Positions 1 through 64,000 of a stretch of DNA of 64,000 bases are shown here, one piece after another. Numbering within the stretch: position 1 is the first letter of the stretch; each line of letters opens with the position of its first letter. This DNA is from Bacillota bacterium (GTDB lineage Bacteria > Bacillota_I > Bacilli_A > ML615J-28 > CAG-698): contig JAEEHM010000093.1 of the NCBI GenBank assembly GCA_016280895.1, positions 38,750 to 102,749 on the forward strand, in the 5' to 3' direction. A program made the translations under genes and the position numbers. The notes beneath the pieces were generated by a model. The model did not search any database. It worked only from the letters and a program-made list of their open reading frames with translations, and was not told where the DNA came from.

Positions 1-183
1 AAAATGCCAGAAGAATCTATTATCATCCTTATTTTTCATAGTATATTAAGGAAAGAAGATGTGGGATACGGATTGGATAAGTGGTATTGGGATATTGATA
101 ATTTTGAATCCTTATGTAAGTTTGCAAAGGAAAACAGTGATATTAATGTTGTGACAAATATGGAGGCTTTGAATGAAGACTAG
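1..183 (+). CDS. C-terminal end of a polysaccharide deacetylase-like protein (partial)
   Basis: An open frame runs in from the left edge and stops with TAG at 181-183, giving about 60 residues. The tail contains FHSI and ends DINVVTNMEALNED, which resembles the C-terminus of NodB-type polysaccharide deacetylases, where a late H-S pair precedes a helix and a short strand. The catalytic part lies outside the window, so the family call is tentative. The stop overlaps the start of the next gene by 11 bases, so the two genes are probably co-translated in the polysaccharide operon. It is absent from the ORF track because its start is off the edge. Confidence 0.55.
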   Translation, partial: KMPEESIIILIFHSILRKEDVGYGLDKWYWDIDNFESLCKFAKENSDINVVTNMEALNED

Positions 184-1183
184 TTTATATTTAGTTAATC
201 AAGTTAAATATAGTGATGTTGATTATCATTTTGGCACCTTTTTTACATCGCCTGAATGGGTTTCCTTTCTTGAAAAAAATCAAAAAGCAACACCTATTGT
301 GTTAAAATTGATGGATGATAAGAAAATAGTTGGATATTTTATTTCTCTAAAAATTAAAAAAATGGGTTTTAAAATAGTTGGTAGTCCTTTTGAGGGATGG
401 CTAACGCCTGATATGGGTTTTATTAACGTAAATGATTTAGATTATTCAAAAGCGGTTTCAAGTATTGTGGATTATATCTTTCATAAGTTGAAATGTCATT
501 ATATTCAAATTTGTGACAAGCAAATTACAACAGATGTTGTTACTATTAAGCATAAAATAGAGTATACACAGCTATTAAAAATTGATATTACAAAAAGTGA
601 GGAAGAAATACTTGCGATGTTCACAAAAAATGGACGAAGAGATGTTAGAGCATCTTCTAGAAAGGGTGTTAGGGTTATTAAAGTTCCTTTTGATAAAGAG
701 TTTGTAGAAGTATATTATGATCAACTAATTGATGTTTTCGCAAAACAAGGACTTAAACCAAATTATTCATTAAGAAAACTATATGATATGGTTGATTCAT
801 TGCAAAGTAAGCAAGAATCAGTATTAGCACTAGAGGCAATCAATGAATATGGAAAAATTATTGCTACTGTTTTTTCATTTGGAGAAAATGATTGGGCATA
901 TTATGTTGGTGCAGCAAGTTATAGAGTTTACCAAGGACAATTACCTAATGAAGCGTTATTTTGGGAATTTATCAAGTTTTGGAAAAATAGAGGTATTAAA
1001 TATATTGACTTGATGGGATATAGAAAATATAAGTTGAAATATAATCCCGAAATTACTAATCAACCAAGATTGGTTTTTCAAAAGATTCCTGGATTGTATT
1101 TTGGAAAAAAGGTGGCAAATAGAATTGTCCGTTTAGTAAGGAAAATAAAGGGGCTAACGATAAGAAAAAAAGGTGAAAAATAA
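173..1183 (+). CDS. FemAB/GNAT-like aminoacyl- or acyltransferase
   Basis: 336 residues. The middle (about 145-165) has the basic stretch NGRRDVRASSRKGVRV and the C-terminal half has YYVGAASYRVYQGQLPNEAL followed by FWEFIKFWKNRGIKYIDLMG. This is the pattern of FemX/FemAB peptidoglycan-bridge and related GNAT-fold enzymes (BioF2/Acetyltransf_6 type), which transfer an aminoacyl or acyl group onto a cell-wall or polysaccharide acceptor. GGAGG lies six bases before ATG 173. It overlaps the deacetylase tail upstream and the next glycosyltransferase by one base. In this locus it more likely decorates the surface polysaccharide than builds a peptidoglycan bridge; that is inference. Confidence 0.7.
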   Translation: MKTSLYLVNQVKYSDVDYHFGTFFTSPEWVSFLEKNQKATPIVLKLMDDKKIVGYFISLKIKKMGFKIVGSPFEGWLTPDMGFINVNDLDYSKAVSSIVDYIFHKLKCHYIQICDKQITTDVVTIKHKIEYTQLLKIDITKSEEEILAMFTKNGRRDVRASSRKGVRVIKVPFDKEFVEVYYDQLIDVFAKQGLKPNYSLRKLYDMVDSLQSKQESVLALEAINEYGKIIATVFSFGENDWAYYVGAASYRVYQGQLPNEALFWEFIKFWKNRGIKYIDLMGYRKYKLKYNPEITNQPRLVFQKIPGLYFGKKVANRIVRLVRKIKGLTIRKKGEK

Positions 1184-2454
1184 TGAGAGTTTTGATAATT
1201 AGTTATGCTCCTCTATCATTGAAAAGCAATGGAGGAAAATCATTTCTTTCTCTTTTTTCAAATTTTAAAAAAGACCAATTAGTCCAATTTTATATTAATC
1301 CAAGCCTCCCTGAAAAATGCTGGTGTGAATCATATTACCAGCAAAAAGAGAGAGATTTAATAAATATTTTTAAAAATAAAAGAAAAAAGCACTCTATAAC
1401 CCCAAAAGATGATGATTTTAATAGTAATACTTCAAAAAAAACGAAGAATCGATATTTTAAATTATTTATAAGGGATATAGTGTGGAAACTGTTTTTTAAA
1501 ATCAATGGAGAGTTTGAAATATGGGTAAAAAGATATGCTCCAGATATTATTTTCTCTGATACTGGCGATAGTTCTTTTTTATATAATCTTACAATAAAAA
1601 TATCAAAAAGATTTAATATTCCTTTTGTAGGATATTTTGGTGATGATTATTATTCATTAAAGGCAAAAAAACTTCAAGTTTTTAAGAGAATTGTATTAAA
1701 CAATCATAAGAAAGTTTTAAAAAAATTCATTTCTCTAGGTGAAAAACATATTTTTGTTAATGAATATTTTGAAACATTTTATAAAAACGAGTTCTCGATT
1801 GATGATGATAAGTTGATAACAATTTATAATGGATCAAATTTTGATTTTCAAAATAATTGCTCTCATGTCGAAGATAGAAATTCATTAATACTTAGTTATA
1901 TAGGTAATATTAGTTTAAAACGTGATGAGAATATCATTTCTCTAGGAGAAGCATTAGACTTTATAAACAATAATTTGCACACAAATCATAAATTATTAGT
2001 CTACACTAGAATAAATGATGATTTTATATTAAGATGTAAAAAAGTGAATTCAATTAAGTTCATGGGAGCTATACCTGGAAAAGAAGTGAAAAGTGCTATA
2101 GAAAATAGTGATATATTAATTCACACTGAAAGTTTTAATAAAAATGAAATAGAGATGACTAAGTATTCGTTTTCTACAAAAATTGCAGATTCATTATCGA
2201 GTGGTAAATGCTTATTAGCATATGGTCCCCCAAATATTGCATCAATGGATTATTTGATAAATAATAACTGTGCTTTTTGTATTGTCGATAAACAAAACTT
2301 GCTAAAAGGATTAAAAGAATTGCTAACGAATTGTGAATTAAGAAAAATGTATGGAGAGATTGGAAAAAAAGTTGCTTATGATAATCACAATTCACAAAAG
2401 AATAGTGACAATATAAAAACTATTCTTGAAAGGATTATCAATAAAAGGAGTTAA
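1183..2454 (+). CDS. Glycosyltransferase (GT4/GT-B-like)
   Basis: 423 residues. The N-terminal MRVLIISYAPLSLKSNGGKS and the C-terminal part with SDILIHTESF, then FSTKIADSLSSGKCLLAYGP, fit a GT-B glycosyltransferase in which the second Rossmann domain binds the nucleotide sugar. The usual E-x7-E is not clean, so assignment to GT4 is by overall layout. The start codon overlaps the upstream TAA (TAATG) and the next gene begins 2 bases after its stop, so it is part of one operon. The sugar and linkage cannot be read from sequence. Confidence 0.7.
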   Translation: MRVLIISYAPLSLKSNGGKSFLSLFSNFKKDQLVQFYINPSLPEKCWCESYYQQKERDLINIFKNKRKKHSITPKDDDFNSNTSKKTKNRYFKLFIRDIVWKLFFKINGEFEIWVKRYAPDIIFSDTGDSSFLYNLTIKISKRFNIPFVGYFGDDYYSLKAKKLQVFKRIVLNNHKKVLKKFISLGEKHIFVNEYFETFYKNEFSIDDDKLITIYNGSNFDFQNNCSHVEDRNSLILSYIGNISLKRDENIISLGEALDFINNNLHTNHKLLVYTRINDDFILRCKKVNSIKFMGAIPGKEVKSAIENSDILIHTESFNKNEIEMTKYSFSTKIADSLSSGKCLLAYGPPNIASMDYLINNNCAFCIVDKQNLLKGLKELLTNCELRKMYGEIGKKVAYDNHNSQKNSDNIKTILERIINKRS

Positions 2455-2456
2455 GA

Positions 2457-3671
2457 ATGAAAGTATTACAAATAAATAGTGATTTTAGGTTTGGAAGTAC
2501 GGGAAAAATAACAGGAAGTTTACATGATTCTTTACTACAAAAAGGTATTGATTCATATGTATGCTATGGGAGACCCAATGAAGATATTGAACCTAATACA
2601 TATTCTACTATAAGTTCTTTTGGCTCAAAATTTCAACACCTTCTTTGTAACATATTTGGTGACCCTTATGCTTTTTGTTATCTCTCAACTTCTCGTGTGA
2701 AAAAATACATTAGGCAAATATCCCCAGATATAATACATATTCAATGTATCAATGGTTATTTTGTTAATATTTATCAACTAATCAAGTGGTTGGCCACTAA
2801 TAATTATAAAGTTGTTATTACGTTGCATGCAGAGTTTATGTATACTGGTGGTTGCGATCATTCATACGAGTGTGAAAAATGGAAAGGTAATTGCGAAAAA
2901 TGCGCTCAGAAATGTAAAAAATCCCCTTTGCGTAATTTAAAATCATGGAAAATCCATTCAAAACTGATGAATAGTTTTTCGCTTTTTCATACAGAGAATG
3001 TGCGAATTGTTTCTGTGTCAAAGTGGTTGATGCTAAGGGCAAAAGAGTCTTCAATTATGAAGAGATTTTCACACGCTTATGTGTTAAATGGTATTGATTC
3101 GTTTATTTTTACTAAACGTGAAAATAGATTAACTTGTATACCTTTTTCAGATAATTATCTGCTATTTGTTACTGCTATGTTCAATGATAATTGTTATGAT
3201 AATAAAGGTGGAAAATACATAATTAGTATTGCAAAAAAATTATTGGATGAAAAGAGTGATTTAAAAATAGTTGTTGTAGCATCATATTTCAATATAAAGG
3301 AAAAGTTGCCAAATAATGTTGTATTTTTGGGGAGGATAAAAGACCAAATGTCATTATCTCAATTATATACAAATGCATCAATTACACTTATAACAAGTAA
3401 AAGAGAAACTTATGGGATGACCGTTTCAGAAAGTTTAATGTGTGGAACGCCAGTTGTTGGGTTCAAAGCAGGAGCACCTGAAAGCTTTGCATTAAAAGAT
3501 TATAGTTGCTTTGTAGATTATGGAGATATTGATGCTTTATATGATGCAATAAAACTATTTTTAAATAAAAAAATAAATAAAGATGAATTATCAAAAATAG
3601 CTATATCAAACTATTCAATGGAAAAAATGGTAGTAGATTATGTTAACATTTATAAAGAATTAGGTGATTAA
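2457..3671 (+). CDS. Glycosyltransferase family 4 with cysteine-rich insert
   Basis: 404 residues. It starts LQINSDFRFGSTGKITGSL, has HAEFMYTGGCDHSYECEKW followed by CxxC pairs near residues 125-155, and has ETYGMTVSESLMCGTPVVGF in the C-terminal domain. These are hallmarks of GT4 capsule/exopolysaccharide transferases: the E-x7-E type nucleotide-sugar motif is present and the Cys-rich insert after the TGGC motif is common in this subgroup and may bind a metal. ATG 2457 lies two bases after the previous stop, with AAAAGGAG upstream. It probably adds one sugar of the repeat unit. Confidence 0.85.
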   Translation: MKVLQINSDFRFGSTGKITGSLHDSLLQKGIDSYVCYGRPNEDIEPNTYSTISSFGSKFQHLLCNIFGDPYAFCYLSTSRVKKYIRQISPDIIHIQCINGYFVNIYQLIKWLATNNYKVVITLHAEFMYTGGCDHSYECEKWKGNCEKCAQKCKKSPLRNLKSWKIHSKLMNSFSLFHTENVRIVSVSKWLMLRAKESSIMKRFSHAYVLNGIDSFIFTKRENRLTCIPFSDNYLLFVTAMFNDNCYDNKGGKYIISIAKKLLDEKSDLKIVVVASYFNIKEKLPNNVVFLGRIKDQMSLSQLYTNASITLITSKRETYGMTVSESLMCGTPVVGFKAGAPESFALKDYSCFVDYGDIDALYDAIKLFLNKKINKDELSKIAISNYSMEKMVVDYVNIYKELGD

Positions 3672-3672
3672 T

Positions 3673-4743
3673 ATGTTTCATATAATATTCTTAGTTTTAT
3701 TATTACTAGTTTATTCTTTCTTCCATTTTAGAGAAAAGCCAAATAGAAAAATGGAAGTGGTAGCTATGTCACTAGTTATATTTCTTTTTGGAGCTTTAAG
3801 AGGAAAAAATGTTGGAATAGATGTGCATACATATTTTGACTATTATGAGCAATGTGTAAGCATACCATTGGCTACTTTTTTTCAAAAATCAACTATTAAT
3901 ACATTTTATCAAAGAGATACTGGATTTTACATATTATTAAAATTGTTGACATATGTATCCAGTAATCCACAATTAATGTTAGTTGTAATATCGGCATGGT
4001 TTTCTTTTGCGTTTGCTTATTTTGTTTATAATCAAAAAGGAAATACTTTTATTATTTTTATAATGTTTATTACTTTTAGAATATATGCTTTCACATTAAC
4101 AGGGCTAAGAGAAACAGTAGCCCTAGGCTTTATTTTGTTCGCTATTTGTCAACTTCAAAAGCAAAAGATATTTAAATCGCTGCTACTCACAATTATGGCT
4201 TCTTTTTTTCACTTATCATCAATTGTATTTGTTTTGGCCATTATTTTAAGTTTTATTAAGAATTATAAGATTGTTTGTATTCTTATAATGGGGATGACCA
4301 TTATTAATTTATTGACACAAAATCAATTAATTTACTATTTTTCTAAGGTGTTGTTGAATGGCCGTTACTCCCAATATGGTGAAAAAGCAGTTGGTCAAGC
4401 GATATCTTTTTCTTCTACATTCATAATATTTATAGTCTTTTATCTTTTTGTCCTGCTTAATAATAGAAAAATTAAGGAGAGTAATGAAATTATTAATGTG
4501 GACTTCAACACTATATCTTTAGGTATGGCCTTTCTTATTACTGGATTATCCGTAGACAATATTTTTAGACTGGGTTATTATTTTATCTTTTTATTATTTC
4601 CTTTATTTGATGTATCTATTAATTATTTTGCTAATAAAAAAACAGCAATTATTGTGAAAGTTATTATTTGTTTGTTACTAGCTACACAGTATATAATTCT
4701 CGGGCCAGGTGCTGGCGTAACAGACTATAATTTCTTTTGGTAA
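3673..4743 (+). CDS. EpsG-like polysaccharide polymerase (Wzy)
   Basis: 356 residues from ATG 3673; the ORF track begins at GTG 3664, but AGGTGAT at 3662-3668 looks like the ribosome binding site for the ATG. About ten hydrophobic segments, plus RGKNVGIDVHTYFDYYE near residue 40 and a conserved Arg in FRIYAFTLTGLRE, match the EpsG/O-antigen polymerase-like family. It would polymerise undecaprenyl-linked repeat units at the outer face of the membrane. It partners with the flippase encoded at 5935 and directly follows two glycosyltransferases, as in Wzx/Wzy loci. Confidence 0.8.
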   Translation: MFHIIFLVLLLLVYSFFHFREKPNRKMEVVAMSLVIFLFGALRGKNVGIDVHTYFDYYEQCVSIPLATFFQKSTINTFYQRDTGFYILLKLLTYVSSNPQLMLVVISAWFSFAFAYFVYNQKGNTFIIFIMFITFRIYAFTLTGLRETVALGFILFAICQLQKQKIFKSLLLTIMASFFHLSSIVFVLAIILSFIKNYKIVCILIMGMTIINLLTQNQLIYYFSKVLLNGRYSQYGEKAVGQAISFSSTFIIFIVFYLFVLLNNRKIKESNEIINVDFNTISLGMAFLITGLSVDNIFRLGYYFIFLLFPLFDVSINYFANKKTAIIVKVIICLLLATQYIILGPGAGVTDYNFFW

Positions 4744-4785
4744 CTAGGCTTTGGCCCTTTTTATTAATAACGAAGGAGAGAATGT

Positions 4786-5913
4786 ATGAAAAAATGTCTG
4801 TTAATATCATATTTTTATAGTGACAATTTAGGAGATATTTGTATTAGTAACAAAATTGAAAGCGAAGTAAAAAAATATTTTGAAATAACAAAGTATCATA
4901 TAAATGGAAATATAAATATAGAAAAAAGGAAAAAAAATGCTCATAAAAAAAATAAAATAATTACCATAATGAGAAAAATCAAACTTGGTTTTTTATATGA
5001 TTTTTACTCAAAAATTAAAATCAAATCAAGAGTAAACTATGAACTGTCAAAGATGTCTTTCGACTGTGCGATTTTTGGTGGAGGAAATTTATTATTTGAA
5101 ACAACATATAATTCAAAATATATTAAAAATATAGAAAATATTTGTAATTTTTTAAGAAAACATAATATTCCATATATTTTCTCATCTATAGGTGCTGGTC
5201 CTTTTTTTAATAAGGCCCAAAAAGCGCGTGCAATTAGACTAGTTTCAAATAGTTTTTATTCTTCTTTTAGAGATGAAGCTTCTTATAGATTATTATACGA
5301 CGATAGTAACAAAGAAAAAATGTATATTACATCTGATCCAGTTTTAAGTTGCAATATAACTACTAATAGGGTAAAAAAAACAAATTATATTTTAATTAAT
5401 ATTATAAATATTGATTTATTTTTTAATAATTATGATAAGGAAAAAATGGTTAAAAAATTAATAGACATAATAAAACAAATTAGCGTGAGCAGATGTAAAA
5501 AAATATGTATTTTTTCATCTGATAAAGCAGATTATCCACTATTAAATGTTATTTACATGTGCTTAAATAAGGATGGTATAGATGTGGAACTTGAATTTAT
5601 AGAGACAGTTCAGGATTTATTTGACTTAATTTCAGGTGCAGATTTTATTATTGCTTCAAGGATGCATTCTTTAATTATTTCATATTTGTTAAATAAAGAG
5701 TTTCTATCATTGTCTTGGTCTGAAAAAGTAAATTCATTTATGAATATAATAGAAATGAATGAAAGAAATATTAAATATGAAGATGTATCTTTTGATGATA
5801 TAGATTCCTTAATGGATAAAAAGATAGTTTATAATAAAAAACAAATAGAAAAATTACGAAAACTATATAAAGAGGAAGTCGAAAGAATTGAATCATTCGA
5901 AAGAAACATATGA
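4786..5913 (+). CDS. Polysaccharide pyruvyl transferase family protein
   Basis: 375 residues. It begins CLLISYFYSDNLGDICISN, then has FGGGNLLFE near residue 100, SSIGAGPF near 130, DPVLS near 185 and ADFIIASRMHSLIIS near 285. This is the order of motifs in the CsaB/WcaK polysaccharide pyruvyl transferase family, which attaches ketal pyruvate to sugars using PEP. Not every member has been shown to be a pyruvyl transferase, so the exact reaction is uncertain. GGAGAG sits before ATG 4786. It lies between the polymerase and the flippase. Confidence 0.8.
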   Translation: MKKCLLISYFYSDNLGDICISNKIESEVKKYFEITKYHINGNINIEKRKKNAHKKNKIITIMRKIKLGFLYDFYSKIKIKSRVNYELSKMSFDCAIFGGGNLLFETTYNSKYIKNIENICNFLRKHNIPYIFSSIGAGPFFNKAQKARAIRLVSNSFYSSFRDEASYRLLYDDSNKEKMYITSDPVLSCNITTNRVKKTNYILINIINIDLFFNNYDKEKMVKKLIDIIKQISVSRCKKICIFSSDKADYPLLNVIYMCLNKDGIDVELEFIETVQDLFDLISGADFIIASRMHSLIISYLLNKEFLSLSWSEKVNSFMNIIEMNERNIKYEDVSFDDIDSLMDKKIVYNKKQIEKLRKLYKEEVERIESFERNI

Positions 5914-5934
5914 TTATTATAATTGGAGATAAAA

Positions 5935-7479
5935 ATGAGAATTAAAAGTGATATTCAAATCAAAGTTGGAGCTATACTATCATATGTTCAAATGGGAATT
6001 AGTATTTTAGTGACGCTATTATATACTCCTTTAATGATTAATGTTTTAGGTAAAAGTGAATATGGTTTATATAATACTGTTGCATCAACAATATCTTTGC
6101 TTTCCATTTTAAATCTAGGGTTTAACAGTAGTTATATTAAGTTTTATTCACTTTATAAAAAAAATGATGAACTTGAGAAAATAAAGAAATTAAATGGATT
6201 GTTTCTTGTTATCTTTATTATTATTGGTATTATTGCATTCGTATGTGGATTTTTTATAACATTTAACTTAGATTTGGTATTTAAAGACGGACTAAGCGTA
6301 GAAGAGTATCTACTGGCAAAAAAACTAATGATAATATTGACAATAAACCTAACCATATCCTTTCCAATGAGTGTTTTTAGTAATATCATTTCTGCACATG
6401 AAAGATTTGTGGTTTTAAAGAGTATATCGATATTAAAAACTGTTGCCACCCCAATTTTATCAGTACCACTTTTATTACTGGGATACGGGTCATATGGAAT
6501 TGTTTTGGTGACTCTAATTATTTCTTTGCTTACGGACATTATATATGTTTTATATTGTTTAATTAAATTGAAAATAAGATTTATTTTTAAACAATATGAT
6601 AAGAATATAATTAAAGAATTAGTTGTATTTACTAGCTTTATTGCAATTAATTTATTAGTTGACCAAATTAACTGGAATGTTGATAAGATAATATTAGGAA
6701 GATATAGGGGAACAGATGCAGTGGCTATTTATTCTGTGGGATATACATTGTTTACATTTTTTCAATTGTTTACAGGCTCTATGTCTTCATTATTTACGCC
6801 AAAAGTGCATAGAATCGTTAACGAGACAAGTGGTAAAGAACAAAAAATACTATTAACTGATTTGTTTACAAAAGTTGCGAGAGTGCAATTTTTAATTGCA
6901 GGATTAATAATTACTGGTCTGATTTTTTTTGGGATGAATTTCATATGTGATTATTGGGCGGGAAGTGATTATTATGAATCCTATTATGTTATGTTATTAT
7001 TATGTATACCAGCGATTATTCCGATGACACAGAATATAGGTATTGAAATTCAAAGAGCTCAAAATAGACACAAATTTAGAAGTGTTGCATATTTAATAAT
7101 GGCAGTTTTAAACGTTGTTCTGTCAATTAATTTATGTAAAAAATATGGTCCTATAGGCTCTGCAATAGGAACTGCAATTTCGTTATTAATTGGGCCAGGG
7201 CTTATTATTAATATTTACTATCAAAAGCGATGTAATATTAGTATTATTTCTTATTGGAATAATATTTTTCGATTGTGTTTAGGTTTAATAATCCCTTGTA
7301 TTGTTGGCTTTTTTATATATAAATATTCAGACTTAAGTAATATATGGACATTTATTATTTGTATCTTTGTTTATTCAATTACATATTGTTTGTCAATGTG
7401 GTTTATTGCTATGAACGAATATGAAAAAAAATTAGTTAAAACTCCAATTTACAGGCTTTTTAATAAGAATAATAACTGA
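5935..7479 (+). CDS. Polysaccharide repeat-unit flippase (Wzx, MOP superfamily)
   Basis: 514 residues from ATG 5935. The track start, TTG 5923, sits on the TTGGAG sequence that is the natural ribosome binding site, so I moved it. The protein has 12-14 hydrophobic segments, with SYVQMGISILVTLLYTPLMI at the start and LGKSEYGLYNTVAS soon after, typical of Wzx/RfbX members of the MOP exporter superfamily. It would flip undecaprenyl-linked repeat units across the membrane for the EpsG-like polymerase. Confidence 0.88.
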   Translation: MRIKSDIQIKVGAILSYVQMGISILVTLLYTPLMINVLGKSEYGLYNTVASTISLLSILNLGFNSSYIKFYSLYKKNDELEKIKKLNGLFLVIFIIIGIIAFVCGFFITFNLDLVFKDGLSVEEYLLAKKLMIILTINLTISFPMSVFSNIISAHERFVVLKSISILKTVATPILSVPLLLLGYGSYGIVLVTLIISLLTDIIYVLYCLIKLKIRFIFKQYDKNIIKELVVFTSFIAINLLVDQINWNVDKIILGRYRGTDAVAIYSVGYTLFTFFQLFTGSMSSLFTPKVHRIVNETSGKEQKILLTDLFTKVARVQFLIAGLIITGLIFFGMNFICDYWAGSDYYESYYVMLLLCIPAIIPMTQNIGIEIQRAQNRHKFRSVAYLIMAVLNVVLSINLCKKYGPIGSAIGTAISLLIGPGLIINIYYQKRCNISIISYWNNIFRLCLGLIIPCIVGFFIYKYSDLSNIWTFIICIFVYSITYCLSMWFIAMNEYEKKLVKTPIYRLFNKNNN

Positions 7480-7517
7480 TTATCTTTTTAAATTATTTAT
7501 GAAAATGAGGTAAATGT

Positions 7518-8558
7518 ATGTCAATTTTTAAAAATAAAGTTTTAATGATTACAGGTGGTACTGGATCTTTTGGCAATGCAGTATTAAATAGATTTTTGCC
7601 ATCTGATATTGCTGAAATACGAATTTTTTCTCGAGATGAAAAGAAACAAGATGATATGAGACATGAATATCAAGCTAAATATCCTGAATATGCTAATAAG
7701 ATTAAATTCTATATTGGCGATGTTAGAAATTTAGAATCATGTAGAAGTGCTATGTATGGAGTAGACTATATATTCCATGCGGCTGCTTTAAAACAAGTGC
7801 CATCTTGTGAATTTTTCCCAATGGAAGCTGTAAAAACAAATGTTATTGGTACAGATAATGTATTAACTGCCGCAATTGAAGCAGGTGTTAAATGTGTTAT
7901 TTGTTTATCTACTGATAAAGCAGCATATCCAATTAATGCTATGGGTATCACAAAAGCAATTGAAGAAAAGATTGCTGTTGCTAAATCTAGAAATAGCGGT
8001 AATACTAGAATTTGTTGCACAAGATATGGAAATGTAATGTGCTCACGTGGTTCTGTTATTCCACTATGGATTGATCAAATTAAACAAGGTTTACCTATTA
8101 CTATTACAGAACCTTCAATGACAAGATTTATTATGTCACTTGATGAAGCTGTTGATCTTGTATTATTCGCATTTGAGCATGGTGAAAATGGAGATATCTT
8201 AGTTCAAAAAGCTCCAGCTTGTACTATAAAGACACAAGCAGAAGCTGTATGTGAATTATTTGGTGGCAAGAAAGAAGATATTAGAGTAATCGGTATTAGA
8301 CATGGTGAAAAATTATATGAAACATTACTTACAAATGAGGAATGTGCTAAAGCCGTAGATATGGGTAATTTCTTTAGAGTTCCTGCTGATAATCGTGGAT
8401 TAAATTATGATAAGTATTTTACAGAAGGTAATGTTGAAAGAAACACATTGACTGAGTTTAATTCTAATAACACAAAGAGATTGAATCTTAAAGAAACAAA
8501 AGAAAAAATTGCTTCACTTGAATATATTCAAGAAGAACTTAAAAAGATGGAGAAATAG
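7518..8558 (+). CDS. capE: UDP-GlcNAc 4,6-dehydratase/5-epimerase, CapE/WbjB/WbvB type
   Basis: 346 residues of extended-SDR fold. GGTGSFGNAVLNRF binds NADP, FSRDEKKQDDMRHEY is diagnostic of the CapE/FnlA group, and STDKAAYPINAMGITKA holds the catalytic region, where a Met replaces the SDR Tyr (M-x3-K), as is known for CapE. It converts UDP-GlcNAc to UDP-2-acetamido-2,6-dideoxy-L-arabino-hexos-4-ulose, the first step towards L-FucNAc, L-RhaNAc or L-QuiNAc. The next gene starts one base after its stop. Codon use is closer to the core genes than to the AT-richer glycosyltransferase genes upstream. Confidence 0.9.
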   Translation: MSIFKNKVLMITGGTGSFGNAVLNRFLPSDIAEIRIFSRDEKKQDDMRHEYQAKYPEYANKIKFYIGDVRNLESCRSAMYGVDYIFHAAALKQVPSCEFFPMEAVKTNVIGTDNVLTAAIEAGVKCVICLSTDKAAYPINAMGITKAIEEKIAVAKSRNSGNTRICCTRYGNVMCSRGSVIPLWIDQIKQGLPITITEPSMTRFIMSLDEAVDLVLFAFEHGENGDILVQKAPACTIKTQAEAVCELFGGKKEDIRVIGIRHGEKLYETLLTNEECAKAVDMGNFFRVPADNRGLNYDKYFTEGNVERNTLTEFNSNNTKRLNLKETKEKIASLEYIQEELKKMEK

Positions 8559-8559
8559 G

Positions 8560-9414
8560 ATGAGATTTTTAATTTGCGGATGCAATGGAATGGCTGGACA
8601 TACTATATCTTTGTATTTAAAAGAGCAAGGACATTATGTGTTTGGCTTTGATAGAAATAAATCTAATTTAATAGATTCGGTTGCTGGTGATGCATGTGAT
8701 AAAGAATTTGTTAAAAACTTAGTATTATCAGGAAATTATGATACAGTAATAAATTGTATTGGAATATTAAACCAAGCAGCAGAAGATAATAAAGCACTTG
8801 CAACATATCTTAATTCATATTTTCCTCATTTTTTAGCTGATATTACTAAAGACACTAACATACAAGTAATTCATATGTCTACTGACTGTGTATTTAGTGG
8901 TAAAAGAGGAGAATATACAGAGAATGATTTTCAAGATGGAACTACTTTCTATGATAGAAGTAAGGCCCTTGGAGAATTAAATGATAATAAGAATATCACA
9001 TTAAGAAATTCTATTGTCGGACCTGATATTAATCCAAAAGGAATCGGATTATTAAATTGGTTTATGCAACAAAAAGAAGAAATTAATGGATATACAAAAG
9101 CAATGTGGACAGGACAAACTACATTACAACTTGCTAAAACTATGGAATATGCAGCGATTCATAGATCAAGTGGATTAGTAAATGCTGTACCTGACCATTC
9201 TATTTCTAAATGTGATTTATGTGGATTATTTAATAAATATCTAAGAAATAATAAAATAATCATTCATCCAGTAGATGGAATTAATGCAGATAAGAGTTTA
9301 AAAAGAACAAATTTTAAATTTGATTATTTAATTCCTGATTATGAAACACAAATAAAAGAATTATCAGAATGGATATATAAACATAAAGAATTATATCCTC
9401 ATTATAATTTATAA
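8560..9414 (+). CDS. RmlD-like NDP-4-keto-sugar reductase (WbvR-like)
   Basis: 284 residues from ATG 8560; the track start at 8509 would add 17 residues from inside the upstream gene. GCNGMAGHTISLYLKEQGH is the nucleotide-binding loop, STDCVFSGKRGEYTE matches the RmlD signature and YDRSKALGE carries the catalytic Y-x3-K. It should reduce the 4-keto sugar made by CapE. The S. aureus partner CapF is about 370 residues with a C-terminal cupin; this protein lacks the cupin and looks like WbvR of the UDP-L-RhaNAc/L-QuiNAc route instead. That choice of sugar is inference. Confidence 0.78.
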   Translation: MRFLICGCNGMAGHTISLYLKEQGHYVFGFDRNKSNLIDSVAGDACDKEFVKNLVLSGNYDTVINCIGILNQAAEDNKALATYLNSYFPHFLADITKDTNIQVIHMSTDCVFSGKRGEYTENDFQDGTTFYDRSKALGELNDNKNITLRNSIVGPDINPKGIGLLNWFMQQKEEINGYTKAMWTGQTTLQLAKTMEYAAIHRSSGLVNAVPDHSISKCDLCGLFNKYLRNNKIIIHPVDGINADKSLKRTNFKFDYLIPDYETQIKELSEWIYKHKELYPHYNL

Positions 9415-9427
9415 AAGGAGATTTTCC

Positions 9428-10552
9428 ATGAGTAAATTAAAATTAATGACAATTGTGGGTACTAGACCAGAAATCATTAAAATGTCAGCAATTATTAAAA
9501 AATGTGACAAATACTTTGATCATGTTTTAGTTCATACTGGCCAAAACTATGATTATCAATTAAATCAAGTTTTCTTTAATGATTTAGGTTTGAGAGAACC
9601 AGATTATTATCTAGGCGTTGTTGGAAATGATTTAGGAGAAACAATGGGAAATGTTATTGCTAAATCATATAAATTAATGAGTGAAGTAAAACCAGATGCT
9701 ATAATTGTATTAGGTGATACTAATTCTTGTTTATGTGTACTTGCTGCTAAGAGATTACATATACCAGTTTTTCATATGGAAGCTGGTAACAGATGCAAAG
9801 ATGAAAATTTACCAGAAGAAGTAATAAGAAGAATTGTAGATGTAACATCAGATGTCAATTTATGTTATTCTGAACATGCAAGAAGATATATTTTAGATAG
9901 TGGTGTTAAACCAGAATACACATTTGTTGTTGGATCTCCAATGACTGAAGTATTAAATGGATGTATTGATAAAGTTAATAATTCTAAAATATTAGAAGAA
10001 CTAGGATTAAAGAAGAATGGATATATTTTGCTTTCTGCTCATAGAGAAGAAAATATTGATAATGAAGCTAATTTCTTTAGCTTAATGAATGCTGTAAATG
10101 CAATGGCAGAAAAATATGATATGCCAATTCTTTATAGTTGTCACCCGCGTTCTAAAAAATATATTGAAGCAAGGGGATTTAAATTTGATAAGAGAGTAAT
10201 ACAACATCAACCACTAGGTTTCTTTGATTACAATAAACTTCAACAAAATGCTTTTTGTGTAGTTTCTGATAGTGGAACTATACCTGAAGAAGGTTCATAT
10301 TTTAAATTTCCCGCAGTATCAGTAAGAACATCTACTGAAAGACCAGAAGCTATGGACAAAGGAGTGTTTGTGATAGGATCAATATCTACTGAAAAAGTAT
10401 TACAAGCAGTAGACTTAGCAGTAGAAATGCATAAGAATGGTGATGATGGATTAACTGTACCAGCATATGCTGATGAAAATGTATCAACAAAAGTTATTAA
10501 GATTATTCAAAGTTATACTGGAATCATCAATAAGATGGTTTGGAAAAAATGA
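9428..10552 (+). CDS. capG: UDP-sugar 2-epimerase, CapG/WbvD type
   Basis: 374 residues of the WecB superfamily (GT-B fold). It starts KLMTIVGTRPEIIKMSAII, has HMEAGNRCKDENLPEE instead of the WecB GHVEAGLRT form, and ends with SDSGTIPEEGSYF and RTSTERPEAM. The HMEAGN and GTIPEE variants are typical of the CapG/FnlC/WbvD group, which 2-epimerises the deoxy-L-sugar made by the two preceding enzymes. It follows the reductase by 13 bases with AAAAGGAG upstream. It is the last intact polysaccharide gene before the accessory island. Confidence 0.87.
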   Translation: MSKLKLMTIVGTRPEIIKMSAIIKKCDKYFDHVLVHTGQNYDYQLNQVFFNDLGLREPDYYLGVVGNDLGETMGNVIAKSYKLMSEVKPDAIIVLGDTNSCLCVLAAKRLHIPVFHMEAGNRCKDENLPEEVIRRIVDVTSDVNLCYSEHARRYILDSGVKPEYTFVVGSPMTEVLNGCIDKVNNSKILEELGLKKNGYILLSAHREENIDNEANFFSLMNAVNAMAEKYDMPILYSCHPRSKKYIEARGFKFDKRVIQHQPLGFFDYNKLQQNAFCVVSDSGTIPEEGSYFKFPAVSVRTSTERPEAMDKGVFVIGSISTEKVLQAVDLAVEMHKNGDDGLTVPAYADENVSTKVIKIIQSYTGIINKMVWKK

Positions 10553-10597
10553 AAGAATTAAAAAAGGTTGTAAGTTTAAGCAAAAGAGGAAGGGAAA

Positions 10598-11140
10598 ATG
10601 ATAAAAATGATTATTTTACCATTTAAAGTATTAAAAAAACATTGTATTGTACACCTCTTGTGGTTTCTATTTGTGCCAGTAATATCATCAATTGGTTTAA
10701 TATTTAATTTAATGAATTCAAATATGCCACAAGTAGTAGAAGATATTGGGATAGGATATTTTTATATTATTTCAATAGCATTAATTTGCTCAAGCATTTA
10801 TGATATTGCAGTGTGTTTTTATGAATTTGTGATTGAAAAACGTAAAGATACATTTATGGTATTTAAATTATGGTCTTTTTTTGTACTACTAGTTCTTATT
10901 ATTCCAACTATTCTATTTCAAACTACTAAGATAGGAGATTTATGGCCTATACAATTCGTTTTATTTGTTATAGTATGTTTTATATCTTTCTATGTAAGGT
11001 TAGTATTTAAAATGGATACATATTTAAATGAAGATGGTGACTATCTGCTTAAAGAAAATGAAGATATTGAGAAACTAAAAAAGAATCTAAGAAAGGGAAA
11101 CAATCCATCGGCTCCTGATGGAACAAATATAAAAGTATGA
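10598..11140 (+). CDS. Four-helix membrane protein of unknown function
   Basis: 180 residues with four hydrophobic segments, at about 12-36, 50-75, 85-106 and 112-133, and a charged cytoplasmic-looking tail ending [24 protein letters not shown] do not recognise the family. GAGGAAGGG precedes ATG 10598. Its stop overlaps the start of the DGQHR gene (ATGA), so the two are translationally coupled and probably form one unit. It lies just after capG but is far more AT-rich and is not an obvious polysaccharide enzyme. A membrane effector or anchor for the DGQHR protein is possible but unproven. Confidence 0.7.
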   Translation: MIKMIILPFKVLKKHCIVHLLWFLFVPVISSIGLIFNLMNSNMPQVVEDIGIGYFYIISIALICSSIYDIAVCFYEFVIEKRKDTFMVFKLWSFFVLLVLIIPTILFQTTKIGDLWPIQFVLFVIVCFISFYVRLVFKMDTYLNEDGDYLLKENEDIEKLKKNLRKGNNPSAPDGTNIKV

Positions 11141-12216
11141 AAAAAATATATTTGATTAAAATTAGTCAGCCCATTGGAACTTTTTATTGTGGCAAGATTT
11201 TCAGTGATGATTTAAAAATTATAGCCTCTCCTCAGAAGAGAGATAATACTGGCGGAATTCAAAGACGTTTAAGAGCTGAGAGGATAAAAGATATTTCTCA
11301 GTATTGCGAAGATCCAGATGCAACATTTCCCACTCCAATTATTATTGCAATAGACGAAAGCAATAATCTTAAAAAGTTGGAGAATGATATTTTTGAATAT
11401 GATTTAGATATGAATGAAAAAATTCATGCCGAAATTCTCGATGGCCAACATAGATTGTACGGAATAATTGATTCTAAAAAGAATATAGAGTTGCCAATAG
11501 TAATTATGTTTAATTTAACTGAAGAAGAAAAAGCATATATTTTTTCAACAATTAATAGTAATCAACAAAAAGTTGATAAATCACTGATATATGATTTGTT
11601 TGAGTTAAGTAGAACAAGAAGCCCATATAAAACTTGTCATGAATTAGCAAGACTCTTTAATTCAAATAACAGCTCTCCATTTTATGGTAGATTAAAAATG
11701 TTGGAAACTAGGGAGTCAGAAAATGAAACATTATCACAAGGGACATTTGTTAGATATGTTTTAAATTTGGTTACTGATAATCCACAAAAAGATTATATAG
11801 ATTTGAAAAGTGGGAAAAGAATAAAATATGAAAACGCAAGTTGTCCTTTGAGATACTATTTTTTGAATAACCAAGACGAGGTAATCTACCTTATTTTATC
11901 AAATTGTTTCAGCGCCGCCAAAAATGTGTTTAGAGAAGAATGGGATAACCCAAAAAGATATATTTTGACTAAAACAACAGGTTTTGGAGGAATTGTCAAG
12001 TTTTTAAAGAGCGCTTTACCTATGATATTTAAAGGGTCGAAAGATTTGACCATTGCAGCATTTGAAAAAATCTTTAAAAATGTTAAAAATGATTTTTCTA
12101 TTCAACATATAGTTTTAACTTCTTCCTTTTTTCCACCTGGTGAAATGGGCGAAAAAAAGCTGGCTGAATATATAAATAATGCTTTTATCAAATTATTGGA
12201 ACACAATGAAATCTAA
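11137..12216 (+). CDS. DGQHR-domain protein (DndB-like)
   Basis: 359 residues. [16 protein letters not shown] near residue 105 is the DGQHR motif, and [19 protein letters not shown] follows, as in DndB and other ParB-related DGQHR proteins. DndB regulates DNA phosphorothioation, but no dndACDE genes are in this window, so this looks like an orphan member of the type found in mobile elements and defence islands. The start overlaps the membrane-protein gene by four bases. The last codons (NEI-stop) lie inside sequence shared with the ugd tail copy that follows, so the C-terminus may have been altered by recombination. Confidence 0.8.
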
Positions 12217-12460
12217 TAGTGATAACTTTAGAGCATCTTCAATACAAGGAGTAATGAAGAGAGTAAAAGCTAAAGGAGTAAAGGTAATAATATATGAACC
12301 AACACTAGAAGATGGAAGTGAATTCTTTGGATCTGTTGTTGTAAATGATTTAAATAAGTTTAAATCATTATGTGATTGTATTATAGCTAATAGATATGAT
12401 TCTTGTTTAGATGATGTAGAAGATAAAGTTTATACAAGAGATTTATTTAGAAGAGATTAA
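12203..12460 (+). pseudogene. 3' fragment of UDP-glucose 6-dehydrogenase (ugd tail, copy 1)
   Basis: In the 12179-12460 frame the product from the Met at 12206 reads [20 protein letters not shown] and ends [10 protein letters not shown]. This is the C-terminal NAD/UDP-binding end of UDP-glucose dehydrogenases; the first roughly 300 residues are absent. It begins inside the final codons of the DGQHR gene. A near-identical tail lies at 15517-15771. The first 150 or so bases of the two copies agree almost perfectly and the ends diverge, so they come from two ugd alleles. A terminator follows directly. It is unlikely to encode a functional enzyme. Confidence 0.82.
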
Positions 12461-12462
12461 CT

Positions 12463-12490
12463 AAACTGGACTTGATAGTCCAGTTTTAAT
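12463..12490 (+). terminator. Intrinsic terminator after ugd tail copy 1
   Basis: AAACTGGAC-TTGATA-GTCCAGTTT is a perfect 9-bp stem with a 6-base loop followed by T-rich sequence. It probably came along with the ugd tail and insulates the DGQHR unit from the AbiH gene. Confidence 0.8.
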
Positions 12491-12512
12491 TACTAAAATA
12501 ACACTCTACTCT

Positions 12513-12541
12513 TTGACATTATTGGACAATTATTATATAAT
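12513..12541 (+). promoter_or_regulatory. Promoter of the AbiH-like gene
   Basis: TTGACA at 12513-12518, a 17-bp spacer and TATAAT at 12536-12541 form a near-perfect sigma-A promoter about 60 bp before ATG 12602. The gene therefore has its own strong promoter, independent of the modules before it. Confidence 0.75.
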
Positions 12542-12601
12542 ATAGTTAATAGAAATATAATATATTTATTCAAATATTAAATATTACTTTGGAGCATAAA
12601 T

Positions 12602-13690
12602 ATGGATTATGATTTATTAGTTGTAGGAAACGGGTTTGATTTGGGATCTAATTTTAAGACAAGTTATAAAGATTTTTTAATATATGAGGGACAAAAAGGT
12701 ATTACTAATCCTTTGATTTCATTTTTGTCTAGCGCTTATAATAAGAATTATTTTGTTAATGAAGATTGGAACGGCTTTGAAAAACTAATTTGTCAATATC
12801 TTCAATTTATAGCGTATTGTTTTAGTGAAAACGAAAATATAGAAACGTGGTTTTCAGAAGCTGAACCAGATGGATTTGGCTCGTATGGTCATAGATTTTA
12901 CTACTGGAAAATTAAAGATATTAGAAAGATACCTAGTAATATTTTTTTAATAATTAATCTACAAAATCCGCTAGATAGACTTATGTGGATATCTACGGAA
13001 TCAAATTTTATATCCAGCTTTGCTGGTGCAGATTCGTACTCTTCTTTGAAAGAATTATATTTTAGAGTACGTATTTGTGCTAATAAAGTTAATGCTACAA
13101 AAGAATATGCTATGAATTATATATTAGACGAATTTAATGCAGAATTACTTCGTTTAGAAGAAGAATTACAAAATTATATTAAGATTTCTACTGATCAAAT
13201 TAAAGCACCAGCATTAATTGCTAATCACAAACCTCATAGAATTGTTTCATTTAATTATAGTGAAACAGCACAAAAGTATTATGGCCTTGATGAAGAGCAT
13301 ATTGCATATATTCATGGAAAGGTATCGACAAATGTCGTCATAGGTGTAGAACCATCAATGATACAAAATCAAACATTTGATGAGGAATCTAATTTTATTA
13401 GGTTTTTTAAACGCTTTAGACGCATTTATAAAAACTGTAATAGTGATTACAATAATAAAATAATAAATCAACTGCCTAATAATTCTATAATTGCAGTCTT
13501 TGGGCACTCCCTTGATTTATCTGATAAGTCAATTTTAAAACCGCTATTTGAAAAACGATATAAACAATATGACATATATTGTTATGGAAATAAAGAGGTT
13601 TACGAATTGAAATTATCAAAATTGATAGGACTTGATTTATTAGATGAATTATATAATGATAATAAGATAAATTTTATTGAAGTTAATTAG
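12602..13690 (+). CDS. AbiH-like phage abortive-infection protein
   Basis: 362 residues. LLVVGNGFDLGSNFKTSYKD at the N-terminus is the AbiH family signature (NGFDL..G..TSY..F). The C-terminal half has IVSFNYSETAQKYYG, IAYIHGKV and IIAVFGHSLDLSDKSIL, also in AbiH order. The family is linked to abortive infection in lactococci, with unknown mechanism. GGAG precedes the ATG. The gene is isolated: it has its own promoter, the ugd tail upstream and the wecB tail downstream, consistent with a one-gene defence cassette. Confidence 0.85.
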   Translation: MDYDLLVVGNGFDLGSNFKTSYKDFLIYEGQKGITNPLISFLSSAYNKNYFVNEDWNGFEKLICQYLQFIAYCFSENENIETWFSEAEPDGFGSYGHRFYYWKIKDIRKIPSNIFLIINLQNPLDRLMWISTESNFISSFAGADSYSSLKELYFRVRICANKVNATKEYAMNYILDEFNAELLRLEEELQNYIKISTDQIKAPALIANHKPHRIVSFNYSETAQKYYGLDEEHIAYIHGKVSTNVVIGVEPSMIQNQTFDEESNFIRFFKRFRRIYKNCNSDYNNKIINQLPNNSIIAVFGHSLDLSDKSILKPLFEKRYKQYDIYCYGNKEVYELKLSKLIGLDLLDELYNDNKINFIEVN

Positions 13691-13711
13691 TATTATTTCT
13701 ATATATAAATT

Positions 13712-14063
13712 GAAATTAATATCATAGAACCAATTGAAGTATTTGATTGTCATAACTTTGAAGCAAGATCTTATTTAATATTAACTGATAGTGGTGGAAT
13801 ACAAGAAGAAGCACCAGCATATGGTGTACCAGTATTAGTAATGAGAGATACTACTGAAAGACATGAAGGAGTACAAGCAGGTACATTAAAAACTAGTAGG
13901 AACATCTGAAGAAGTAATATATAATGAATTTACTAAACTTCTTAATAATAAAGAAGAATATGCTAAAATGGCAAAAGCAGTAAATCCATATGGAGATGGA
14001 CATGCTTGTGAAAGAATTGCTGATATTCTAGAAGGAAAAGAATATCAGGAGTGGAAGAATTAA
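13712..14063 (+). pseudogene. 3' fragment of UDP-GlcNAc 2-epimerase (wecB tail), frameshifted
   Basis: Translation gives NIIEPIEVFDCHNFEA, then LILTDSGGIQEEAPAYGVPV, then after a frame change YGDGHACERIADILEG and KEYQEWKN-stop. This matches the C-terminal third of the intact wecB at 27408-28526 at both DNA and protein level. One extra A in the run near 13889-13893 breaks the frame between GTLK and LVGTSEE. There is no start and no N-terminal domain. It is a remnant between the AbiH and LPO_1073-like modules and is missing from the ORF track. Confidence 0.85.
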
Positions 14064-14123
14064 ACTTAAGCATTTCACATAGAGATGCCAATTATACTAA
14101 AAATGAATGGAGGGAATTGATAA

Positions 14124-14315
14124 ATGACATTTTATGAAATTATTTCAGTTGTTTTAGCTAGTATTAGTTCTTTGGTCGCGATTTTATCTTTTATTTTTAG
14201 TTTTAAAACTAAAAAGAAATATGATAGTTTCATGAAGTCACAGTTGAAAATTGATAAGAACGCTGGTGTTGCTGTAGGTGTTAATAATGGTGAAGTCAAT
14301 GTCAAACAAAAGTGA
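14124..14315 (+). CDS. Small single-span membrane protein with GVNNGEV tail motif
   Basis: 63 residues: one hydrophobic segment (about 5-27, IISVVLASISSLVAILSFIF), a basic stop-transfer stretch (KTKKKYD), and the tail NAGVAVGVNNGEVNVKQK. The tail motif recurs almost exactly at the N-terminus of the next protein (GTAVGVNNGEINIQ). GGAGGGAAT lies before ATG 14124. The next gene starts inside this one. I do not recognise the family. One idea is a membrane-acting effector that is paired with its neighbour through a short self-assembling motif; a split-off N-terminal part of the neighbour is another. Confidence 0.6.
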   Translation: MTFYEIISVVLASISSLVAILSFIFSFKTKKKYDSFMKSQLKIDKNAGVAVGVNNGEVNVKQK

Positions 14316-15366
14316 TATTTCTACTAACAACGGCACAGCTGTTGGAGTCAATAATGGTGAGATTAACATACAAAATGGTCTAACTTTAGAAGGATTAAGA
14401 CCTTATATTGAAGAAGTTGTTTGTTCTGAGATTGAAAAATACAAGAATAAAGCCCTTGAAACAGCAAGATTACGTGATGGCGAGTTCGTAGTTTCAGTAT
14501 TTGACAAGTTAAACAAATTGGAAACTAAGATTGAAAAAGTCCAAGAAGCCTTATCATCTCCATCAATGCAGTTTGATTTATTAGAAGCAGAAAGGGGATA
14601 TATTAAAACAGGAAGCCAGTCTTTGCTGAATATTTTGGGAGAATTAATTGCAGAAAGAGTTAATTGTAATGAGGCGACTATTAAACAAATAGTACTTAGT
14701 GAAGCAATTAAGACAGCTCCTATTCTCTTGGATAAGCAACTTGATATTTTGGCGTTGAGGTTTATTATTTCAAGAACGAGCCTTCCTGGAACTAGAACAT
14801 TAAAACAATTGATTTCTTTTCTTAAAGAAGATGTGTTACCTTTTTGTTCTAGAGTAAATAAAATAGATAGAGTAGATTTTGAACATCTTGATTATACTAG
14901 GTGTTCAATAAAGAGCGTTATGTCTACTTCGCTATACACTATTTTGTGGCACAACTATACTTCTGCTTTTTATGTGCCATTTTCTTCTGATTTATTAAAG
15001 ATGGAACTTATTAATGGCAAGAACTTATATGAGTGGTATCCTGAAGTGTTTATTAACGATGGAATAAACACATTAACATTTAGAAAGAATAATTATTCGG
15101 AGTTTTCAAATCAATTAAATGAAAGGAAGGATATACCTGAATCTGTTAAAAATAAAATGATTACATTTTATAAAACCCATTGCATCGAGGAAAAGAAAGC
15201 ATTTGATTATCTATTGAAAAATGCACCTGAATTGGAGCCGATAAATGAAATGTGGGATAAAGGAGTTTCATCGATTGTTTTAAGTTCAATTGGACTAGCT
15301 ATAGGAGCCATTCATATTAAAAATAATGTAAATTCATATATTGATTTAGACATTTGGATTCATTAA
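14299..15366 (+). CDS. LPO_1073/Vpar_1526-like protein of unknown function
   Basis: 355 residues from ATG 14299 (the track start at 14278 and ATG 14287 are alternatives; GGTGA precedes 14299 by about 5 bases). The N-terminus carries GTAVGVNNGEINIQNGLTLE, then a helical region (YIEEVVCSEIEKYKNKALE) and a long alpha-rich body ending VNSYIDLDIWIH. From memory this resembles the NCBI family LPO_1073/Vpar_1526, found in accessory and defence regions with no known activity. No catalytic motif is visible. It overlaps the small membrane protein by 17 bases and is followed by ugd tail copy 2. Confidence 0.6.
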   Translation: MSNKSDISTNNGTAVGVNNGEINIQNGLTLEGLRPYIEEVVCSEIEKYKNKALETARLRDGEFVVSVFDKLNKLETKIEKVQEALSSPSMQFDLLEAERGYIKTGSQSLLNILGELIAERVNCNEATIKQIVLSEAIKTAPILLDKQLDILALRFIISRTSLPGTRTLKQLISFLKEDVLPFCSRVNKIDRVDFEHLDYTRCSIKSVMSTSLYTILWHNYTSAFYVPFSSDLLKMELINGKNLYEWYPEVFINDGINTLTFRKNNYSEFSNQLNERKDIPESVKNKMITFYKTHCIEEKKAFDYLLKNAPELEPINEMWDKGVSSIVLSSIGLAIGAIHIKNNVNSYIDLDIWIH

Positions 15367-15399
15367 TAATAAAAATTCGCCAAGTATTGATAAGAGTAT

Positions 15400-15771
15400 A
15401 TGATAATTGTTGAATTTAATAGAAATAGAAAAGATCATATAGCAGATGCAGTACTTGCAAAAGCCGGATTTACTGAAAAGAATGCTAATAAGATAACAAT
15501 AGGATTATTTAGATTAACAATGAAATCTAATAGTGATAACTTTAGAGCATCTTCAATACAAGGAGTAATGAAGAGAGTAAAAGCTAAAGGAGTAAAGGTA
15601 ATAATATATGAACCAATGCTAGAAGATGGAAGTGAATTCTTTGGATCTGTTGTTGTAAATGATTTAAATAAGTTTAAAAAAGAATGTAATTGTATTATAG
15701 CTAATAGATATGATTCTTGCTTAGATGATGCCGAAGATGAAGCTTTCACAAGATTTTTTAAAAGAAAATAA
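15400..15771 (+). pseudogene. 3' fragment of UDP-glucose 6-dehydrogenase (ugd tail, copy 2)
   Basis: 123 codons starting [18 protein letters not shown] and continuing to [20 protein letters not shown], the C-terminal domain of a UDP-glucose dehydrogenase. It extends about 115 bases further upstream in ugd than copy 1. The end is degenerate ([11 protein letters not shown] instead of [12 protein letters not shown]). There is no N-terminal Rossmann domain or catalytic Cys, so it is not an enzyme. Its downstream hairpin is eroded compared with copy 1. Confidence 0.8.
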
Positions 15772-16038
15772 GTAAATTGGATTTAAAAAACAAGTTTTAA
15801 TTTTAGTAGCATGATTTGTAAGATGATTGAATCAAGACAATAAGTATTAAATAATAAAAAAAAGTAAAAACTAATTAGAATTGCATTTAATGAAATTGTA
15901 ATAACAAGATGTAGGAAAGCTTAATATAAATAACCAGAACAAAGCTAGAAATTGAGTATCTAATCAAAAAAAATCTAGGCTATTGTTTGTAAAAGGTAAT
16001 TTCATATAGCACTGCAGCGTAATATAGAAAGAGGGAAA
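15772..16038. other. AT-rich intergenic stretch
   Basis: About 270 bases between the ugd tail and the nuclease-like gene. It has a weak hairpin just after the ugd stop (TTGGATTTAAAAAACAAG followed by T-rich DNA). I saw no convincing promoter or open frame. Confidence 0.5.
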
Positions 16039-18123
16039 ATGGACACATTTAAATTTGATGAATACAAATATGAAAATGATTACGAATTAATTGAAGTAAT
16101 AAATGAAAATGTATGTATAAATAAGATAGAAAAATTTTTTAAAAATAATATTGAAAATTTTGAGTTTGAAACGATATTATCTATTATTATTTGCAAAAGC
16201 GAAGGCTTTTCATTTTTAAAATCAAAAGGAGTGTTTAGAGTTTTTGATAATATTAATAATTCTTTACATGTATTTGATTTATTAGAAAGACTGTTAAAAT
16301 TGAAAAGTAGGATTAATATCGATGAGATATATATAGAAATGAAACTTGAATTCAAAAAAATCGTAGAACCAATTAAAAGAAAAATAGATAAGTATACGAA
16401 TATTGCACTGCATTACAAAGAATTTGCAATACTTGATATTATGTCAATTTGTGCAAAAAAACAGGACTTGATTAGCAATAATTTAAAATCTAAAATTAAA
16501 AATATCAATTTCGATTCTAAAGAAATAAGTTTTGTAGATTATTGTAATGGCGCATCTATATTTATAAGTCTTTTATGTGAACAATCAAATATGTTCAAAA
16601 GTAATACTAAGCACTTATATGCTGATAGAGATTTTAATATTGAAAAAAGTCTCATTTTTTTTAATAAGTTATATAAATTAAGAGAATATGAAATTTATAT
16701 TGACTGCTTTGGATTCAAGGTGTGTAAAAATAATAATACATTTACCTTATCTTCACCAAATAAGGATTTGATGAAATGTATAAGTTGTTGTACAATTTTA
16801 TCTTTTTTTGAAAGAATGAACTCAGCTTACTATACAAGAGATTTTTCAGGTATTAGCTTTTCTGAATTTGTTAATAAAGATAAAGAGTATAAACTAGATA
16901 AAATCATAAAAACTGAATATAAGGATAACTTCAATTATAAAAGATATGTATTTTCTATAACTAATTTATTTGGAAAATTGTTTAAAGAAAACTTTTTATT
17001 TAAGGAGGAAATGACTATTCTTGATGCACTGGCACGTGAATTTGTTGTTCCAGAAGTAAAATTGCTTAATATGAAATTTAGAAATAATTTGAATATTTGG
17101 GATGTTTTCAAATTTAAAAGAATTTTTGATTTGTGGAACGAAAAAATAAAAAGATTAGAATTTTCTGATAATTCTATTTATTTCAATACAGTTTCTCAAA
17201 GGCTAAAACGCTCTGATTTTAATCTTTTATTCAAATATCTATATGACAATGAAGAGAAAATAACTGATATGATTGAAATGATGAACTTTAACGCAGCAAA
17301 TTCTATAAAGGATATTTTGTATAGCCCTTTTGTAGTTTTAGATGATTTTGTATATTTTTCTCCGATTTTAGTTTCACAATCTAATATTCCAGGAAACTGT
17401 ATTTCCGTAGCTAAGTATAAATCTTTGAATGATGAAAACTATAGGATTATAAATAATAGAAATGAATATGTTGAAGAATTATTAAGAAAAGTTTGCGAGC
17501 AAACTAATATTAAATGTAGAGTTGGGGAAATGGATTTTTCGTATAGAGGTATAAAAAGTGATATTGATGTTTTACTATATAATGATGACTATATGATAAT
17601 TGTTGAATGTAAGTCACCAACAGCTTCTACAAATGCATTTGAATTAAGAAAAATTTATTCATATTTAGAGAAGGGCGCTAAGCAACTTGATTTATCTCTT
17701 AAGGCGATGCAGGATGATGACTTTTATAAAAATAAAATGCATGAGTGGAACATACCTATTAGAAAAAGGAAAATATATTCATTGATTTGTAATGCGCAAC
17801 GAGAGTTTAATGGTATTTTTATAAACAATCATCCCGTTAGATCTGTTAAGGAAATGTGTAATTATCTACTTGATGGAACAATAATAGTTTCAAATAATGA
17901 ATATGTTGTTAGAACAAATGATGATGTTTTTGAATCGCTTATAGAATATATTGGAAATAATAGTTTTATTTTTAAGGTGCTTGATTCATTGACTGAGTAT
18001 AAAGAAATGTTTCATATTGAAAATAAGAAATTTGAAATGGAGAACTTTGCATTAGATGCTCGAAATTTGGATTCAATTTTATCAAGAGAGTATGAAAAAC
18101 TAGAACAATCAAAAATTAAATAG
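16039..18123 (+). CDS. Large protein with C-terminal PD-(D/E)xK-like nuclease core
   Basis: 694 residues. Around residues 495-530 it has CRVGEMDFSYRGIKSDIDVL and then DDYMIIVECKSPTAST, the D-x(n)-E-x-K layout of PD-(D/E)xK nucleases. The first 480 residues are helix-rich, Lys/Asn-rich and not recognisable; no helicase or ATPase motif is visible. GAGGGAAA precedes ATG 16039. Low GC and the position between the ugd tail and the TrlF gene suggest a single-gene defence or restriction-like module. Nuclease activity is predicted from motif geometry only. Confidence 0.6.
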   Translation: MDTFKFDEYKYENDYELIEVINENVCINKIEKFFKNNIENFEFETILSIIICKSEGFSFLKSKGVFRVFDNINNSLHVFDLLERLLKLKSRINIDEIYIEMKLEFKKIVEPIKRKIDKYTNIALHYKEFAILDIMSICAKKQDLISNNLKSKIKNINFDSKEISFVDYCNGASIFISLLCEQSNMFKSNTKHLYADRDFNIEKSLIFFNKLYKLREYEIYIDCFGFKVCKNNNTFTLSSPNKDLMKCISCCTILSFFERMNSAYYTRDFSGISFSEFVNKDKEYKLDKIIKTEYKDNFNYKRYVFSITNLFGKLFKENFLFKEEMTILDALAREFVVPEVKLLNMKFRNNLNIWDVFKFKRIFDLWNEKIKRLEFSDNSIYFNTVSQRLKRSDFNLLFKYLYDNEEKITDMIEMMNFNAANSIKDILYSPFVVLDDFVYFSPILVSQSNIPGNCISVAKYKSLNDENYRIINNRNEYVEELLRKVCEQTNIKCRVGEMDFSYRGIKSDIDVLLYNDDYMIIVECKSPTASTNAFELRKIYSYLEKGAKQLDLSLKAMQDDDFYKNKMHEWNIPIRKRKIYSLICNAQREFNGIFINNHPVRSVKEMCNYLLDGTIIVSNNEYVVRTNDDVFESLIEYIGNNSFIFKVLDSLTEYKEMFHIENKKFEMENFALDARNLDSILSREYEKLEQSKIK

Positions 18124-18265
18124 TTATGATTCTTTTATTGTTATTTATCACATCACTCACAAAAATATGAATTTTATGCGAGCCTTTATCATTTTTAGCA
18201 AAAGATAAATCTTTATTTATATTAATAGATTTTAAGTTTAAGATATTAATTAATTCATCAGTCAT
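18116..18265 (-). CDS. Small ORF on the reverse strand with a strong ribosome binding site
   Basis: 49 residues starting MTDELINILNLKSININKDL and ending NNNKRIITI. GAAGGAGGTAAAATG is an excellent ribosome binding site and start, better than that of the longer 62-residue track ORF beginning at 18304. It converges on the nuclease-like gene and overlaps its last bases. The protein matches nothing I know and may be the 5' stub of a lost gene. Confidence 0.35.
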   Translation of the reverse strand: MTDELINILNLKSININKDLSFAKNDKGSHKIHIFVSDVINNNKRIITI

Positions 18266-18373
18266 TTTACCTCCTTCAATGTTTCTACAAAAATATAATA
18301 TCAAAAAAGGTAGATTTATTCAATATGAATCCACCACTTATTTGAAAGGTATAGTCTTAACACCACTTATTTT

Positions 18374-18444
18374 ATGTTAAATGTCAATATTATTTTAACC
18401 AAAAAAGAGAATATTTATTTAACCAATGGGGGACAGGGGAAATG
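18374..18444. repeat. 71-bp IS21-like remnant repeat, copy 1
   Basis: ATGTTAAATGTCAATATTAT onward to GGGGAAATG recurs with only a few changes at 24108-24178. A related segment in the same orientation lies directly upstream of an istA fragment at about 21919-21972. It looks like terminal DNA of an IS21-family element left behind without its transposase. Confidence 0.65.
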
Positions 18445-18478
18445 CTTTAGATTGGTTATATTTTTTATAAATTAAAAG

Positions 18479-18506
18479 TTGACAATATTTTACTGTTGTG
18501 TATAAT
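18479..18506 (+). promoter_or_regulatory. Promoter of the TrlF-like gene
   Basis: TTGACA at 18479-18484, a 16-bp spacer and TATAAT at 18501-18506. An (AAT)n tract follows in the leader at about 18523-18540, before GAAGGAGGAAAT and ATG 18592. Confidence 0.75.
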
Positions 18507-18591
18507 ATATAGTGGGCTTGTAATAATAATAATAATAACATTATTTAATTACTAGCTAAAAAAGAATATTTTATAAAAAGAAGGAGGAAAT

Positions 18592-21500
18592 ATGAACGAA
18601 ATAGGTTCGATTTGGAGAAGGTGGGATTTTCATGTACATACGCCATACTCTCTATTAAATAATGAATTTGGTGATTGCGATGATGAGGAAATTTGGGATA
18701 AATATGTTCACACATTATATGTGAAAGCAATTTCACTTTCAATAGGTGCTATATTTTTGACAGATTATTTTATTATAGAAGGTTATGAGAAAGTAGTTTC
18801 CATTATAAAAAATCAAGAAAGAATGAAAAAAATTTTTGCGAATGAAATTAAAAAGGATTCTAATTTTTTAACAAAAGTAAATAAAATAGCAATTTTTCCT
18901 AATATAGAATTTAGAACGAGTGATACAATTAATCAAAATAAAGTACAAGTGCACGTCTTGTTTTCTAACGAATTAGCATCTAATACGATAAAAAAATATT
19001 TTTTGAAAATGTTATATTGCGATTTATCTGGAAATAAATGGTATTGTGATTTAGATGACTTAAAAAAACTTGGTGAATATTGTGATGAACGTGGAATTGG
19101 CAATTTGGTTGGGCACAATCGTTTAAAACTTGGAATGAATAATTTTTCAGTTAAAATTGATGATGTCAAAAAATATTTAGAAGATAAAAGATTTGAAGGA
19201 AAATACATTATTGTTAGTGTCGTAGAAGACTTGGATACACTTAATTGGCAAAATCAATCTGGTAGCTTGAGAGTAAAATATCGACAATTAAGTCAAGCGG
19301 TTTTTACCTCAAATGATAATAATATAAAATGGTTTAAATCTGAAGAATGCGAAAAAACCATAGGTAAAACTTTGCCTTGTATAACTGGCTCTGATTGTCA
19401 TAATTTTGAAGATATGTTTGAATCAAATAATTTGAAGTATTGTTGGGTTAAATCTGACACAACTTTTAGAGGACTAAAAGATTCTTTAAAGAATTCGGAA
19501 GAAAGAATTTATATTGGTGAAAAACCAATTGATATTGCTTTACAAGAAAAAAGAAAATCATATACGATAAAATCTATAGACATATATACTGACAGTTTAG
19601 AATCACAAAAACATTGGATAAATGGACACCTTGATTTTAATCCAGGAATGATATCAATAATTGGAAATAAAGGAAGTGGTAAAAGCGCTATTTCTGATAT
19701 TATATCTTATCTTGGTAACACTTCAAAAGAGTCATATTTTTCTTTTTTGAGACGCGATAGATTTTTTGACAAAACTAATAAATACGCAAATAATTACAAA
19801 GGATATTTAACGTTTTATGATGGTGCTAAAACTGAGGAAAAAATAATAAAAGAGAATGGCTACGATTCAGAAAAAATTGAACGAGTCATGTATTTACCAC
19901 AAAGATATATAGAAAATACCTGTAATGACATTAATAGAACCTATTTCAAGAATGAAATCGAAGGTTTAATCTTTTCATATATCGATGATCTAGATAAAAA
20001 TGGCTGTAAGAATCTAACAGAATTAATTAATAAGAAATTTTCAACAATCAATATTGAAATAGAGACTTTAAAAGTTAAAATTAATGACATAAATAAGGAT
20101 ATTGTAGAAAAAGAAAGAAAGTTAACATTAGAATTTAGAAACCACTTAAGTTTGAATAAGCAAGAAATTTTGCAAAAAATTGAAAATCATAAAAGATCTA
20201 AGCCTGAACAAATAGAAAAACCATTATTAGATGACAATAACAAGTATTTGATTTTATACTCAAGGTGTAGCCAGTTGAAAAAAACTGTTCTTGAAGATCA
20301 TAATATGGAGTATACAAAATACGAAAAAATAACTGATGAACTCAATTCTATAGATTATATTATTAATATCGAAAATGAAGTAAAAAAACGAATTATTGAA
20401 TTAAACAATTTGTATAAAAACCATAATGATCAATACAATTTGGACATTAATTGTGAAGTATCATTAGTAAAGAATGAAGAAAAAGAATTTAATGAGTATT
20501 ATAAGAGATTAAACGATGATCAAGCTAAATTAAGGGAAAAATTGGTAAAAATTGACAATGAAAGTTCTATTTATGATATTGACAACACAAAGTATGAAGA
20601 AATTGAAAATAAAATAAAACTGATTTCTAATTACTTTGCGAAAGAAGCTGCCATAGACGAAATATTTGAAGAACTATCAAAAAAAATATCTACGCAGCAA
20701 GCTCAATACCAAGCAAATCAAGAAGAAATTAAAAAATGGGATTTAATTGATTATGGTCTTAAAAACGGAAATAGTATAATTCCATATGAGAACTCTCTAA
20801 AAGGAATACAAACCCAAATCGATTATGTAAATAATGAATTACCAAATGAAATAAACAAGCTTAAAAATAAGCAAATTGAATTAATAAATGAACTTTATGA
20901 AAAACTTGTTTTGAAAAGAAATTCATTAAGAGAATTGTACGAGGCTGTTCAAAACAAAGTAAATAGTGTACTGGAAGATGGACTTGATAAAATGACATTT
21001 GATTCAGTAATTGCATTTGATTCTGCCCTTATAAAAAAGATTGATATGATGGTTAACCATCGAGTGTCTTCGAAGTATTCTGATTTATCATATTTAGAGA
21101 ATATAGTTCCTAAAATTGATTTTAATGACAAACAATCAACGATTTCATTTATAAAAGAACAATTTGGTAATTTATGCAACGATCTTAACTGCTTTTATAA
21201 AAATATGTTAAAGGATAATAATCAGGTTGATTTTTATAATCTATTATCTAAATTGGATTATTTAAGTGTTCAATATGATTTAAAGATGAATAATAAGGCC
21301 TTGGATCAATTATCGCCTGGCGAAAAAGGAATAGTCTTATTAATCTTTTACCTTGCATTGGATAAGGGAAATAAAACGTTAATTATTGATCAACCAGAAG
21401 ATAATTTAGACAATCAGTCTATTTTTGAGAGATTAACAAAATTAATAGTGATGGCAAAGAAAAACAGGCAAATAATCGTGGTGACACATAATCCAAATAT

Positions 21501-21684
21501 AGCAGTAGCTTGTGATTCTGAGCAGATCATATACGCATCAATTGATCAAAACACAAATAAAATATCATATGAATCTGGTTCAATAGAAAACCCGACAATA
21601 TCAAAGCATATTGTGGATGTTTTAGAAGGAACATTACCTGCATTTTGTTATCGAGAATCTAAATATGATGTAGGTGATAAATAA
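18592..21684 (+). CDS. TrlF-like PHP-domain plus SMC/ABC-type ATPase
   Basis: 1030 residues. The N-terminal region is a PHP metal-dependent phosphoesterase domain: DFHVHTPYS near residue 12, LTDYFIIEGYEKV near 55, FPNIEFRT near 105 and TGSDCHNFEDMF near 265. Then follows IIGNKGSGKSAISDIISYLG (Walker A, about 355), a long coiled-coil region (about 470-800), and DQLSPGEKGIVLLIF with LIIDQPEDNLDNQSI (signature and Walker B, about 905-940). This is the TrlF-family layout, found in defence islands. It probably couples DNA sensing by the ATPase to cleavage by PHP. The start is set by a perfect AAGGAGG. It is a single-gene module. Confidence 0.85.
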   Translation: MNEIGSIWRRWDFHVHTPYSLLNNEFGDCDDEEIWDKYVHTLYVKAISLSIGAIFLTDYFIIEGYEKVVSIIKNQERMKKIFANEIKKDSNFLTKVNKIAIFPNIEFRTSDTINQNKVQVHVLFSNELASNTIKKYFLKMLYCDLSGNKWYCDLDDLKKLGEYCDERGIGNLVGHNRLKLGMNNFSVKIDDVKKYLEDKRFEGKYIIVSVVEDLDTLNWQNQSGSLRVKYRQLSQAVFTSNDNNIKWFKSEECEKTIGKTLPCITGSDCHNFEDMFESNNLKYCWVKSDTTFRGLKDSLKNSEERIYIGEKPIDIALQEKRKSYTIKSIDIYTDSLESQKHWINGHLDFNPGMISIIGNKGSGKSAISDIISYLGNTSKESYFSFLRRDRFFDKTNKYANNYKGYLTFYDGAKTEEKIIKENGYDSEKIERVMYLPQRYIENTCNDINRTYFKNEIEGLIFSYIDDLDKNGCKNLTELINKKFSTINIEIETLKVKINDINKDIVEKERKLTLEFRNHLSLNKQEILQKIENHKRSKPEQIEKPLLDDNNKYLILYSRCSQLKKTVLEDHNMEYTKYEKITDELNSIDYIINIENEVKKRIIELNNLYKNHNDQYNLDINCEVSLVKNEEKEFNEYYKRLNDDQAKLREKLVKIDNESSIYDIDNTKYEEIENKIKLISNYFAKEAAIDEIFEELSKKISTQQAQYQANQEEIKKWDLIDYGLKNGNSIIPYENSLKGIQTQIDYVNNELPNEINKLKNKQIELINELYEKLVLKRNSLRELYEAVQNKVNSVLEDGLDKMTFDSVIAFDSALIKKIDMMVNHRVSSKYSDLSYLENIVPKIDFNDKQSTISFIKEQFGNLCNDLNCFYKNMLKDNNQVDFYNLLSKLDYLSVQYDLKMNNKALDQLSPGEKGIVLLIFYLALDKGNKTLIIDQPEDNLDNQSIFERLTKLIVMAKKNRQIIVVTHNPNIAVACDSEQIIYASIDQNTNKISYESGSIENPTISKHIVDVLEGTLPAFCYRESKYDVGDK

Positions 21685-21916
21685 AAACAATAGACAATCA
21701 AAAATAGTTAAATGCTTGATAAAAAACAATATAAAAAGAAATACATATGAGCAAATACAATCCTTATTAAAAGTTTTGATGCATCTATTTATAAAACGAC
21801 TAAGGATTCTATAACTGTTAGCATTTATGACTAAGCACTTTAGTCGAAAACTAACTCCTTTTATAGCTGCATTTGATTAACCACTATTATCAATGACTAT
21901 GAAGGAGTTTTTTTAT
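21685..21916. other. Intergenic stretch with a candidate terminator
   Basis: No open frame is convincing. AACTCCTT at 21851-21858 can pair with AAGGAGTT at 21902-21909, which is followed by a T run, a long-loop terminator candidate. CGACTAA and TTAGTCG form another inverted pair just before it. Confidence 0.45.
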
Positions 21917-21918
21917 TT

Positions 21919-22028
21919 GTGTTAAATATATAATAAAGATAACCAAAAAGTGGAAAGTTAATTTTACCAATTAATTGTCCATAGGTTATCTTTTTTGATA
22001 TACTATACACATATGGAGGATAAAAATT
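21919..22028. mobile_element. IS21-like element end upstream of istA remnant
   Basis: GTTAAATATATAATAAAGAT then AACCAAAAAGTGGAAAGTTA resembles the 71-bp repeats at 18374 and 24108. GATAACC (21938-21944) pairs with GGTTATC (21984-21990), which is followed by T6, a terminator-like hairpin often seen at IS ends that blocks read-in transcription. A TATACT -10 and GGAGG lead into the istA start. Confidence 0.55.
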
Positions 22029-22192
22029 ATGAATATGTGTATTAGTACTAAATTAGCAGAATTTAAACACTGAATATTAAACCAAACTTTAGTGAATTAT
22101 CAAGATTATTGGGTGTAGATCGTCATACATTAAAGAAGCACTATGAAGCAGGAGGAGTTAAGCCAAGAAAGAAAAGACAATATAATGTGTAA
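22029..22192 (+). pseudogene. istA transposase fragment (IS21 family)
   Basis: ATG 22029 opens NMCISTKLAEFKH then stops; in the +2 frame it continues NIKPNFSELSRLLGVDRHTL and KKHYEAGGVKPRKKRQ, the helix-turn-helix N-terminus of IS21 IstA. Restoring one A in the AAAC run would join the two parts. The catalytic DDE domain and istB are absent, so the element is dead. Confidence 0.75.
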
Positions 22193-22219
22193 AAAACCGA
22201 ACAATTAATGCAAAAAGTC

Positions 22220-22248
22220 TTTACATAAAAATTACAATATGGTAAAAT
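22220..22248 (+). promoter_or_regulatory. Promoter of the AAA ATPase/RloB-like pair
   Basis: TTTACA at 22220-22225, a 17-bp spacer and TAAAAT at 22243-22248, less than 20 bp before ATG 22267 with AGAGGTG as ribosome binding site. The 5' untranslated leader is very short. Confidence 0.6.
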
Positions 22249-22266
22249 TATGTAGAGGTGTTAACA

Positions 22267-23583
22267 ATGAAGAAACTATTACAATTTTCAACATACGGAA
22301 TTAAAAATATTGAGAACATGATTACTCTTGATTTTGCTAACCAAACAATTGAAAAGGGTATTCAAAAAACTAATAATGTTAAAGGAATTTTTGGCTATAA
22401 TGGAGCTGGTAAAAGTGCCATTATCACTTCAGTTGATTTTTATAATAAAATTGTTTGTAATCCTAATTATTTGGTACAAAATGATACTAAAGATAATTTG
22501 AGCAAATTAGTCAATTATATTAGAAATGAATTTTATATTTCTGCATTATTTGAATTTGACAAAGGCATTGTCATAAAACATACTATAAAATTAGTTAAAG
22601 GTGAAATTATATCTGATTTTGTTATTTCTGAGGAATGCATTTCTATGTCAATGGGGCGAACACTTAATGATAAGTTTAAACCAATTATTGAGAAAAGAGA
22701 AAACGAAATCTATATTGAAGACAAAATCAAAAATGCTTCAACTCGAAATTATGAATTTTCATTAAATGATTTAAAATACAGTTCAATAGTTCAAAGCATG
22801 ATGCAACAAATAATTGATCATGATAAAGAAGAAAACAATAGCGAGTTCTCTGTATTAGAAAAAATAGCTTTATCTCTTTATTCAAGTGTTAATAGTATAT
22901 TGGTTTATATGCAAGAAACAGATATACACAATAATTATAAAATTGACAATAACATTTTGAAGGACTTAATTAGTAGAGTAGAAAAAATTAAAGTTGATTT
23001 GACTGATTTTACCGAAGTTTATACAAGCGATACTATTGTTCCTAAATCTGAATTTGAAAACTATGAGAAAGAAAATAAAAAGCTAGAAAGATTTATCAAA
23101 TACTTTAAGCCAGATTTGAAGGAAATCAAATTAATACCTAGTGAAAATAGAAATGTATATAATGTAAGAAAATTATTTGTATATGAGAATTATCGTGTTG
23201 AACTAGAATTTGAGTCTTCAGGAATAAAACAATTAGTTAAACTATATTCTTATCTAGAAAAATGTGCTAAGGGAAGAATTGTATTTGTTGATGAAATTGA
23301 TACAAATATAAATGCAGTTTATTTTGAAAAACTAGTATCATTCTTTAAAAATTATGGAAAAGGACAATTGATATTTACTACTCATAATATTGAAGTAATG
23401 AAGGCATTAAAGAATCAAAGTAGATCTATTGCTGTTTTAGGCGTTGATAATAAATTAGATACATGGGTAAGTAAAGGAAACAAATCTCCAATTAATGATT
23501 ATATAAATGGAGACTTCCCTAATTCACCAATGAATATTGAAGATTTTGACTTTATTAATATTTTTATGGGTGATGAAAAATGA
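22267..23583 (+). CDS. AAA (RloA/OLD-like) ATPase
   Basis: 438 residues from ATG 22267; the track start GTG 22258 is part of the AGAGGTG ribosome binding site. GIFGYNGAGKSAIITSVDFY is Walker A near residue 45, GIKQLVKLYSYLEKC the signature-like segment near 325, and GRIVFVDEIDTNINAVYFEK Walker B near 340, followed by FTTHNIEV. This is the AAA_15/AAA_21 type of defence ATPase (RloA, AriA, OLD relatives). The next gene starts with a four-base overlap (ATGA), so they form a pair, probably sensor ATPase plus effector. Confidence 0.82.
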   Translation: MKKLLQFSTYGIKNIENMITLDFANQTIEKGIQKTNNVKGIFGYNGAGKSAIITSVDFYNKIVCNPNYLVQNDTKDNLSKLVNYIRNEFYISALFEFDKGIVIKHTIKLVKGEIISDFVISEECISMSMGRTLNDKFKPIIEKRENEIYIEDKIKNASTRNYEFSLNDLKYSSIVQSMMQQIIDHDKEENNSEFSVLEKIALSLYSSVNSILVYMQETDIHNNYKIDNNILKDLISRVEKIKVDLTDFTEVYTSDTIVPKSEFENYEKENKKLERFIKYFKPDLKEIKLIPSENRNVYNVRKLFVYENYRVELEFESSGIKQLVKLYSYLEKCAKGRIVFVDEIDTNINAVYFEKLVSFFKNYGKGQLIFTTHNIEVMKALKNQSRSIAVLGVDNKLDTWVSKGNKSPINDYINGDFPNSPMNIEDFDFINIFMGDEK

Positions 23584-24065
23584 TAAAATTAGTTTTTATT
23601 ATGGAAACCCGTTCATCCAATAGATCAGATTGGATGTACATAAAATCTTCAATTGATTATTTTTATAAACCAAGAACATTTGCCTTAGACAAAATATTTG
23701 CTACCACAAAATCTGAGCTTATTAGCCAAGACACAAGAATTAAAAGTAAAATAGATGATCCAACAAGAGAAGTAAAGGTTATAATTGTTGCTTATTATGA
23801 TAGGGAAGAAGATTTGAATGATAAAATAATAAAGTATTGTAATGATAATGATTACGATTTGGTTTGGATGAATTTAGATGTCGAAGATGTCTATTTAGGA
23901 AAACAAGTGCTAGATAATCGTAAAAAATCTGAAGCGATTAATTTCCAATCTAAAAAGCATAAATTGCTTCCAAAACTTACTGGACTTGCAAACACTTCCC
24001 CTTCGAAGACAAGACATACAACAAATTTGCTTTTAGTATTGGATAAATATATAGCAAGAAATTAG
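23580..24065 (+). CDS. Small RloB/TOPRIM-like partner of the AAA ATPase
   Basis: 161 residues. KLVFIMETRSSNRSDWMYIK at the start, VIIVAYYDREEDLNDKI near residue 75 and WMNLDVEDVYLGKQ near 100 resemble the acidic positions of RloB and TOPRIM-like nuclease partners, though ME replaces the usual EG and the fit is not tight. ATGA overlap with the ATPase gene implies translational coupling and fixed stoichiometry. A predicted effector nuclease is reasonable; an antitoxin-like regulator cannot be excluded. Confidence 0.5.
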   Translation: MIKLVFIMETRSSNRSDWMYIKSSIDYFYKPRTFALDKIFATTKSELISQDTRIKSKIDDPTREVKVIIVAYYDREEDLNDKIIKYCNDNDYDLVWMNLDVEDVYLGKQVLDNRKKSEAINFQSKKHKLLPKLTGLANTSPSKTRHTTNLLLVLDKYIARN

Positions 24066-24107
24066 CATAAAAGTTACATAATTGTAATTTTTGTGTTCGT
24101 TTTAAAC

Positions 24108-24178
24108 ATGTTAAATGTCAATATTATTTTAACCGAAAAAGAGAATATTAATTTAACCAATGGGGGATAGGGGAAATG
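24108..24178. repeat. 71-bp IS21-like remnant repeat, copy 2
   Basis: Matches 18374-18444 in the same orientation along its full 71 bases with about three visible differences (for example GGGGATAGGGG for GGGGACAGGGG). It lies about 40 bp after the RloB-like stop. Confidence 0.65.
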
Positions 24179-24292
24179 TGTCTGAAGTATTTTATTCTTT
24201 AGAAACAAAGAAAACGAGAAATGGAACCTAAATCTTTGCCTAATAAAAACAAACTTTGCTTAAAAATGATACAAAAATAGGCAAATTGCTTT

Positions 24293-24359
24293 AAAACCTT
24301 GGGTTTAGTCGTAAAAACCTTGGGTTTCGTTTGTAAAACCTTGGGTTTGATGGTATAAT
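24293..24359 (+). promoter_or_regulatory. Promoter with three 21-bp-spaced operator repeats
   Basis: AAAACCTTGGGTTT occurs at 24293-24306, 24314-24327 and 24335-24348, exactly 21 bp apart, so on the same face of the helix. Each is an imperfect palindrome (AAACC-TTG-GGTTT). The third copy lies between TTGTAA (24331-24336, -35) and TATAAT (24354-24359, -10, 17-bp spacing) of the lipoprotein gene promoter. This is the layout of cooperative repressor binding. The regulator is unknown. Confidence 0.7.
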
Positions 24360-24377
24360 AAACACAAGAGGTGCATT

Positions 24378-25943
24378 ATGAAAAAGATAGGTTTGTTTTT
24401 AATAACATTATTATTTTTAATATTTACAGTTTCCTGCAAAAATGAACAAGAAAAAGAAGATGATTTCAACAATGAATTATATATAAATAAAGTAAATGAT
24501 ATTCTTTCTTTAGAAGATTTTAATTTACCAAATGGGAAAATTAAAAAAGTAGATGAAATAAATAATGATACAATAAAATATGTTGTTGTAAAAATAGAAG
24601 AAAGTGATACAGATTATAATACATATAAAGAATATATAGATAATTATTTTCAAAATATCAATTATAAAAATGCTACTAGAATATTAAGATTTGATAGAAT
24701 TAATAATTTCAATATTTATCGAAGTTCTAATGAATATAGTAAGTTATCATTGTATTATAATGATGTAAGTAATTATTATTATATAAGTGCAACATATAAT
24801 GAAGAAGATTATTTAGGTGAATCAGCAATAATATTGTTCGATTATTTTAATAAAATATATAATCTAAATATATCATTTTTAAAAGATGTTAAATTCATAA
24901 AATCTATAGCTGGTTTTGATGGTGAACTTGGTCTTAATTTTGAAATTTATGGTAAAGATGTAAATGAGATAAATATAGATCAATATTATACATATTTAAA
25001 AGATATGGAAAAGGTAATAGATAAAGATTACATTAAAACTGAAGAAGTTTATGCAATTGAAGAAAATATGACTGAATATTTTGTGACATCTTTTTATAAT
25101 ATTGAAGATAAAGATGATGTATATAAAATATCTAATTATTATCTAATGTATAATAAGAGGATCAAATTAACATCAGATGGTAAATCAGAATTAACATCTT
25201 ATAGTTTCTCTATATCAGGAGAATCTTATGATCAAGATAAGAACAAAATCCAAAAATGGCCAAGTGAGATTAGTAAAAGTGTATTTAAAGATAAAGTGAA
25301 TATTCCTGATTATCAAGGTAATTTCATCACATATATCTTAAGCTATGGTGATGCAACAACTAACAAGCAAAAATTAAGATTATTTGGACTTGATAATAGC
25401 TATATTGATGAATATTGTGATTCATTAATAAAACTTGGTTTTGTTGAAGACGAAAATAATCAATATGTTAAAATAATAAGTGAAAAATATGAAGATAGTT
25501 TAGATGAAGATTATTTAGCTTCAATAAAGATAGAAGTAAATGATAAATATACCGATTTTATTTATGATTATGAAACAATAATTAAACCAGTAGAAGAAGT
25601 CGTTAGTGAAGTAATTAGAAAACTTTTAGGAAGTGATGTACTTGATTATATTCCAATGATATATCCAGAAAAAGAAATTGCTTGGTATAGTAGTAATATT
25701 TTAACTGGAGAGGAAGGTCTTACATTCCAAGTTGATTATGTGTTAGATGATTATTATTATGATTATAAAGACTTATTAAAAGAAAATGGATATACTTTAG
25801 ATGAATTAGATATTAATTTTACACGTGAAGTAGATGGTATTGGTACAATCAAAATAAAAGTTACAAGAAGACCTAGACCAATTGAAGATCAAGGAAGAAA
25901 AGATGTTTTAATTGGAATAAGTATTGAAAGAAATACTGATTAA
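24378..25943 (+). CDS. Lipoprotein of unknown function
   Basis: 521 residues. The signal peptide MKKIGLFLITLLFLIFTVSC has a lipobox ending TVSC, so the mature protein is probably lipid-anchored on the outer face of the membrane. The rest is highly Tyr/Asn/Asp-rich with repeated DYxxY-type stretches and no family I recognise. AGAGGTG precedes ATG 24378. It is monocistronic, with the iterated operator upstream and a strong terminator downstream, so it seems tightly regulated. The sequence has the same AT-rich character as the rest of the island. Confidence 0.75.
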   Translation: MKKIGLFLITLLFLIFTVSCKNEQEKEDDFNNELYINKVNDILSLEDFNLPNGKIKKVDEINNDTIKYVVVKIEESDTDYNTYKEYIDNYFQNINYKNATRILRFDRINNFNIYRSSNEYSKLSLYYNDVSNYYYISATYNEEDYLGESAIILFDYFNKIYNLNISFLKDVKFIKSIAGFDGELGLNFEIYGKDVNEINIDQYYTYLKDMEKVIDKDYIKTEEVYAIEENMTEYFVTSFYNIEDKDDVYKISNYYLMYNKRIKLTSDGKSELTSYSFSISGESYDQDKNKIQKWPSEISKSVFKDKVNIPDYQGNFITYILSYGDATTNKQKLRLFGLDNSYIDEYCDSLIKLGFVEDENNQYVKIISEKYEDSLDEDYLASIKIEVNDKYTDFIYDYETIIKPVEEVVSEVIRKLLGSDVLDYIPMIYPEKEIAWYSSNILTGEEGLTFQVDYVLDDYYYDYKDLLKENGYTLDELDINFTREVDGIGTIKIKVTRRPRPIEDQGRKDVLIGISIERNTD

Positions 25944-25950
25944 ATTAAAT

Positions 25951-25996
25951 GTGATATGTAATTAGCAAAATATGCTTAATACATATCACTTTTTTA
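25951..25996 (+). terminator. Terminator of the lipoprotein gene, overlapping a 36-bp palindrome
   Basis: GTGATATGTAATTAGC pairs with GCTTAATACATATCAC across a 7-base loop and is followed by T6. The 3' arm is also the left half of a perfect 36-bp palindrome at 25978-26013 whose right half reads AAAAAAGTGATATGTATT, so the arm can pair either way. Confidence 0.75.
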
Positions 25997-26014
25997 AAAA
26001 AGTGATATGTATTC

Positions 26015-26044
26015 ATTGATTATCAATATTTCATATGTTATAAT
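26015..26044 (+). promoter_or_regulatory. Fic gene promoter with palindrome over the -35
   Basis: TTGATT (26016-26021), a 17-bp spacer and TATAAT (26039-26044). ATTGATTATCAAT at 26015-26027 is a perfect 13-bp palindrome that covers the -35 box, a plausible operator. The Fic protein has a C-terminal winged-helix region that could bind it. Confidence 0.6.
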
Positions 26045-26065
26045 ATTAAAAAAGAGGTATGTGTT

Positions 26066-27274
26066 ATGACATTTATATCTACGTATAAATCATTTGTGAT
26101 GAATGATAATGATACTTTTAATAAAATATATAATGAAAGATTCAATTCAAATGCAGCTATTAGATTTAATATCTTAATAAATGGATATCAATCTTTTTTT
26201 GTTTATGATGTTGAAGTAATGAAATTAGTTCAAAGAATAAGAGAGGAAGATAATAAAATAAAGAAATTATTTGATAATATCCCTACATCTCTTTATCAAC
26301 AGTATTTAAGAAAATCAATGATAGATGAAATAGAATACACAAACAAAATCGAAGGAGTAGTATCTACAAGAAAAGAAATTAATGATTTAATCAATGAAAT
26401 AAAAAAGAAGATTAAAACCCAAAATAGATTTGAAGGTATTGTGAATAAATATTTATTATTGATGGAAGATAATAAAAAAATAGAAGATGTTGATGATATA
26501 AGAACATTATATGATGAGATGTTGTTAAATGAAATAAGTGAGGAAGATATAAATAATATACCAGATGGCAAATTATTTAGAAAAAACATAGTCCATGTGT
26601 ATAATTCTAATAATCAAATTATCCATAATGGTATAATACCAGAAGAGAAGATAATCGAATATTTAAAGGAAGCTTTAAATATATTAAATGATAAAGATAT
26701 TGATATATTAATAAGATTAGCTATATTTCATTATTTATTTGCGTATATTCATCCATTCTATGATGGGAATGGTAGAATTAATAGGTTTATTACTAGTTTA
26801 TTATTGAAGGATTATCTACATAATACAACAAGCTTTAGATTAAGTATTTCTATTAAAGAAAATATAAGTGAATATTATGATGCTTTTAAATACACTAATG
26901 ATATTAGAAATAGAGGAGATATTACTACATTTGTGTATGCATTCCTTGATATATTATATAAATCATATCAAAAGACAGAAATATATATTTTAGATAAAAT
27001 GAAGACATATGATTTTTATAATGAAATAATAGAATCATTTGAATTTTTAAATAAGAGTGAATTAGATACAATGAAACTATTGTTGAGTAGTGAAATCTTT
27101 GGAGATTTTGGTCTTACAAGGTTTGATCTAATGCAAAATTTAAATCTTGGTAATACCACAATTACTAAAATACTTGCAAATCTTAAAAAACTAAATCTAT
27201 ATAAAGAATATCAAAGTGGTAGATATTTCTATTATAGTGCTAATTTAGAAGAAATTGATACTTATGCTAAATAA
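26066..27274 (+). CDS. Fic-domain protein with C-terminal winged helix
   Basis: 402 residues. The Fic core has HPFYDGNGRINRFITS near residue 230, with the intact catalytic His and the GNGR anion-binding loop for AMP transfer from ATP. EYTNKIEGVVSTRKE near residue 92 contains TNKIEG, matching the inhibitory S/T-x3-E-G/N motif placed N-terminal to the core (class II Fic), so activity is probably autoinhibited. The C-terminal 80 residues (TRFDLMQNLNLGNTTITKIL) look like a winged-helix DNA-binding domain. GAGGT precedes ATG 26066. It probably AMPylates a target and may regulate its own promoter. Confidence 0.88.
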   Translation: MTFISTYKSFVMNDNDTFNKIYNERFNSNAAIRFNILINGYQSFFVYDVEVMKLVQRIREEDNKIKKLFDNIPTSLYQQYLRKSMIDEIEYTNKIEGVVSTRKEINDLINEIKKKIKTQNRFEGIVNKYLLLMEDNKKIEDVDDIRTLYDEMLLNEISEEDINNIPDGKLFRKNIVHVYNSNNQIIHNGIIPEEKIIEYLKEALNILNDKDIDILIRLAIFHYLFAYIHPFYDGNGRINRFITSLLLKDYLHNTTSFRLSISIKENISEYYDAFKYTNDIRNRGDITTFVYAFLDILYKSYQKTEIYILDKMKTYDFYNEIIESFEFLNKSELDTMKLLLSSEIFGDFGLTRFDLMQNLNLGNTTITKILANLKKLNLYKEYQSGRYFYYSANLEEIDTYAK

Positions 27275-27281
27275 GAGAAAT

Positions 27282-27324
27282 AATAAGAATAGCAATCTAG
27301 ATGATTGCTATTCTTATTTTTATT
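27282..27324 (+). terminator. Terminator after the Fic gene
   Basis: AATAAGAATAGCAATC-TAGAT-GATTGCTATTCTTATT is a perfect 16-bp stem followed by TTTATT. Confidence 0.85.
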
Positions 27325-27329
27325 GTAAA

Positions 27330-27384
27330 TTCTTAAAATTTTAAGAAATAATTAAGTTTACTTTAATTAATAATATGATATAAT
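27330..27384 (+). promoter_or_regulatory. wecB promoter with upstream palindrome
   Basis: TTTACT (27357-27362), a 16-bp spacer and TATAAT (27379-27384) precede AAGGAGGG and ATG 27408. TTCTTAAAATTTTAAGAA at 27330-27347 is a perfect 18-bp palindrome just upstream of the -35. It may be an operator or simply AT-rich symmetry. Confidence 0.5.
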
Positions 27385-27407
27385 ATAAATATAAGGAGGG
27401 AATCTTT

Positions 27408-28526
27408 ATGAAAAAACGTGTAGTACTTGCTGTTGGATGTCGACCAGATGCAATTAAAATGATGCCTTTATATAAGGAATTATTAACAAGAAATAGTATT
27501 AAACCAATATTACTTTCTACTGGTCAGCAAAAACAAAACCTTGAAAAGATATTCGCAGAATTTAGTGTAAAACCAGATTACGATCTACATATCATGCGAA
27601 AAGATCAATCAACATTTGAAATCACTATTAATGTGTTATCTACTATTCAAGATGTATTAGATGAAATAGAACCTGATTTAGTATTAGTATGTGGTGATAC
27701 AACAAGTGCATTTGCGATAGCTCTTGCATGCTATTATTTAAGAATTCCACTAGGACATGTTGAGGCAGGTTTACGTACAAATAATATTTACTTCCCATAT
27801 CCAGAAGAAATGAATAGAAAATTCATTTCGATGATTGCACAGTATAATTTTGCACCTACTAAATATGCGAAAGCTAATTTAGTAAAAGAGGGAGTAAAGG
27901 AAGAAAATATTTATGTAACTGGTAATACTATTATAGATACTCTACCTTATACTGTAAGACCTAATTATACACATAAGGAATTAGAATGGGTAGGCGATGA
28001 TAAATTAATATTTATCACTGCACATCGAAGAGAAAGCATTGGAAAAGCAATGCACAATATGTTTAAAGCAATCAGAAAAGTATTAGATGAAAACAAAGAT
28101 GTGAAAGCAATCTATCCAATTCATATGAATCCACAGGTAAGAAAAGCTGCAATGGAAGAATTAGGTGGATGTGATAGAATTCACATCATTGAACCTTTAG
28201 ATGTTGTAGATTGTCATAACTTTGAAGCAAGCTCTTATCTAATATTAACTGATAGTGGTGGTATTCAAGAAGAAGCACCTACTATGGGTATACCAGTACT
28301 TGTTATGAAGAAGACTACAGATAGACCAGAGGGAGTTATAGCTGGAACATCTAAGGTAGTTGGTACAAGTGAACAATCAATATATAAAGAATTCTCTAAG
28401 CTTATTAAAAATAAAGCTGCTTATGCGAAAATGTCTAAAAAAACAAATCCTTATGGAGATGGACATGCATGTGAAAGAATTGCAGACATTATTGAAGGCA
28501 AAGAATATCAAGAATGGAAGAATTAA
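27408..28526 (+). CDS. wecB: Non-hydrolysing UDP-GlcNAc 2-epimerase
   Basis: 372 residues of the WecB/MnaA family: VVLAVGCRPDAIKMMPLYKE at the start, VLVCGDTTSAFAIA near 97, GHVEAGLRTNNIYFPYPEE near 118 and LTDSGGIQEEAPTMGIPV near 285. It interconverts UDP-GlcNAc and UDP-ManNAc for teichoic acid or capsule sugars. It stands alone with its own promoter and terminator inside the accessory island; its tail matches the fragment at 13712-14063, so wecB tails occur at least twice here. AAGGAGGG gives a clear start. Confidence 0.92.
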   Translation: MKKRVVLAVGCRPDAIKMMPLYKELLTRNSIKPILLSTGQQKQNLEKIFAEFSVKPDYDLHIMRKDQSTFEITINVLSTIQDVLDEIEPDLVLVCGDTTSAFAIALACYYLRIPLGHVEAGLRTNNIYFPYPEEMNRKFISMIAQYNFAPTKYAKANLVKEGVKEENIYVTGNTIIDTLPYTVRPNYTHKELEWVGDDKLIFITAHRRESIGKAMHNMFKAIRKVLDENKDVKAIYPIHMNPQVRKAAMEELGGCDRIHIIEPLDVVDCHNFEASSYLILTDSGGIQEEAPTMGIPVLVMKKTTDRPEGVIAGTSKVVGTSEQSIYKEFSKLIKNKAAYAKMSKKTNPYGDGHACERIADIIEGKEYQEWKN

Positions 28527-28540
28527 GATAAAAAGGAAAT

Positions 28541-28570
28541 GCAAAACTTTGGTTTTGCTTTTTTTATTTT
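28541..28570 (+). terminator. Terminator after wecB
   Basis: GCAAAAC-TTTG-GTTTTGC followed by T9, a short classic intrinsic terminator. Confidence 0.85.
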
Positions 28571-28746
28571 CAAATTATACTATGTATTGTAAAGTGGACT
28601 GGAAGTAATTGAAGAAATATTTAAGTATATTTAATTGAAATTTTAGTAATTTTCCTATATCAATTTATAAATATATATATTAGATAACTATAAATATTTT
28701 ATATATTATACTTATCATCAATATAAAATGTATCATAAATAATATA

Positions 28747-28775
28747 GGAGGAGAAAATGGATAAAATTTTATAAG
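28747..28775 (+). other. Strong ribosome binding site and ATG with apparent frameshift at codon 4-5
   Basis: AGGAGGAGAAA precedes ATG 28757, but the frame reads M-D-K-I-L-stop. Adding one base to the AAAATTTT run (28763-28770) would give MDKIFISEYKYFTEEHLLKV and join the long downstream frame. This is either a real frameshift, a slippage-controlled start or a sequencing error in a short homopolymer. Confidence 0.6.
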
Positions 28776-28803
28776 CGAATATAAATATTTTACAGAAGAA
28801 CAT

Positions 28804-30168
28804 TTGCTTAAAGTGCTTGGGGAAGATAAAAGAAAGATATGTGAAGTAGATAATTATAAAAAAGATTATTATTTTGAAAATGCATATATTCAAGAAGAAA
28901 ATAATGAGTATATTTTGTATTTAGGAATTAAATATGAAAAGTATTTCTATATCAAACTTAATAATAAGATGGATGATGATGATATCAAACTAATAAAAAG
29001 TATAATCAATAATTTTATTAAAATTAGCATGTATTCCATAGATGGAAAAAAACAACATGATTATAATTCAAAAATTAGTAAAAATAGAAATTATCAGTAT
29101 GCTCTACAAATAGGAATATGCGAATGGCTAATAGGAGGAAATGCTAATATAACAAATATTGAGAATCTATTTAATATTTTAGAAAAATGGTCATTAAAAA
29201 CATATGAAGGGAAAAAAGTATCTTATGGATTTGTTATTAATACTGAAATCAAAGACACTGATGAGAATAACGATGACTTTCTAGAATTTCTTAAAGATGA
29301 CTTTAGTGCTGTATTAACTGATCCAATAAGTTCGGTGTTTGAATTAGATTCAAATTGTAATTTTGTTTCCTACAAGACCATACTTGACGAAAATAATAGT
29401 GGCTGGGTAGATGGATTTCAATTAATTAATAATTTGCCATATAGATTTGCAAATCTAATATATAAATTTGTTGATAATCCTAATAAGATGGGAATCTTTC
29501 TGCTAAATAATGGAGATATTATTCTATCTAAAAATAGAGAAATTAGGTTTGTAAAAAGAAATAATGAGTGGTTGAATTTTAATGTCAAGGCATTCCGTAA
29601 CGCAGTTGAAGATTACATAGTCATTAATAAACTATCAGATAAATTATTAAATGAAGTTTATTCAACAGTTCTTGATGTTTCATTTTCTCATACTGGCGGA
29701 ATAATCGCTATTGTTAATAATATTAATCAACTAATCAATGATGAAGTATTAAATAAATGTGATTATTTATCATATGATTATTCAAATGATTATATAAAGA
29801 AAGATTTAGAAAAGAATAATGAGAATAGCGATAATCCTACAAATAATGATGTTTTAGAAAAAGATATTAACAAAAGATTATTAAAAAGAAGCATAATTCG
29901 AAAAACTTTAAATGGTGAATATGATTTTGTATCAATAAATAGAAAATTGAGATGTGAGTTAGTAAGTTTAGATGGAGCGTGCATAATTACAAATTATGGT
30001 AAAGTATGTTCGTTCGGAGCTATCATAAAAAATGATAGTGGATCAACAGGTGGTGGTAGAGGCGCTGCCGCCAAAAAGCTATCTTCTGATGGGCTTGCAA
30101 TAAAGATATCAACTGATGGTTACATAGAAGTATATATCAAGCAAAAATGCGTTTATAAAATAAAATAA
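28804..30168 (+). CDS. DAC/DisA_N-like nucleotide-binding sensor protein, possibly frameshifted at the start
   Basis: 454 residues from TTG 28804, about 469 if the frame is repaired to ATG 28757. The C-terminal region has SLDGACIITNYGKVCSFGAI, then GGGRGAAAKKLSSDGLAIKI, mirroring the DGA...G-RHRAA...sDAlvivvS order of diadenylate cyclase (DAC) domains, but the RHR is replaced by GGGRG. VSFSHTGGIIAIVNN near 295 also fits this superfamily. Such DAC-like proteins have been proposed as nucleotide sensors in bacterial conflict systems rather than cyclases. No partner gene is fused. It is followed at once by the structured RNA. Confidence 0.55.
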   Translation: MLKVLGEDKRKICEVDNYKKDYYFENAYIQEENNEYILYLGIKYEKYFYIKLNNKMDDDDIKLIKSIINNFIKISMYSIDGKKQHDYNSKISKNRNYQYALQIGICEWLIGGNANITNIENLFNILEKWSLKTYEGKKVSYGFVINTEIKDTDENNDDFLEFLKDDFSAVLTDPISSVFELDSNCNFVSYKTILDENNSGWVDGFQLINNLPYRFANLIYKFVDNPNKMGIFLLNNGDIILSKNREIRFVKRNNEWLNFNVKAFRNAVEDYIVINKLSDKLLNEVYSTVLDVSFSHTGGIIAIVNNINQLINDEVLNKCDYLSYDYSNDYIKKDLEKNNENSDNPTNNDVLEKDINKRLLKRSIIRKTLNGEYDFVSINRKLRCELVSLDGACIITNYGKVCSFGAIIKNDSGSTGGGRGAAAKKLSSDGLAIKISTDGYIEVYIKQKCVYKIK

Positions 30169-30172
30169 AAAT

Positions 30173-30336
30173 TTGACAAATTATTAATAAAAGTATATAA
30201 TATAGTTACAAATTAAAGATAGTATAGCGGGAAATCGTTTTTACTAGATCATACTTAAATGGATGGTTTATGTATGAGTGCGACGCGGAGAGCGTAGAAA
30301 AAAGATGCAAAACAATAGTTTTGCATTTTTCTTTTT
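30173..30336 (+). ncRNA. Unidentified structured small RNA with own promoter and terminator
   Basis: TTGACA (30173-30178), 17 bp and TATAAT (30196-30201) predict a start near 30208. The transcript would end at ATGCAAAAC-AATA-GTTTTGCAT plus T-rich DNA (30305-30335), about 130 nt, with no ribosome binding site or open frame. CATACTTAAAT and GTTTATGTATG (30250-30276) form a 10-pair hairpin with GGATG loop, and ACGC-GGAGA-GCGT forms a second. The GC-rich GTGCGACGCGGAGAGCGTAG stands out from its AT-rich surroundings. It matches no riboswitch I know. Confidence 0.6.
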
Positions 30337-30492
30337 ATATTTAGAAATTTTTTGACTATTTTTTGTAAATATATAAATGAAGGGAAATTATAATTTTTTC
30401 AGATTTTTTCAATTTTTGATACAAAATGTATCACAAACAAAGAAAATACATATGATAATATGCATATTTTCTTCAAAAAATATATTTTAATG

Positions 30493-30576
30493 AATATTCA
30501 AATATTTTGAATATTGCTTGAAAAATAAGAATAATTATAGTATAATACTATTGAATATTCAAATAATTTGAATATT
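30493..30576 (+). promoter_or_regulatory. Promoter flanked by two 23-bp palindromic operators
   Basis: AATATTCAAA-TAT-TTTGAATATT (30493-30515) and AATATTCAAA-TAA-TTTGAATATT (30554-30576) are identical in both arms and 61 bp apart. Between them lie TTGAAA (30518-30523), 17 bp and TATAAT (30541-30546). The first site abuts the -35 and the second covers the transcript start to the GGAGGT, ideal for repression by blocking or looping. TGATACAAAATGTATCA at 30417-30433 is a further palindrome upstream. Confidence 0.72.
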
Positions 30577-30587
30577 GGAGGTAAAAT

Positions 30588-31697
30588 ATGGTAATTATGA
30601 AGATGAAATTAGATAATGTGTTAGCATTCAATAATTTTGAAGTAAACTTTTCTTATCCACAAAAATTGAAAAGATCCTTAATTCAAAATGAATATTTATG
30701 TAATTATACTAATTTTAGATATAAAAAAGCAAACATATTTTTTGGATCAAATGCATCTGGAAAAACTAGCTTAATAAAATGTATTTGGGATATAGTGTGT
30801 TTATTAAAATATAAAGATATAAGTTTTTTAAGAAAAGAAATTAATAGAAATAATGCGTTTATTGAAATAGATTTTGTAGATGATAACAATAGTTATTATA
30901 TCTATAGGATGAAAATAAAGATTGATAATAATGATACATTAATAGCTATAAATAGAATTTTATTGAAAGAAGAAGATTCGTATGAAAAAATATCTAAGTT
31001 ATTAGGCAATTTAAAATATGAATACAAAGATTATTTAGAATCTCTAAAACAATATGATTTCAATATATCTTGGTATGCTTTACTGCCTGCTACTGAAGAA
31101 GGTTTTGATATTGTAAGATTAGTTGAATGTAACAATGATAAAGAAAGAAAAGAATATTTTAATATTTTAAATTCTGTTTTAAATTCATTAGATACATCAA
31201 TTATGAATGTTAAAAGTAGTAATGACGCAAAAGATGCTATTGTGATAGAACATGAAAATGTTGGTAAAATAATAGTACAAGCTGGAAATAAAATATCTAA
31301 CATTCCATATTTATCTAGTGGAACTAAATATGGAATAAGTATAGCTAATATGCTTTATTATGTTAAAAATAAAAAAGATGCAATCTTTTTAATTGATGAA
31401 CAATTTTCATATGTAAATTCTGATTTAGAAAAAGCAATATTATCTACAATGATTTCACTACTTGGTGAAAGTGCACAATTGTTCTATACAACACATAATG
31501 AAGATGTACTAGAATTAGCTTATCCTTTCCATTCATTCTACTTTATGAAAAAGAAGTGCATTGCAAATCAACAAGTTATTGAAGTATCTTGTGCATCAGA
31601 AGTAGAGAATAGAAACAACGTTTCAGCTAAAAGTATCATTGATAATGATATCTTTTCAACAGTACCAAATGTTGAAAAGATATATGAGATTATATAA
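30588..31697 (+). CDS. AAA_15/RloA-like ATPase
   Basis: 369 residues. ANIFFGSNASGKTSLIKCIW is Walker A near residue 50; YLSSGTKYGISIANMLYY near 240 is the signature-like loop; DAIFLIDEQFSYVNSDLEKA near 265 is Walker B, with the unusual DEQ, and FYTTHNEDVLELAYPFHSFY follows. This matches the AAA_15/RloA type of defence ATPases. Its C-terminus has no recognisable nuclease. GGAGGT five bases before ATG 30588 sets the start. No co-directional partner gene follows; it converges on the ToxN-like gene across a shared terminator. Confidence 0.8.
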   Translation: MVIMKMKLDNVLAFNNFEVNFSYPQKLKRSLIQNEYLCNYTNFRYKKANIFFGSNASGKTSLIKCIWDIVCLLKYKDISFLRKEINRNNAFIEIDFVDDNNSYYIYRMKIKIDNNDTLIAINRILLKEEDSYEKISKLLGNLKYEYKDYLESLKQYDFNISWYALLPATEEGFDIVRLVECNNDKERKEYFNILNSVLNSLDTSIMNVKSSNDAKDAIVIEHENVGKIIVQAGNKISNIPYLSSGTKYGISIANMLYYVKNKKDAIFLIDEQFSYVNSDLEKAILSTMISLLGESAQLFYTTHNEDVLELAYPFHSFYFMKKKCIANQQVIEVSCASEVENRNNVSAKSIIDNDIFSTVPNVEKIYEII

Positions 31698-31729
31698 AAA
31701 ACATTATCCTTTTTGGATAATGTTTTTTA
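31696..31729. terminator. Bidirectional terminator between the ATPase and toxN-like genes
   Basis: AAAAAACATTATCC-TTTTT-GGATAATGTTTTTT has A and T tracts on both sides of a 9-bp stem, so it can stop transcripts from both converging genes. Confidence 0.85.
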
Positions 31730-32212
31730 CTTATACTCTTTATATTTTTCTTCGAGTAATTTCAAGTTACAAATACGATTTTTGATTATTCTTTGATGAG
31801 AAGTTAATTTCGATTCATCTAAAAAAGCAATTGTTCTTATTTTAAAAGCATTTTTTTGTATTATTTCAAAATCATTATTTAATTCTATATATTGGTTTTG
31901 AAGTAGTCTTCGATATTTATGATCTTGTATGTTATTAATGTTAACTTCAATAAGAGCTTCATCGATTACGGGAATCATATTGTTTAGTAAGATGGCACCA
32001 TACTTGCCATTACCTATTTTTCTAAAATCAATTGCGTTTTTCATATTAACGTGCTTTTGTTTAGGAGAAGTAAATGGGGCGTAGTATTTAAGATCTCCGA
32101 CTTGTAATACAATTCCAATGTATGGTCTTGATTCGTGTTTGTTAAAACACACTTTCTCATCAAATTGATGCAAATAATTAATATAATCATCTGTAATATT
32201 ATAAACTCTCAT
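31727..32212 (-). CDS. Type III toxin, ToxN/AbiQ-like endoribonuclease
   Basis: 161 residues. RPYIGIVLQVGDLKYYAPFT then SPKQKH near residues 28-53, and GKYGAILLNNMIPVIDEALI near 80, are the defining motifs of the ToxN_toxin family (ToxN, AbiQ, CptN). These RNases cut RNA and are held inactive by an RNA antitoxin made of tandem repeats. Exactly such repeats lie upstream on the same strand. The start follows AGGGGGAAATAT. The length is near the 150-175 residues usual for the family. Confidence 0.88.
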   Translation of the reverse strand: MRVYNITDDYINYLHQFDEKVCFNKHESRPYIGIVLQVGDLKYYAPFTSPKQKHVNMKNAIDFRKIGNGKYGAILLNNMIPVIDEALIEVNINNIQDHKYRRLLQNQYIELNNDFEIIQKNAFKIRTIAFLDESKLTSHQRIIKNRICNLKLLEEKYKEYK

Positions 32213-32232
32213 ATATTTCCCCCTTAGATAAA

Positions 32233-32257
32233 AAAATAGGAGGCCATTTCCTGCCCC
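32233..32257 (-). terminator. Leaky terminator between RNA antitoxin and toxN-like gene
   Basis: On the reverse strand TAGGGGC-AGGAAATG-GCCTCCTA forms a stem with one bulge, followed by T7. Type III systems carry a terminator at this point, which makes antitoxin RNA far more abundant than toxin mRNA. Confidence 0.7.
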
Positions 32258-32259
32258 TA

Positions 32260-32371
32260 TATTGGTCTCATTTATGGCTGAGAATCACCGCTTTTTTAGG
32301 TCTCCACTTTATGGTAGGAGCTCACCGCTTTTTTAGGGCCCCTCTTTATGGTGGAGGCTCACCGCTCTTTA
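32260..32371 (-). ncRNA. Type III RNA antitoxin: three 37-nt repeats
   Basis: On the plus strand CACCGCT falls at 32286, 32323 and 32360 and TTATGG at 32272, 32309 and 32346, an exact 37-base period three times. In the RNA each unit has AAGCGGTGA, a stem 5' arm, ACC or GCC, CATAAA and the stem 3' arm. The stem covaries: TCTCA/TGAGA, CTCC/GGAG and CCTC/GAGG in units 1-3. GGU can pair with ACC/GCC, giving an H-type pseudoknot as in ToxI. It is upstream of and co-directional with the ToxN-like gene. Confidence 0.85.
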
Positions 32372-32394
32372 TAAGTATCTCTACTTACACCATT

Positions 32395-32423
32395 ATTTTA
32401 CTATAATAGAAATGTTTTGTCAA
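32395..32423 (-). promoter_or_regulatory. Promoter of the RNA antitoxin
   Basis: On the reverse strand TTGACA (32423-32418), a 17-bp spacer and TAAAAT (32400-32395) predict a start just before the first repeat. A consensus -35 fits the need for abundant antitoxin RNA. Confidence 0.75.
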
Positions 32424-32518
32424 GTGAATTATTAACTATTGTTGATATTTTTTTATCTTTAAAAAAGCAATATTTTAACCATAAAATTTGCACTTTTTTG
32501 GCTCTTAAATCATTTTAT

Positions 32519-32569
32519 TTGACATTTATCTCCAAGAGTAGTAAAATATAAAAATGAAAATCATTTTCA
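32519..32569 (+). promoter_or_regulatory. Promoter and Zur/Fur-type operator of the zinc operon
   Basis: TTGACA (32519-32524), 17 bp and TAAAAT (32542-32547). TGAAAA-TCA-TTTTCA (32555-32569) is a perfect palindrome at the predicted transcript start, the right place for repression by the Fur-family protein encoded next. Confidence 0.75.
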
Positions 32570-32582
32570 AATTGAGGTATAT

Positions 32583-32984
32583 ATGAAATATAACACACAA
32601 CATAAAAAAGAAGTATTAGAATTAATAAAATCATATCATGGAGAGCATTTTTCTGTAGAAGAATTATATGTAAATGCGAATGTTCAAAAGATAAAAATAT
32701 CTTTAACAACTTTATATCGCCTAATTAATGAATTAGTTGAAGAAAACATCTTAAAGAAATTCTATGTTGATTTCACACATAATGCATGTTACAGAGAAGC
32801 TAATTGTGAAAATACAGATGATCATCTTCATATGATATGCACTAAATGTAATAAGCTAATGCACATCGAAAGTAAAGATTTAATTAATGATTTTAAAAAT
32901 ATTGAAAAAGATGAAAATATTGAAATAGATATGTCAAAGATAGTATTGTATGGAGTATGCGATGAATGTAAGGAAAAACATTAA
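32583..32984 (+). CDS. zur: Fur-family zinc-responsive repressor (Zur/PerR-like)
   Basis: 133 residues: a winged helix (LTTLYRLINELVEENILKKF, about 38-58), then DDHLHMICTKCNKLMHIES with HLH and CxxC, and a second CDEC at the C-terminus. This is the Fur fold with a structural zinc site of two CxxC pairs and a sensing site. Placement at the head of a zinc ABC transporter operon, behind a palindromic operator, indicates a Zur role: repress uptake when zinc is plentiful. GAGGT precedes the ATG at 32583. Confidence 0.85.
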   Translation: MKYNTQHKKEVLELIKSYHGEHFSVEELYVNANVQKIKISLTTLYRLINELVEENILKKFYVDFTHNACYREANCENTDDHLHMICTKCNKLMHIESKDLINDFKNIEKDENIEIDMSKIVLYGVCDECKEKH

Positions 32985-33309
32985 AAGCTTCTTGATAATA
33001 TCTTTTATTATATCAATGATATTATCAGTATATCATCTTAATCATTGTGATAATGATGATTGCCTATGGTGTATATTATCATTATTTATTATAAACATCA
33101 TCATCTTAAAAGATGTATTTTCATATATTGTGTTTAATTTGAATTATTTTGAATTCGCATATAATTACATTGATTTTAAGATAAGAGAAGTAAAGGAAGA
33201 TGCAAATAAAGAAGATTATACACAAAATTTAAGGCCTTATTTTAACAAATTAAAAGGATTATTAAACTTAAATACACTAATTTCTAATAAAGTTCTTCAA
33301 AGAATCTAG
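32962..33309 (+). CDS. Small two-span membrane protein in the zinc operon
   Basis: 115 residues from ATG 32962; the track start 32950 is an alternative, but GGAG (32952-32955) fits 32962 better. Two hydrophobic segments (about 9-26 and 36-55) flank HLNHCDNDDC, a His/Cys/Asp-rich loop that might touch metal. The C-terminal half is soluble and helical. It overlaps the zur end by 23 bases and is co-transcribed with the transporter. I do not recognise the family; a role in zinc handling is inferred only from context. Confidence 0.65.
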   Translation: MNVRKNIKSFLIISFIISMILSVYHLNHCDNDDCLWCILSLFIINIIILKDVFSYIVFNLNYFEFAYNYIDFKIREVKEDANKEDYTQNLRPYFNKLKGLLNLNTLISNKVLQRI

Positions 33310-33360
33310 AACATAAATTTATTTAATTATTTAAATAAATTTATGGATAAGGAGGATAAA

Positions 33361-34311
33361 ATGAAGAAAATATTATTAAGTTTATTTATATTTTTATGTA
33401 TGTTTGCGTTTTTAACAGGATGCAAAAAAGAAGATAGTGATAAAATCAAAATTGTGTGCACAATTTTTCCTGAATATGATTGGGTAAAAGAAGTTACAAA
33501 TTATGATAGTGATAAATATGATGTGAAATTATTATTAAACAGTGGTATTGATATGCATTCATATCAAGCATCTATTGATGATATTGCAACAATACAAACA
33601 TCTGATTTATTCATTTATGTTGGTGGAGAAAGCGATGAATGGGTTGAAGATGTTTTAGAAGGTGCTAAAAATGCTCCAATGACTTTAAATTTGATGGATA
33701 TCTTAAAAGATAAAATCAAAGAAGAAGAAATCAAAGAAGGTATGGAGCATGAAGGCGAAGAAGAACATGATCACGAAGAGAAAGAATATGATGAACATGT
33801 TTGGTTATCAATCTTAAATTCTAAAATTATTGTTGAAAAGATAGCAGCTACTTTAAAAGAGTTAAATAAAGAAGATGCAGCAAAAATAGAAGACGCTAAA
33901 GCAAATTATATTGCTAAACTGGATGCTCTTCATCAATCTTATGTTTCTGCATTAAGTACAGCTTCTAATAAAACATTAATTTTTGGTGATAGATTTCCAT
34001 TTAGATATTTAGTTGATGATTATAAATTAGATTATTATGCAGCATTTGTGGGATGCTCTGCTGAAAGTGAAGCAAGCTTTGAAACTATCATCTTCCTTGC
34101 AAACAAGGTAGATGAATTAAAGGCCAAGGTTATTTTAAAAATTGATAATGCATCTGATAAGATTGCGAAATCAATTAAAAATAATACAAGCACAAAGGAT
34201 CAAATAATTCTAAGTTTGAATTCTATGCAAGTAACGACTACAAAAGATAATCTATCATACATTAAAATAATGGAAGATAATTTAGAAATATTAAAACAAG
34301 CAACAAGGTAG
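33361..34311 (+). CDS. Zinc ABC transporter substrate-binding lipoprotein (AdcA/ZnuA type)
   Basis: 316 residues from ATG 33361 after AAGGAGGAT; the track start at 33343 includes the ribosome binding site. The signal peptide ends FLTGC (lipobox). IVCTIFPEYDWVKEV, NSGIDMHSYQASIDDI, a His/Glu-rich loop (EHEGEEEHDHEEKEYDEHVW, about 135-155) and RFPFRYLVDDYKLDYYAAF follow the cluster A-I metal-binding fold. The acidic His loop is typical of zinc rather than manganese proteins. It delivers zinc to the permease encoded downstream. Confidence 0.88.
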   Translation: MKKILLSLFIFLCMFAFLTGCKKEDSDKIKIVCTIFPEYDWVKEVTNYDSDKYDVKLLLNSGIDMHSYQASIDDIATIQTSDLFIYVGGESDEWVEDVLEGAKNAPMTLNLMDILKDKIKEEEIKEGMEHEGEEEHDHEEKEYDEHVWLSILNSKIIVEKIAATLKELNKEDAAKIEDAKANYIAKLDALHQSYVSALSTASNKTLIFGDRFPFRYLVDDYKLDYYAAFVGCSAESEASFETIIFLANKVDELKAKVILKIDNASDKIAKSIKNNTSTKDQIILSLNSMQVTTTKDNLSYIKIMEDNLEILKQATR

Positions 34312-34317
34312 ATAAAT

Positions 34318-34998
34318 ATGCAAATAAAATGTGAGAATTTAAGTGTTGGTTATGAGAAAAAAGAAATATTAAAAGATATTAATATTTCTATAAAAGATAA
34401 TGCTTATGTATGCATTATTGGACCAAATGGAGCTGGTAAAACCACACTTTTAAAAACAATGATTGGTTTAATTAAACCAATAAGCGGTAAAATCAATTTT
34501 GAAGATGTAAATAAAAATGAGATAAGCTACTTATCTCAATTTACAGAAGTTCAAAATGATTTTCCTGCAACTGTAAGAGAGGTAATAACATCTGGTTTAT
34601 TTAATAAGAATAAATTTAAATTGTTTTATAATAAAGAAGATAAAGAAGAAGTAAATAAGATGCTTGAAAAATATAATTTATTAGAAAAAGCAAATACTTC
34701 TTTTCGAGATTTATCAGGTGGTCAAAAACAAAAAGTACTGCTTGCAAGAAGTTTAATTAGAAAACCAAAGATCTTATTTTTAGATGAACCTACTAGTAGT
34801 TTAGATGCTAATTCAATTATTGAATTATATCAAACATTAAAAGATATAAATAAAGATGGTGTTATGATTATCATGATATCTCATGATATTAAAACATCAC
34901 TTGCGTATGCTAGTGATATTTTATATATTGGAGATGAAATCATTTATCAAAAAAAGGAAGACTTTGATTTAAATAAAATCGGTCTTATTGGTGAATAA
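34318..34998 (+). CDS. Zinc ABC transporter ATP-binding protein
   Basis: 226 residues. Walker A GPNGAGKTTLLKTMIG near residue 38, signature LSGGQKQKVLLARSL near 135 and Walker B ILFLDEPTSSLDANS near 155. The length and position between a metal-binding lipoprotein and a nine-span permease match ZnuC/AdcC. It powers zinc import. It starts 6 bases after the previous stop. Confidence 0.9.
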   Translation: MQIKCENLSVGYEKKEILKDINISIKDNAYVCIIGPNGAGKTTLLKTMIGLIKPISGKINFEDVNKNEISYLSQFTEVQNDFPATVREVITSGLFNKNKFKLFYNKEDKEEVNKMLEKYNLLEKANTSFRDLSGGQKQKVLLARSLIRKPKILFLDEPTSSLDANSIIELYQTLKDINKDGVMIIMISHDIKTSLAYASDILYIGDEIIYQKKEDFDLNKIGLIGE

Positions 34999-34999
34999 T

Positions 35000-35854
35000 A
35001 TGAATATATTTGAAAAGATTATTTATTATTTCACTAATTTCCCTTTTGTGAGATATGCACTAATTGTAACTGTGTTAATCGCATTAGTATCAGCACTTTT
35101 AGGTATTACTTTAGTATTAAAGAGATTTTCATATATTGGTGATGGCTTGTCTCATGTTGGTTTTGGTGCTATGGCTATTGCTACTATTATCAATTTAACA
35201 AATGATTTACTGATTGTACTACCTGTAACAATACTTTGTGCAATATTACTTTTAAAAAGTAGTAAAAATGTGAAAATTAAAGGTGATGCTTTAATTTCAA
35301 TGGTATCTGTTGGTGCATTAGCTTTTGGTTATTTACTTCTAAATATCTTTCCATCATCTGGTAATTTAAGTGGAGATATTTGTACAACCTTATTTGGATC
35401 AACATCAATTCTCACATTATCTGCGCGTGATATGATTATATGTGTAATATTGTGTGTAATAACATTGATTTGTTATGTGGTATTTTATAATTCAATATTC
35501 TTAGTAACATTTGATGAAGATTATGCTAAATCAATTGGTATTAACACAAATATTTATAATATCATCTTAGCTACATTTATCGCAGTAATTGTAGTACTTG
35601 CAATGAATTTAGTTGGAACACTTTTAATATCAGCACTTGTAATATTTCCAGCTTTATCAGCCATGAGAATATGCAAGAGCTATAAAAAAGTAGTAATTGC
35701 ATCAGCAATTATTTCAATTTTATCATCAAGCATTGGTCTTATTTCATCAATTGCGTTCAATACACCAGTTGGTGCAACAATTGTGGTGTTAGATGTCATT
35801 ATCTTTTTAGTCTTTTATTTAATCGGACTAATTAGATCAAAGGTGAGTGCGTAA
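35000..35854 (+). CDS. Zinc ABC transporter permease
   Basis: 284 residues from ATG 35000; the TTG/GTG codons at 34988-34991 used by the track overlap the ATPase end and GGTGA there is the ribosome binding site. Eight or nine hydrophobic segments, with KRFSYIGDGLSHVGFGAMAI near residue 38 (His and Asp/Gly pattern of ABC-3 permeases) and FPALSAMRICKSYKKVVIAS near 215. This is the ZnuB/AdcB type. Its stop overlaps the next start (TAATGA). Confidence 0.9.
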   Translation: MNIFEKIIYYFTNFPFVRYALIVTVLIALVSALLGITLVLKRFSYIGDGLSHVGFGAMAIATIINLTNDLLIVLPVTILCAILLLKSSKNVKIKGDALISMVSVGALAFGYLLLNIFPSSGNLSGDICTTLFGSTSILTLSARDMIICVILCVITLICYVVFYNSIFLVTFDEDYAKSIGINTNIYNIILATFIAVIVVLAMNLVGTLLISALVIFPALSAMRICKSYKKVVIASAIISILSSSIGLISSIAFNTPVGATIVVLDVIIFLVFYLIGLIRSKVSA

Positions 35855-36279
35855 TGAAAAAGATATTTGTGATTATTGTGCTATTATTATCTATTTTATT
35901 ATTTTCTGCTTGTATAAAAAGAGAAAATAAAGAAGAAGATACAAGTGTCGATTTGGATTTATCTGTGTGTGATTCAATAATTGTGTATTCACAAGTGACA
36001 AATATGAATGAAAACCCAAGTGAATATTTAGATAAAACAATCAAAATGAAGGGAAAGATAAAATCTAATTATTCAGAAAAATATGATACTACATATTATT
36101 TCATCGCTGTAAATGATGCAACAATGTGCTGTGAAGCCTATGTAGAAATACTTTGGGAAAATGATAATACCTATCCAATTGATAATAAGAAGATAGAAAT
36201 AATAGGAAGGTTTTCTTATTATATTGAAGATTCAAAGAAGTATTATTGTATAAAATTATCATCGCTAAAAGAATTGTAA
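35854..36279 (+). CDS. Lipoprotein with predicted OB-fold, zinc operon member
   Basis: 141 residues. Signal peptide with lipobox LFSAC, then a mature part including NPSEYLDKTIKMKGKIKSNY and KKIEIIGRFSYYIEDSKKYY, the strand pattern of an OB-fold (tRNA_anti-like) domain. It overlaps the permease gene by one base, so it is the last gene of the zinc operon. Related small lipoproteins occur in Zur-type operons of other Bacillota, with no activity known to me. An extracellular zinc-handling role is inference. Confidence 0.7.
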   Translation: MKKIFVIIVLLLSILLFSACIKRENKEEDTSVDLDLSVCDSIIVYSQVTNMNENPSEYLDKTIKMKGKIKSNYSEKYDTTYYFIAVNDATMCCEAYVEILWENDNTYPIDNKKIEIIGRFSYYIEDSKKYYCIKLSSLKEL

Positions 36280-36282
36280 TTT

Positions 36283-36328
36283 ATGAAAACGTGTTTTCAT
36301 TGAATTAATATTGCGTTTGCAGTATAAT
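36283..36328 (+). promoter_or_regulatory. Promoter of the lysine riboswitch transcript with cre-like palindrome
   Basis: TTGAAT (36300-36305), 17 bp and TATAAT (36323-36328). ATGAAAACGTGTTTTCAT at 36283-36300 is a near-perfect palindrome abutting the -35; it resembles a CcpA cre site (TGAAAACG half) with two extra central bases. Confidence 0.6.
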
Positions 36329-36341
36329 AATTAAAACAACA

Positions 36342-36518
36342 ATAAATAGAGGCGCAAGTCTTATGATAACTTATGTAATTAGGTGAAAAATACATAAGGG
36401 GAAAGGAAGCCTTGCCGAAGGGATTAAGTACCTAATACTTAATTGACCTGGGCATACAGAGAACATCTGTATGACTGTCGTATTAGTAATAATACGTTGA
36501 GCTATTAAATATTTATGT
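36342..36518 (+). promoter_or_regulatory. Lysine riboswitch (L box)
   Basis: AGAGGCGCAAGT, AAGGGGAAAGGAAGCC, TTGCCGAAGGG, CCTGGGCATACAGA, GACTGTCG and GAGCTATT occur in the order of the five-helix lysine aptamer. The 3' strand of P1 continues as CTATTAAATATT (36502-36513), which is exactly complementary to AATATTTAATAG (36550-36561) in the following terminator. So lysine binding keeps P1 closed and lets the terminator form, while without lysine the antiterminator forms. It controls the transporter gene downstream. Confidence 0.92.
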
Positions 36519-36543
36519 CTCTCCCCCTTTTTATATAGGGTAA

Positions 36544-36582
36544 AACCACAATATTTAATAGAATATTGTGGTTTTTATTTTA
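36544..36582 (+). terminator. Riboswitch-controlled terminator
   Basis: AACCACAATATT-TAATAG-AATATTGTGGTT is a perfect 12-bp stem followed by TTTATTTT, directly before the transporter ribosome binding site. Its 5' arm overlaps the antiterminator pairing described for the lysine aptamer. Confidence 0.9.
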
Positions 36583-36601
36583 TATAATTTAGGAGGAAAA
36601 T

Positions 36602-38170
36602 ATGAGTGGAACATTTTGGGCCTTTGTGCCCGCAATTGTAGCAATTTTACTTGCGTTAATTACAAAAAAAGTTTATCTATCCCTATTTTTAGGAATTCTA
36701 GTAGGAGCACTATTTTATAATAGTGGCAATCCTTTGCAAGCAATTGGAACAATATTTCAAATAATGAGTGAAAAGGTTGGAGGTAATGTAACAATTATTG
36801 CATTCCTTGTAATTCTTGGAATATTAGTTATCCTAATGCAGAAAAGTGGTGGAAGTAAAGCCTATGGCGATTGGGCTGCAAGAAAAGTAAAAGGAAAGAA
36901 AGGTGCATTAGCAGCAACTGCTGCCTTAGGCTGTTTAATCTTTGTGGATGATTATTTTAACTGTCTAACAGTAGGTTCTGTTATGAGACCAGTTAGTGAT
37001 AAATATAAGGTAAGTCATTCAAAGCTTGCATGGATTATTGATTCAACTGCTGCACCTGTATGTATTATTGCACCTATTTCATCTTGGGCAGCAGCAGTAA
37101 GTGGTGAACTTGAAGGTAATGGTTTAATGGTTTTCATTAAAACAATCCCTTTCAATTTCTATGCTATTTTAACAATTATTATGGTGTTTGTGTTTTGTTT
37201 GTTTAAGATTGATTTTGGTAAGATGAGAAGAAACGAAGTAGTAGCAGAGACAAGTGGTGATTTAAATGCTGGTGAAACTGATCTTGCAACAGATGAGATG
37301 CAAATTAATGTAAATAATAATAAACAAAGAGTTAGATTTTTATTAATACCTGTTATTATTCTAATTCTATCTTGTATTGGTGGAATGATTTATACAGGAT
37401 ATTGTTACAACTGGGAAACAGGACTATTAGGTCCTGCAACACAATCTGCAAATATCATTGAAGCATTTTCTAATTGTGATGCTGGTTTATCACTTGCAAT
37501 TGGTTCAACAATCGCTTTAATTATTATTTCAATTTATTATTTAATTGAAAAAGCAGTATCATTTAATGAAATCATGGAATCTATTTCTCAAGGTTTTAAA
37601 ACAATGGTACCAGCTATCCTTATTTTAACATTTGCGTGGACACTTTCTGGTATTATGGGTGCAAAGGGTGGATATTTAGATGCACAAGCCTTCGTAGAAA
37701 ATTCATTAAGTGGTGTTAATCTAGGTTGGTTATTCCCTGCTTTATTCTTTGTGCTTGCATGCTTAATTGCATTTGCGACTGGTACAAGCTGGGGTACATT
37801 TGGTGTTTTAATTCCAATTGCAACTGCAATTTTAGGTTCAGGCATTTCAACACTAACTTTACTTACAGTTTCTGCAACATTAGGTGGTGCTGTATTTGGA
37901 GATCATGTATCCCCAATATCCGACACAACAATTCTAGCATCAACTGGAGCTAATTGTAATCATGTAGACCATGTAAGAACACAAGCACCTTACGCAATAC
38001 TTATTGCCCTTATTACATTTGTGGTATATTTAATTGGCGGATTAATGGCAAATATGAATACAACACTAGCTGCAATATTATTACTAGTTATTGGAATTGC
38101 AATATTTACAGGAACATGTTTTGTGATTAAATTAATTCAAGGAAAACAAAAGTTAGCAGAAACTAACTAA
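36602..38170 (+). CDS. NhaC-family transporter, predicted lysine transporter (LysW-type)
   Basis: 522 residues with about 11-12 hydrophobic segments. FVDDYFNCLTVGSVMRPVSD near residue 118, DSTAAPVCIIAPISSWAAA near 145, ATGTSWGTFGVLIPIATAIL near 395 and FGDHVSPISDTTILASTGA near 435 are the NhaC antiporter motifs. NhaC proteins placed behind lysine riboswitches are thought to import lysine rather than exchange sodium. AGGAGG sets ATG 36602. The gene is monocistronic. Confidence 0.88.
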   Translation: MSGTFWAFVPAIVAILLALITKKVYLSLFLGILVGALFYNSGNPLQAIGTIFQIMSEKVGGNVTIIAFLVILGILVILMQKSGGSKAYGDWAARKVKGKKGALAATAALGCLIFVDDYFNCLTVGSVMRPVSDKYKVSHSKLAWIIDSTAAPVCIIAPISSWAAAVSGELEGNGLMVFIKTIPFNFYAILTIIMVFVFCLFKIDFGKMRRNEVVAETSGDLNAGETDLATDEMQINVNNNKQRVRFLLIPVIILILSCIGGMIYTGYCYNWETGLLGPATQSANIIEAFSNCDAGLSLAIGSTIALIIISIYYLIEKAVSFNEIMESISQGFKTMVPAILILTFAWTLSGIMGAKGGYLDAQAFVENSLSGVNLGWLFPALFFVLACLIAFATGTSWGTFGVLIPIATAILGSGISTLTLLTVSATLGGAVFGDHVSPISDTTILASTGANCNHVDHVRTQAPYAILIALITFVVYLIGGLMANMNTTLAAILLLVIGIAIFTGTCFVIKLIQGKQKLAETN

Positions 38171-38176
38171 TAGAAG

Positions 38177-38225
38177 AAAAAGAGATATTTGATTACTGTT
38201 TAGTTTAAGTATCTCTTTTATTTTA
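38177..38225 (+). terminator. Terminator after the NhaC-family gene
   Basis: AAAAGAGATA pairs with TATCTCTTTT across a 22-base loop, followed by ATTTT. Confidence 0.7.
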
Positions 38226-38234
38226 CAGAAAAGT

Positions 38235-38273
38235 GCGAAAACGCTTGCAAAAATAGTTAATCAATGTTATAAT
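38235..38273 (+). promoter_or_regulatory. Promoter of the sugar-kinase gene with cre-like site
   Basis: TTGCAA (38245-38250), 17 bp and TATAAT (38268-38273). GCGAAAACGCTTGCAA (38235-38250) resembles a CcpA cre site with few mismatches and overlaps the -35, which would give glucose repression of a sugar-kinase gene. Confidence 0.55.
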
Positions 38274-38307
38274 ATATATACTAAATATTTAGATATAGAG
38301 GCAAAAA

Positions 38308-39414
38308 ATGGAAAATATAAAAGTCATAAAGTCTATATGTCGGCAATTTAATATTGATGGGAAATTAGTTTGGGTTGACCCAATCATGTATGGTCATATA
38401 AATTCAACATATGAAGCCAAATTTGATTGTGGTTTAGATCATTATCGAAAATATATAATCCAAAAAATAAACAAAGAAGTATTTAAAAAACCAGAAGAAG
38501 TAATGGAAAACATCTTCAATGTTACCAGATATATCATCAATAATGCAATTGAAAGAGGAGAAAATGCGAAAACAATCGCCCTTCATTTCAAATTGACAAC
38601 AGATGGTAAGCAATTCTATATTGATGAAGATGGTCAATATTGGCGCTGCTATCGTTTCATTGATAAGAGTGTTACCTACCAAAGTACACAAAATCCAAAA
38701 ATACTTGAAGAAACTGGAAAAGCCTTTGGCCGTTTCCAAAATGAATTAAGAGATTTTGATGCTACAATTCTTCATGAAACAATTAGAGATTTCCATAACA
38801 CTTTAAAACGTTATGAACAATTAGAACAAGCAATAAAAGATGATATTGCGTTAAGAAAAACTTATGTTCAAAAAGAAATTAATGAATATCTAGCTCTAAA
38901 AGATAAGGCACTACAAATGCATTATATGGTAGCACACAATGAATTACCACTACGTGTTACTCACAATGACACAAAGTGCAACAATGTGTTATTTGATGAA
39001 GCAACAGATGATTATTTAACTGTAATAGATTTAGATACAGTAATGCCAGGCCTTGTTGGTTTTGATTTTGGTGATGCCGTAAGATTTGCAGCAAACACAG
39101 CTGAAGAAGATGAAGCTGATATGGCAAATGTTAGACTTGATTTAAGAAAATTTGAAGCATTCACTAAAGGCTTTTTATCAGAGGTAAAAGATTCTTTAAC
39201 TGATAAAGAAAAAGAAACACTAGTATTAGGTGCTATCACAATGACAATCGAATGTGGTACTAGATTCTTAGCCGATTATTTAAATGGTGATACTTATTTT
39301 AGAGTAGATAAAATTAATCAAAATTTCAATCGTGCAAGATGCCAATTAAAATTAGCACAGGACATGATCGAAAAAGAAGAGAAAATGAATATGATTGTTA
39401 GAAAATATTTATAA
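38308..39414 (+). CDS. APH-fold sugar kinase, NahK-like (N-acetylhexosamine 1-kinase)
   Basis: 368 residues. VTHNDTKCNNVLFDEATDDY near residue 215 holds the catalytic HxD-x4-N loop of aminoglycoside-phosphotransferase-fold kinases, and TVIDLDTVMPGLVGFDFGDA near 238 gives the metal-binding D. IIQKINKEVFKKPEEVMENI near residue 50 is typical of the NahK group, which 1-phosphorylates GlcNAc/GalNAc released from mucin or milk glycans. No lacto-N-biose phosphorylase is nearby, so substrate is inferred from family only. Confidence 0.75.
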   Translation: MENIKVIKSICRQFNIDGKLVWVDPIMYGHINSTYEAKFDCGLDHYRKYIIQKINKEVFKKPEEVMENIFNVTRYIINNAIERGENAKTIALHFKLTTDGKQFYIDEDGQYWRCYRFIDKSVTYQSTQNPKILEETGKAFGRFQNELRDFDATILHETIRDFHNTLKRYEQLEQAIKDDIALRKTYVQKEINEYLALKDKALQMHYMVAHNELPLRVTHNDTKCNNVLFDEATDDYLTVIDLDTVMPGLVGFDFGDAVRFAANTAEEDEADMANVRLDLRKFEAFTKGFLSEVKDSLTDKEKETLVLGAITMTIECGTRFLADYLNGDTYFRVDKINQNFNRARCQLKLAQDMIEKEEKMNMIVRKYL

Positions 39415-39443
39415 TATTTTCTATTTATAAAGGGGAGAGAAGG

Positions 39444-39472
39444 CAGTGGAATAGATTATATCTATTCCACTG
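39444..39472 (+). terminator. Hairpin after the kinase gene
   Basis: CAGTGGAATAGA-TTATA-TCTATTCCACTG is a perfect 12-bp stem. It lacks a clean U run (TTGCTATTT follows), so it may be a weak terminator or an mRNA-stabilising hairpin. Confidence 0.6.
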
Positions 39473-39534
39473 TTGCTATTTATAAAGATATTTTAAGTGT
39501 AAAAACATTTTCAAATTATTAAAATACATCTCTG

Positions 39535-40903
<1,369 letters not shown>

Positions 40904-40914
40904 TAGAATAATTT

Positions 40915-40948
40915 AACAGGAAAACAATTGTTTTCCTGTTTTTTTTAT
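40915..40948 (+). terminator. Enolase terminator
   Basis: AACAGGAAAACAATTGTTTTCCTGTT is a perfect palindrome of 26 bases followed by T6. Confidence 0.88.
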
Positions 40949-40950
40949 TT

Positions 40951-41057
40951 AAAAAAACAACCAAAAATGGTTGAAAAATAAAAAAACAACCAAAAATAGT
41001 TGAAAAATAAAAAAACAACCAAAAATGGTTGAAAAGGAAGAAAAAATGTGTTATAAT
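40951..41057 (+). promoter_or_regulatory. Three 29-bp tandem palindromes leading into the satD promoter
   Basis: CAACCAAAAATGGTTG-type palindromes at 40958-40973, 40987-41002 and 41016-41031 repeat with a 29-bp period inside A-rich DNA. The last arm is part of the -35 TTGAAA (41029-41034), 17 bp from TATAAT (41052-41057). It looks like an iterated operator controlling the satD pair; a role as RNA hairpins is less likely because they precede the promoter. Confidence 0.65.
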
Positions 41058-41079
41058 AATAGTGGAAAGGGGACTAATT

Positions 41080-41874
41080 ATGAATTATACATCTTTGATT
41101 ATTGATATAAAAAAGTCAAGAAAACTAAATGATTCAGATAGATTTAAAGCACAAATTAAATTGCTTAAAATAATAAATAGTATGAACATCGTGTTTGAAG
41201 ATAGTATGAATAAGATGTTTGAATTTTCATCAGGAGATTCAATACAAGCACTTTTTAAAAAAACAACTGATGCGTTAAATTGCTTTTATATCATAGAATC
41301 TATGTTTTTCCCGTATGAAATTTGGGCAGGAATCGGAATAGGCACAGTAAATGATAAAATTATAAAATCAAGTTCTTTTACTGGCTCAAATATGATTGAT
41401 GGTGAATCTTATCATAAAGCTGTACAAGCAATAACTGAATGTAAAGATAGTAATGTGAATTGTAAAGTTTTGTCAAGCGAAAACAAAATGGATGATGTAA
41501 ATGACATATTAGAAATTTGTTGTAGAATGAAACAGGAAATGACAAACAAACAATTAGAAATATATAGTTTGTTTTCTATAATCTTTCCATTAATTCCAAT
41601 TGACATAGAAAAAAAGAAACAGTATGAAGAGCTGTTATTAATTAAGATAAATTATTATAAACCATCGGAACAAACAAAAAAAATGATTAATAACACTTTT
41701 GAGGAAATGAATGAGCATAGAGAAATTTATTATAAAAAATATAATACAAGATTAGTATATCCTATTGCTGATTTACTTTGCGTAAGTAATGAAAATATTA
41801 GAAAAATTAGGGAAGCTGGAAAATTCGATTTGATTAGGAAGTCGGAAAACGTGGTTTTAAACATGCTAAAATAA
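41080..41874 (+). CDS. satD: SatD-family protein
   Basis: 264 residues from ATG 41080 after GGAAAGGGG; the track start at 41029 lies in the promoter. MNYTSLIIDIKKSRKLNDSD, FEFSSGDSIQALFKKTTDAL, IWAGIGIGTVNDKI and GESYHKAVQAITE follow the SatD pattern, which resembles a degenerate nucleotide-cyclase-like fold. The C-terminal ADLLCVSNENIRKIREAGKF looks like a helix-turn-helix. SatD was named in the acid-tolerance sat locus of Streptococcus mutans; the biochemical role is unknown. It pairs with the DUF3307 gene downstream. Confidence 0.75.
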   Translation: MNYTSLIIDIKKSRKLNDSDRFKAQIKLLKIINSMNIVFEDSMNKMFEFSSGDSIQALFKKTTDALNCFYIIESMFFPYEIWAGIGIGTVNDKIIKSSSFTGSNMIDGESYHKAVQAITECKDSNVNCKVLSSENKMDDVNDILEICCRMKQEMTNKQLEIYSLFSIIFPLIPIDIEKKKQYEELLLIKINYYKPSEQTKKMINNTFEEMNEHREIYYKKYNTRLVYPIADLLCVSNENIRKIREAGKFDLIRKSENVVLNMLK

Positions 41875-41892
41875 AGAAAGAGGGGATTAATT

Positions 41893-42735
41893 ATGCTTTT
41901 TAAACTGTTACTTATTGGTCATTTTTTAGGTGATTTCTTTTTTCAGCCAAAAAAAATAGCTGAAGGAAAGAAAGAAAATATTAATTTGTTTGTATTGCAT
42001 ATTGTTATTTATTCGGTTTTGATTTCTTTAGTATTACTAATTTATGAAAAATGGTGGGTGCAAATCATCTTATTTTTTGTTACCTTCTTTTCTCATTTTT
42101 GTATTGATTGGGTTAAATCCAGAAAAATAGAAAAGTTTTTTAAAGATAATGTAGAAGGAATTGATTTTTGGTCATTCATTATAGATCAGGTATTACATAT
42201 TTCAATCTTATTTATTTATTTTCTTGTATGTGATAGGGAATTAAATATAATAGGGATAAGTATTAAAAATTGCCGACTACTTGCAGACTTTAGTCTTTCA
42301 TATACATTAATTGTTAATTATATGTTGTCTATTTTGATTTTAATTCTTCCTACTATGATATTTATAAAAAAACTATTAACTTATATGTTTAAACAAAAAA
42401 ATAAAAAAGATAATTCCTCACAAAATGAATGTGTAGATAATAATCAGCAAGAGAAAAACAACAGTAATTTAGCACAAAATGAAAATAAAAATAGTACAGA
42501 CGAGATACAAATAGTAGAAACAGCAAATGTTGGCGCTTTTATTGGAGTATTAGAAAGATTACTTATTTTACTATTGGGTACTATTAACTTGTACACATCA
42601 ATTCCAATAGTACTTACTGCAAAGTCAATTGCTAGATTTCATCAATTATCAAAGCAAGAGTTCGCGGAAAAATATTTATTGGGAACAATGGTAAGCTTGA
42701 TTATTACAATAATAGTAATGCTGTGTATATTCTAA
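41893..42735 (+). CDS. DUF3307 membrane protein, SatD partner
   Basis: 280 residues with about six hydrophobic segments. LLIGHFLGDFFFQPKKIAEG at the N-terminus and HFCIDWVKSRKIEKF near residue 75 are DUF3307 motifs (conserved His and Asp within membrane helices). A polar Asn/Gln-rich linker (about 170-205) separates two membrane halves. It lies 18 bases after satD with AAGAGGGG, so the pair is an operon. SatD and DUF3307 proteins often occur together. Confidence 0.75.
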   Translation: MLFKLLLIGHFLGDFFFQPKKIAEGKKENINLFVLHIVIYSVLISLVLLIYEKWWVQIILFFVTFFSHFCIDWVKSRKIEKFFKDNVEGIDFWSFIIDQVLHISILFIYFLVCDRELNIIGISIKNCRLLADFSLSYTLIVNYMLSILILILPTMIFIKKLLTYMFKQKNKKDNSSQNECVDNNQQEKNNSNLAQNENKNSTDEIQIVETANVGAFIGVLERLLILLLGTINLYTSIPIVLTAKSIARFHQLSKQEFAEKYLLGTMVSLIITIIVMLCIF

Positions 42736-42811
42736 TTTATATTTTATGCAATTGAACGACTTATACTAGATTATACAAATTATCAATAACCATATCAAGT
42801 AAAATAAAAAA

Positions 42812-42874
42812 ATGAAATTAGGCGATGTTGCACAATATAAAGACTTAAAATCTTTCTATAATTTAAAGAAGTAA
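42812..42874 (+). pseudogene. 3' tail of enolase (second copy)
   Basis: Reads [20 protein letters not shown]-stop, against [20 protein letters not shown]-stop at the end of eno. DNA identity is high but not complete (four differences in 57 bases), so it comes from a different eno allele. A terminator similar to that of eno follows. It marks the right-hand boundary of the satD/DUF3307 insertion. Confidence 0.85.
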
Positions 42875-42883
42875 ATTAGAAAT

Positions 42884-42918
42884 AGAGGAAAGTAATTATT
42901 GTTTTCCTCTTTTTTTAT
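42884..42918 (+). terminator. Terminator after the enolase tail copy
   Basis: AGAGGAAA pairs with TTTCCTCT across an 11-base loop, followed by T7. It resembles the real eno terminator, as expected if both came with eno tails. Confidence 0.8.
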
Positions 42919-43001
42919 TCATTTCACGCAATAATGTATAATAAAATATTGAATAATGATATTTATTATGATAAAATAAACATATAAGGAGAAGAAGGAA
43001 A

Positions 43002-43742
43002 ATGAAAAAATTATTATTATTTCTTATATTAATGTTCTCAGTTTCATTCTTATTTGCCTGTTCATTACCTAGTATTGATGATGAAAATAAAGATGATGAA
43101 ACAGAAGAAAAAGAAAATGAAAACGAAAAAGAAGATGACACTACAAGTGTAAAAGAAGATTATGATTCAAGTCAAATTGAAAATAAACTTGATGCTTTAA
43201 GACAAAAAGATGGTTACTTCATTAAATATGAATATCAAGATGATGAAGAACCAACAATCATCGCATTTGGTGCTAAAGGTGATTTATTCTATCTAATCTC
43301 TAATGGAGAAGAAGCTATCTTTGATTTAAGCCATGAAGATCATATGGATAATTATACTAAAACAGATGGAGAATGGTCTTTATCAACAATCGAATATAAA
43401 GATGGATTAACAAAAGAATATGCACAAACTATCGTTGATTCATACACTGCTCTTGCAAACAGCTTATGTACAATGTATGAAGTCATAACTGATGATAATT
43501 TCGTGAAATCATCAGCTACAATTGCGGGAAGAGCTTGCGATCAATATACAACATTAGTTACAGCAGGTGTATATATTAAATATACTGTTTGTGTTGATAA
43601 AGAAACTGGTGCTTGCTTAAAATGGTTAGTTGAAGGTACTACAGATGCTGGTAGGGTTTCTGCTTCATTTGAATGTAAAGAATTTAAAACAAACTATAAT
43701 ATTGAATTACCACAAGTTCCACAAGCAGAAGGTGAAGAATAA
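43002..43742 (+). CDS. Lipoprotein of unknown function
   Basis: 246 residues. The signal peptide MKKLLLFLILMFSVSFLFAC ends in a lipobox (LFAC), followed by a long Glu/Asp/Lys-rich linker (about 28-52) and a beta-rich domain with IIAFGAKGDLFYLISNGEEA and YIKYTVCVDKETGACLKWLV, a fold reminiscent of LolA/YceI-like outer-surface proteins only in outline. AGGAGAAGAAGG precedes the ATG. It stands alone with a terminator downstream. I do not recognise a specific family. Confidence 0.7.
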   Translation: MKKLLLFLILMFSVSFLFACSLPSIDDENKDDETEEKENENEKEDDTTSVKEDYDSSQIENKLDALRQKDGYFIKYEYQDDEEPTIIAFGAKGDLFYLISNGEEAIFDLSHEDHMDNYTKTDGEWSLSTIEYKDGLTKEYAQTIVDSYTALANSLCTMYEVITDDNFVKSSATIAGRACDQYTTLVTAGVYIKYTVCVDKETGACLKWLVEGTTDAGRVSASFECKEFKTNYNIELPQVPQAEGEE

Positions 43743-43750
43743 TCAAAATA

Positions 43751-43790
43751 AAACTATTAATGAGATTGTTTTCATTAATAGTTTTTTATT
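43751..43790 (+). terminator. Terminator after the lipoprotein gene
   Basis: AAACTATTAATGA pairs with TCATTAATAGTTT and is followed by TTTATT. Confidence 0.8.
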
Positions 43791-43836
43791 ATTTGTGTTA
43801 TAATATGTACTAGGTGATATATATCAGGAGATACTT

Positions 43837-44652
43837 ATGAAAATATATAATGGATGTGAAAATACATTTGTGATTGGTAAATATGAAGAAGGAATGGATG
43901 TTTCTAAAACTGCAATTGAAAAATGCAATCAATATGATGTTGATGGTTTAATTCTTCTTGACATATATAATAAGAAACAAAACTGTATTTTTAAGATGAT
44001 TTTCTACAATCGTGATGGCACAAACGGATATATGTGTGGTAATGGCATTAGATGTTTAATGCGATATGCTTATGAAGAAGGCATGTTAAATGTTAATGAA
44101 CTTTATAAGGTTGACACATATACTGGTATTAAGGAATGTACTATCATATCAACATCTCCATTTATTGTGAAAGTAAATTTAGGCAAGCCTTCATATGATC
44201 CAAAAGATGTTGAAATAGATTCTGATAGAGAATGTTTTAACGGAGATATTAATGTAGATGGAAAAGATATAAAAATATCTTGTTTGTTTTTAACAACCCA
44301 TCATGCTGTGGTATTATTAAAATCAAAAGAAGAATTAGATGAAATAAAAGCACACAAAATCGGTGAAAAATTAAAAGTGCATCCTTTCTTTAAAAAAGGA
44401 ATTAATGTTAATTTTGTGTATGTAATAGATAGAAATAATATTTTCTTGCAAACCTGTGAGCGTGGAGTAGGCTATACCTTAGCATGTGGAACTGGTGCAA
44501 GCTCATCATTTGCAGTACTTAGAAGAATGAAGAAGGTAAATGATGAAGTTACAGCTCATTTTATTAAGGGAGATATTAAAATAAGAGAAAATGAAAATAA
44601 AGATATTATTATGATTGGAAGAGCTGATACTGGTAAAACAATAGACTTATAA
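43837..44652 (+). CDS. dapF: Diaminopimelate epimerase
   Basis: 271 residues. The two catalytic cysteines lie in GYMCGNGIRCLMRYA (about residue 73) and TLACGTGASSSFAVL (about 217), the standard DapF pair. It converts LL- to meso-diaminopimelate for peptidoglycan and lysine synthesis. It has its own promoter (TATAAT at about 43799) and a terminator that starts inside the last codons. Confidence 0.93.
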   Translation: MKIYNGCENTFVIGKYEEGMDVSKTAIEKCNQYDVDGLILLDIYNKKQNCIFKMIFYNRDGTNGYMCGNGIRCLMRYAYEEGMLNVNELYKVDTYTGIKECTIISTSPFIVKVNLGKPSYDPKDVEIDSDRECFNGDINVDGKDIKISCLFLTTHHAVVLLKSKEELDEIKAHKIGEKLKVHPFFKKGINVNFVYVIDRNNIFLQTCERGVGYTLACGTGASSSFAVLRRMKKVNDEVTAHFIKGDIKIRENENKDIIMIGRADTGKTIDL

Positions 44653-44668
44653 AATAAGTCTATTTTTC
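44640..44668 (+). terminator. dapF terminator overlapping the stop codon
   Basis: AATAGACTTAT-AAA-ATAAGTCTATT followed by TTTC; the 5' arm encodes the last DapF residues and the TAA. Confidence 0.8.
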
Positions 44669-44733
44669 AATTGAAGAAAAGGCCTAAAATATGGTATAAT
44701 ATATAGGTAAAAATATGCATAGAGGATATAATT

Positions 44734-45708
44734 ATGGCATTTAATTTTTTTAAATCAAAAAGAAAAAAAGAAGTAATCGACATGAATCAAATGATAGAAA
44801 CAAAGAAGCTTGTCGATGAAAAGAAAAAGGCTGAAAAAATAGAAGAAATATCTGTTGATCTATCATCTTTAAATAAAGAAGAAGCACCAACAATTGATGA
44901 TATTAAAGAAGAAAAAAAAGAAATTGAAATAAAAGAAGAAAACATAGAAATTAATTTCTTAGATGTTATCAAAAAATTAAGTGATGCTAAAAGCCAAATT
45001 AGTCCGATTATGCATGAATATTACATCAGTAAAATCTTTTCACGAGTTGCATTAGAAGAAAAAGAATTTAAGATGCAAGTAGCAGAACTTGACAAACAAA
45101 TTGAAAAGATTACAAGCGATATAAAAGATATTGAAAGAAGTATTGAATTTTATAAGAAAGTAAATAATAAAATTCAAGAAGAAGAAATTAGAATAAATAA
45201 TCGAGTAGATAAATTATTATTAAATGAAAAGATGATCAAACAAAGATTTTTAGATATTAATAATTTATATTATACTCATTTAAAAATAACTACAGTTAGT
45301 GTATGTATTAATAAATCAAATGATAAATTAGAAGAATTCTTTAAATTGATAGACGAAATAATCTCTAAATATAAGAATTTAAGTGATGCTGCATATGACC
45401 TATATTATTCAAGTGGTGATTTTATTGTAGCATTTGTGAAAGAAATGGTAGAAGATTTTAAATATACTAATAATATTGATTATATCAATAAATATACTTA
45501 TTCATTCTTTTTATCTACAGATGCAGTAATAACACTTGATTTAAATGAATGGATAGATTTATATAATAAAGTTAAATTCGCGTATAAATCTTTAGCAAAC
45601 ATTGAAGTAGATGCATATTTACGCTTAAAAACAAAATATAATTATTTTGAAGCTATTTATACTATTTTAATGATGCAATCAGAAATGGCAAATAAAGAAA
45701 GGAAATAG
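44734..45708 (+). CDS. Coiled-coil protein of unknown function
   Basis: 324 residues, no signal peptide. The N-terminal 70 residues are Lys/Glu-rich and disordered-looking; a long helical region (about 110-175, LDKQIEKITSDIKDIERSIE) predicts a coiled coil, and the C-terminal part is helical. TATAAT and GAGGAT precede ATG 44734. It leads an operon with the PHP phosphoesterase and rRNA-modification genes (2-base gap). I do not recognise the family. Confidence 0.7.
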   Translation: MAFNFFKSKRKKEVIDMNQMIETKKLVDEKKKAEKIEEISVDLSSLNKEEAPTIDDIKEEKKEIEIKEENIEINFLDVIKKLSDAKSQISPIMHEYYISKIFSRVALEEKEFKMQVAELDKQIEKITSDIKDIERSIEFYKKVNNKIQEEEIRINNRVDKLLLNEKMIKQRFLDINNLYYTHLKITTVSVCINKSNDKLEEFFKLIDEIISKYKNLSDAAYDLYYSSGDFIVAFVKEMVEDFKYTNNIDYINKYTYSFFLSTDAVITLDLNEWIDLYNKVKFAYKSLANIEVDAYLRLKTKYNYFEAIYTILMMQSEMANKERK

Positions 45709-45710
45709 AA

Positions 45711-46526
45711 ATGAGAGCTGATTTACATTCACATACAATATATTCTGATGGTACATTTACTATTCCTGAAATTATTAAAAGAGCAATTGATAGAGACATA
45801 GATATCCTAGCTATCACAGACCATGATACTTTCGATGGGGCTAAAATTGCGTATGAGATGGGACCTAAAATGGGACTTAGAGTAATCTATGGAATGGAAC
45901 TATCAACAGAAAGAAATGGAGAAAGTATCCATGTATTATGTTATTTCAGCAAACCCCAAGAAAACAGTGTTTTAATTAAAGCTTTAGAAGAACAAAGAAG
46001 AAATCGTAAATTACGTGCTTATAAGATGGTAGAATTGTTGAAGAAGCATTTTAATATTGAGCTTGATACTAAATTCATTGAAGAAAGAGAAAGTATCACA
46101 AGAGGTACAATCGGAGATGAACTTCTAAAACAAGGCTTTGTTGAAAACAAAAAAGAAGCATTTACTAAAATGATTGGCAGTGGATGCCCAGCATATATTC
46201 CATCTACTAAATTATCAACTGAAGATGGTATTAAATTAATCAAAGAAGCTGGTGGTTTATGTGTACTTGCTCATCCATGCTTATACAAGAAAAACAATAT
46301 TGAAGAATTAATTAAATTAGGTGTTGTTGGCATTGAGGCTGTATATCCTAATAATGAAAATAATGAAACCAAATATCGCGATTTAGCAAGAAAATATAAT
46401 CTACTAGTAACAGGGGGATCTGATTTTCATATGGACTGTGATTATAAACATGCTAATGTTGGTACAAGTTTCATCAAAGACAATGACCTGAGAAAGTTCT
46501 TGAGGATTTTAGAAAATGAACATTAG
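45711..46526 (+). CDS. PHP-domain phosphoesterase (TrpH/RNase AM-like)
   Basis: 271 residues. ADLHSHTIYSDGTFTIPEII, AITDHDTFDGAKIAYE, GMELSTERNGESIHVLCYF, VLAHPCLYKK and GGSDFHMDCDYKHANVG carry the PHP metal ligands in order. Relatives remove nucleotides from short oligonucleotides or from 3',5'-bisphosphates and help process rRNA ends. It sits immediately before rsmB and overlaps it by 11 bases. Confidence 0.88.
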   Translation: MRADLHSHTIYSDGTFTIPEIIKRAIDRDIDILAITDHDTFDGAKIAYEMGPKMGLRVIYGMELSTERNGESIHVLCYFSKPQENSVLIKALEEQRRNRKLRAYKMVELLKKHFNIELDTKFIEERESITRGTIGDELLKQGFVENKKEAFTKMIGSGCPAYIPSTKLSTEDGIKLIKEAGGLCVLAHPCLYKKNNIEELIKLGVVGIEAVYPNNENNETKYRDLARKYNLLVTGGSDFHMDCDYKHANVGTSFIKDNDLRKFLRILENEH

Positions 46527-47778
46527 ACAATTAGCAGCAGATGCAATTGAGAAAATATTATATAAGGGTGCATATGTTAATATCACCATCAATGAATATT
46601 TCAATAAATTTGATTTAACTAAGGAAGAAAAAGCCTTATTCACAATTTTAGTAATGGGCACAGTTGAACATAAAATTACTTTAGCTTATTATTTAGAGCC
46701 TTATCTAAAGAAGAAACAAAAGCCTTGGGTATATGTTATATTAATGATGTCTACTTATCAAATTGTGTACATGAAGGTAGAGAATCATTATGTTGTTAAT
46801 GAAGCTGTTAATTTAGGTAATATCAAAGATCGAAATATTGGTGGATTCATCAATGCAGTACTTAGAAATTTATTAAGACATGAACTTAGAGATATCAGTG
46901 CTGATGATGAAATTAAATATTTGAGTTTGAAATATTCTTATCCTACATGGCTTGTGTCATATTTACTTTCATATTATAAATTCATTGAACTTGAAAGATT
47001 ATTTTCGTATAATGAAACAAACAAAAAATGTGTAATTAGAGTAAATACACTAAAAGCAAGTAATGAAGAAATAGAAGAAAAATTAAAAGAAGAAAATGTT
47101 GAATATAAAAAGCATGATCTTGTGGAAAACGGCTATGTATGTGATAAACCTTTAATGAATAGTGAGATGTTTAAAGATGGTTTAATCACTATTCAAGATA
47201 TTGCAAGTCAAAAAGTTGCTGAAGTATTAGCACCAAAAAGAGGTACAAATGTCTTAGATATGTGTGCTGCTCCTGGTTCTAAAACTGCACATCTAGCAGC
47301 AATTATGCAAAATTCAGGTACAATTTATGCCTGTGATATTTATCAACACAAGATTAAACTGATGAATAATGGCTTCAAAAGATTAGGTGTTGAGAATGTG
47401 AAGACGCAATTGATTGATGCAAGAAAAATATCAGAAATTGTGAGAAAAGAATCTTTTGATTATATCTTACTTGATATGCCTTGTAGTGGTATGGGAGTTA
47501 TGCAACATAAGGTAGATCTTAAATATAATTTAAGCTATCAATCAGTAGAAGAAACAATAAAATTACAAAAAGAATTAATTGAAGCAAGTTATAAACTACT
47601 TAAAAAAGGTGGAGAAATTGTGATATCAACATGCACCATCAACAAAGCAGAAAACGAAGAAAATATTGAAGAATTTATTAAGAATCATAGGGATATGAAT
47701 ATCATTTATGAGAAACAATTCATGCCTTATGAATATGAAACTGATGGATTCTTCATCTGTAAATTAGTAAAGGAATAA
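46516..47778 (+). CDS. rsmB: 16S rRNA m5C967 methyltransferase RsmB
   Basis: 420 residues: an N-terminal NusB-like RNA-binding domain (about 1-130) and a C-terminal SAM methyltransferase with LDMCAAPGSKTAHLAAIMQN, LLDMPCSGMGVMQHK and STCTINKAENEENIEEF; the PC and TC motifs hold the two catalytic cysteines. It methylates C967 of 16S rRNA. It is followed 6 bases later by rlmN, the common Bacillota order. Confidence 0.92.
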   Translation: MNIRQLAADAIEKILYKGAYVNITINEYFNKFDLTKEEKALFTILVMGTVEHKITLAYYLEPYLKKKQKPWVYVILMMSTYQIVYMKVENHYVVNEAVNLGNIKDRNIGGFINAVLRNLLRHELRDISADDEIKYLSLKYSYPTWLVSYLLSYYKFIELERLFSYNETNKKCVIRVNTLKASNEEIEEKLKEENVEYKKHDLVENGYVCDKPLMNSEMFKDGLITIQDIASQKVAEVLAPKRGTNVLDMCAAPGSKTAHLAAIMQNSGTIYACDIYQHKIKLMNNGFKRLGVENVKTQLIDARKISEIVRKESFDYILLDMPCSGMGVMQHKVDLKYNLSYQSVEETIKLQKELIEASYKLLKKGGEIVISTCTINKAENEENIEEFIKNHRDMNIIYEKQFMPYEYETDGFFICKLVKE

Positions 47779-47783
47779 ATAAT

Positions 47784-48833
47784 ATGTACAATATTTACGA
47801 CTATCCAATAGAAGAATTAGAAGAAATATTAGTAAATGATGGGCAGAAGAAATTTAGAGCTACCCAAGTTTTTGAGTGGATCTATCGTCAAGGAATAAAA
47901 GACTTCTCTAAGATGACAAATATTGGAAACGCAAATATTGAATATTTTCAAACTCACTTTGAAATTAAAGAATTAGAAGTCATAAAACTACAAATATCTA
48001 GTGATGGAACTAGGAAATATCTGTTTAGATTAGATGATGGACATTTAGTAGAAACTGTCCTGATGAAGCAAGAATATGGCTATAGTGTTTGTGTATCAAG
48101 TCAGGTTGGTTGTAATATGGGCTGTGCCTTCTGTGCATCAGGCCTTCTTAAGAAACAAAGAAATTTAAAAGTTAGTGAAATGGTAAGCCAAGTTACTAAA
48201 ATCAATGAAGATTTAAAAGAAATAGGTGAACGTGTTAGCCATGTGGTTGTCATGGGAATTGGTGAACCTTTTGATAATTATGATAATTTACTTAAGTTTT
48301 TAAAAATCATCAATTACGCAAAGGGCTTAGAAATAGGATCTCGTCATATTACTGTATCAACTTCTGGCCTAGCTCCTAAAATTATAGAATTTGCGTCATT
48401 CCCTCTTCAAATAAATCTAGCTATCAGTCTTCATTTTGCATCAGATGAAAAAAGAAATAAATATATGCCAGTTAATAAAGCATATAATCTAAACACTTTA
48501 TTTGAAGCCTTAGATGTTTATTATAAAATGACTAATCGTAGAATTACTTTTGAATATATCATGTTAGATGGAATTAATGATTCAATTACAGATGCTTATG
48601 ATTTAATTAAATTAATTAGAGGCATGAATGCTTATGTTAATTTAATACCAATGAACGAAACAGGAAGTAAATTTAGAAGAAGTAGTCAAGAAAATGTGAA
48701 GAGATTCTTTGATATTTTATCTAAAAATGGTATCAATGTAATTTTAAGAAAAGAACAAGGACATGATATTGATGCTGCTTGTGGCCAATTAAGAGTAAAA
48801 ACAATGAAAGAGAATAATCAATGGAAGGATTAA
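47784..48833 (+). CDS. rlmN: 23S rRNA m2A2503 methyltransferase RlmN
   Basis: 349 residues. CVSSQVGCNMGCAFCASGLL holds the radical-SAM CxxxCxxC cluster, VVMGIGEPFDNYDN is the GEP motif and DIDAACGQLR near the C-terminus carries the mechanistic Cys. It methylates A2503 of 23S rRNA and some tRNAs. Its end overlaps the rsgA start by 13 bases. Confidence 0.95.
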   Translation: MYNIYDYPIEELEEILVNDGQKKFRATQVFEWIYRQGIKDFSKMTNIGNANIEYFQTHFEIKELEVIKLQISSDGTRKYLFRLDDGHLVETVLMKQEYGYSVCVSSQVGCNMGCAFCASGLLKKQRNLKVSEMVSQVTKINEDLKEIGERVSHVVVMGIGEPFDNYDNLLKFLKIINYAKGLEIGSRHITVSTSGLAPKIIEFASFPLQINLAISLHFASDEKRNKYMPVNKAYNLNTLFEALDVYYKMTNRRITFEYIMLDGINDSITDAYDLIKLIRGMNAYVNLIPMNETGSKFRRSSQENVKRFFDILSKNGINVILRKEQGHDIDAACGQLRVKTMKENNQWKD

Positions 48834-49726
48834 TAATTAAACTTATAAGTGGTGAATATACCTGCTTACTAGAAAATAAAGAAATTAGAATATGTAAACC
48901 AATTGGTATATTTCGCTTAAATAAAGAAGAACCAAAGGTAGGAGATAAGGTAATTGTGGAAGAAAATTCCATTGTGAAATTACTGACTCGTAAAAATGAT
49001 TTAATTAGACCTAATGTTAGTAATGTCGATAAAGCCTTTATCATTACATCTTTAGTTGAACCAGATTTAAATCTAAATCTACTTGATCGATTAATTGCAA
49101 GTATTGAATATAATAATATTGATATTGTGCTTGCTTTTAGTAAGGCTGATTTAGTTAAAGATATTAAAGAATATGATAATATCTTCAATTATTATAAGGG
49201 TTTAGGCTATCATACATATTTTCTTCCAAATGAAAAAGAAGAATTAAAATTAGAATTTAAGGATTCTATTTCTGTTCTTGTTGGTCAAAGTGGTGTTGGT
49301 AAGAGCACTATGCTTAATTATTTCTGTGATCTAAATTTAAAAACAGATGTTATATCAAAGGCCTTAGGTAGAGGTAAACATACGACAAGACATGTAGAAT
49401 TATTAGAAATATGTGGCGGCTTTGTTGCTGATACACCTGGCTTTGGAAGTTTAGATCTTGAAATGGATGAAATAAGCCTAGCACATAATTTTAGAGAATT
49501 CTTTAAATGTAAATGTAAATTTAATGGATGTTTGCATCTAAATGAACCTGGATGCATGGTAAAAGAAAAAGTTGAGAATAAAGAAATATTAAAATCTAGA
49601 TATGATAATTATTTAGTATTTATCAATGAAATCCGTCAAAAGAGAGAAAAGGGCTATAAGGAAGCATCTTTTTCTACTAAGGGATATCATTCAAAAAAAT
49701 CAAACGAAAAAGATAAAAAGAAATAA
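48821..49726 (+). CDS. rsgA: Ribosome small-subunit-dependent GTPase RsgA
   Basis: 301 residues: N-terminal OB-fold, circularly permuted GTPase with VGQSGVGKSTMLNYF (G1) after AFSKADLV (G4), GKHTTRHVELLE (G2) and VADTPGFGSLDL (G3), and a C-terminal zinc site CKCKFNGCLHLNEPGC. It helps mature the 30S subunit. In many Bacillota prpC and prkC lie between rlmN and rsgA; here they are absent and the two genes overlap. Confidence 0.93.
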   Translation: MEGLIIKLISGEYTCLLENKEIRICKPIGIFRLNKEEPKVGDKVIVEENSIVKLLTRKNDLIRPNVSNVDKAFIITSLVEPDLNLNLLDRLIASIEYNNIDIVLAFSKADLVKDIKEYDNIFNYYKGLGYHTYFLPNEKEELKLEFKDSISVLVGQSGVGKSTMLNYFCDLNLKTDVISKALGRGKHTTRHVELLEICGGFVADTPGFGSLDLEMDEISLAHNFREFFKCKCKFNGCLHLNEPGCMVKEKVENKEILKSRYDNYLVFINEIRQKREKGYKEASFSTKGYHSKKSNEKDKKK

Positions 49727-49738
49727 AGGAGAAATAAA

Positions 49739-50395
49739 ATGTATATTGCTGCACCATCAATTTTATCAGCTGATTTTTCAAAGCTATTAGAGGAAGTAAA
49801 GGATGTAAGTACTGCTAAGTTCTTACATATTGATGTAATGGATGGACACTTTGTGCCTAATATCACAATTGGACCATTAATTGTGAAATCAATTAAAGGA
49901 AAGGTTGATATGGTATTTGATTGTCATTTGATGATATCAGATCCTAAAAAATATACAGAAAGTTTTGCGAAATCTGGTGCTGATATTATCACATTCCATT
50001 ATGAGGCACTAAATTCTAAAGAAGAAATATTAGATTTAATTGATTATATTCATTCATTTAAAATCCATGCTGGTATTTCTATTAAACCAAATACTAGTGT
50101 AGATGTATTAGATGAGGAAATATTATCTAAGGTTGATCTTGTGTTAGTGATGAGTGTTGAACCTGGCTTTGGTGGACAAAAATTTATGGAAAATTCGCTT
50201 CCAAAAATTAAGAAACTAAGAGAATTAAAGGATAAATTTAAATACAATTACATTATTGAAGTAGATGGTGGCATCAATAAAGAAACTGCAGTTCTTGTAA
50301 AAAAAGCAGGTGTAGAAGCAATCGTAGCTGGTACTTATGTATTTAAGAGCCAAAATAGAAAAGAAACAATAAAAGAATTAGAAAAAGATTTCTAA
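49739..50395 (+). CDS. rpe: Ribulose-phosphate 3-epimerase
   Basis: 218 residues of TIM-barrel fold. LHIDVMDGHFVPNITIGP, VMSVEPGFGGQKFM and IIEVDGGINKETAVL carry the two catalytic Asp residues and the phosphate-binding loop. It interconverts D-ribulose 5-phosphate and D-xylulose 5-phosphate. AAAGGAG precedes ATG 49739 and it closes the rsmB operon; a terminator overlaps its stop. Confidence 0.94.
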   Translation: MYIAAPSILSADFSKLLEEVKDVSTAKFLHIDVMDGHFVPNITIGPLIVKSIKGKVDMVFDCHLMISDPKKYTESFAKSGADIITFHYEALNSKEEILDLIDYIHSFKIHAGISIKPNTSVDVLDEEILSKVDLVLVMSVEPGFGGQKFMENSLPKIKKLRELKDKFKYNYIIEVDGGINKETAVLVKKAGVEAIVAGTYVFKSQNRKETIKELEKDF

Positions 50396-50412
50396 GTCTT
50401 TTTCTTTTTTTA
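50381..50412 (+). terminator. rpe terminator overlapping the stop codon
   Basis: GAAAAAGA-TTTCTAAG-TCTTTTTC followed by T6. Confidence 0.75.
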
Positions 50413-50442
50413 AAAATGTCATAAAATTTTACAATTTATATA

Positions 50443-50471
50443 TTGAAAAATATGACAAATAATGATATAAT
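50443..50471 (+). promoter_or_regulatory. Promoter of the XRE/ImmA/PIN operon
   Basis: TTGAAA (50443-50448), 17 bp and TATAAT (50466-50471). TGTCATA at 50418 and TATGACA at 50451 are inverted half-sites around the -35 and could be the binding site of the XRE protein encoded next. Confidence 0.6.
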
Positions 50472-50499
50472 ATAGTTGTAAGAAAGTGAGGAGAGGAAA

Positions 50500-50799
50500 A
50501 TGAAAGATTTAAAAGAATTAAGAGAAAAGAATGGATTTACACAAGAACAAATCGCTGCATACCTCGGATTGGATCAAAGTTTAATCGCAAAATATGAATC
50601 AGGAGATAGGCATATCAAGCTAATTCATATTAACAAACTAAGTGCATTATATGGTTGTGACATTTTAGATGATAATAGTAAAGAAATCAAAATTGCTTTT
50701 AGATCTTCTAAAGCTCTAACTAGCCAAGACTTAGTTTCGCTTGCAGAAATAAAAAAAATAGCTTTAAACTTACGAATGATGGAGGAAATAAATGGCTAA
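50500..50799 (+). CDS. XRE-family helix-turn-helix regulator
   Basis: 99 residues. LKELREKNGFTQEQIAAYLG then DQSLIAKYESGDRHIKL is a classic Cro/CI-type helix-turn-helix (about residues 3-37). The C-terminal 40 residues lack a known domain. GTGAGGAGAGGA sets the start. It overlaps the ImmA-like gene by 8 bases and probably autoregulates the three-gene operon as the antitoxin or repressor component. Confidence 0.88.
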   Translation: MKDLKELREKNGFTQEQIAAYLGLDQSLIAKYESGDRHIKLIHINKLSALYGCDILDDNSKEIKIAFRSSKALTSQDLVSLAEIKKIALNLRMMEEING

Positions 50800-51535
50800 A
50801 TTAGATTATAGATTAATATCTTTTCATGCATATGAAACAAGAAAAAAACTAGGTGCGGATGAGAATAGTCCAATTGACATTGAAGATTTAGTTTTAAGTA
50901 ACACTGATTATACTCTAATCTATAAGCCTATGAGTGAAAATATAAGTGGTTTATGTATAAAAGAGGGAAATAATAAGATTATAGCTATAAATTCTAATTC
51001 TAGTAAAGGTAGACAAAGATTTACAATAGCACATGAATTATGTTACTTATATTATCATGATGATGGTATTTATATTTGTTCATCAAAAATAGATGATGAA
51101 AAAGCAAATGATTGTGAAAGAGAAGCGGACTTATTTGCGTCATACTTTTTAGCCCCTGAAAGTGCTTTTTATTCAGATTATATGATGCTTGCAAATTCTA
51201 AAAATGATTTGGAGCATATTTGTATAAAACTTGAACAAAAATATGGATTGAGTCATATGGCCACATTAATTCGACTCAAGATGAGCAAATTGATAAATGA
51301 AAGAGAATACATTAAAGCACAAACAAGTCCTATTAAATTGGCAAATAGTTTAGGATATTCTACAGATTTATATTTGTCAACAAAGAAAAACACTACAATG
51401 GGAAGATACATTTCTTTGGCAAAGGAATTATTGGACAAAGATAGAATATCTATCGCTAGGTATCAAAGTTTATTGCTGGATGGCAATCGCCAAGATTTAG
51501 TAGCTGGAGATGATCTTAATGCAGAAATTGACTAA
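50792..51535 (+). CDS. ImmA/IrrE-like protein with altered zinc motif
   Basis: 247 residues of the COG2856 family. FTIAHELCYLYYHDDG near residue 75 sits where HExxH is expected, but the second His is Tyr (HELCY; codon TAC where CAC would restore it), while EREADLFASYFLAPE near 113 keeps the third ligand region. The protein may be an inactive peptidase, use another His (YYH), or bind zinc differently. ImmA peptidases cleave XRE-type repressors, matching its neighbour. It overlaps the PIN gene at its end. Confidence 0.82.
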   Translation: MAKLDYRLISFHAYETRKKLGADENSPIDIEDLVLSNTDYTLIYKPMSENISGLCIKEGNNKIIAINSNSSKGRQRFTIAHELCYLYYHDDGIYICSSKIDDEKANDCEREADLFASYFLAPESAFYSDYMMLANSKNDLEHICIKLEQKYGLSHMATLIRLKMSKLINEREYIKAQTSPIKLANSLGYSTDLYLSTKKNTTMGRYISLAKELLDKDRISIARYQSLLLDGNRQDLVAGDDLNAEID

Positions 51536-52055
51536 TTGCGTTTTCTTTGATACAGATTGTCTAAGTTCATTTTTAAAAATTGACAGAGAGGATATATTTT
51601 TAAAATTAATAAAAGGGAAGATAGTTATTCCTGATAATGTTTATAGCGAACTTCTACAACATGACAAGTTATCAGTAAAAATTGATAAGTTATTACAAGA
51701 AGAAAAGGTAGAAACAATGTCTTTATACTTAGATGATATGACATTTAATTATTATCAGGAAATGACAAGTCCAAAATCTAAAAAAATTATTGGAGCAGGA
51801 GAAGCAGAAGCCATTGCTCTTTGTAAAGCTAATAATGGAATTCTTGCAAGTAACAATATAAGAGATGTTAGTTTTTATGTTAAAAAATATGAAATTAAAC
51901 ACGTAACAACAGCAGATATTTTATATGAAGCAATTCAAGAAGGAATTATAAACAGCGAAGAGGCTAACGCAATATGGAAACTAATGATTAATAAAAGAAT
52001 AATGCTTCCATCACAATCTTTTGATGATTATTTTGATAATCAAACATCACTTTAG
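51519..52055 (+). CDS. PIN-domain protein, predicted RNase toxin
   Basis: 178 residues from ATG 51519 (GGAG nine bases upstream; ATG 51510 is an alternative). CVFFDTDCLSSFLKID at the start, GAGEAEAIALCKANNG near 88 and ILASNNIRDVSFYV near 105 give the acidic D...E...D positions of PIN ribonucleases. With the XRE and ImmA-like genes it forms a three-gene toxin-antitoxin-like module between rpe and the transhydrogenase operon. It shares a bidirectional terminator with pntB. Confidence 0.78.
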   Translation: MQKLTNCVFFDTDCLSSFLKIDREDIFLKLIKGKIVIPDNVYSELLQHDKLSVKIDKLLQEEKVETMSLYLDDMTFNYYQEMTSPKSKKIIGAGEAEAIALCKANNGILASNNIRDVSFYVKKYEIKHVTTADILYEAIQEGIINSEEANAIWKLMINKRIMLPSQSFDDYFDNQTSL

Positions 52056-52073
52056 ATATTAAATCTATTATAG

Positions 52074-52109
52074 AAAAAGGTAAGAGCTTAATTCAACTCT
52101 TACCTTTTT
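52074..52109. terminator. Bidirectional terminator between the PIN gene and pntB
   Basis: AAAAAGGTAAGAG pairs with CTCTTACCTTTTT, with A and T runs on both flanks of the stem, serving both converging transcripts. Confidence 0.85.
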
Positions 52110-52112
52110 ATA

Positions 52113-53687
52113 TTAATTTTTCTTTAATTCATCAAGTGCTTGTTGTAATGTATCACTGGCATTTCCTAAGAAAATATGCACACCATTCTTTCTTTCATAG
52201 ATTGGATTATCTACACCGGCATAACCTGGTTTAGTATCATAATTAAAGATATATATTTCTTTCGCATCATTTACAGAAAGTACAGGCATACCATAAATTG
52301 GTGTACCAACAGCAGTGTTAGCTGCAGGGTTTAATACGTCATTAGCACCAACTACGATAACAGCATCACAAGTTTTGAAATCAGCATCAATATCACTCAT
52401 TTCAAATAAATCTTCATAATCAACATCAGCTTCACATAGAAGTACATTCATATGTCCTGGCATTCTTCCAGCAACAGGATGGATTGCGTAACGTACTTTA
52501 GCACCATTTGAAACTAAATAGTTAGCTAGTTCTTTAACAAGATGTTGAGCTTGAGCGATTGCCATACCATATCCAGGGACAATGATGACATCTTTCGCAT
52601 TTCTTAATGCTGCAAATTCATCTTTTTCTTCTTGTGATTCAACTTCTTGATTAGGAACTTCATTAGAAGAAACATCGTTAGATGTTTGTGCTTCTTCAGA
52701 AGTTTGTACTTCGTTAGATGTTTGTGCTTCTTCAATTTTTTCTTCACTTGTTTCTGCTTCAAGTGCAGGTGCTGCATCTTGAGTTTTCTTAGCTTTTCCA
52801 AGTAAGATATCAATTAAGCTTCTGTTGATTGCTTTACACATGATTTGTGTTAAGATTAAGCCACTTGCACCAACAATTCCACCGATTGCAACAAGTAAAA
52901 TATCATATAATGCAAGACCAGCGATAGCACCAGCTACACCACTAAAGCTATTTAGTAGTGATATTGTGATTGGCATATCAGCTCCACCAACACGGATAGA
53001 GAAGACAAGACCAAATAATGTTGATACTACAACATTTAAAAGAAGTAGAATCCATAAATATTTAATACTCATCAGGCAAGTTGGTACTAAAATACCAGAA
53101 AGTGCCACTAAAGCTATAGTTAAAACTAGAAGCACAATAGTAAGTACTTGATGTCCTTTTAACACAATTTGCTTTTGCGGTAAAATACGATGTAATTTAC
53201 CAGCTGCAATTAAACTACCTGATAAGGTAATCATACCAACTGAAATTGCTAAAGCAGCAGTAGTAAGTGCAAAGGCACCACTTGAAAACATTGGTGATTT
53301 TCCAGCTAGAGCTAGTGTTGTAATACCAACAATTGCGGATGCTGCACCACCTAAGCCATTAAGTAAGGCGACAAGCTGTGGCATTTCGATCATTTTTACT
53401 TTTTTACTTAACACAATTCCAATTACTGAACCAAGTGCAAGTGCTAAAAAGATAATTACAATACCTAATATTAATGAATTAGTATCTCGATTAAAATCAA
53501 ATACACCACTATGAATTAACACAAGAATAATTCCTGCAAGTAATGCAATAGCCGATAAGCCATTTCCTAAACGGGCTTTTTTAACTCTACTTAAAAGGAA
53601 TATTCCAAATAAGACCATACAAATTAGTACAGCACTAATAATTAAATAAATGATATCAGAAGTAGAGAGGTTTTTAAAATCCATCAT
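52113..53687 (-). CDS. pntB: NAD(P) transhydrogenase subunit beta
   Basis: 524 residues. About eight or nine membrane segments (1-275) form domain II; VPGYGMAIAQAQHLVKELAN, IHPVAGRMPGHMNVLLCEA and VVGANDVLNPAANT form the NADP-binding domain III. PntB is usually about 460 residues; the extra length is an acidic, repetitive linker (TSEEAQTSNDVSSNEVPNQE, about 310-350) between domains II and III. With PntAA and PntAB it couples proton entry to NADPH formation. It overlaps pntAB by one base. Confidence 0.93.
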   Translation of the reverse strand: MMDFKNLSTSDIIYLIISAVLICMVLFGIFLLSRVKKARLGNGLSAIALLAGIILVLIHSGVFDFNRDTNSLILGIVIIFLALALGSVIGIVLSKKVKMIEMPQLVALLNGLGGAASAIVGITTLALAGKSPMFSSGAFALTTAALAISVGMITLSGSLIAAGKLHRILPQKQIVLKGHQVLTIVLLVLTIALVALSGILVPTCLMSIKYLWILLLLNVVVSTLFGLVFSIRVGGADMPITISLLNSFSGVAGAIAGLALYDILLVAIGGIVGASGLILTQIMCKAINRSLIDILLGKAKKTQDAAPALEAETSEEKIEEAQTSNEVQTSEEAQTSNDVSSNEVPNQEVESQEEKDEFAALRNAKDVIIVPGYGMAIAQAQHLVKELANYLVSNGAKVRYAIHPVAGRMPGHMNVLLCEADVDYEDLFEMSDIDADFKTCDAVIVVGANDVLNPAANTAVGTPIYGMPVLSVNDAKEIYIFNYDTKPGYAGVDNPIYERKNGVHIFLGNASDTLQQALDELKKN

Positions 53688-54001
53688 TATTCTTCACTCT
53701 TATCCTTCTTTTTCACAATCATTTTCAACATTCTATCAGTTATCGCAAAGCCACCAACAACATTGATTGTTGCAAGTGCAATTGCGATAAAGCCAAAGAT
53801 TAAACCAAAGATCTTGTCACCATTATTAAATAATATTACAGCACCAGCAGTTGCTGCAATAGCACCTAATACTGTTACACCACTTAGTGCGTTCATTCCT
53901 GACATTAATGGTGTATGAAGTAGACTTGGTACATTATTAATTAAGATGTAACCAACTATTGTTGCTACAATAAATATGGAAATTAAGATAATTTCAGTCA
54001 T
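53687..54001 (-). CDS. pntAB: NAD(P) transhydrogenase subunit alpha part 2
   Basis: 104 residues with three hydrophobic segments, including NNVPSLLHTPLMSGMNALSG, the conserved PntAB segment that supplies part of the proton channel. Reverse-strand order pntAA-pntAB-pntB, with a one-base overlap to pntB, is the usual three-gene form. Confidence 0.93.
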   Translation of the reverse strand: MTEIILISIFIVATIVGYILINNVPSLLHTPLMSGMNALSGVTVLGAIAATAGAVILFNNGDKIFGLIFGFIAIALATINVVGGFAITDRMLKMIVKKKDKSEE

Positions 54002-54054
54002 TTTCTCTCCTTTTTAAAATATGCCGCCACTTTTAATAATGACGGCATGTATTA

Positions 54055-55230
54055 TTATAAGCCCATAGCTTCTCTAGCACCTGCATGAATCAATTTACCA
54101 TCACGGCATACAAGTACACCTTTAACAATTTCATCAGATTCATCAAGTACGATCTTATCGTTTTTAACTAAATATGCAAGTAAGTTATAAATGTTGTTCG
54201 CAAACATTAATGTTGAACTTGTAGGTAACATTCCAGGAATGTTCTTAATACCTTGAAGAACTACACCATGTTTAGTTTCTACAGAACCAAATGGAGTGAT
54301 AGCACAGTTACCACCTTGGTCAATAGAAATATCGACAATTGTAGAACCTGGTCTCATTGATTTAACCATTTCTTCAGTTACAATAACCGGAGCAAGCTTA
54401 CCTTGAAGAAGTGCTGAACAGAAGACGATATCAGCATCAGCAACAGCAGCTGCTAAAGCTTGTCTTTCTTTTTCTAACCATTCATCTGGTAATTTCTTTG
54501 CTTTATATTTTTTAGATTCAGGATCATAGTCACAACCGATTTCTACAGGGACACCAGTATCGACTATTTTTGCACCTAATGACATAGCTTGTTCATTTGC
54601 ATCTGGTCTTAAGTCAGCAGAAAATACCTTAGCACCTAAGCCCTTTGCAGTTGCAACAGCACGTAAACCAGCAACACCAGTACCAATTACTAATGCATTA
54701 CAAGGTTTAATCATACCTGCAGCAGCATTTACAATCATCGGAATGAATTTAGGTAATACATCAGCAGCTAAAATAATACCTTTATAGCCAGCACATGTAC
54801 TCATAGAAGAAAGGGCATCCATATTTTGTGCTCTTGAAATACGAGGAACACCATCTAGTGTTAATGCGATAACACCTTTTGCAGTCATATCCTTAACCAT
54901 TTGATGGTTTACAGGATTAGCTGGGTGAATGAAGGTAATTAGATATTGACCCTTGTGCATCATATCTACTTCATGAAGTCCTAATTTTTCATTAAATAGA
55001 GGTTCTTTAACCTTTAAGATTACATCTGATTTTGCGTAAAGTGCTTTAACATCATCTAAGATTTCAGCTCCAGCCTTTGCGTAATCTTCATCAGGGAAGA
55101 AAGCCCCTACACCAGCACCTTTTTCAAAAAGTACTTTATGGCCATCTTTGACCATTTTTTCAACTGTTGATGGAATAGCCGCAACACGGTCTTCTCCATG
55201 CATGATCTCTTTTGGAATACCAATAATCAT
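54055..55230 (-). CDS. pntAA: NAD(P) transhydrogenase subunit alpha part 1
   Basis: 391 residues. IIGIPKEIMHGEDRVAAIPS at the start and ALVIGTGVAGLRAVATAKGL near 165 are the alanine-dehydrogenase/PNT N-terminal and NAD-binding domains, with GNCAITPFGSVETKHGV near 300. It forms soluble domain I, which binds NADH. GAGCGGAGG precedes the start. AAAACGCTTTTAAAA at 55286-55300, upstream, is a cre-like palindrome. Confidence 0.93.
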   Translation of the reverse strand: MIIGIPKEIMHGEDRVAAIPSTVEKMVKDGHKVLFEKGAGVGAFFPDEDYAKAGAEILDDVKALYAKSDVILKVKEPLFNEKLGLHEVDMMHKGQYLITFIHPANPVNHQMVKDMTAKGVIALTLDGVPRISRAQNMDALSSMSTCAGYKGIILAADVLPKFIPMIVNAAAGMIKPCNALVIGTGVAGLRAVATAKGLGAKVFSADLRPDANEQAMSLGAKIVDTGVPVEIGCDYDPESKKYKAKKLPDEWLEKERQALAAAVADADIVFCSALLQGKLAPVIVTEEMVKSMRPGSTIVDISIDQGGNCAITPFGSVETKHGVVLQGIKNIPGMLPTSSTLMFANNIYNLLAYLVKNDKIVLDESDEIVKGVLVCRDGKLIHAGAREAMGL

Positions 55231-55441
55231 ATTTTTTCCTCCGCTCTTTATATATCCAAAAAATTGTTTTATATAAGCAAAATAAAAACGCTTTTAAAAC
55301 AATATCATTGTATACTAAATATTCTAAAAAGTAAAGAGATTATCAAAAAAAAGTAAACATTCAATAACAATAATTCGTTAATTATATTGCCTGTATTTAT
55401 CTGCTATGGTATAATGAAAGATGTGAGAAGAGGATGAAAAT
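55231..55441. other. Divergent intergenic region between pntAA and alr
   Basis: It holds the reverse promoter area of the pnt operon, with a cre-like AAAACGCTTTTAAAA near 55286-55300, and the forward alr promoter (GGTATAATGAAAG gives a TATAAT near 55410). Nothing else is evident. Confidence 0.5.
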
Positions 55442-56566
55442 ATGGAACTATTAGATATTCAAAAAAGAGTCTATGCTGAGATTGATTTAAACGCATTAGA
55501 ATATAATTATAATAGTTTTGAAAAACCCCTATGTGTAGTGGTAAAAGCTGATGCATATGGACATGGTAGTAAAATGATTAGTAGCTTCTTAGAAGAAATA
55601 GGTGCTAATTATTTTGCAGTTTCTAATATTGAAGAAGCACTTGAACTTAGAAATGCCGGCATTAAAGCTACTATTTTAATATTAGGTTACACAAATCCAA
55701 CAGGAGCTAATATTCTTGCATCTAATAATATTGAACAATGCGTTTATTCTTATGAATATGCTAAAGAATTAAATGAATATGCTAAAAAAGAAGATGTGAA
55801 AATAAAGGTTCACATTAAAATTGATACAGGTATGGGTAGATTAGGTTTTCAAGTTCATGATAATCACAACGAAATTGAAGATGCATATCGCTCATGTGAG
55901 ATGTCAAATCTAATACCATATGGTATATTTACCCATTTTTCTAAGGCTGATGAAGGTATAAATGATTATACCCTTCAACAATTCAAATACTTCAATTATT
56001 CAATCAATTATTTAGAAGAAAAAGGAATAAAATTTAAATATAAGCACTGTGATAATTCAGCAGCCTTATTAGATTATAAGGATACAAGGCTTGATATGGG
56101 AAGATTAGGTATCTCGCTATATGGAATTAACCCAAGCCCTAATAAACATGGTTTAAAGAACGTGTTAACATTAAAATCACTTGTTAGCCATGTAAAAAGG
56201 ATCAAAAAAGGTGATTACATATCCTACAATTGTAAGTTTCAAGCAAGTGAGGATATGTTGGTAGCCACAATCCCTGTTGGCTATGCTGATGGAATCATGA
56301 GGTCATCTACGGGCTTTTATGTTTTAATCAATAATAAAAAATGTGCAATCATCGGTACTATTTGTATGGACCAAATGATGGTTAAAACTGAAGATGCTGA
56401 AGTAGGTGATGAGGTCATTATATATGGAAGTGGCATTGATATTAAGGATGCAGCCTTATATAATCACACAATCGCATATACTTTACTTTGCGCAATATCA
56501 CGACGTGTCCCAAGAGTTTATAAATACAATGGAGAAATAATATCAATACGCGATGAATTATTATAA
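55442..56566 (+). CDS. alr: Alanine racemase
   Basis: 374 residues. CVVVKADAYGHGSKMISSFL has the PLP lysine (about residue 37), IDTGMGRLGF the barrel motif, and GYADGIMRSSTGFYVLINNK with TICMDQMMVKTEDAEVGDEV the C-terminal domain. It makes D-alanine for peptidoglycan. It is preceded by its own promoter and followed by a terminator. Confidence 0.95.
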   Translation: MELLDIQKRVYAEIDLNALEYNYNSFEKPLCVVVKADAYGHGSKMISSFLEEIGANYFAVSNIEEALELRNAGIKATILILGYTNPTGANILASNNIEQCVYSYEYAKELNEYAKKEDVKIKVHIKIDTGMGRLGFQVHDNHNEIEDAYRSCEMSNLIPYGIFTHFSKADEGINDYTLQQFKYFNYSINYLEEKGIKFKYKHCDNSAALLDYKDTRLDMGRLGISLYGINPSPNKHGLKNVLTLKSLVSHVKRIKKGDYISYNCKFQASEDMLVATIPVGYADGIMRSSTGFYVLINNKKCAIIGTICMDQMMVKTEDAEVGDEVIIYGSGIDIKDAALYNHTIAYTLLCAISRRVPRVYKYNGEIISIRDELL

Positions 56567-56572
56567 ACAAAG

Positions 56573-56597
56573 CACCTTTTAAAAGGTGTTTTCTTTA
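56573..56597 (+). terminator. alr terminator
   Basis: CACCTTTT-AAAAGGTG followed by TTTTCTTT; the stem has almost no loop, so its strength is uncertain. Confidence 0.65.
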
Positions 56598-56651
56598 TGA
56601 AAAATGATGATTACTCTTTAAAAAATATAATAAATGTATTATAATAATTAT

Positions 56652-57614
56652 ATGGAAGTAATTAATTTAGAAAAATTTAAAAACTGTGATTTATCTTTAT
56701 ATTTAGGACTAGAAAAATATGCCATTAATAATATAAAAGATGATTGCTTTTTTATTTGGGATATTAATAAATCAATAATAATTGGGAAAAATCAATTATT
56801 AGAAGCTGAAGTAAATGTAGAAAAAGCACTAAAAGAAGGCTATAAAATATATAGACGACCTAGTGGTGGTGGTGCTATCTGTGCAGATGAGAATTGTTTC
56901 ATGTTTACATTTATATCATCCTATCAATCAAAGGATGAAATGTATAAGAATTATTTAAATATAATCATAAATGCTTTAAAAAAGCTAAATATCGATGTAT
57001 ATTTATCGGGAAGAAATGATTTAATGTTTAAGAATAAGAAATTTTCTGGAAATGCTATCTATTATGAAAATAATAGATGTATTCTTCATGGAACATTCTT
57101 ATATAATTCCAATCTTGATTTACTTGTTGATATATTAAACCCCAGCAATGATAAACTAATTAGTAAGGGCATCCAATCTGTAAAAGAAAGAGTAATAAAT
57201 ATTGCACCTTACATTAATCTAAGCAAGGATGAATTAATCCATTATTTAAATAATAATATTGATGATAATGTAAAGATGTATTATTTAAATGATGAAGAAT
57301 TAAAGAAAGTTTATAAATTAAAAGAAGAATTTGAAGATAAGGAATATATATATAAAAAGAATATACCTTTCACATATAAAAATAAATATCGATTTCCATG
57401 TGGAGAAATTAATATCTTTATTGATGTAACTAGAGGTAAAATAAAAAATATCAATTTAATTGGTGATTTCTTTCAATTAAAGGATCTACAAGCCTTATAT
57501 GATAAATATTTAAATAAAGATTACAAAGATATCAAGTTAATTAATGAGTTTATTAATATTGAAGAATATATCTTAGGATTAAGTAAAGAAGAATACAATA
57601 GATTATTTATTTAG
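56652..57614 (+). CDS. lplA: Lipoate-protein ligase A
   Basis: 320 residues from ATG 56652; the track start 56634 would place MYYNNY within the TATAAT-rich promoter. YRRPSGGGAICADENCFMFT near residue 65 is the RRxSGGGAV lipoate-binding motif, NDLMFKNKKFSGNA near 122 holds the catalytic Lys, and a C-terminal accessory domain is present. It attaches lipoate to GcvH. No clear ribosome binding site is visible, so the mRNA may be nearly leaderless. It heads the glycine cleavage cluster. Confidence 0.85.
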   Translation: MEVINLEKFKNCDLSLYLGLEKYAINNIKDDCFFIWDINKSIIIGKNQLLEAEVNVEKALKEGYKIYRRPSGGGAICADENCFMFTFISSYQSKDEMYKNYLNIIINALKKLNIDVYLSGRNDLMFKNKKFSGNAIYYENNRCILHGTFLYNSNLDLLVDILNPSNDKLISKGIQSVKERVINIAPYINLSKDELIHYLNNNIDDNVKMYYLNDEELKKVYKLKEEFEDKEYIYKKNIPFTYKNKYRFPCGEINIFIDVTRGKIKNINLIGDFFQLKDLQALYDKYLNKDYKDIKLINEFINIEEYILGLSKEEYNRLFI

Positions 57615-57622
57615 GAGGAGAA

Positions 57623-58729
57623 ATGGAAGCTAAAAAAACAATTCTTTATGATAGACATTTAAAATATAATGCGAAGATGGTTGAATTTGGTGGTTTCTTA
57701 ATGCCAATTGAATACAATTATCTAAGTGAAAATGGTCTTTCTTTTGAACATATGGCAGTAAGATGTGACTGTGGTCTATTTGATGTTTCACATATGGGTG
57801 AAATCTATGTAAGTGGTAAATATACAATGAAGTATCTAAATTACATGATTACATCTAATATTGAAAAAGCACCATGTAATAGATTGACATATGGTCTATT
57901 CTGTATGGAAGATGGCTGTGTAGTTGATGATTTAATGGTATATAAATATACAGATGATTATGTATTATTAGTTGTTAATGCATCAAATGTCGATAAAGAC
58001 TTTGAATGGTTAATATCTCATAAAGGAAATTTCGATGTTAAAATTGAAAATAAGAGTGCATCAATTGGTCAAATTGCGTTACAAGGACCTAATGCGATTA
58101 AAGTACTTCAAAATCTAACAAAATTTGATCTTTCAAGCTTTAGCCAAATGGAATTTAAAGAAATTGAAATATTAAATAAAAAGATGTTAGTATCACGTAG
58201 TGGTTATACAGGTGAAGATGGATTTGAAATCTATGGTAAAAATGAAGATATCATTGATTTATTTGATTGTTTAGTTGAAAAATATAAGGTGAGATTATGT
58301 GGCCTAGGCTGTCGTGATACCTTAAGATTTGAAGCATCTATGCCACTATATGGACATGAAATTAGTGATAGTATCAAACCAGTTGAGGCTTGTTTGAATT
58401 ATGCTATTGCTTATGACAAAGATTTCATTGGTAAAGATGCGCTTCTTTACACCAAAGAACATTTAACAAGAAAATTAGTTGGAATTGAATTAATTGACCG
58501 TGGTATCGCAAGAGCAGGCTATGAGCTTGTTGATATCAACACAAATGAACCAATTGGTTTTATCACAACTGGTTATTTAATTCCAAATCATACTGAAGCC
58601 TTAGCTTTAGGCTTTGTTGATATAAAATATGCGAAAATGAATACAATTATTGGCATTAAGATTCGTCACAATATTGTGAAAGCAAAAATACGTGATCGTA
58701 AATTCATGATAAAAAAATATGTAAAGTAG
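57623..58729 (+). CDS. gcvT: Glycine cleavage T protein, aminomethyltransferase
   Basis: 368 residues. GGFLMPIEYNYLSENGLSFE, VRCDCGLFDVSHMGEIYVSG, SRSGYTGEDGFEIYG near 193 and CRDTLRFEASMPLYGHEI near 230 are GcvT motifs for tetrahydrofolate binding and catalysis. It releases ammonia and forms 5,10-methylene-THF from the lipoyl-bound aminomethyl group. AGGAGG sets the start, 8 bases after lplA. Confidence 0.95.
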   Translation: MEAKKTILYDRHLKYNAKMVEFGGFLMPIEYNYLSENGLSFEHMAVRCDCGLFDVSHMGEIYVSGKYTMKYLNYMITSNIEKAPCNRLTYGLFCMEDGCVVDDLMVYKYTDDYVLLVVNASNVDKDFEWLISHKGNFDVKIENKSASIGQIALQGPNAIKVLQNLTKFDLSSFSQMEFKEIEILNKKMLVSRSGYTGEDGFEIYGKNEDIIDLFDCLVEKYKVRLCGLGCRDTLRFEASMPLYGHEISDSIKPVEACLNYAIAYDKDFIGKDALLYTKEHLTRKLVGIELIDRGIARAGYELVDINTNEPIGFITTGYLIPNHTEALALGFVDIKYAKMNTIIGIKIRHNIVKAKIRDRKFMIKKYVK

Positions 58730-58743
58730 AAGGAGAATAAAAA

Positions 58744-59118
58744 ATGAGTAAGATTTTAGAAGGTTTGTTATACAGTGAAACACATGAATGGGTTAAAGTA
58801 GAAGGTAATATTGCTACTGTTGGTGTTAGTGATTATGCTCAAGAGAGCTTAGGAAGCGTCGTATATGTTGAAGGATTCCAAGATGCAGATGTAGCACAAG
58901 GTGAAGAATGTGGTGCTATTGAATCTGTAAAGGCTGCAAGTGACATTATGGCACCTGTAAGTGGAAAAGTAATTGAAGTCAACAATGAAGTATTAGATAA
59001 TCCTGAACTTATCAATAATGATCCATATGCTAATTGGATTTTAAAGATTGAAATGAGTGATGAAGCTGAGCTTAATAATTTATTAGATGCAACAAAATAT
59101 CAAAGTATTTGTAAATAG
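58744..59118 (+). CDS. gcvH: Glycine cleavage H protein
   Basis: 124 residues. GAIESVKAASDIMAPVSGKV holds the lipoylated Lys (about residue 63) in the usual ESVKAxSDI context. It shuttles the aminomethyl group among the P, T and L proteins. AGAAGGAG precedes the start. Confidence 0.95.
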   Translation: MSKILEGLLYSETHEWVKVEGNIATVGVSDYAQESLGSVVYVEGFQDADVAQGEECGAIESVKAASDIMAPVSGKVIEVNNEVLDNPELINNDPYANWILKIEMSDEAELNNLLDATKYQSICK

Positions 59119-59126
59119 GTATAAAT

Positions 59127-60443
59127 ATGCAATATAAATATTTTCCACACACTGAAAAAGATATCAAGGAAATGTTATCTGTAATCGGTGTAAATACAAT
59201 CGATGATTTGTTTTCGGATATTGATGATTCCCTAAAAGAAAAAGATTTTAATCTTCCATCATCAATGGATGAAATATCTTTAAGAAAGCATATTTTTGAA
59301 ATTGCGAAGAAGAATAAAGAATTAAATATCTTTAGAGGAGCTGGTAGTTATAATGTATATGTTCCATCTATTATTAAACCAATATTAGAACGACAAGAAT
59401 TTTTAACTAGTTATACACCATATCAAGCAGAAATCTCACAAGGAACGCTTCAATATATTTTTGAATATCAATCATATATTTGTGAGCTTACTGGTATGGA
59501 TGTATCTAATGCGTCAATGTATGATGGTGCATCAGCAAGCTTTGAATCAATAATGATGGCATGCAATCATACAAGAAAGAAAGATGTAATAATTGCTGAT
59601 ACTATCAATCCTAATTATTTAGAAGTCATTAAAACATACAGCCATTTCCATGGCTATAATCTAAAATTTGCGAAATCTAAGGATTATATTCTAGATACAA
59701 AAGACGTACTTGCTAAAATTGATGAAAATGTCGCATGTGTTATATGTCAATATCCAAATTTCTATGGTTATTTAGAAGATTATGATTTTGTAGCTAAATT
59801 AAAAGAAAGGAAGATTCTATTTATTTTAATTGGTGCACCTTCTAATTATGCATATATTAAGAGTCCAAGAGAATTAGGTGCTGATATTGCTTGTGGTGAT
59901 TGTCAAATGATGGGTATTAATATGTCATTTGGTGGACCATATATTGGCTACATCTCTTGTGTAAATGAACTACTTAGAAAACTTCCTGGTCGTATTGTTG
60001 GCCTAACTGAAGATGTTGATGGAAAAAGAGGTTTTGTGTTAACACTTCAAGCAAGAGAACAACACATCAGAAGAGAAAAAGCAACTTCAAATATTTGTTC
60101 AAATGAAAGCTTGATGGCCTTAAATGTATGTATATATTGTGCATGTATGGGTAAGAAGGGTATGTATGAAGTTAGTGACATCAGATTCCAAAATGCACAT
60201 ATCCTACATGATGAATTGTTGAAACATGGATTTAAGGATGTCAATAAAAATGAATTCTTCAATGAATTTGTGCTTGAATACAAAGGCGATTTAAATAAAA
60301 TCAGCAAACAATTAGAAAAACAAGGCTATTTATCTGGCTTAATTATTGATAAGAATAAGATGTTATTCTGTGCAACTGAAATGAATTCAATAGAAGATAT
60401 TAAATCATTTGCGAAAATGTTTGAAATGAAGGAGGCTTTATAA
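59127..60443 (+). CDS. gcvPA: Glycine dehydrogenase (decarboxylating) subunit 1
   Basis: 438 residues. PHTEKDIKEMLSVIGVNTID at the N-terminus, RGAGSYNVYVPSIIKPILER, YTPYQAEISQGTLQYIFEYQ and MYDGASASFESIMMAC are the GcvPA signatures. It forms a heterotetramer with GcvPB, which carries PLP, and decarboxylates glycine. It follows gcvH by 8 bases. Confidence 0.95.
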   Translation: MQYKYFPHTEKDIKEMLSVIGVNTIDDLFSDIDDSLKEKDFNLPSSMDEISLRKHIFEIAKKNKELNIFRGAGSYNVYVPSIIKPILERQEFLTSYTPYQAEISQGTLQYIFEYQSYICELTGMDVSNASMYDGASASFESIMMACNHTRKKDVIIADTINPNYLEVIKTYSHFHGYNLKFAKSKDYILDTKDVLAKIDENVACVICQYPNFYGYLEDYDFVAKLKERKILFILIGAPSNYAYIKSPRELGADIACGDCQMMGINMSFGGPYIGYISCVNELLRKLPGRIVGLTEDVDGKRGFVLTLQAREQHIRREKATSNICSNESLMALNVCIYCACMGKKGMYEVSDIRFQNAHILHDELLKHGFKDVNKNEFFNEFVLEYKGDLNKISKQLEKQGYLSGLIIDKNKMLFCATEMNSIEDIKSFAKMFEMKEAL

Positions 60444-60444
60444 A

Positions 60445-61866
60445 ATGGATGATAAATTAATTTTTGAAAAGTCTTCTAATTCTAGAATTGCTTATGACTT
60501 TGCTGAATATGAACATAAATATGCATTAAGCGATAAATATCAAAGAAAAGAAGAATTATTATTCCCTGAAGTTAGTGAACTTGATGTTGTAAGACACTTT
60601 ACTAATCTATCAAAAAAGAACTTTGGTGTTGATGAAGGATTTTATCCATTAGGTTCATGTACAATGAAATATAATCCTAAAATCAATGAAGAATTAGCAG
60701 GACTTAGACAGTTCAACAATGTTCATCCTCTACAAGATGAAAAAACAGTCCAAGGATGCTTAGAGATTTATTATAATACTTCAAAATTATTAGAAGAAAT
60801 TACTGGAATGGCTAAATTCAGTTTTGCACCTTGCGCAGGAGCACATGGAGAATTAACTGGCTTAATGGTAATGAAGAAATATTTTGAAGAAAGAGGCGAA
60901 TTCAATCGTAAAAAAGTAATCGTACCTGTCAGTGCCCATGGTACAAACCCAGCATCAGCTGCAGTCTGTGGTTTTGAAATCGCAGTATGTAACTGTGTGA
61001 GTGATGGCTGTGTTGATGTTGAGATGCTAAAAGGAATGTTAGATGAAAATGTAGCAGGTATAATGCTTACAAATCCATCTACCTTAGGTATTTTTGAAAA
61101 AGATATTCTAACAATCTCTAAATTAGTTCATAAAAATGGTAGTTTAATGTATTATGATGGTGCTAATTTAAATGCAGTATTAGGCTATGTTAAAACAATC
61201 GATATGGGCTTTGATATTATGCACATCAATTTACATAAAACTTTCTCAACTCCACATGGTGGTGGAGGACCAGGAAGTGGTCCAGTTGGTGTAAGAGAAG
61301 ATTTAGTTAAATATTTACCTAATCCAATTGTGGAAAAGAAGAATGATAAATATCATTTTGTGTATTCTAAGAAATCAATTGGAAAAGTTTCAACATTCTA
61401 TGGTAATTTCAATGTTGTAATAAAAGCATATGCTTATATTTTATCCTTAGGTAAAGAACATATTTCTGATGTATCACGCCTTGCAGTATTAAACGCAAAT
61501 TACATCAAGGAATCTCTAAAAGATGAATATATTCTTCCAATTGATAGACATTGTAAGCATGAAGTAGTATTTGATGGAATCAAAGATCATAAGGTATCAA
61601 CACTTGATATTGCGAAGAGATTGTTAGATTATGGCTATCATCCACCTACAATCTACTTCCCACTATTATTCCATGAAACTTTAATGATTGAACCAACTGA
61701 AAATGAATCAAAGGAAACACTTGATGGCTTCATTAATGTTATGAAGAAAATTGCACATGAAGACATTGAAGTATTAAAGACTGCACCACATACTACAATC
61801 GTAAGAAGATTAGATGATGTTAAAGCAGCAAGATTCCCTAAAGTAAAATATAGAGATCTATTATAA
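60445..61866 (+). CDS. gcvPB: Glycine dehydrogenase (decarboxylating) subunit 2
   Basis: 473 residues. FYPLGSCTMKYNPKINEEL, PCAGAHGELTGLMVMKKYF, VPVSAHGTNPASAAVCGFE and INLHKTFSTPHGGGGPGSGP (PLP Lys after His) are GcvPB motifs. It starts one base after gcvPA with AAGGAGG. It is the PLP-bearing half of the P protein. Confidence 0.96.
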   Translation: MDDKLIFEKSSNSRIAYDFAEYEHKYALSDKYQRKEELLFPEVSELDVVRHFTNLSKKNFGVDEGFYPLGSCTMKYNPKINEELAGLRQFNNVHPLQDEKTVQGCLEIYYNTSKLLEEITGMAKFSFAPCAGAHGELTGLMVMKKYFEERGEFNRKKVIVPVSAHGTNPASAAVCGFEIAVCNCVSDGCVDVEMLKGMLDENVAGIMLTNPSTLGIFEKDILTISKLVHKNGSLMYYDGANLNAVLGYVKTIDMGFDIMHINLHKTFSTPHGGGGPGSGPVGVREDLVKYLPNPIVEKKNDKYHFVYSKKSIGKVSTFYGNFNVVIKAYAYILSLGKEHISDVSRLAVLNANYIKESLKDEYILPIDRHCKHEVVFDGIKDHKVSTLDIAKRLLDYGYHPPTIYFPLLFHETLMIEPTENESKETLDGFINVMKKIAHEDIEVLKTAPHTTIVRRLDDVKAARFPKVKYRDLL

Positions 61867-61876
61867 TGGTACATAT

Positions 61877-63187
61877 ATGAAAGAATATGATGTTATTATC
61901 ATCGGTGCTGGCCCAGGGGGATATGAAACAGCACTATATGCGAAAGAACAAGGTTTAAGTGTTTTACTTATTGAGAAAGATAAATTAGGGGGAACTTGTT
62001 TAAATAGAGGTTGTATTCCTACAAAAACTTATAATGCTATTGCGAAAGAAGTCAATGATTTAAAAAAAGCAGGTGATGTAGGAATAGATGCTAACTTTAA
62101 TTTTGATTTTTCTAAAGCAAAACAAAGAAAAGATAAGGTAGTAGAAGAATTAGTTAATGGAATTAATTTCTTAATTAATAAAAGTGGTGTTGAATTAGTA
62201 AATGGATGTGCTAAATTAGTAGATAAAAACACTGTAAAAGTAAGTGATGAAACATATTTTGGTAAAAATATCATCATTGCAACAGGTAGTTCTAATTTAA
62301 ACACAATCATCAAAGGTAGTGAAAAAGCCCTTGATTCAACATCTTTATTAGATTTAGAAGAATTACCAAGTGGTTTAGCTATTATTGGTGGTGGTGTAAT
62401 TGGTGTAGAAATGGCATCAATATTTAAATCATTTGGAGTAAATGTTACAATATTTGAAGGGCTTGATTCAATCCTTGCTAACATTGATAAAGAATTATCA
62501 AGGCGTATTAGTTCTTATTTAACAAGAAGTGGTATTAAGATCAATACAAAAACATTAGTAGAAGAAATCAAAGAAGCTTCAATTGTATACCAAAAGAATG
62601 GTGAAACATTAGAAGAATCATTTGATAAAATCTTACTTTCAATTGGAAGATGTCCAAATATTAAAGATATTGGCCTAGATGAAGTAGGTATAGAATATAC
62701 TAAAAAAGGTATTATCACAGATGATAATTTCAAAACTAATATTGATAATATTTATGCAATTGGTGATTGCAATGGTAAAACAATGTTAGCACACTATGCA
62801 TCATTTAGTGGAATGGTCGCAATTGATAATATCTTAGGTAATGATACAAAGAAATATCCATGTCCAAGTGCAATTTTCTCAATACCTGAAATTGCGAGTG
62901 TTGGTTTAACTGAAGAAGAATTAAAATCACAACAAATAGAATATAAAGCTAATAAAGTGATGTATCGAAGCAATGGTAAAGCACTGGCATTAAATGAGAC
63001 TGAAGGTTTTATTAAAACATTGATTGTAGATGATAAATTAGTTGGATGTCATATAATTGGTTATGATGCATCTACTTTAATCCATGAAGCAATGCTTTTA
63101 ATGAATTGTGATGTAAATTGTAGTGCCGCAAAGAAATTTATCTTTGCACACCCAACACTTAGTGAATTATTTAAGAATAGTTTGTAA
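61877..63187 (+). CDS. lpd: Dihydrolipoyl dehydrogenase
   Basis: 436 residues. IIIGAGPGGYETALYAKEQG binds FAD, GGTCLNRGCIPTKTYN holds the redox disulfide, AIIGGGVIGVEMASIFKSFG binds NAD, and FAHPTLSELFKNSL ends with the catalytic His region. It reoxidises GcvH dihydrolipoamide. No pyruvate dehydrogenase genes are nearby, so here it is the L protein of glycine cleavage. Confidence 0.95.
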   Translation: MKEYDVIIIGAGPGGYETALYAKEQGLSVLLIEKDKLGGTCLNRGCIPTKTYNAIAKEVNDLKKAGDVGIDANFNFDFSKAKQRKDKVVEELVNGINFLINKSGVELVNGCAKLVDKNTVKVSDETYFGKNIIIATGSSNLNTIIKGSEKALDSTSLLDLEELPSGLAIIGGGVIGVEMASIFKSFGVNVTIFEGLDSILANIDKELSRRISSYLTRSGIKINTKTLVEEIKEASIVYQKNGETLEESFDKILLSIGRCPNIKDIGLDEVGIEYTKKGIITDDNFKTNIDNIYAIGDCNGKTMLAHYASFSGMVAIDNILGNDTKKYPCPSAIFSIPEIASVGLTEEELKSQQIEYKANKVMYRSNGKALALNETEGFIKTLIVDDKLVGCHIIGYDASTLIHEAMLLMNCDVNCSAAKKFIFAHPTLSELFKNSL

Positions 63188-63191
63188 AAAT

Positions 63192-63227
63192 GAGATGTTA
63201 CATAATTAATGTAACATTTCTTTTTTT
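63192..63227 (+). terminator. Terminator after lpd
   Basis: GAGATGTTACAT-AATTA-ATGTAACATTTC followed by T7. Downstream, ATGAAAGCGTTATTTTT at about 63249 is a partial cre-like site before pckA. Confidence 0.85.
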
Positions 63228-63363
63228 ATTCCTAAAAATAGATTAAATTATGAAAGCGTTATTTTTTATATTACAAGATTGTTTTATTGAAAAAAATGTA
63301 AAAAAATGGTAAAATATAAAAGGAATTAAAAAAGGTAATTTATATTACCTATAAGGAGGAAAT

Positions 63364-64000
63364 ATGTTTAAAAATTCTGATTTAAAACAATATGGAATCA
63401 ATGATGTGAAAGAAGTTATTTATAATCCATCTTATGATTTCTTATACGAAGAAGAAATGAAACCTGAATTAACTGGCTATGATAAAGGCCAATTAACTGA
63501 ATTAGGTGCTGTTAATGTAATGACTGGTATTTATACAGGTCGTAGCCCTAAGGACAAATTTATTGTATTTGATGATACTACTAAAGAAGGTGCACCAGGA
63601 GAAGTTTGGTGGACTACTGAAGGATATAAGAACGATAACCATAAAGCATCAATTGAAGCTTGGAATGAATGCAAGAAGATTGCGTTAAACCAATTATCTG
63701 GAAAGAGATTATTTGTAGTTGATGCATTCTGTGGTGCTAATAAAGATACAAGAATGGCTGTTAGATTTATCATGGAAGTTGCTTGGCAAGCACATTTCGT
63801 AAGAAATATGTTTATTAAGCCAACTAAGGAAGAAGAAGAAAACTTCAAACCTGATTTCATGGTATACACTGCATCAAAAGCTAAGGTTGAAAATTATAAA
63901 GAATTAGGATTAAATTCTGAAACTTCAGATTTATTCAATGTAACAAGTCGTGAACAAATCATTTTAAATTCTTGGTATGGTGGTGAAATGAAGAAAGGTA
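63364..64000 (+). CDS. pckA: Phosphoenolpyruvate carboxykinase (ATP), partial
   Basis: 212 residues seen before the window ends; the reading frame is open, so the track did not list it. ATG 63364 follows [47 protein letters not shown] and [20 protein letters not shown] are the N-terminal motifs of ATP-type PEP carboxykinase. It interconverts oxaloacetate and PEP, in gut fermenters often in the carboxylating direction. Confidence 0.95.

Follow-up and report, generated by a model that had tools for sequence, protein, structure and literature searches.

What is the compact gene at positions 30173-30336 of this DNA, and with which of its neighbours does it work? In the window (the whole stretch of 64,000 nucleotides analysed here, whose coordinates are used unless another locus is named), it lies between a gene for a protein remotely resembling diadenylate cyclases (DACs) and a gene for an AAA ATPase. 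It is a dedicated, compact non-coding RNA gene, unclassified, with its own transcription. Its sigma-70 promoter (30173..30201, + strand) agrees with all 12 of 12 consensus positions, with TTGACA at 30173-30178 and TATAAT at 30196-30201 separated by a 17-nt spacer, and follows the stop codon of the DAC-like gene by 5 nt. Perfect sites of this kind are found three times on the + strand of the window, the present one included, and not at all on the - strand. The predicted non-coding RNA of ~129 nt (30208..30336, + strand), whose 5′-end is placed from the promoter and whose 3′-end is placed from the terminator, carries three hairpins on the + strand ahead of its terminator. Hairpin 1 (30220..30246) has 10 pairs and is interrupted, and hairpin 2 (30249..30277) pairs CATACTTAAAT with GGTTTATGTATG; the MFE and centroid structures agree on both. 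Hairpin 3 (30283..30295) is the G+C-rich stem-loop ACGC-GGAGA-GCGT, supported by sequence and fold. A terminator scan placed an intrinsic terminator with its U-tract at 30301..30336, consisting of a 13-pair stem (30301-30330) with a loop of 4 followed by CTTTTT; the site is terminator-like on the opposite strand too. The scan covered 3 kb and returned three terminator-like sites where 0.3 would be expected. The original prediction of an RNA of about 130 nt with a consensus promoter, a consensus terminator and the ACGC-GGAGA-GCGT stem-loop is borne out in each of these features, while its “10-pair hairpin” exists at 30249-30277 but comprises 11 pairs, interrupted by a single internal mismatch.

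The segment 30207-30337 folds at -34.6 kcal/mol (z -4.45 against dinucleotide shuffles, with 0/200 shuffles as good). When the terminator is left out, the 5′ 90 nt reach a z of -2.24, a value equalled by 3% of shuffles, and 5% of random 90-nt segments of the window reach z -2.45. The terminator thus supplies much of the fold signal, and by energy the internal hairpins stand only mildly above chance. The earlier description is right, although for the sequence that precedes the terminator “structured RNA” goes somewhat too far. It had also been said to lack coding potential, and this agrees with the reading frames: all six are broken, and the longest ATG frames, one of 12 aa (30259-30297) and one of 24 aa that reads on through the terminator (30270-30344), both lack a good Shine-Dalgarno sequence. 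No direct repeats were found inside 30160-30336.

No recognisable homologue of the RNA, by sequence or covariance, was found in the data searched. Rfam returned no family at the gathering score and nothing credible at relaxed thresholds, in agreement with the earlier failure to match any known riboswitch or sRNA, and the covariance model of the abiF motif (RF03085) gave no match up to an E value of 10. BLAST searches of its own genome, genus and family recovered terminators and A+T-rich pieces but no relative, and those of phages and plasmids recovered promoter- or terminator-like or A+T-rich pieces alone. The ~30-bit matches of a single-sequence covariance model (R1) in 395 genomes of the class cover only terminator hairpins. 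The exact pattern GCGACGCGGAGAGCGT occurs 118 times in genomes and 25 times in viruses; these matches were judged to be chance, since those outside its own locus never have A+T-rich surroundings or continue past ~23 nt. A guide RNA, one of the roles first suggested, was dropped: no target was found, matches elsewhere in the genome are to the terminator only, and no phage match is convincing.

The gene immediately upstream (28804..30168, + strand), the probable partner of the RNA, was recognised as DAC-like from its homologues, their alignment and sub-threshold Pfam DAC matches in its relatives. The protein of the window has no match in Pfam, PADLOC or NCBIfam, and its relatives L188 and L189 score 18.9 and 19.5 bits against Pfam DAC (PF02457), below the 27-bit cut-off. 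The DAC-like label given by the original prediction is consequently retained as a remote similarity seen through these two relatives, and not as a Pfam match of the window protein itself. The DGA motif (D390-G391-A392) is invariant in an alignment of 15 homologues, and a G-G-R-x-A-A-like region is present in all DAC-like relatives whose end is available. In the window protein, GGRxAAA replaces the RHR motif of DACs, of which the Arg alone is kept, so that synthesis of c-di-AMP is doubtful. To judge from sequence, the protein called “DAC-like” is a distant relation whose active site is altered, and it does not belong to the family itself. A structure predicted from the single sequence was unusable (pLDDT 34), a PDB sequence search gave no match, and neither did searches of viral contigs with the protein in several forms. 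A good Shine-Dalgarno sequence at 28746 and an ATG at 28757 (28746..28764, + strand) do not share the frame of the gene body, which is open from 28765 and has its first in-frame start, a TTG, at 28804. This could reflect a frameshift, an error of sequencing or draft assembly, or phase variation. As the gene has no natural in-frame start, any module to which it belongs may be off or decaying in this genome.

Relatives of the DAC-like protein are found on both mobile and chromosomal DNA. The closest, L181, lies on a human-gut scaffold labelled as phage (40-43% identity), followed by L182 on the Vescimonas plasmid NZ_AP023417 (30-32%) and L188 in the clostridial genome G1002 (31-32%). Chromosomal relatives in Firmicutes (L183-L186 and L192-L197) share 26-28% identity over the full alignment, and the alphaproteobacterial plasmid relatives L189 and L190 share 18-20%. 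In a tree with long branches and open forks, the mobile-type proteins (window, L181, L182 and L188) fall outside the group formed by the chromosomal and alphaproteobacterial ones. CBASS-type genes adjoin L189, the Agrobacterium relative.

A promoter, a folded RNA and a terminator follow the DAC-like gene in all three mobile-type loci that have downstream sequence (window, L182 and L188); L181 is uninformative because its sequence ends 27 nt past the gene. At L182, the DAC-like gene stops at 5134, and 29 nt further on a 12/12 promoter (5163-5191) precedes an RNA of ~213 nt with a fold z of -6.96 and a terminator ending at ~5409. At L188, the promoter TTGACA-17-TATTGT (10/12; 2602-2630) begins 43 nt after the stop at 2559 and precedes an RNA of ~155 nt (z -5.89) whose terminator lies near 2749-2791. 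Without their terminators these two RNAs are still folded, with z values of -3.7 (L182) and -4.85 (L188), and at both loci the next gene is convergent, which leaves the promoter to serve the RNA only. Neither locus has an AAA ATPase gene. Their RNAs have no Rfam match and, by BLAST, only self-matches. As a control, 113 genes followed by 120 nt or more of free sequence were scored for a promoter of at least 10/12 within 60 nt. Ten of them had one, and five of the ten were DAC-like genes; of the five that remain, one lies before the RNase P RNA candidate of the same genome and another before the lysine riboswitch, which leaves a background of ~3%. Against this background, finding the promoter at both further mobile-type loci (2/2) is unlikely by chance (roughly 0.001 to 0.01, a post hoc estimate from tiny numbers). 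A check proposed with the original prediction, linkage to the DAC-like gene or to the ATPase across genomes, points to the former and not to the latter.

This linkage rests on three loci, one of which was the starting point, and the three RNAs cannot be aligned: their best shared 7-mer is not significant, and neither is a GATRGTA common to their 5′ parts. With no alignable sequence among them, their common ancestry is unproven. Moreover, none of the four chromosomal relatives L183-L186 is followed by such an RNA; three of these DAC-like genes lie between lon and an AddB-like gene, and L186 shares the AddB-like side only. In all six of the relatives L192-L197, from small clostridial genomes of the same class as those four, a sigma-factor-like gene stands between the end of an FtsY-like gene and the DAC-like gene, and RNase P RNA comes next, always in this order; synteny alone can therefore place an RNA gene behind a DAC-like gene. 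No folded RNA follows the gene of the distant relative L198 (z -0.44). L189 and L190 were set aside as tests, as other genes lie directly at the gene end or an insertion sequence cuts it. By reading, the very distant L198 gene (in G1380) appears to sit in an integron-like cassette array, with attC-like repeats bearing GTTAGCTG/CAGCTAAC ends at 300-460, 1830-1900 and 2690-2800.

These observations bear on the reading that the RNA, whether an orphan trans-acting sRNA or a remnant in decay, owes its place after the DAC-like gene to chance and is unrelated to the RNA genes of L182 and L188. Such a reading would account for the missing homologues, the dissimilarity of the three RNAs, the RNase P precedent and the only mildly unusual fold of the 5′ part. 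It fits poorly with the rarity of such promoters behind control genes, given their presence at both informative relatives, and with the RNAs of L182 and L188, which fold far better than their shuffles. We regard it as rather unlikely. In our judgement, the RNA is probably linked to the upstream DAC-like gene as its partner.

An RNA gene of this anatomy beside a protein gene in a defence island suggests a protein-RNA pair, and the nearest precedent is AbiF-RCd22 of Clostridioides difficile, in which an RNA of ~100-130 nt with a SigA promoter and a terminator binds and silences AbiF (PMC12373285). This precedent favours a role of the RNA in restraining the DAC-like protein, and the two are tentatively proposed to form a two-part conflict module. 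The DAC-like protein would be a conflict effector or an enzyme that makes a signal. It would be bound and kept inactive by the short folded RNA, which would be synthesised constantly from its consensus promoter and ended by a strong terminator. Should infection stop host transcription or attack RNA, the short-lived RNA would be lost and the protein released, much as in AbiF-RCd22 or ToxIN but with an unrelated partner protein. The sequence indicates the anatomy of the RNA gene and its recurrence behind mobile-type DAC-like genes; from these we infer binding, inhibition, the trigger and the activity of the protein. It is conceivable, though somewhat doubtful, that the locus represents a new class of conflict module in the mobile DNA of Firmicutes, one that pairs a remote DAC-like protein with a short structured RNA of its own as controller, the RNAs diverging fast.

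Among readings that accept the linkage, the main rival gives the RNA an activating or sensing role, a choice that follows from the DACs of CBASS-linked defence and from the CBASS-type genes beside L189. A DAC was shown to be essential in the CBASS-linked phage defence system DS-2 (PMC13092281), and bacterial cGAS-type cyclases of CBASS can be activated by a structured phage RNA, according to one report (PMC10686824). By analogy, the RNA could contribute positively to the system, as a cofactor, scaffold or sensor, and its loss, cleavage or reshaping on infection would start nucleotide signalling by the DAC-like protein. The linkage evidence serves this reading and the antitoxin reading equally, and sequence cannot settle between an RNA antitoxin and a sensor. 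The activating or sensing reading is disfavoured by the lack of an effector gene adjoining the module in L182 or L188 and by the catalytic RHR motif not being kept, which puts c-di-AMP synthesis in doubt, and we consider it unlikely.

The AAA ATPase gene, which resembles AbiLi (30588..31697, + strand), lies 250 nt downstream of the RNA on the same strand, and both ToxI and RCd22 sit 5′ of the genes they control (PMC12373285). The RNA might accordingly belong to the ATPase in the type III order of RNA, terminator and gene. This is very unlikely: the ATPase has its own 11/12 promoter (30518-30546) within paired palindromes, its Acinetobacter relative, the one case found, has no promoter-and-terminator RNA upstream, and no ATPase occurs at the other loci that pair a DAC-like gene with an RNA. 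The ATPase was judged to stand outside the module. The palindromes that bracket its promoter are near-perfect and 23 nt long (30493-30515 and 30554-30576; AATATTCAAATATTTTGAATATT and AATATTCAAATAATTTGAATATT), and this operator-like pair, at 30488 and 30549, is the sole repeat family in the stretch scanned around the RNA. The original description of the gene as a repressed AAA ATPase is plausible, given the position of the palindromes and the resemblance to AbiLi. No repressor gene adjoins the palindromes.

The wider neighbourhood is, as first described, one of conflict genes. ToxN/AbiQ, AbiLi-like and SoFic-like genes occur in the window, and OLD/RloB-type genes were recognised by reading translations. 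A type III toxin-antitoxin system of the ToxIN/AbiQ kind occupies 31727-32400 (- strand). Its ToxN gene (31727-32212, - strand) has a Pfam E value of 1.5e-45, and upstream of this lies the antitoxin RNA with three 37-nt repeats (~32271-32381), an 11/12 promoter and a hairpin between the repeats and the gene. An intact UDP-GlcNAc 2-epimerase gene (27408-28526) has a broken copy of its 3′-end 14 kb upstream (13736-14063, corresponding to 28190-28526, by reading). Much of the defence island lies between the two copies, an arrangement suggestive of insertion or recombination at the epimerase gene. Further along, a lysine riboswitch (RF00168, 92.6 bits) lies at 36339-36512, before an NhaC-type transporter gene.

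A housekeeping RNA or riboswitch (RNase P, SRP, 6S or tRNA-like) diverged beyond recognition, an idea prompted by the RNase P RNA that follows chromosomal DAC-like relatives, is hardly credible in view of the negative Rfam searches, the unsuitable length, a separate RNase P candidate on another contig (C36:9309-9652, below the family cut-off) and the lack of a co-transcribed downstream gene, unlike a riboswitch.

The preferred reading, restraint of the DAC-like protein by its own RNA, can be set against systems already described. To our knowledge, conflict systems that keep a protein in check with a dedicated RNA are few (ToxIN-type, AbiF and Cre-type; see also PMC12373285), and for the most part the proteins concerned are ribonucleases or small toxins. 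In the literature found, no RNA partner of a DAC is described. If the DAC-like protein does have its own RNA, RNA control would extend to a nucleotide-signalling fold, in a compact two-gene unit. Like type III ToxIN/AbiQ systems, the locus pairs a small RNA that has a promoter and terminator with a conflict protein. Unlike them, its RNA has no tandem repeats and lies downstream of the gene, and its DAC-like partner is not an endoribonuclease of the ToxN, CptN or TenpN type; the ToxN gene next door has repeats of its own. From AbiF-RCd22 it differs in that RCd22 lies upstream of its gene and is partly co-transcribed with it, in that the partner there is AbiF and not a DAC-like protein, and in the lack of an RF03085 match here. 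It resembles AbiF-RCd22 in joining an abortive-infection-type protein to an RNA of ~100-130 nt that has its own sigma-70 promoter and an intrinsic terminator, on mobile DNA. The protein departs from diadenylate cyclases (PF02457) in its sub-cut-off scores, the RHR motif that is not kept and an extra N-terminal region of ~270 residues. With DisA, CdaA and the DAC of DS-2 it shares the DGA motif and a C-terminal GxR-AA region, and its relative L189 lies near CBASS genes.
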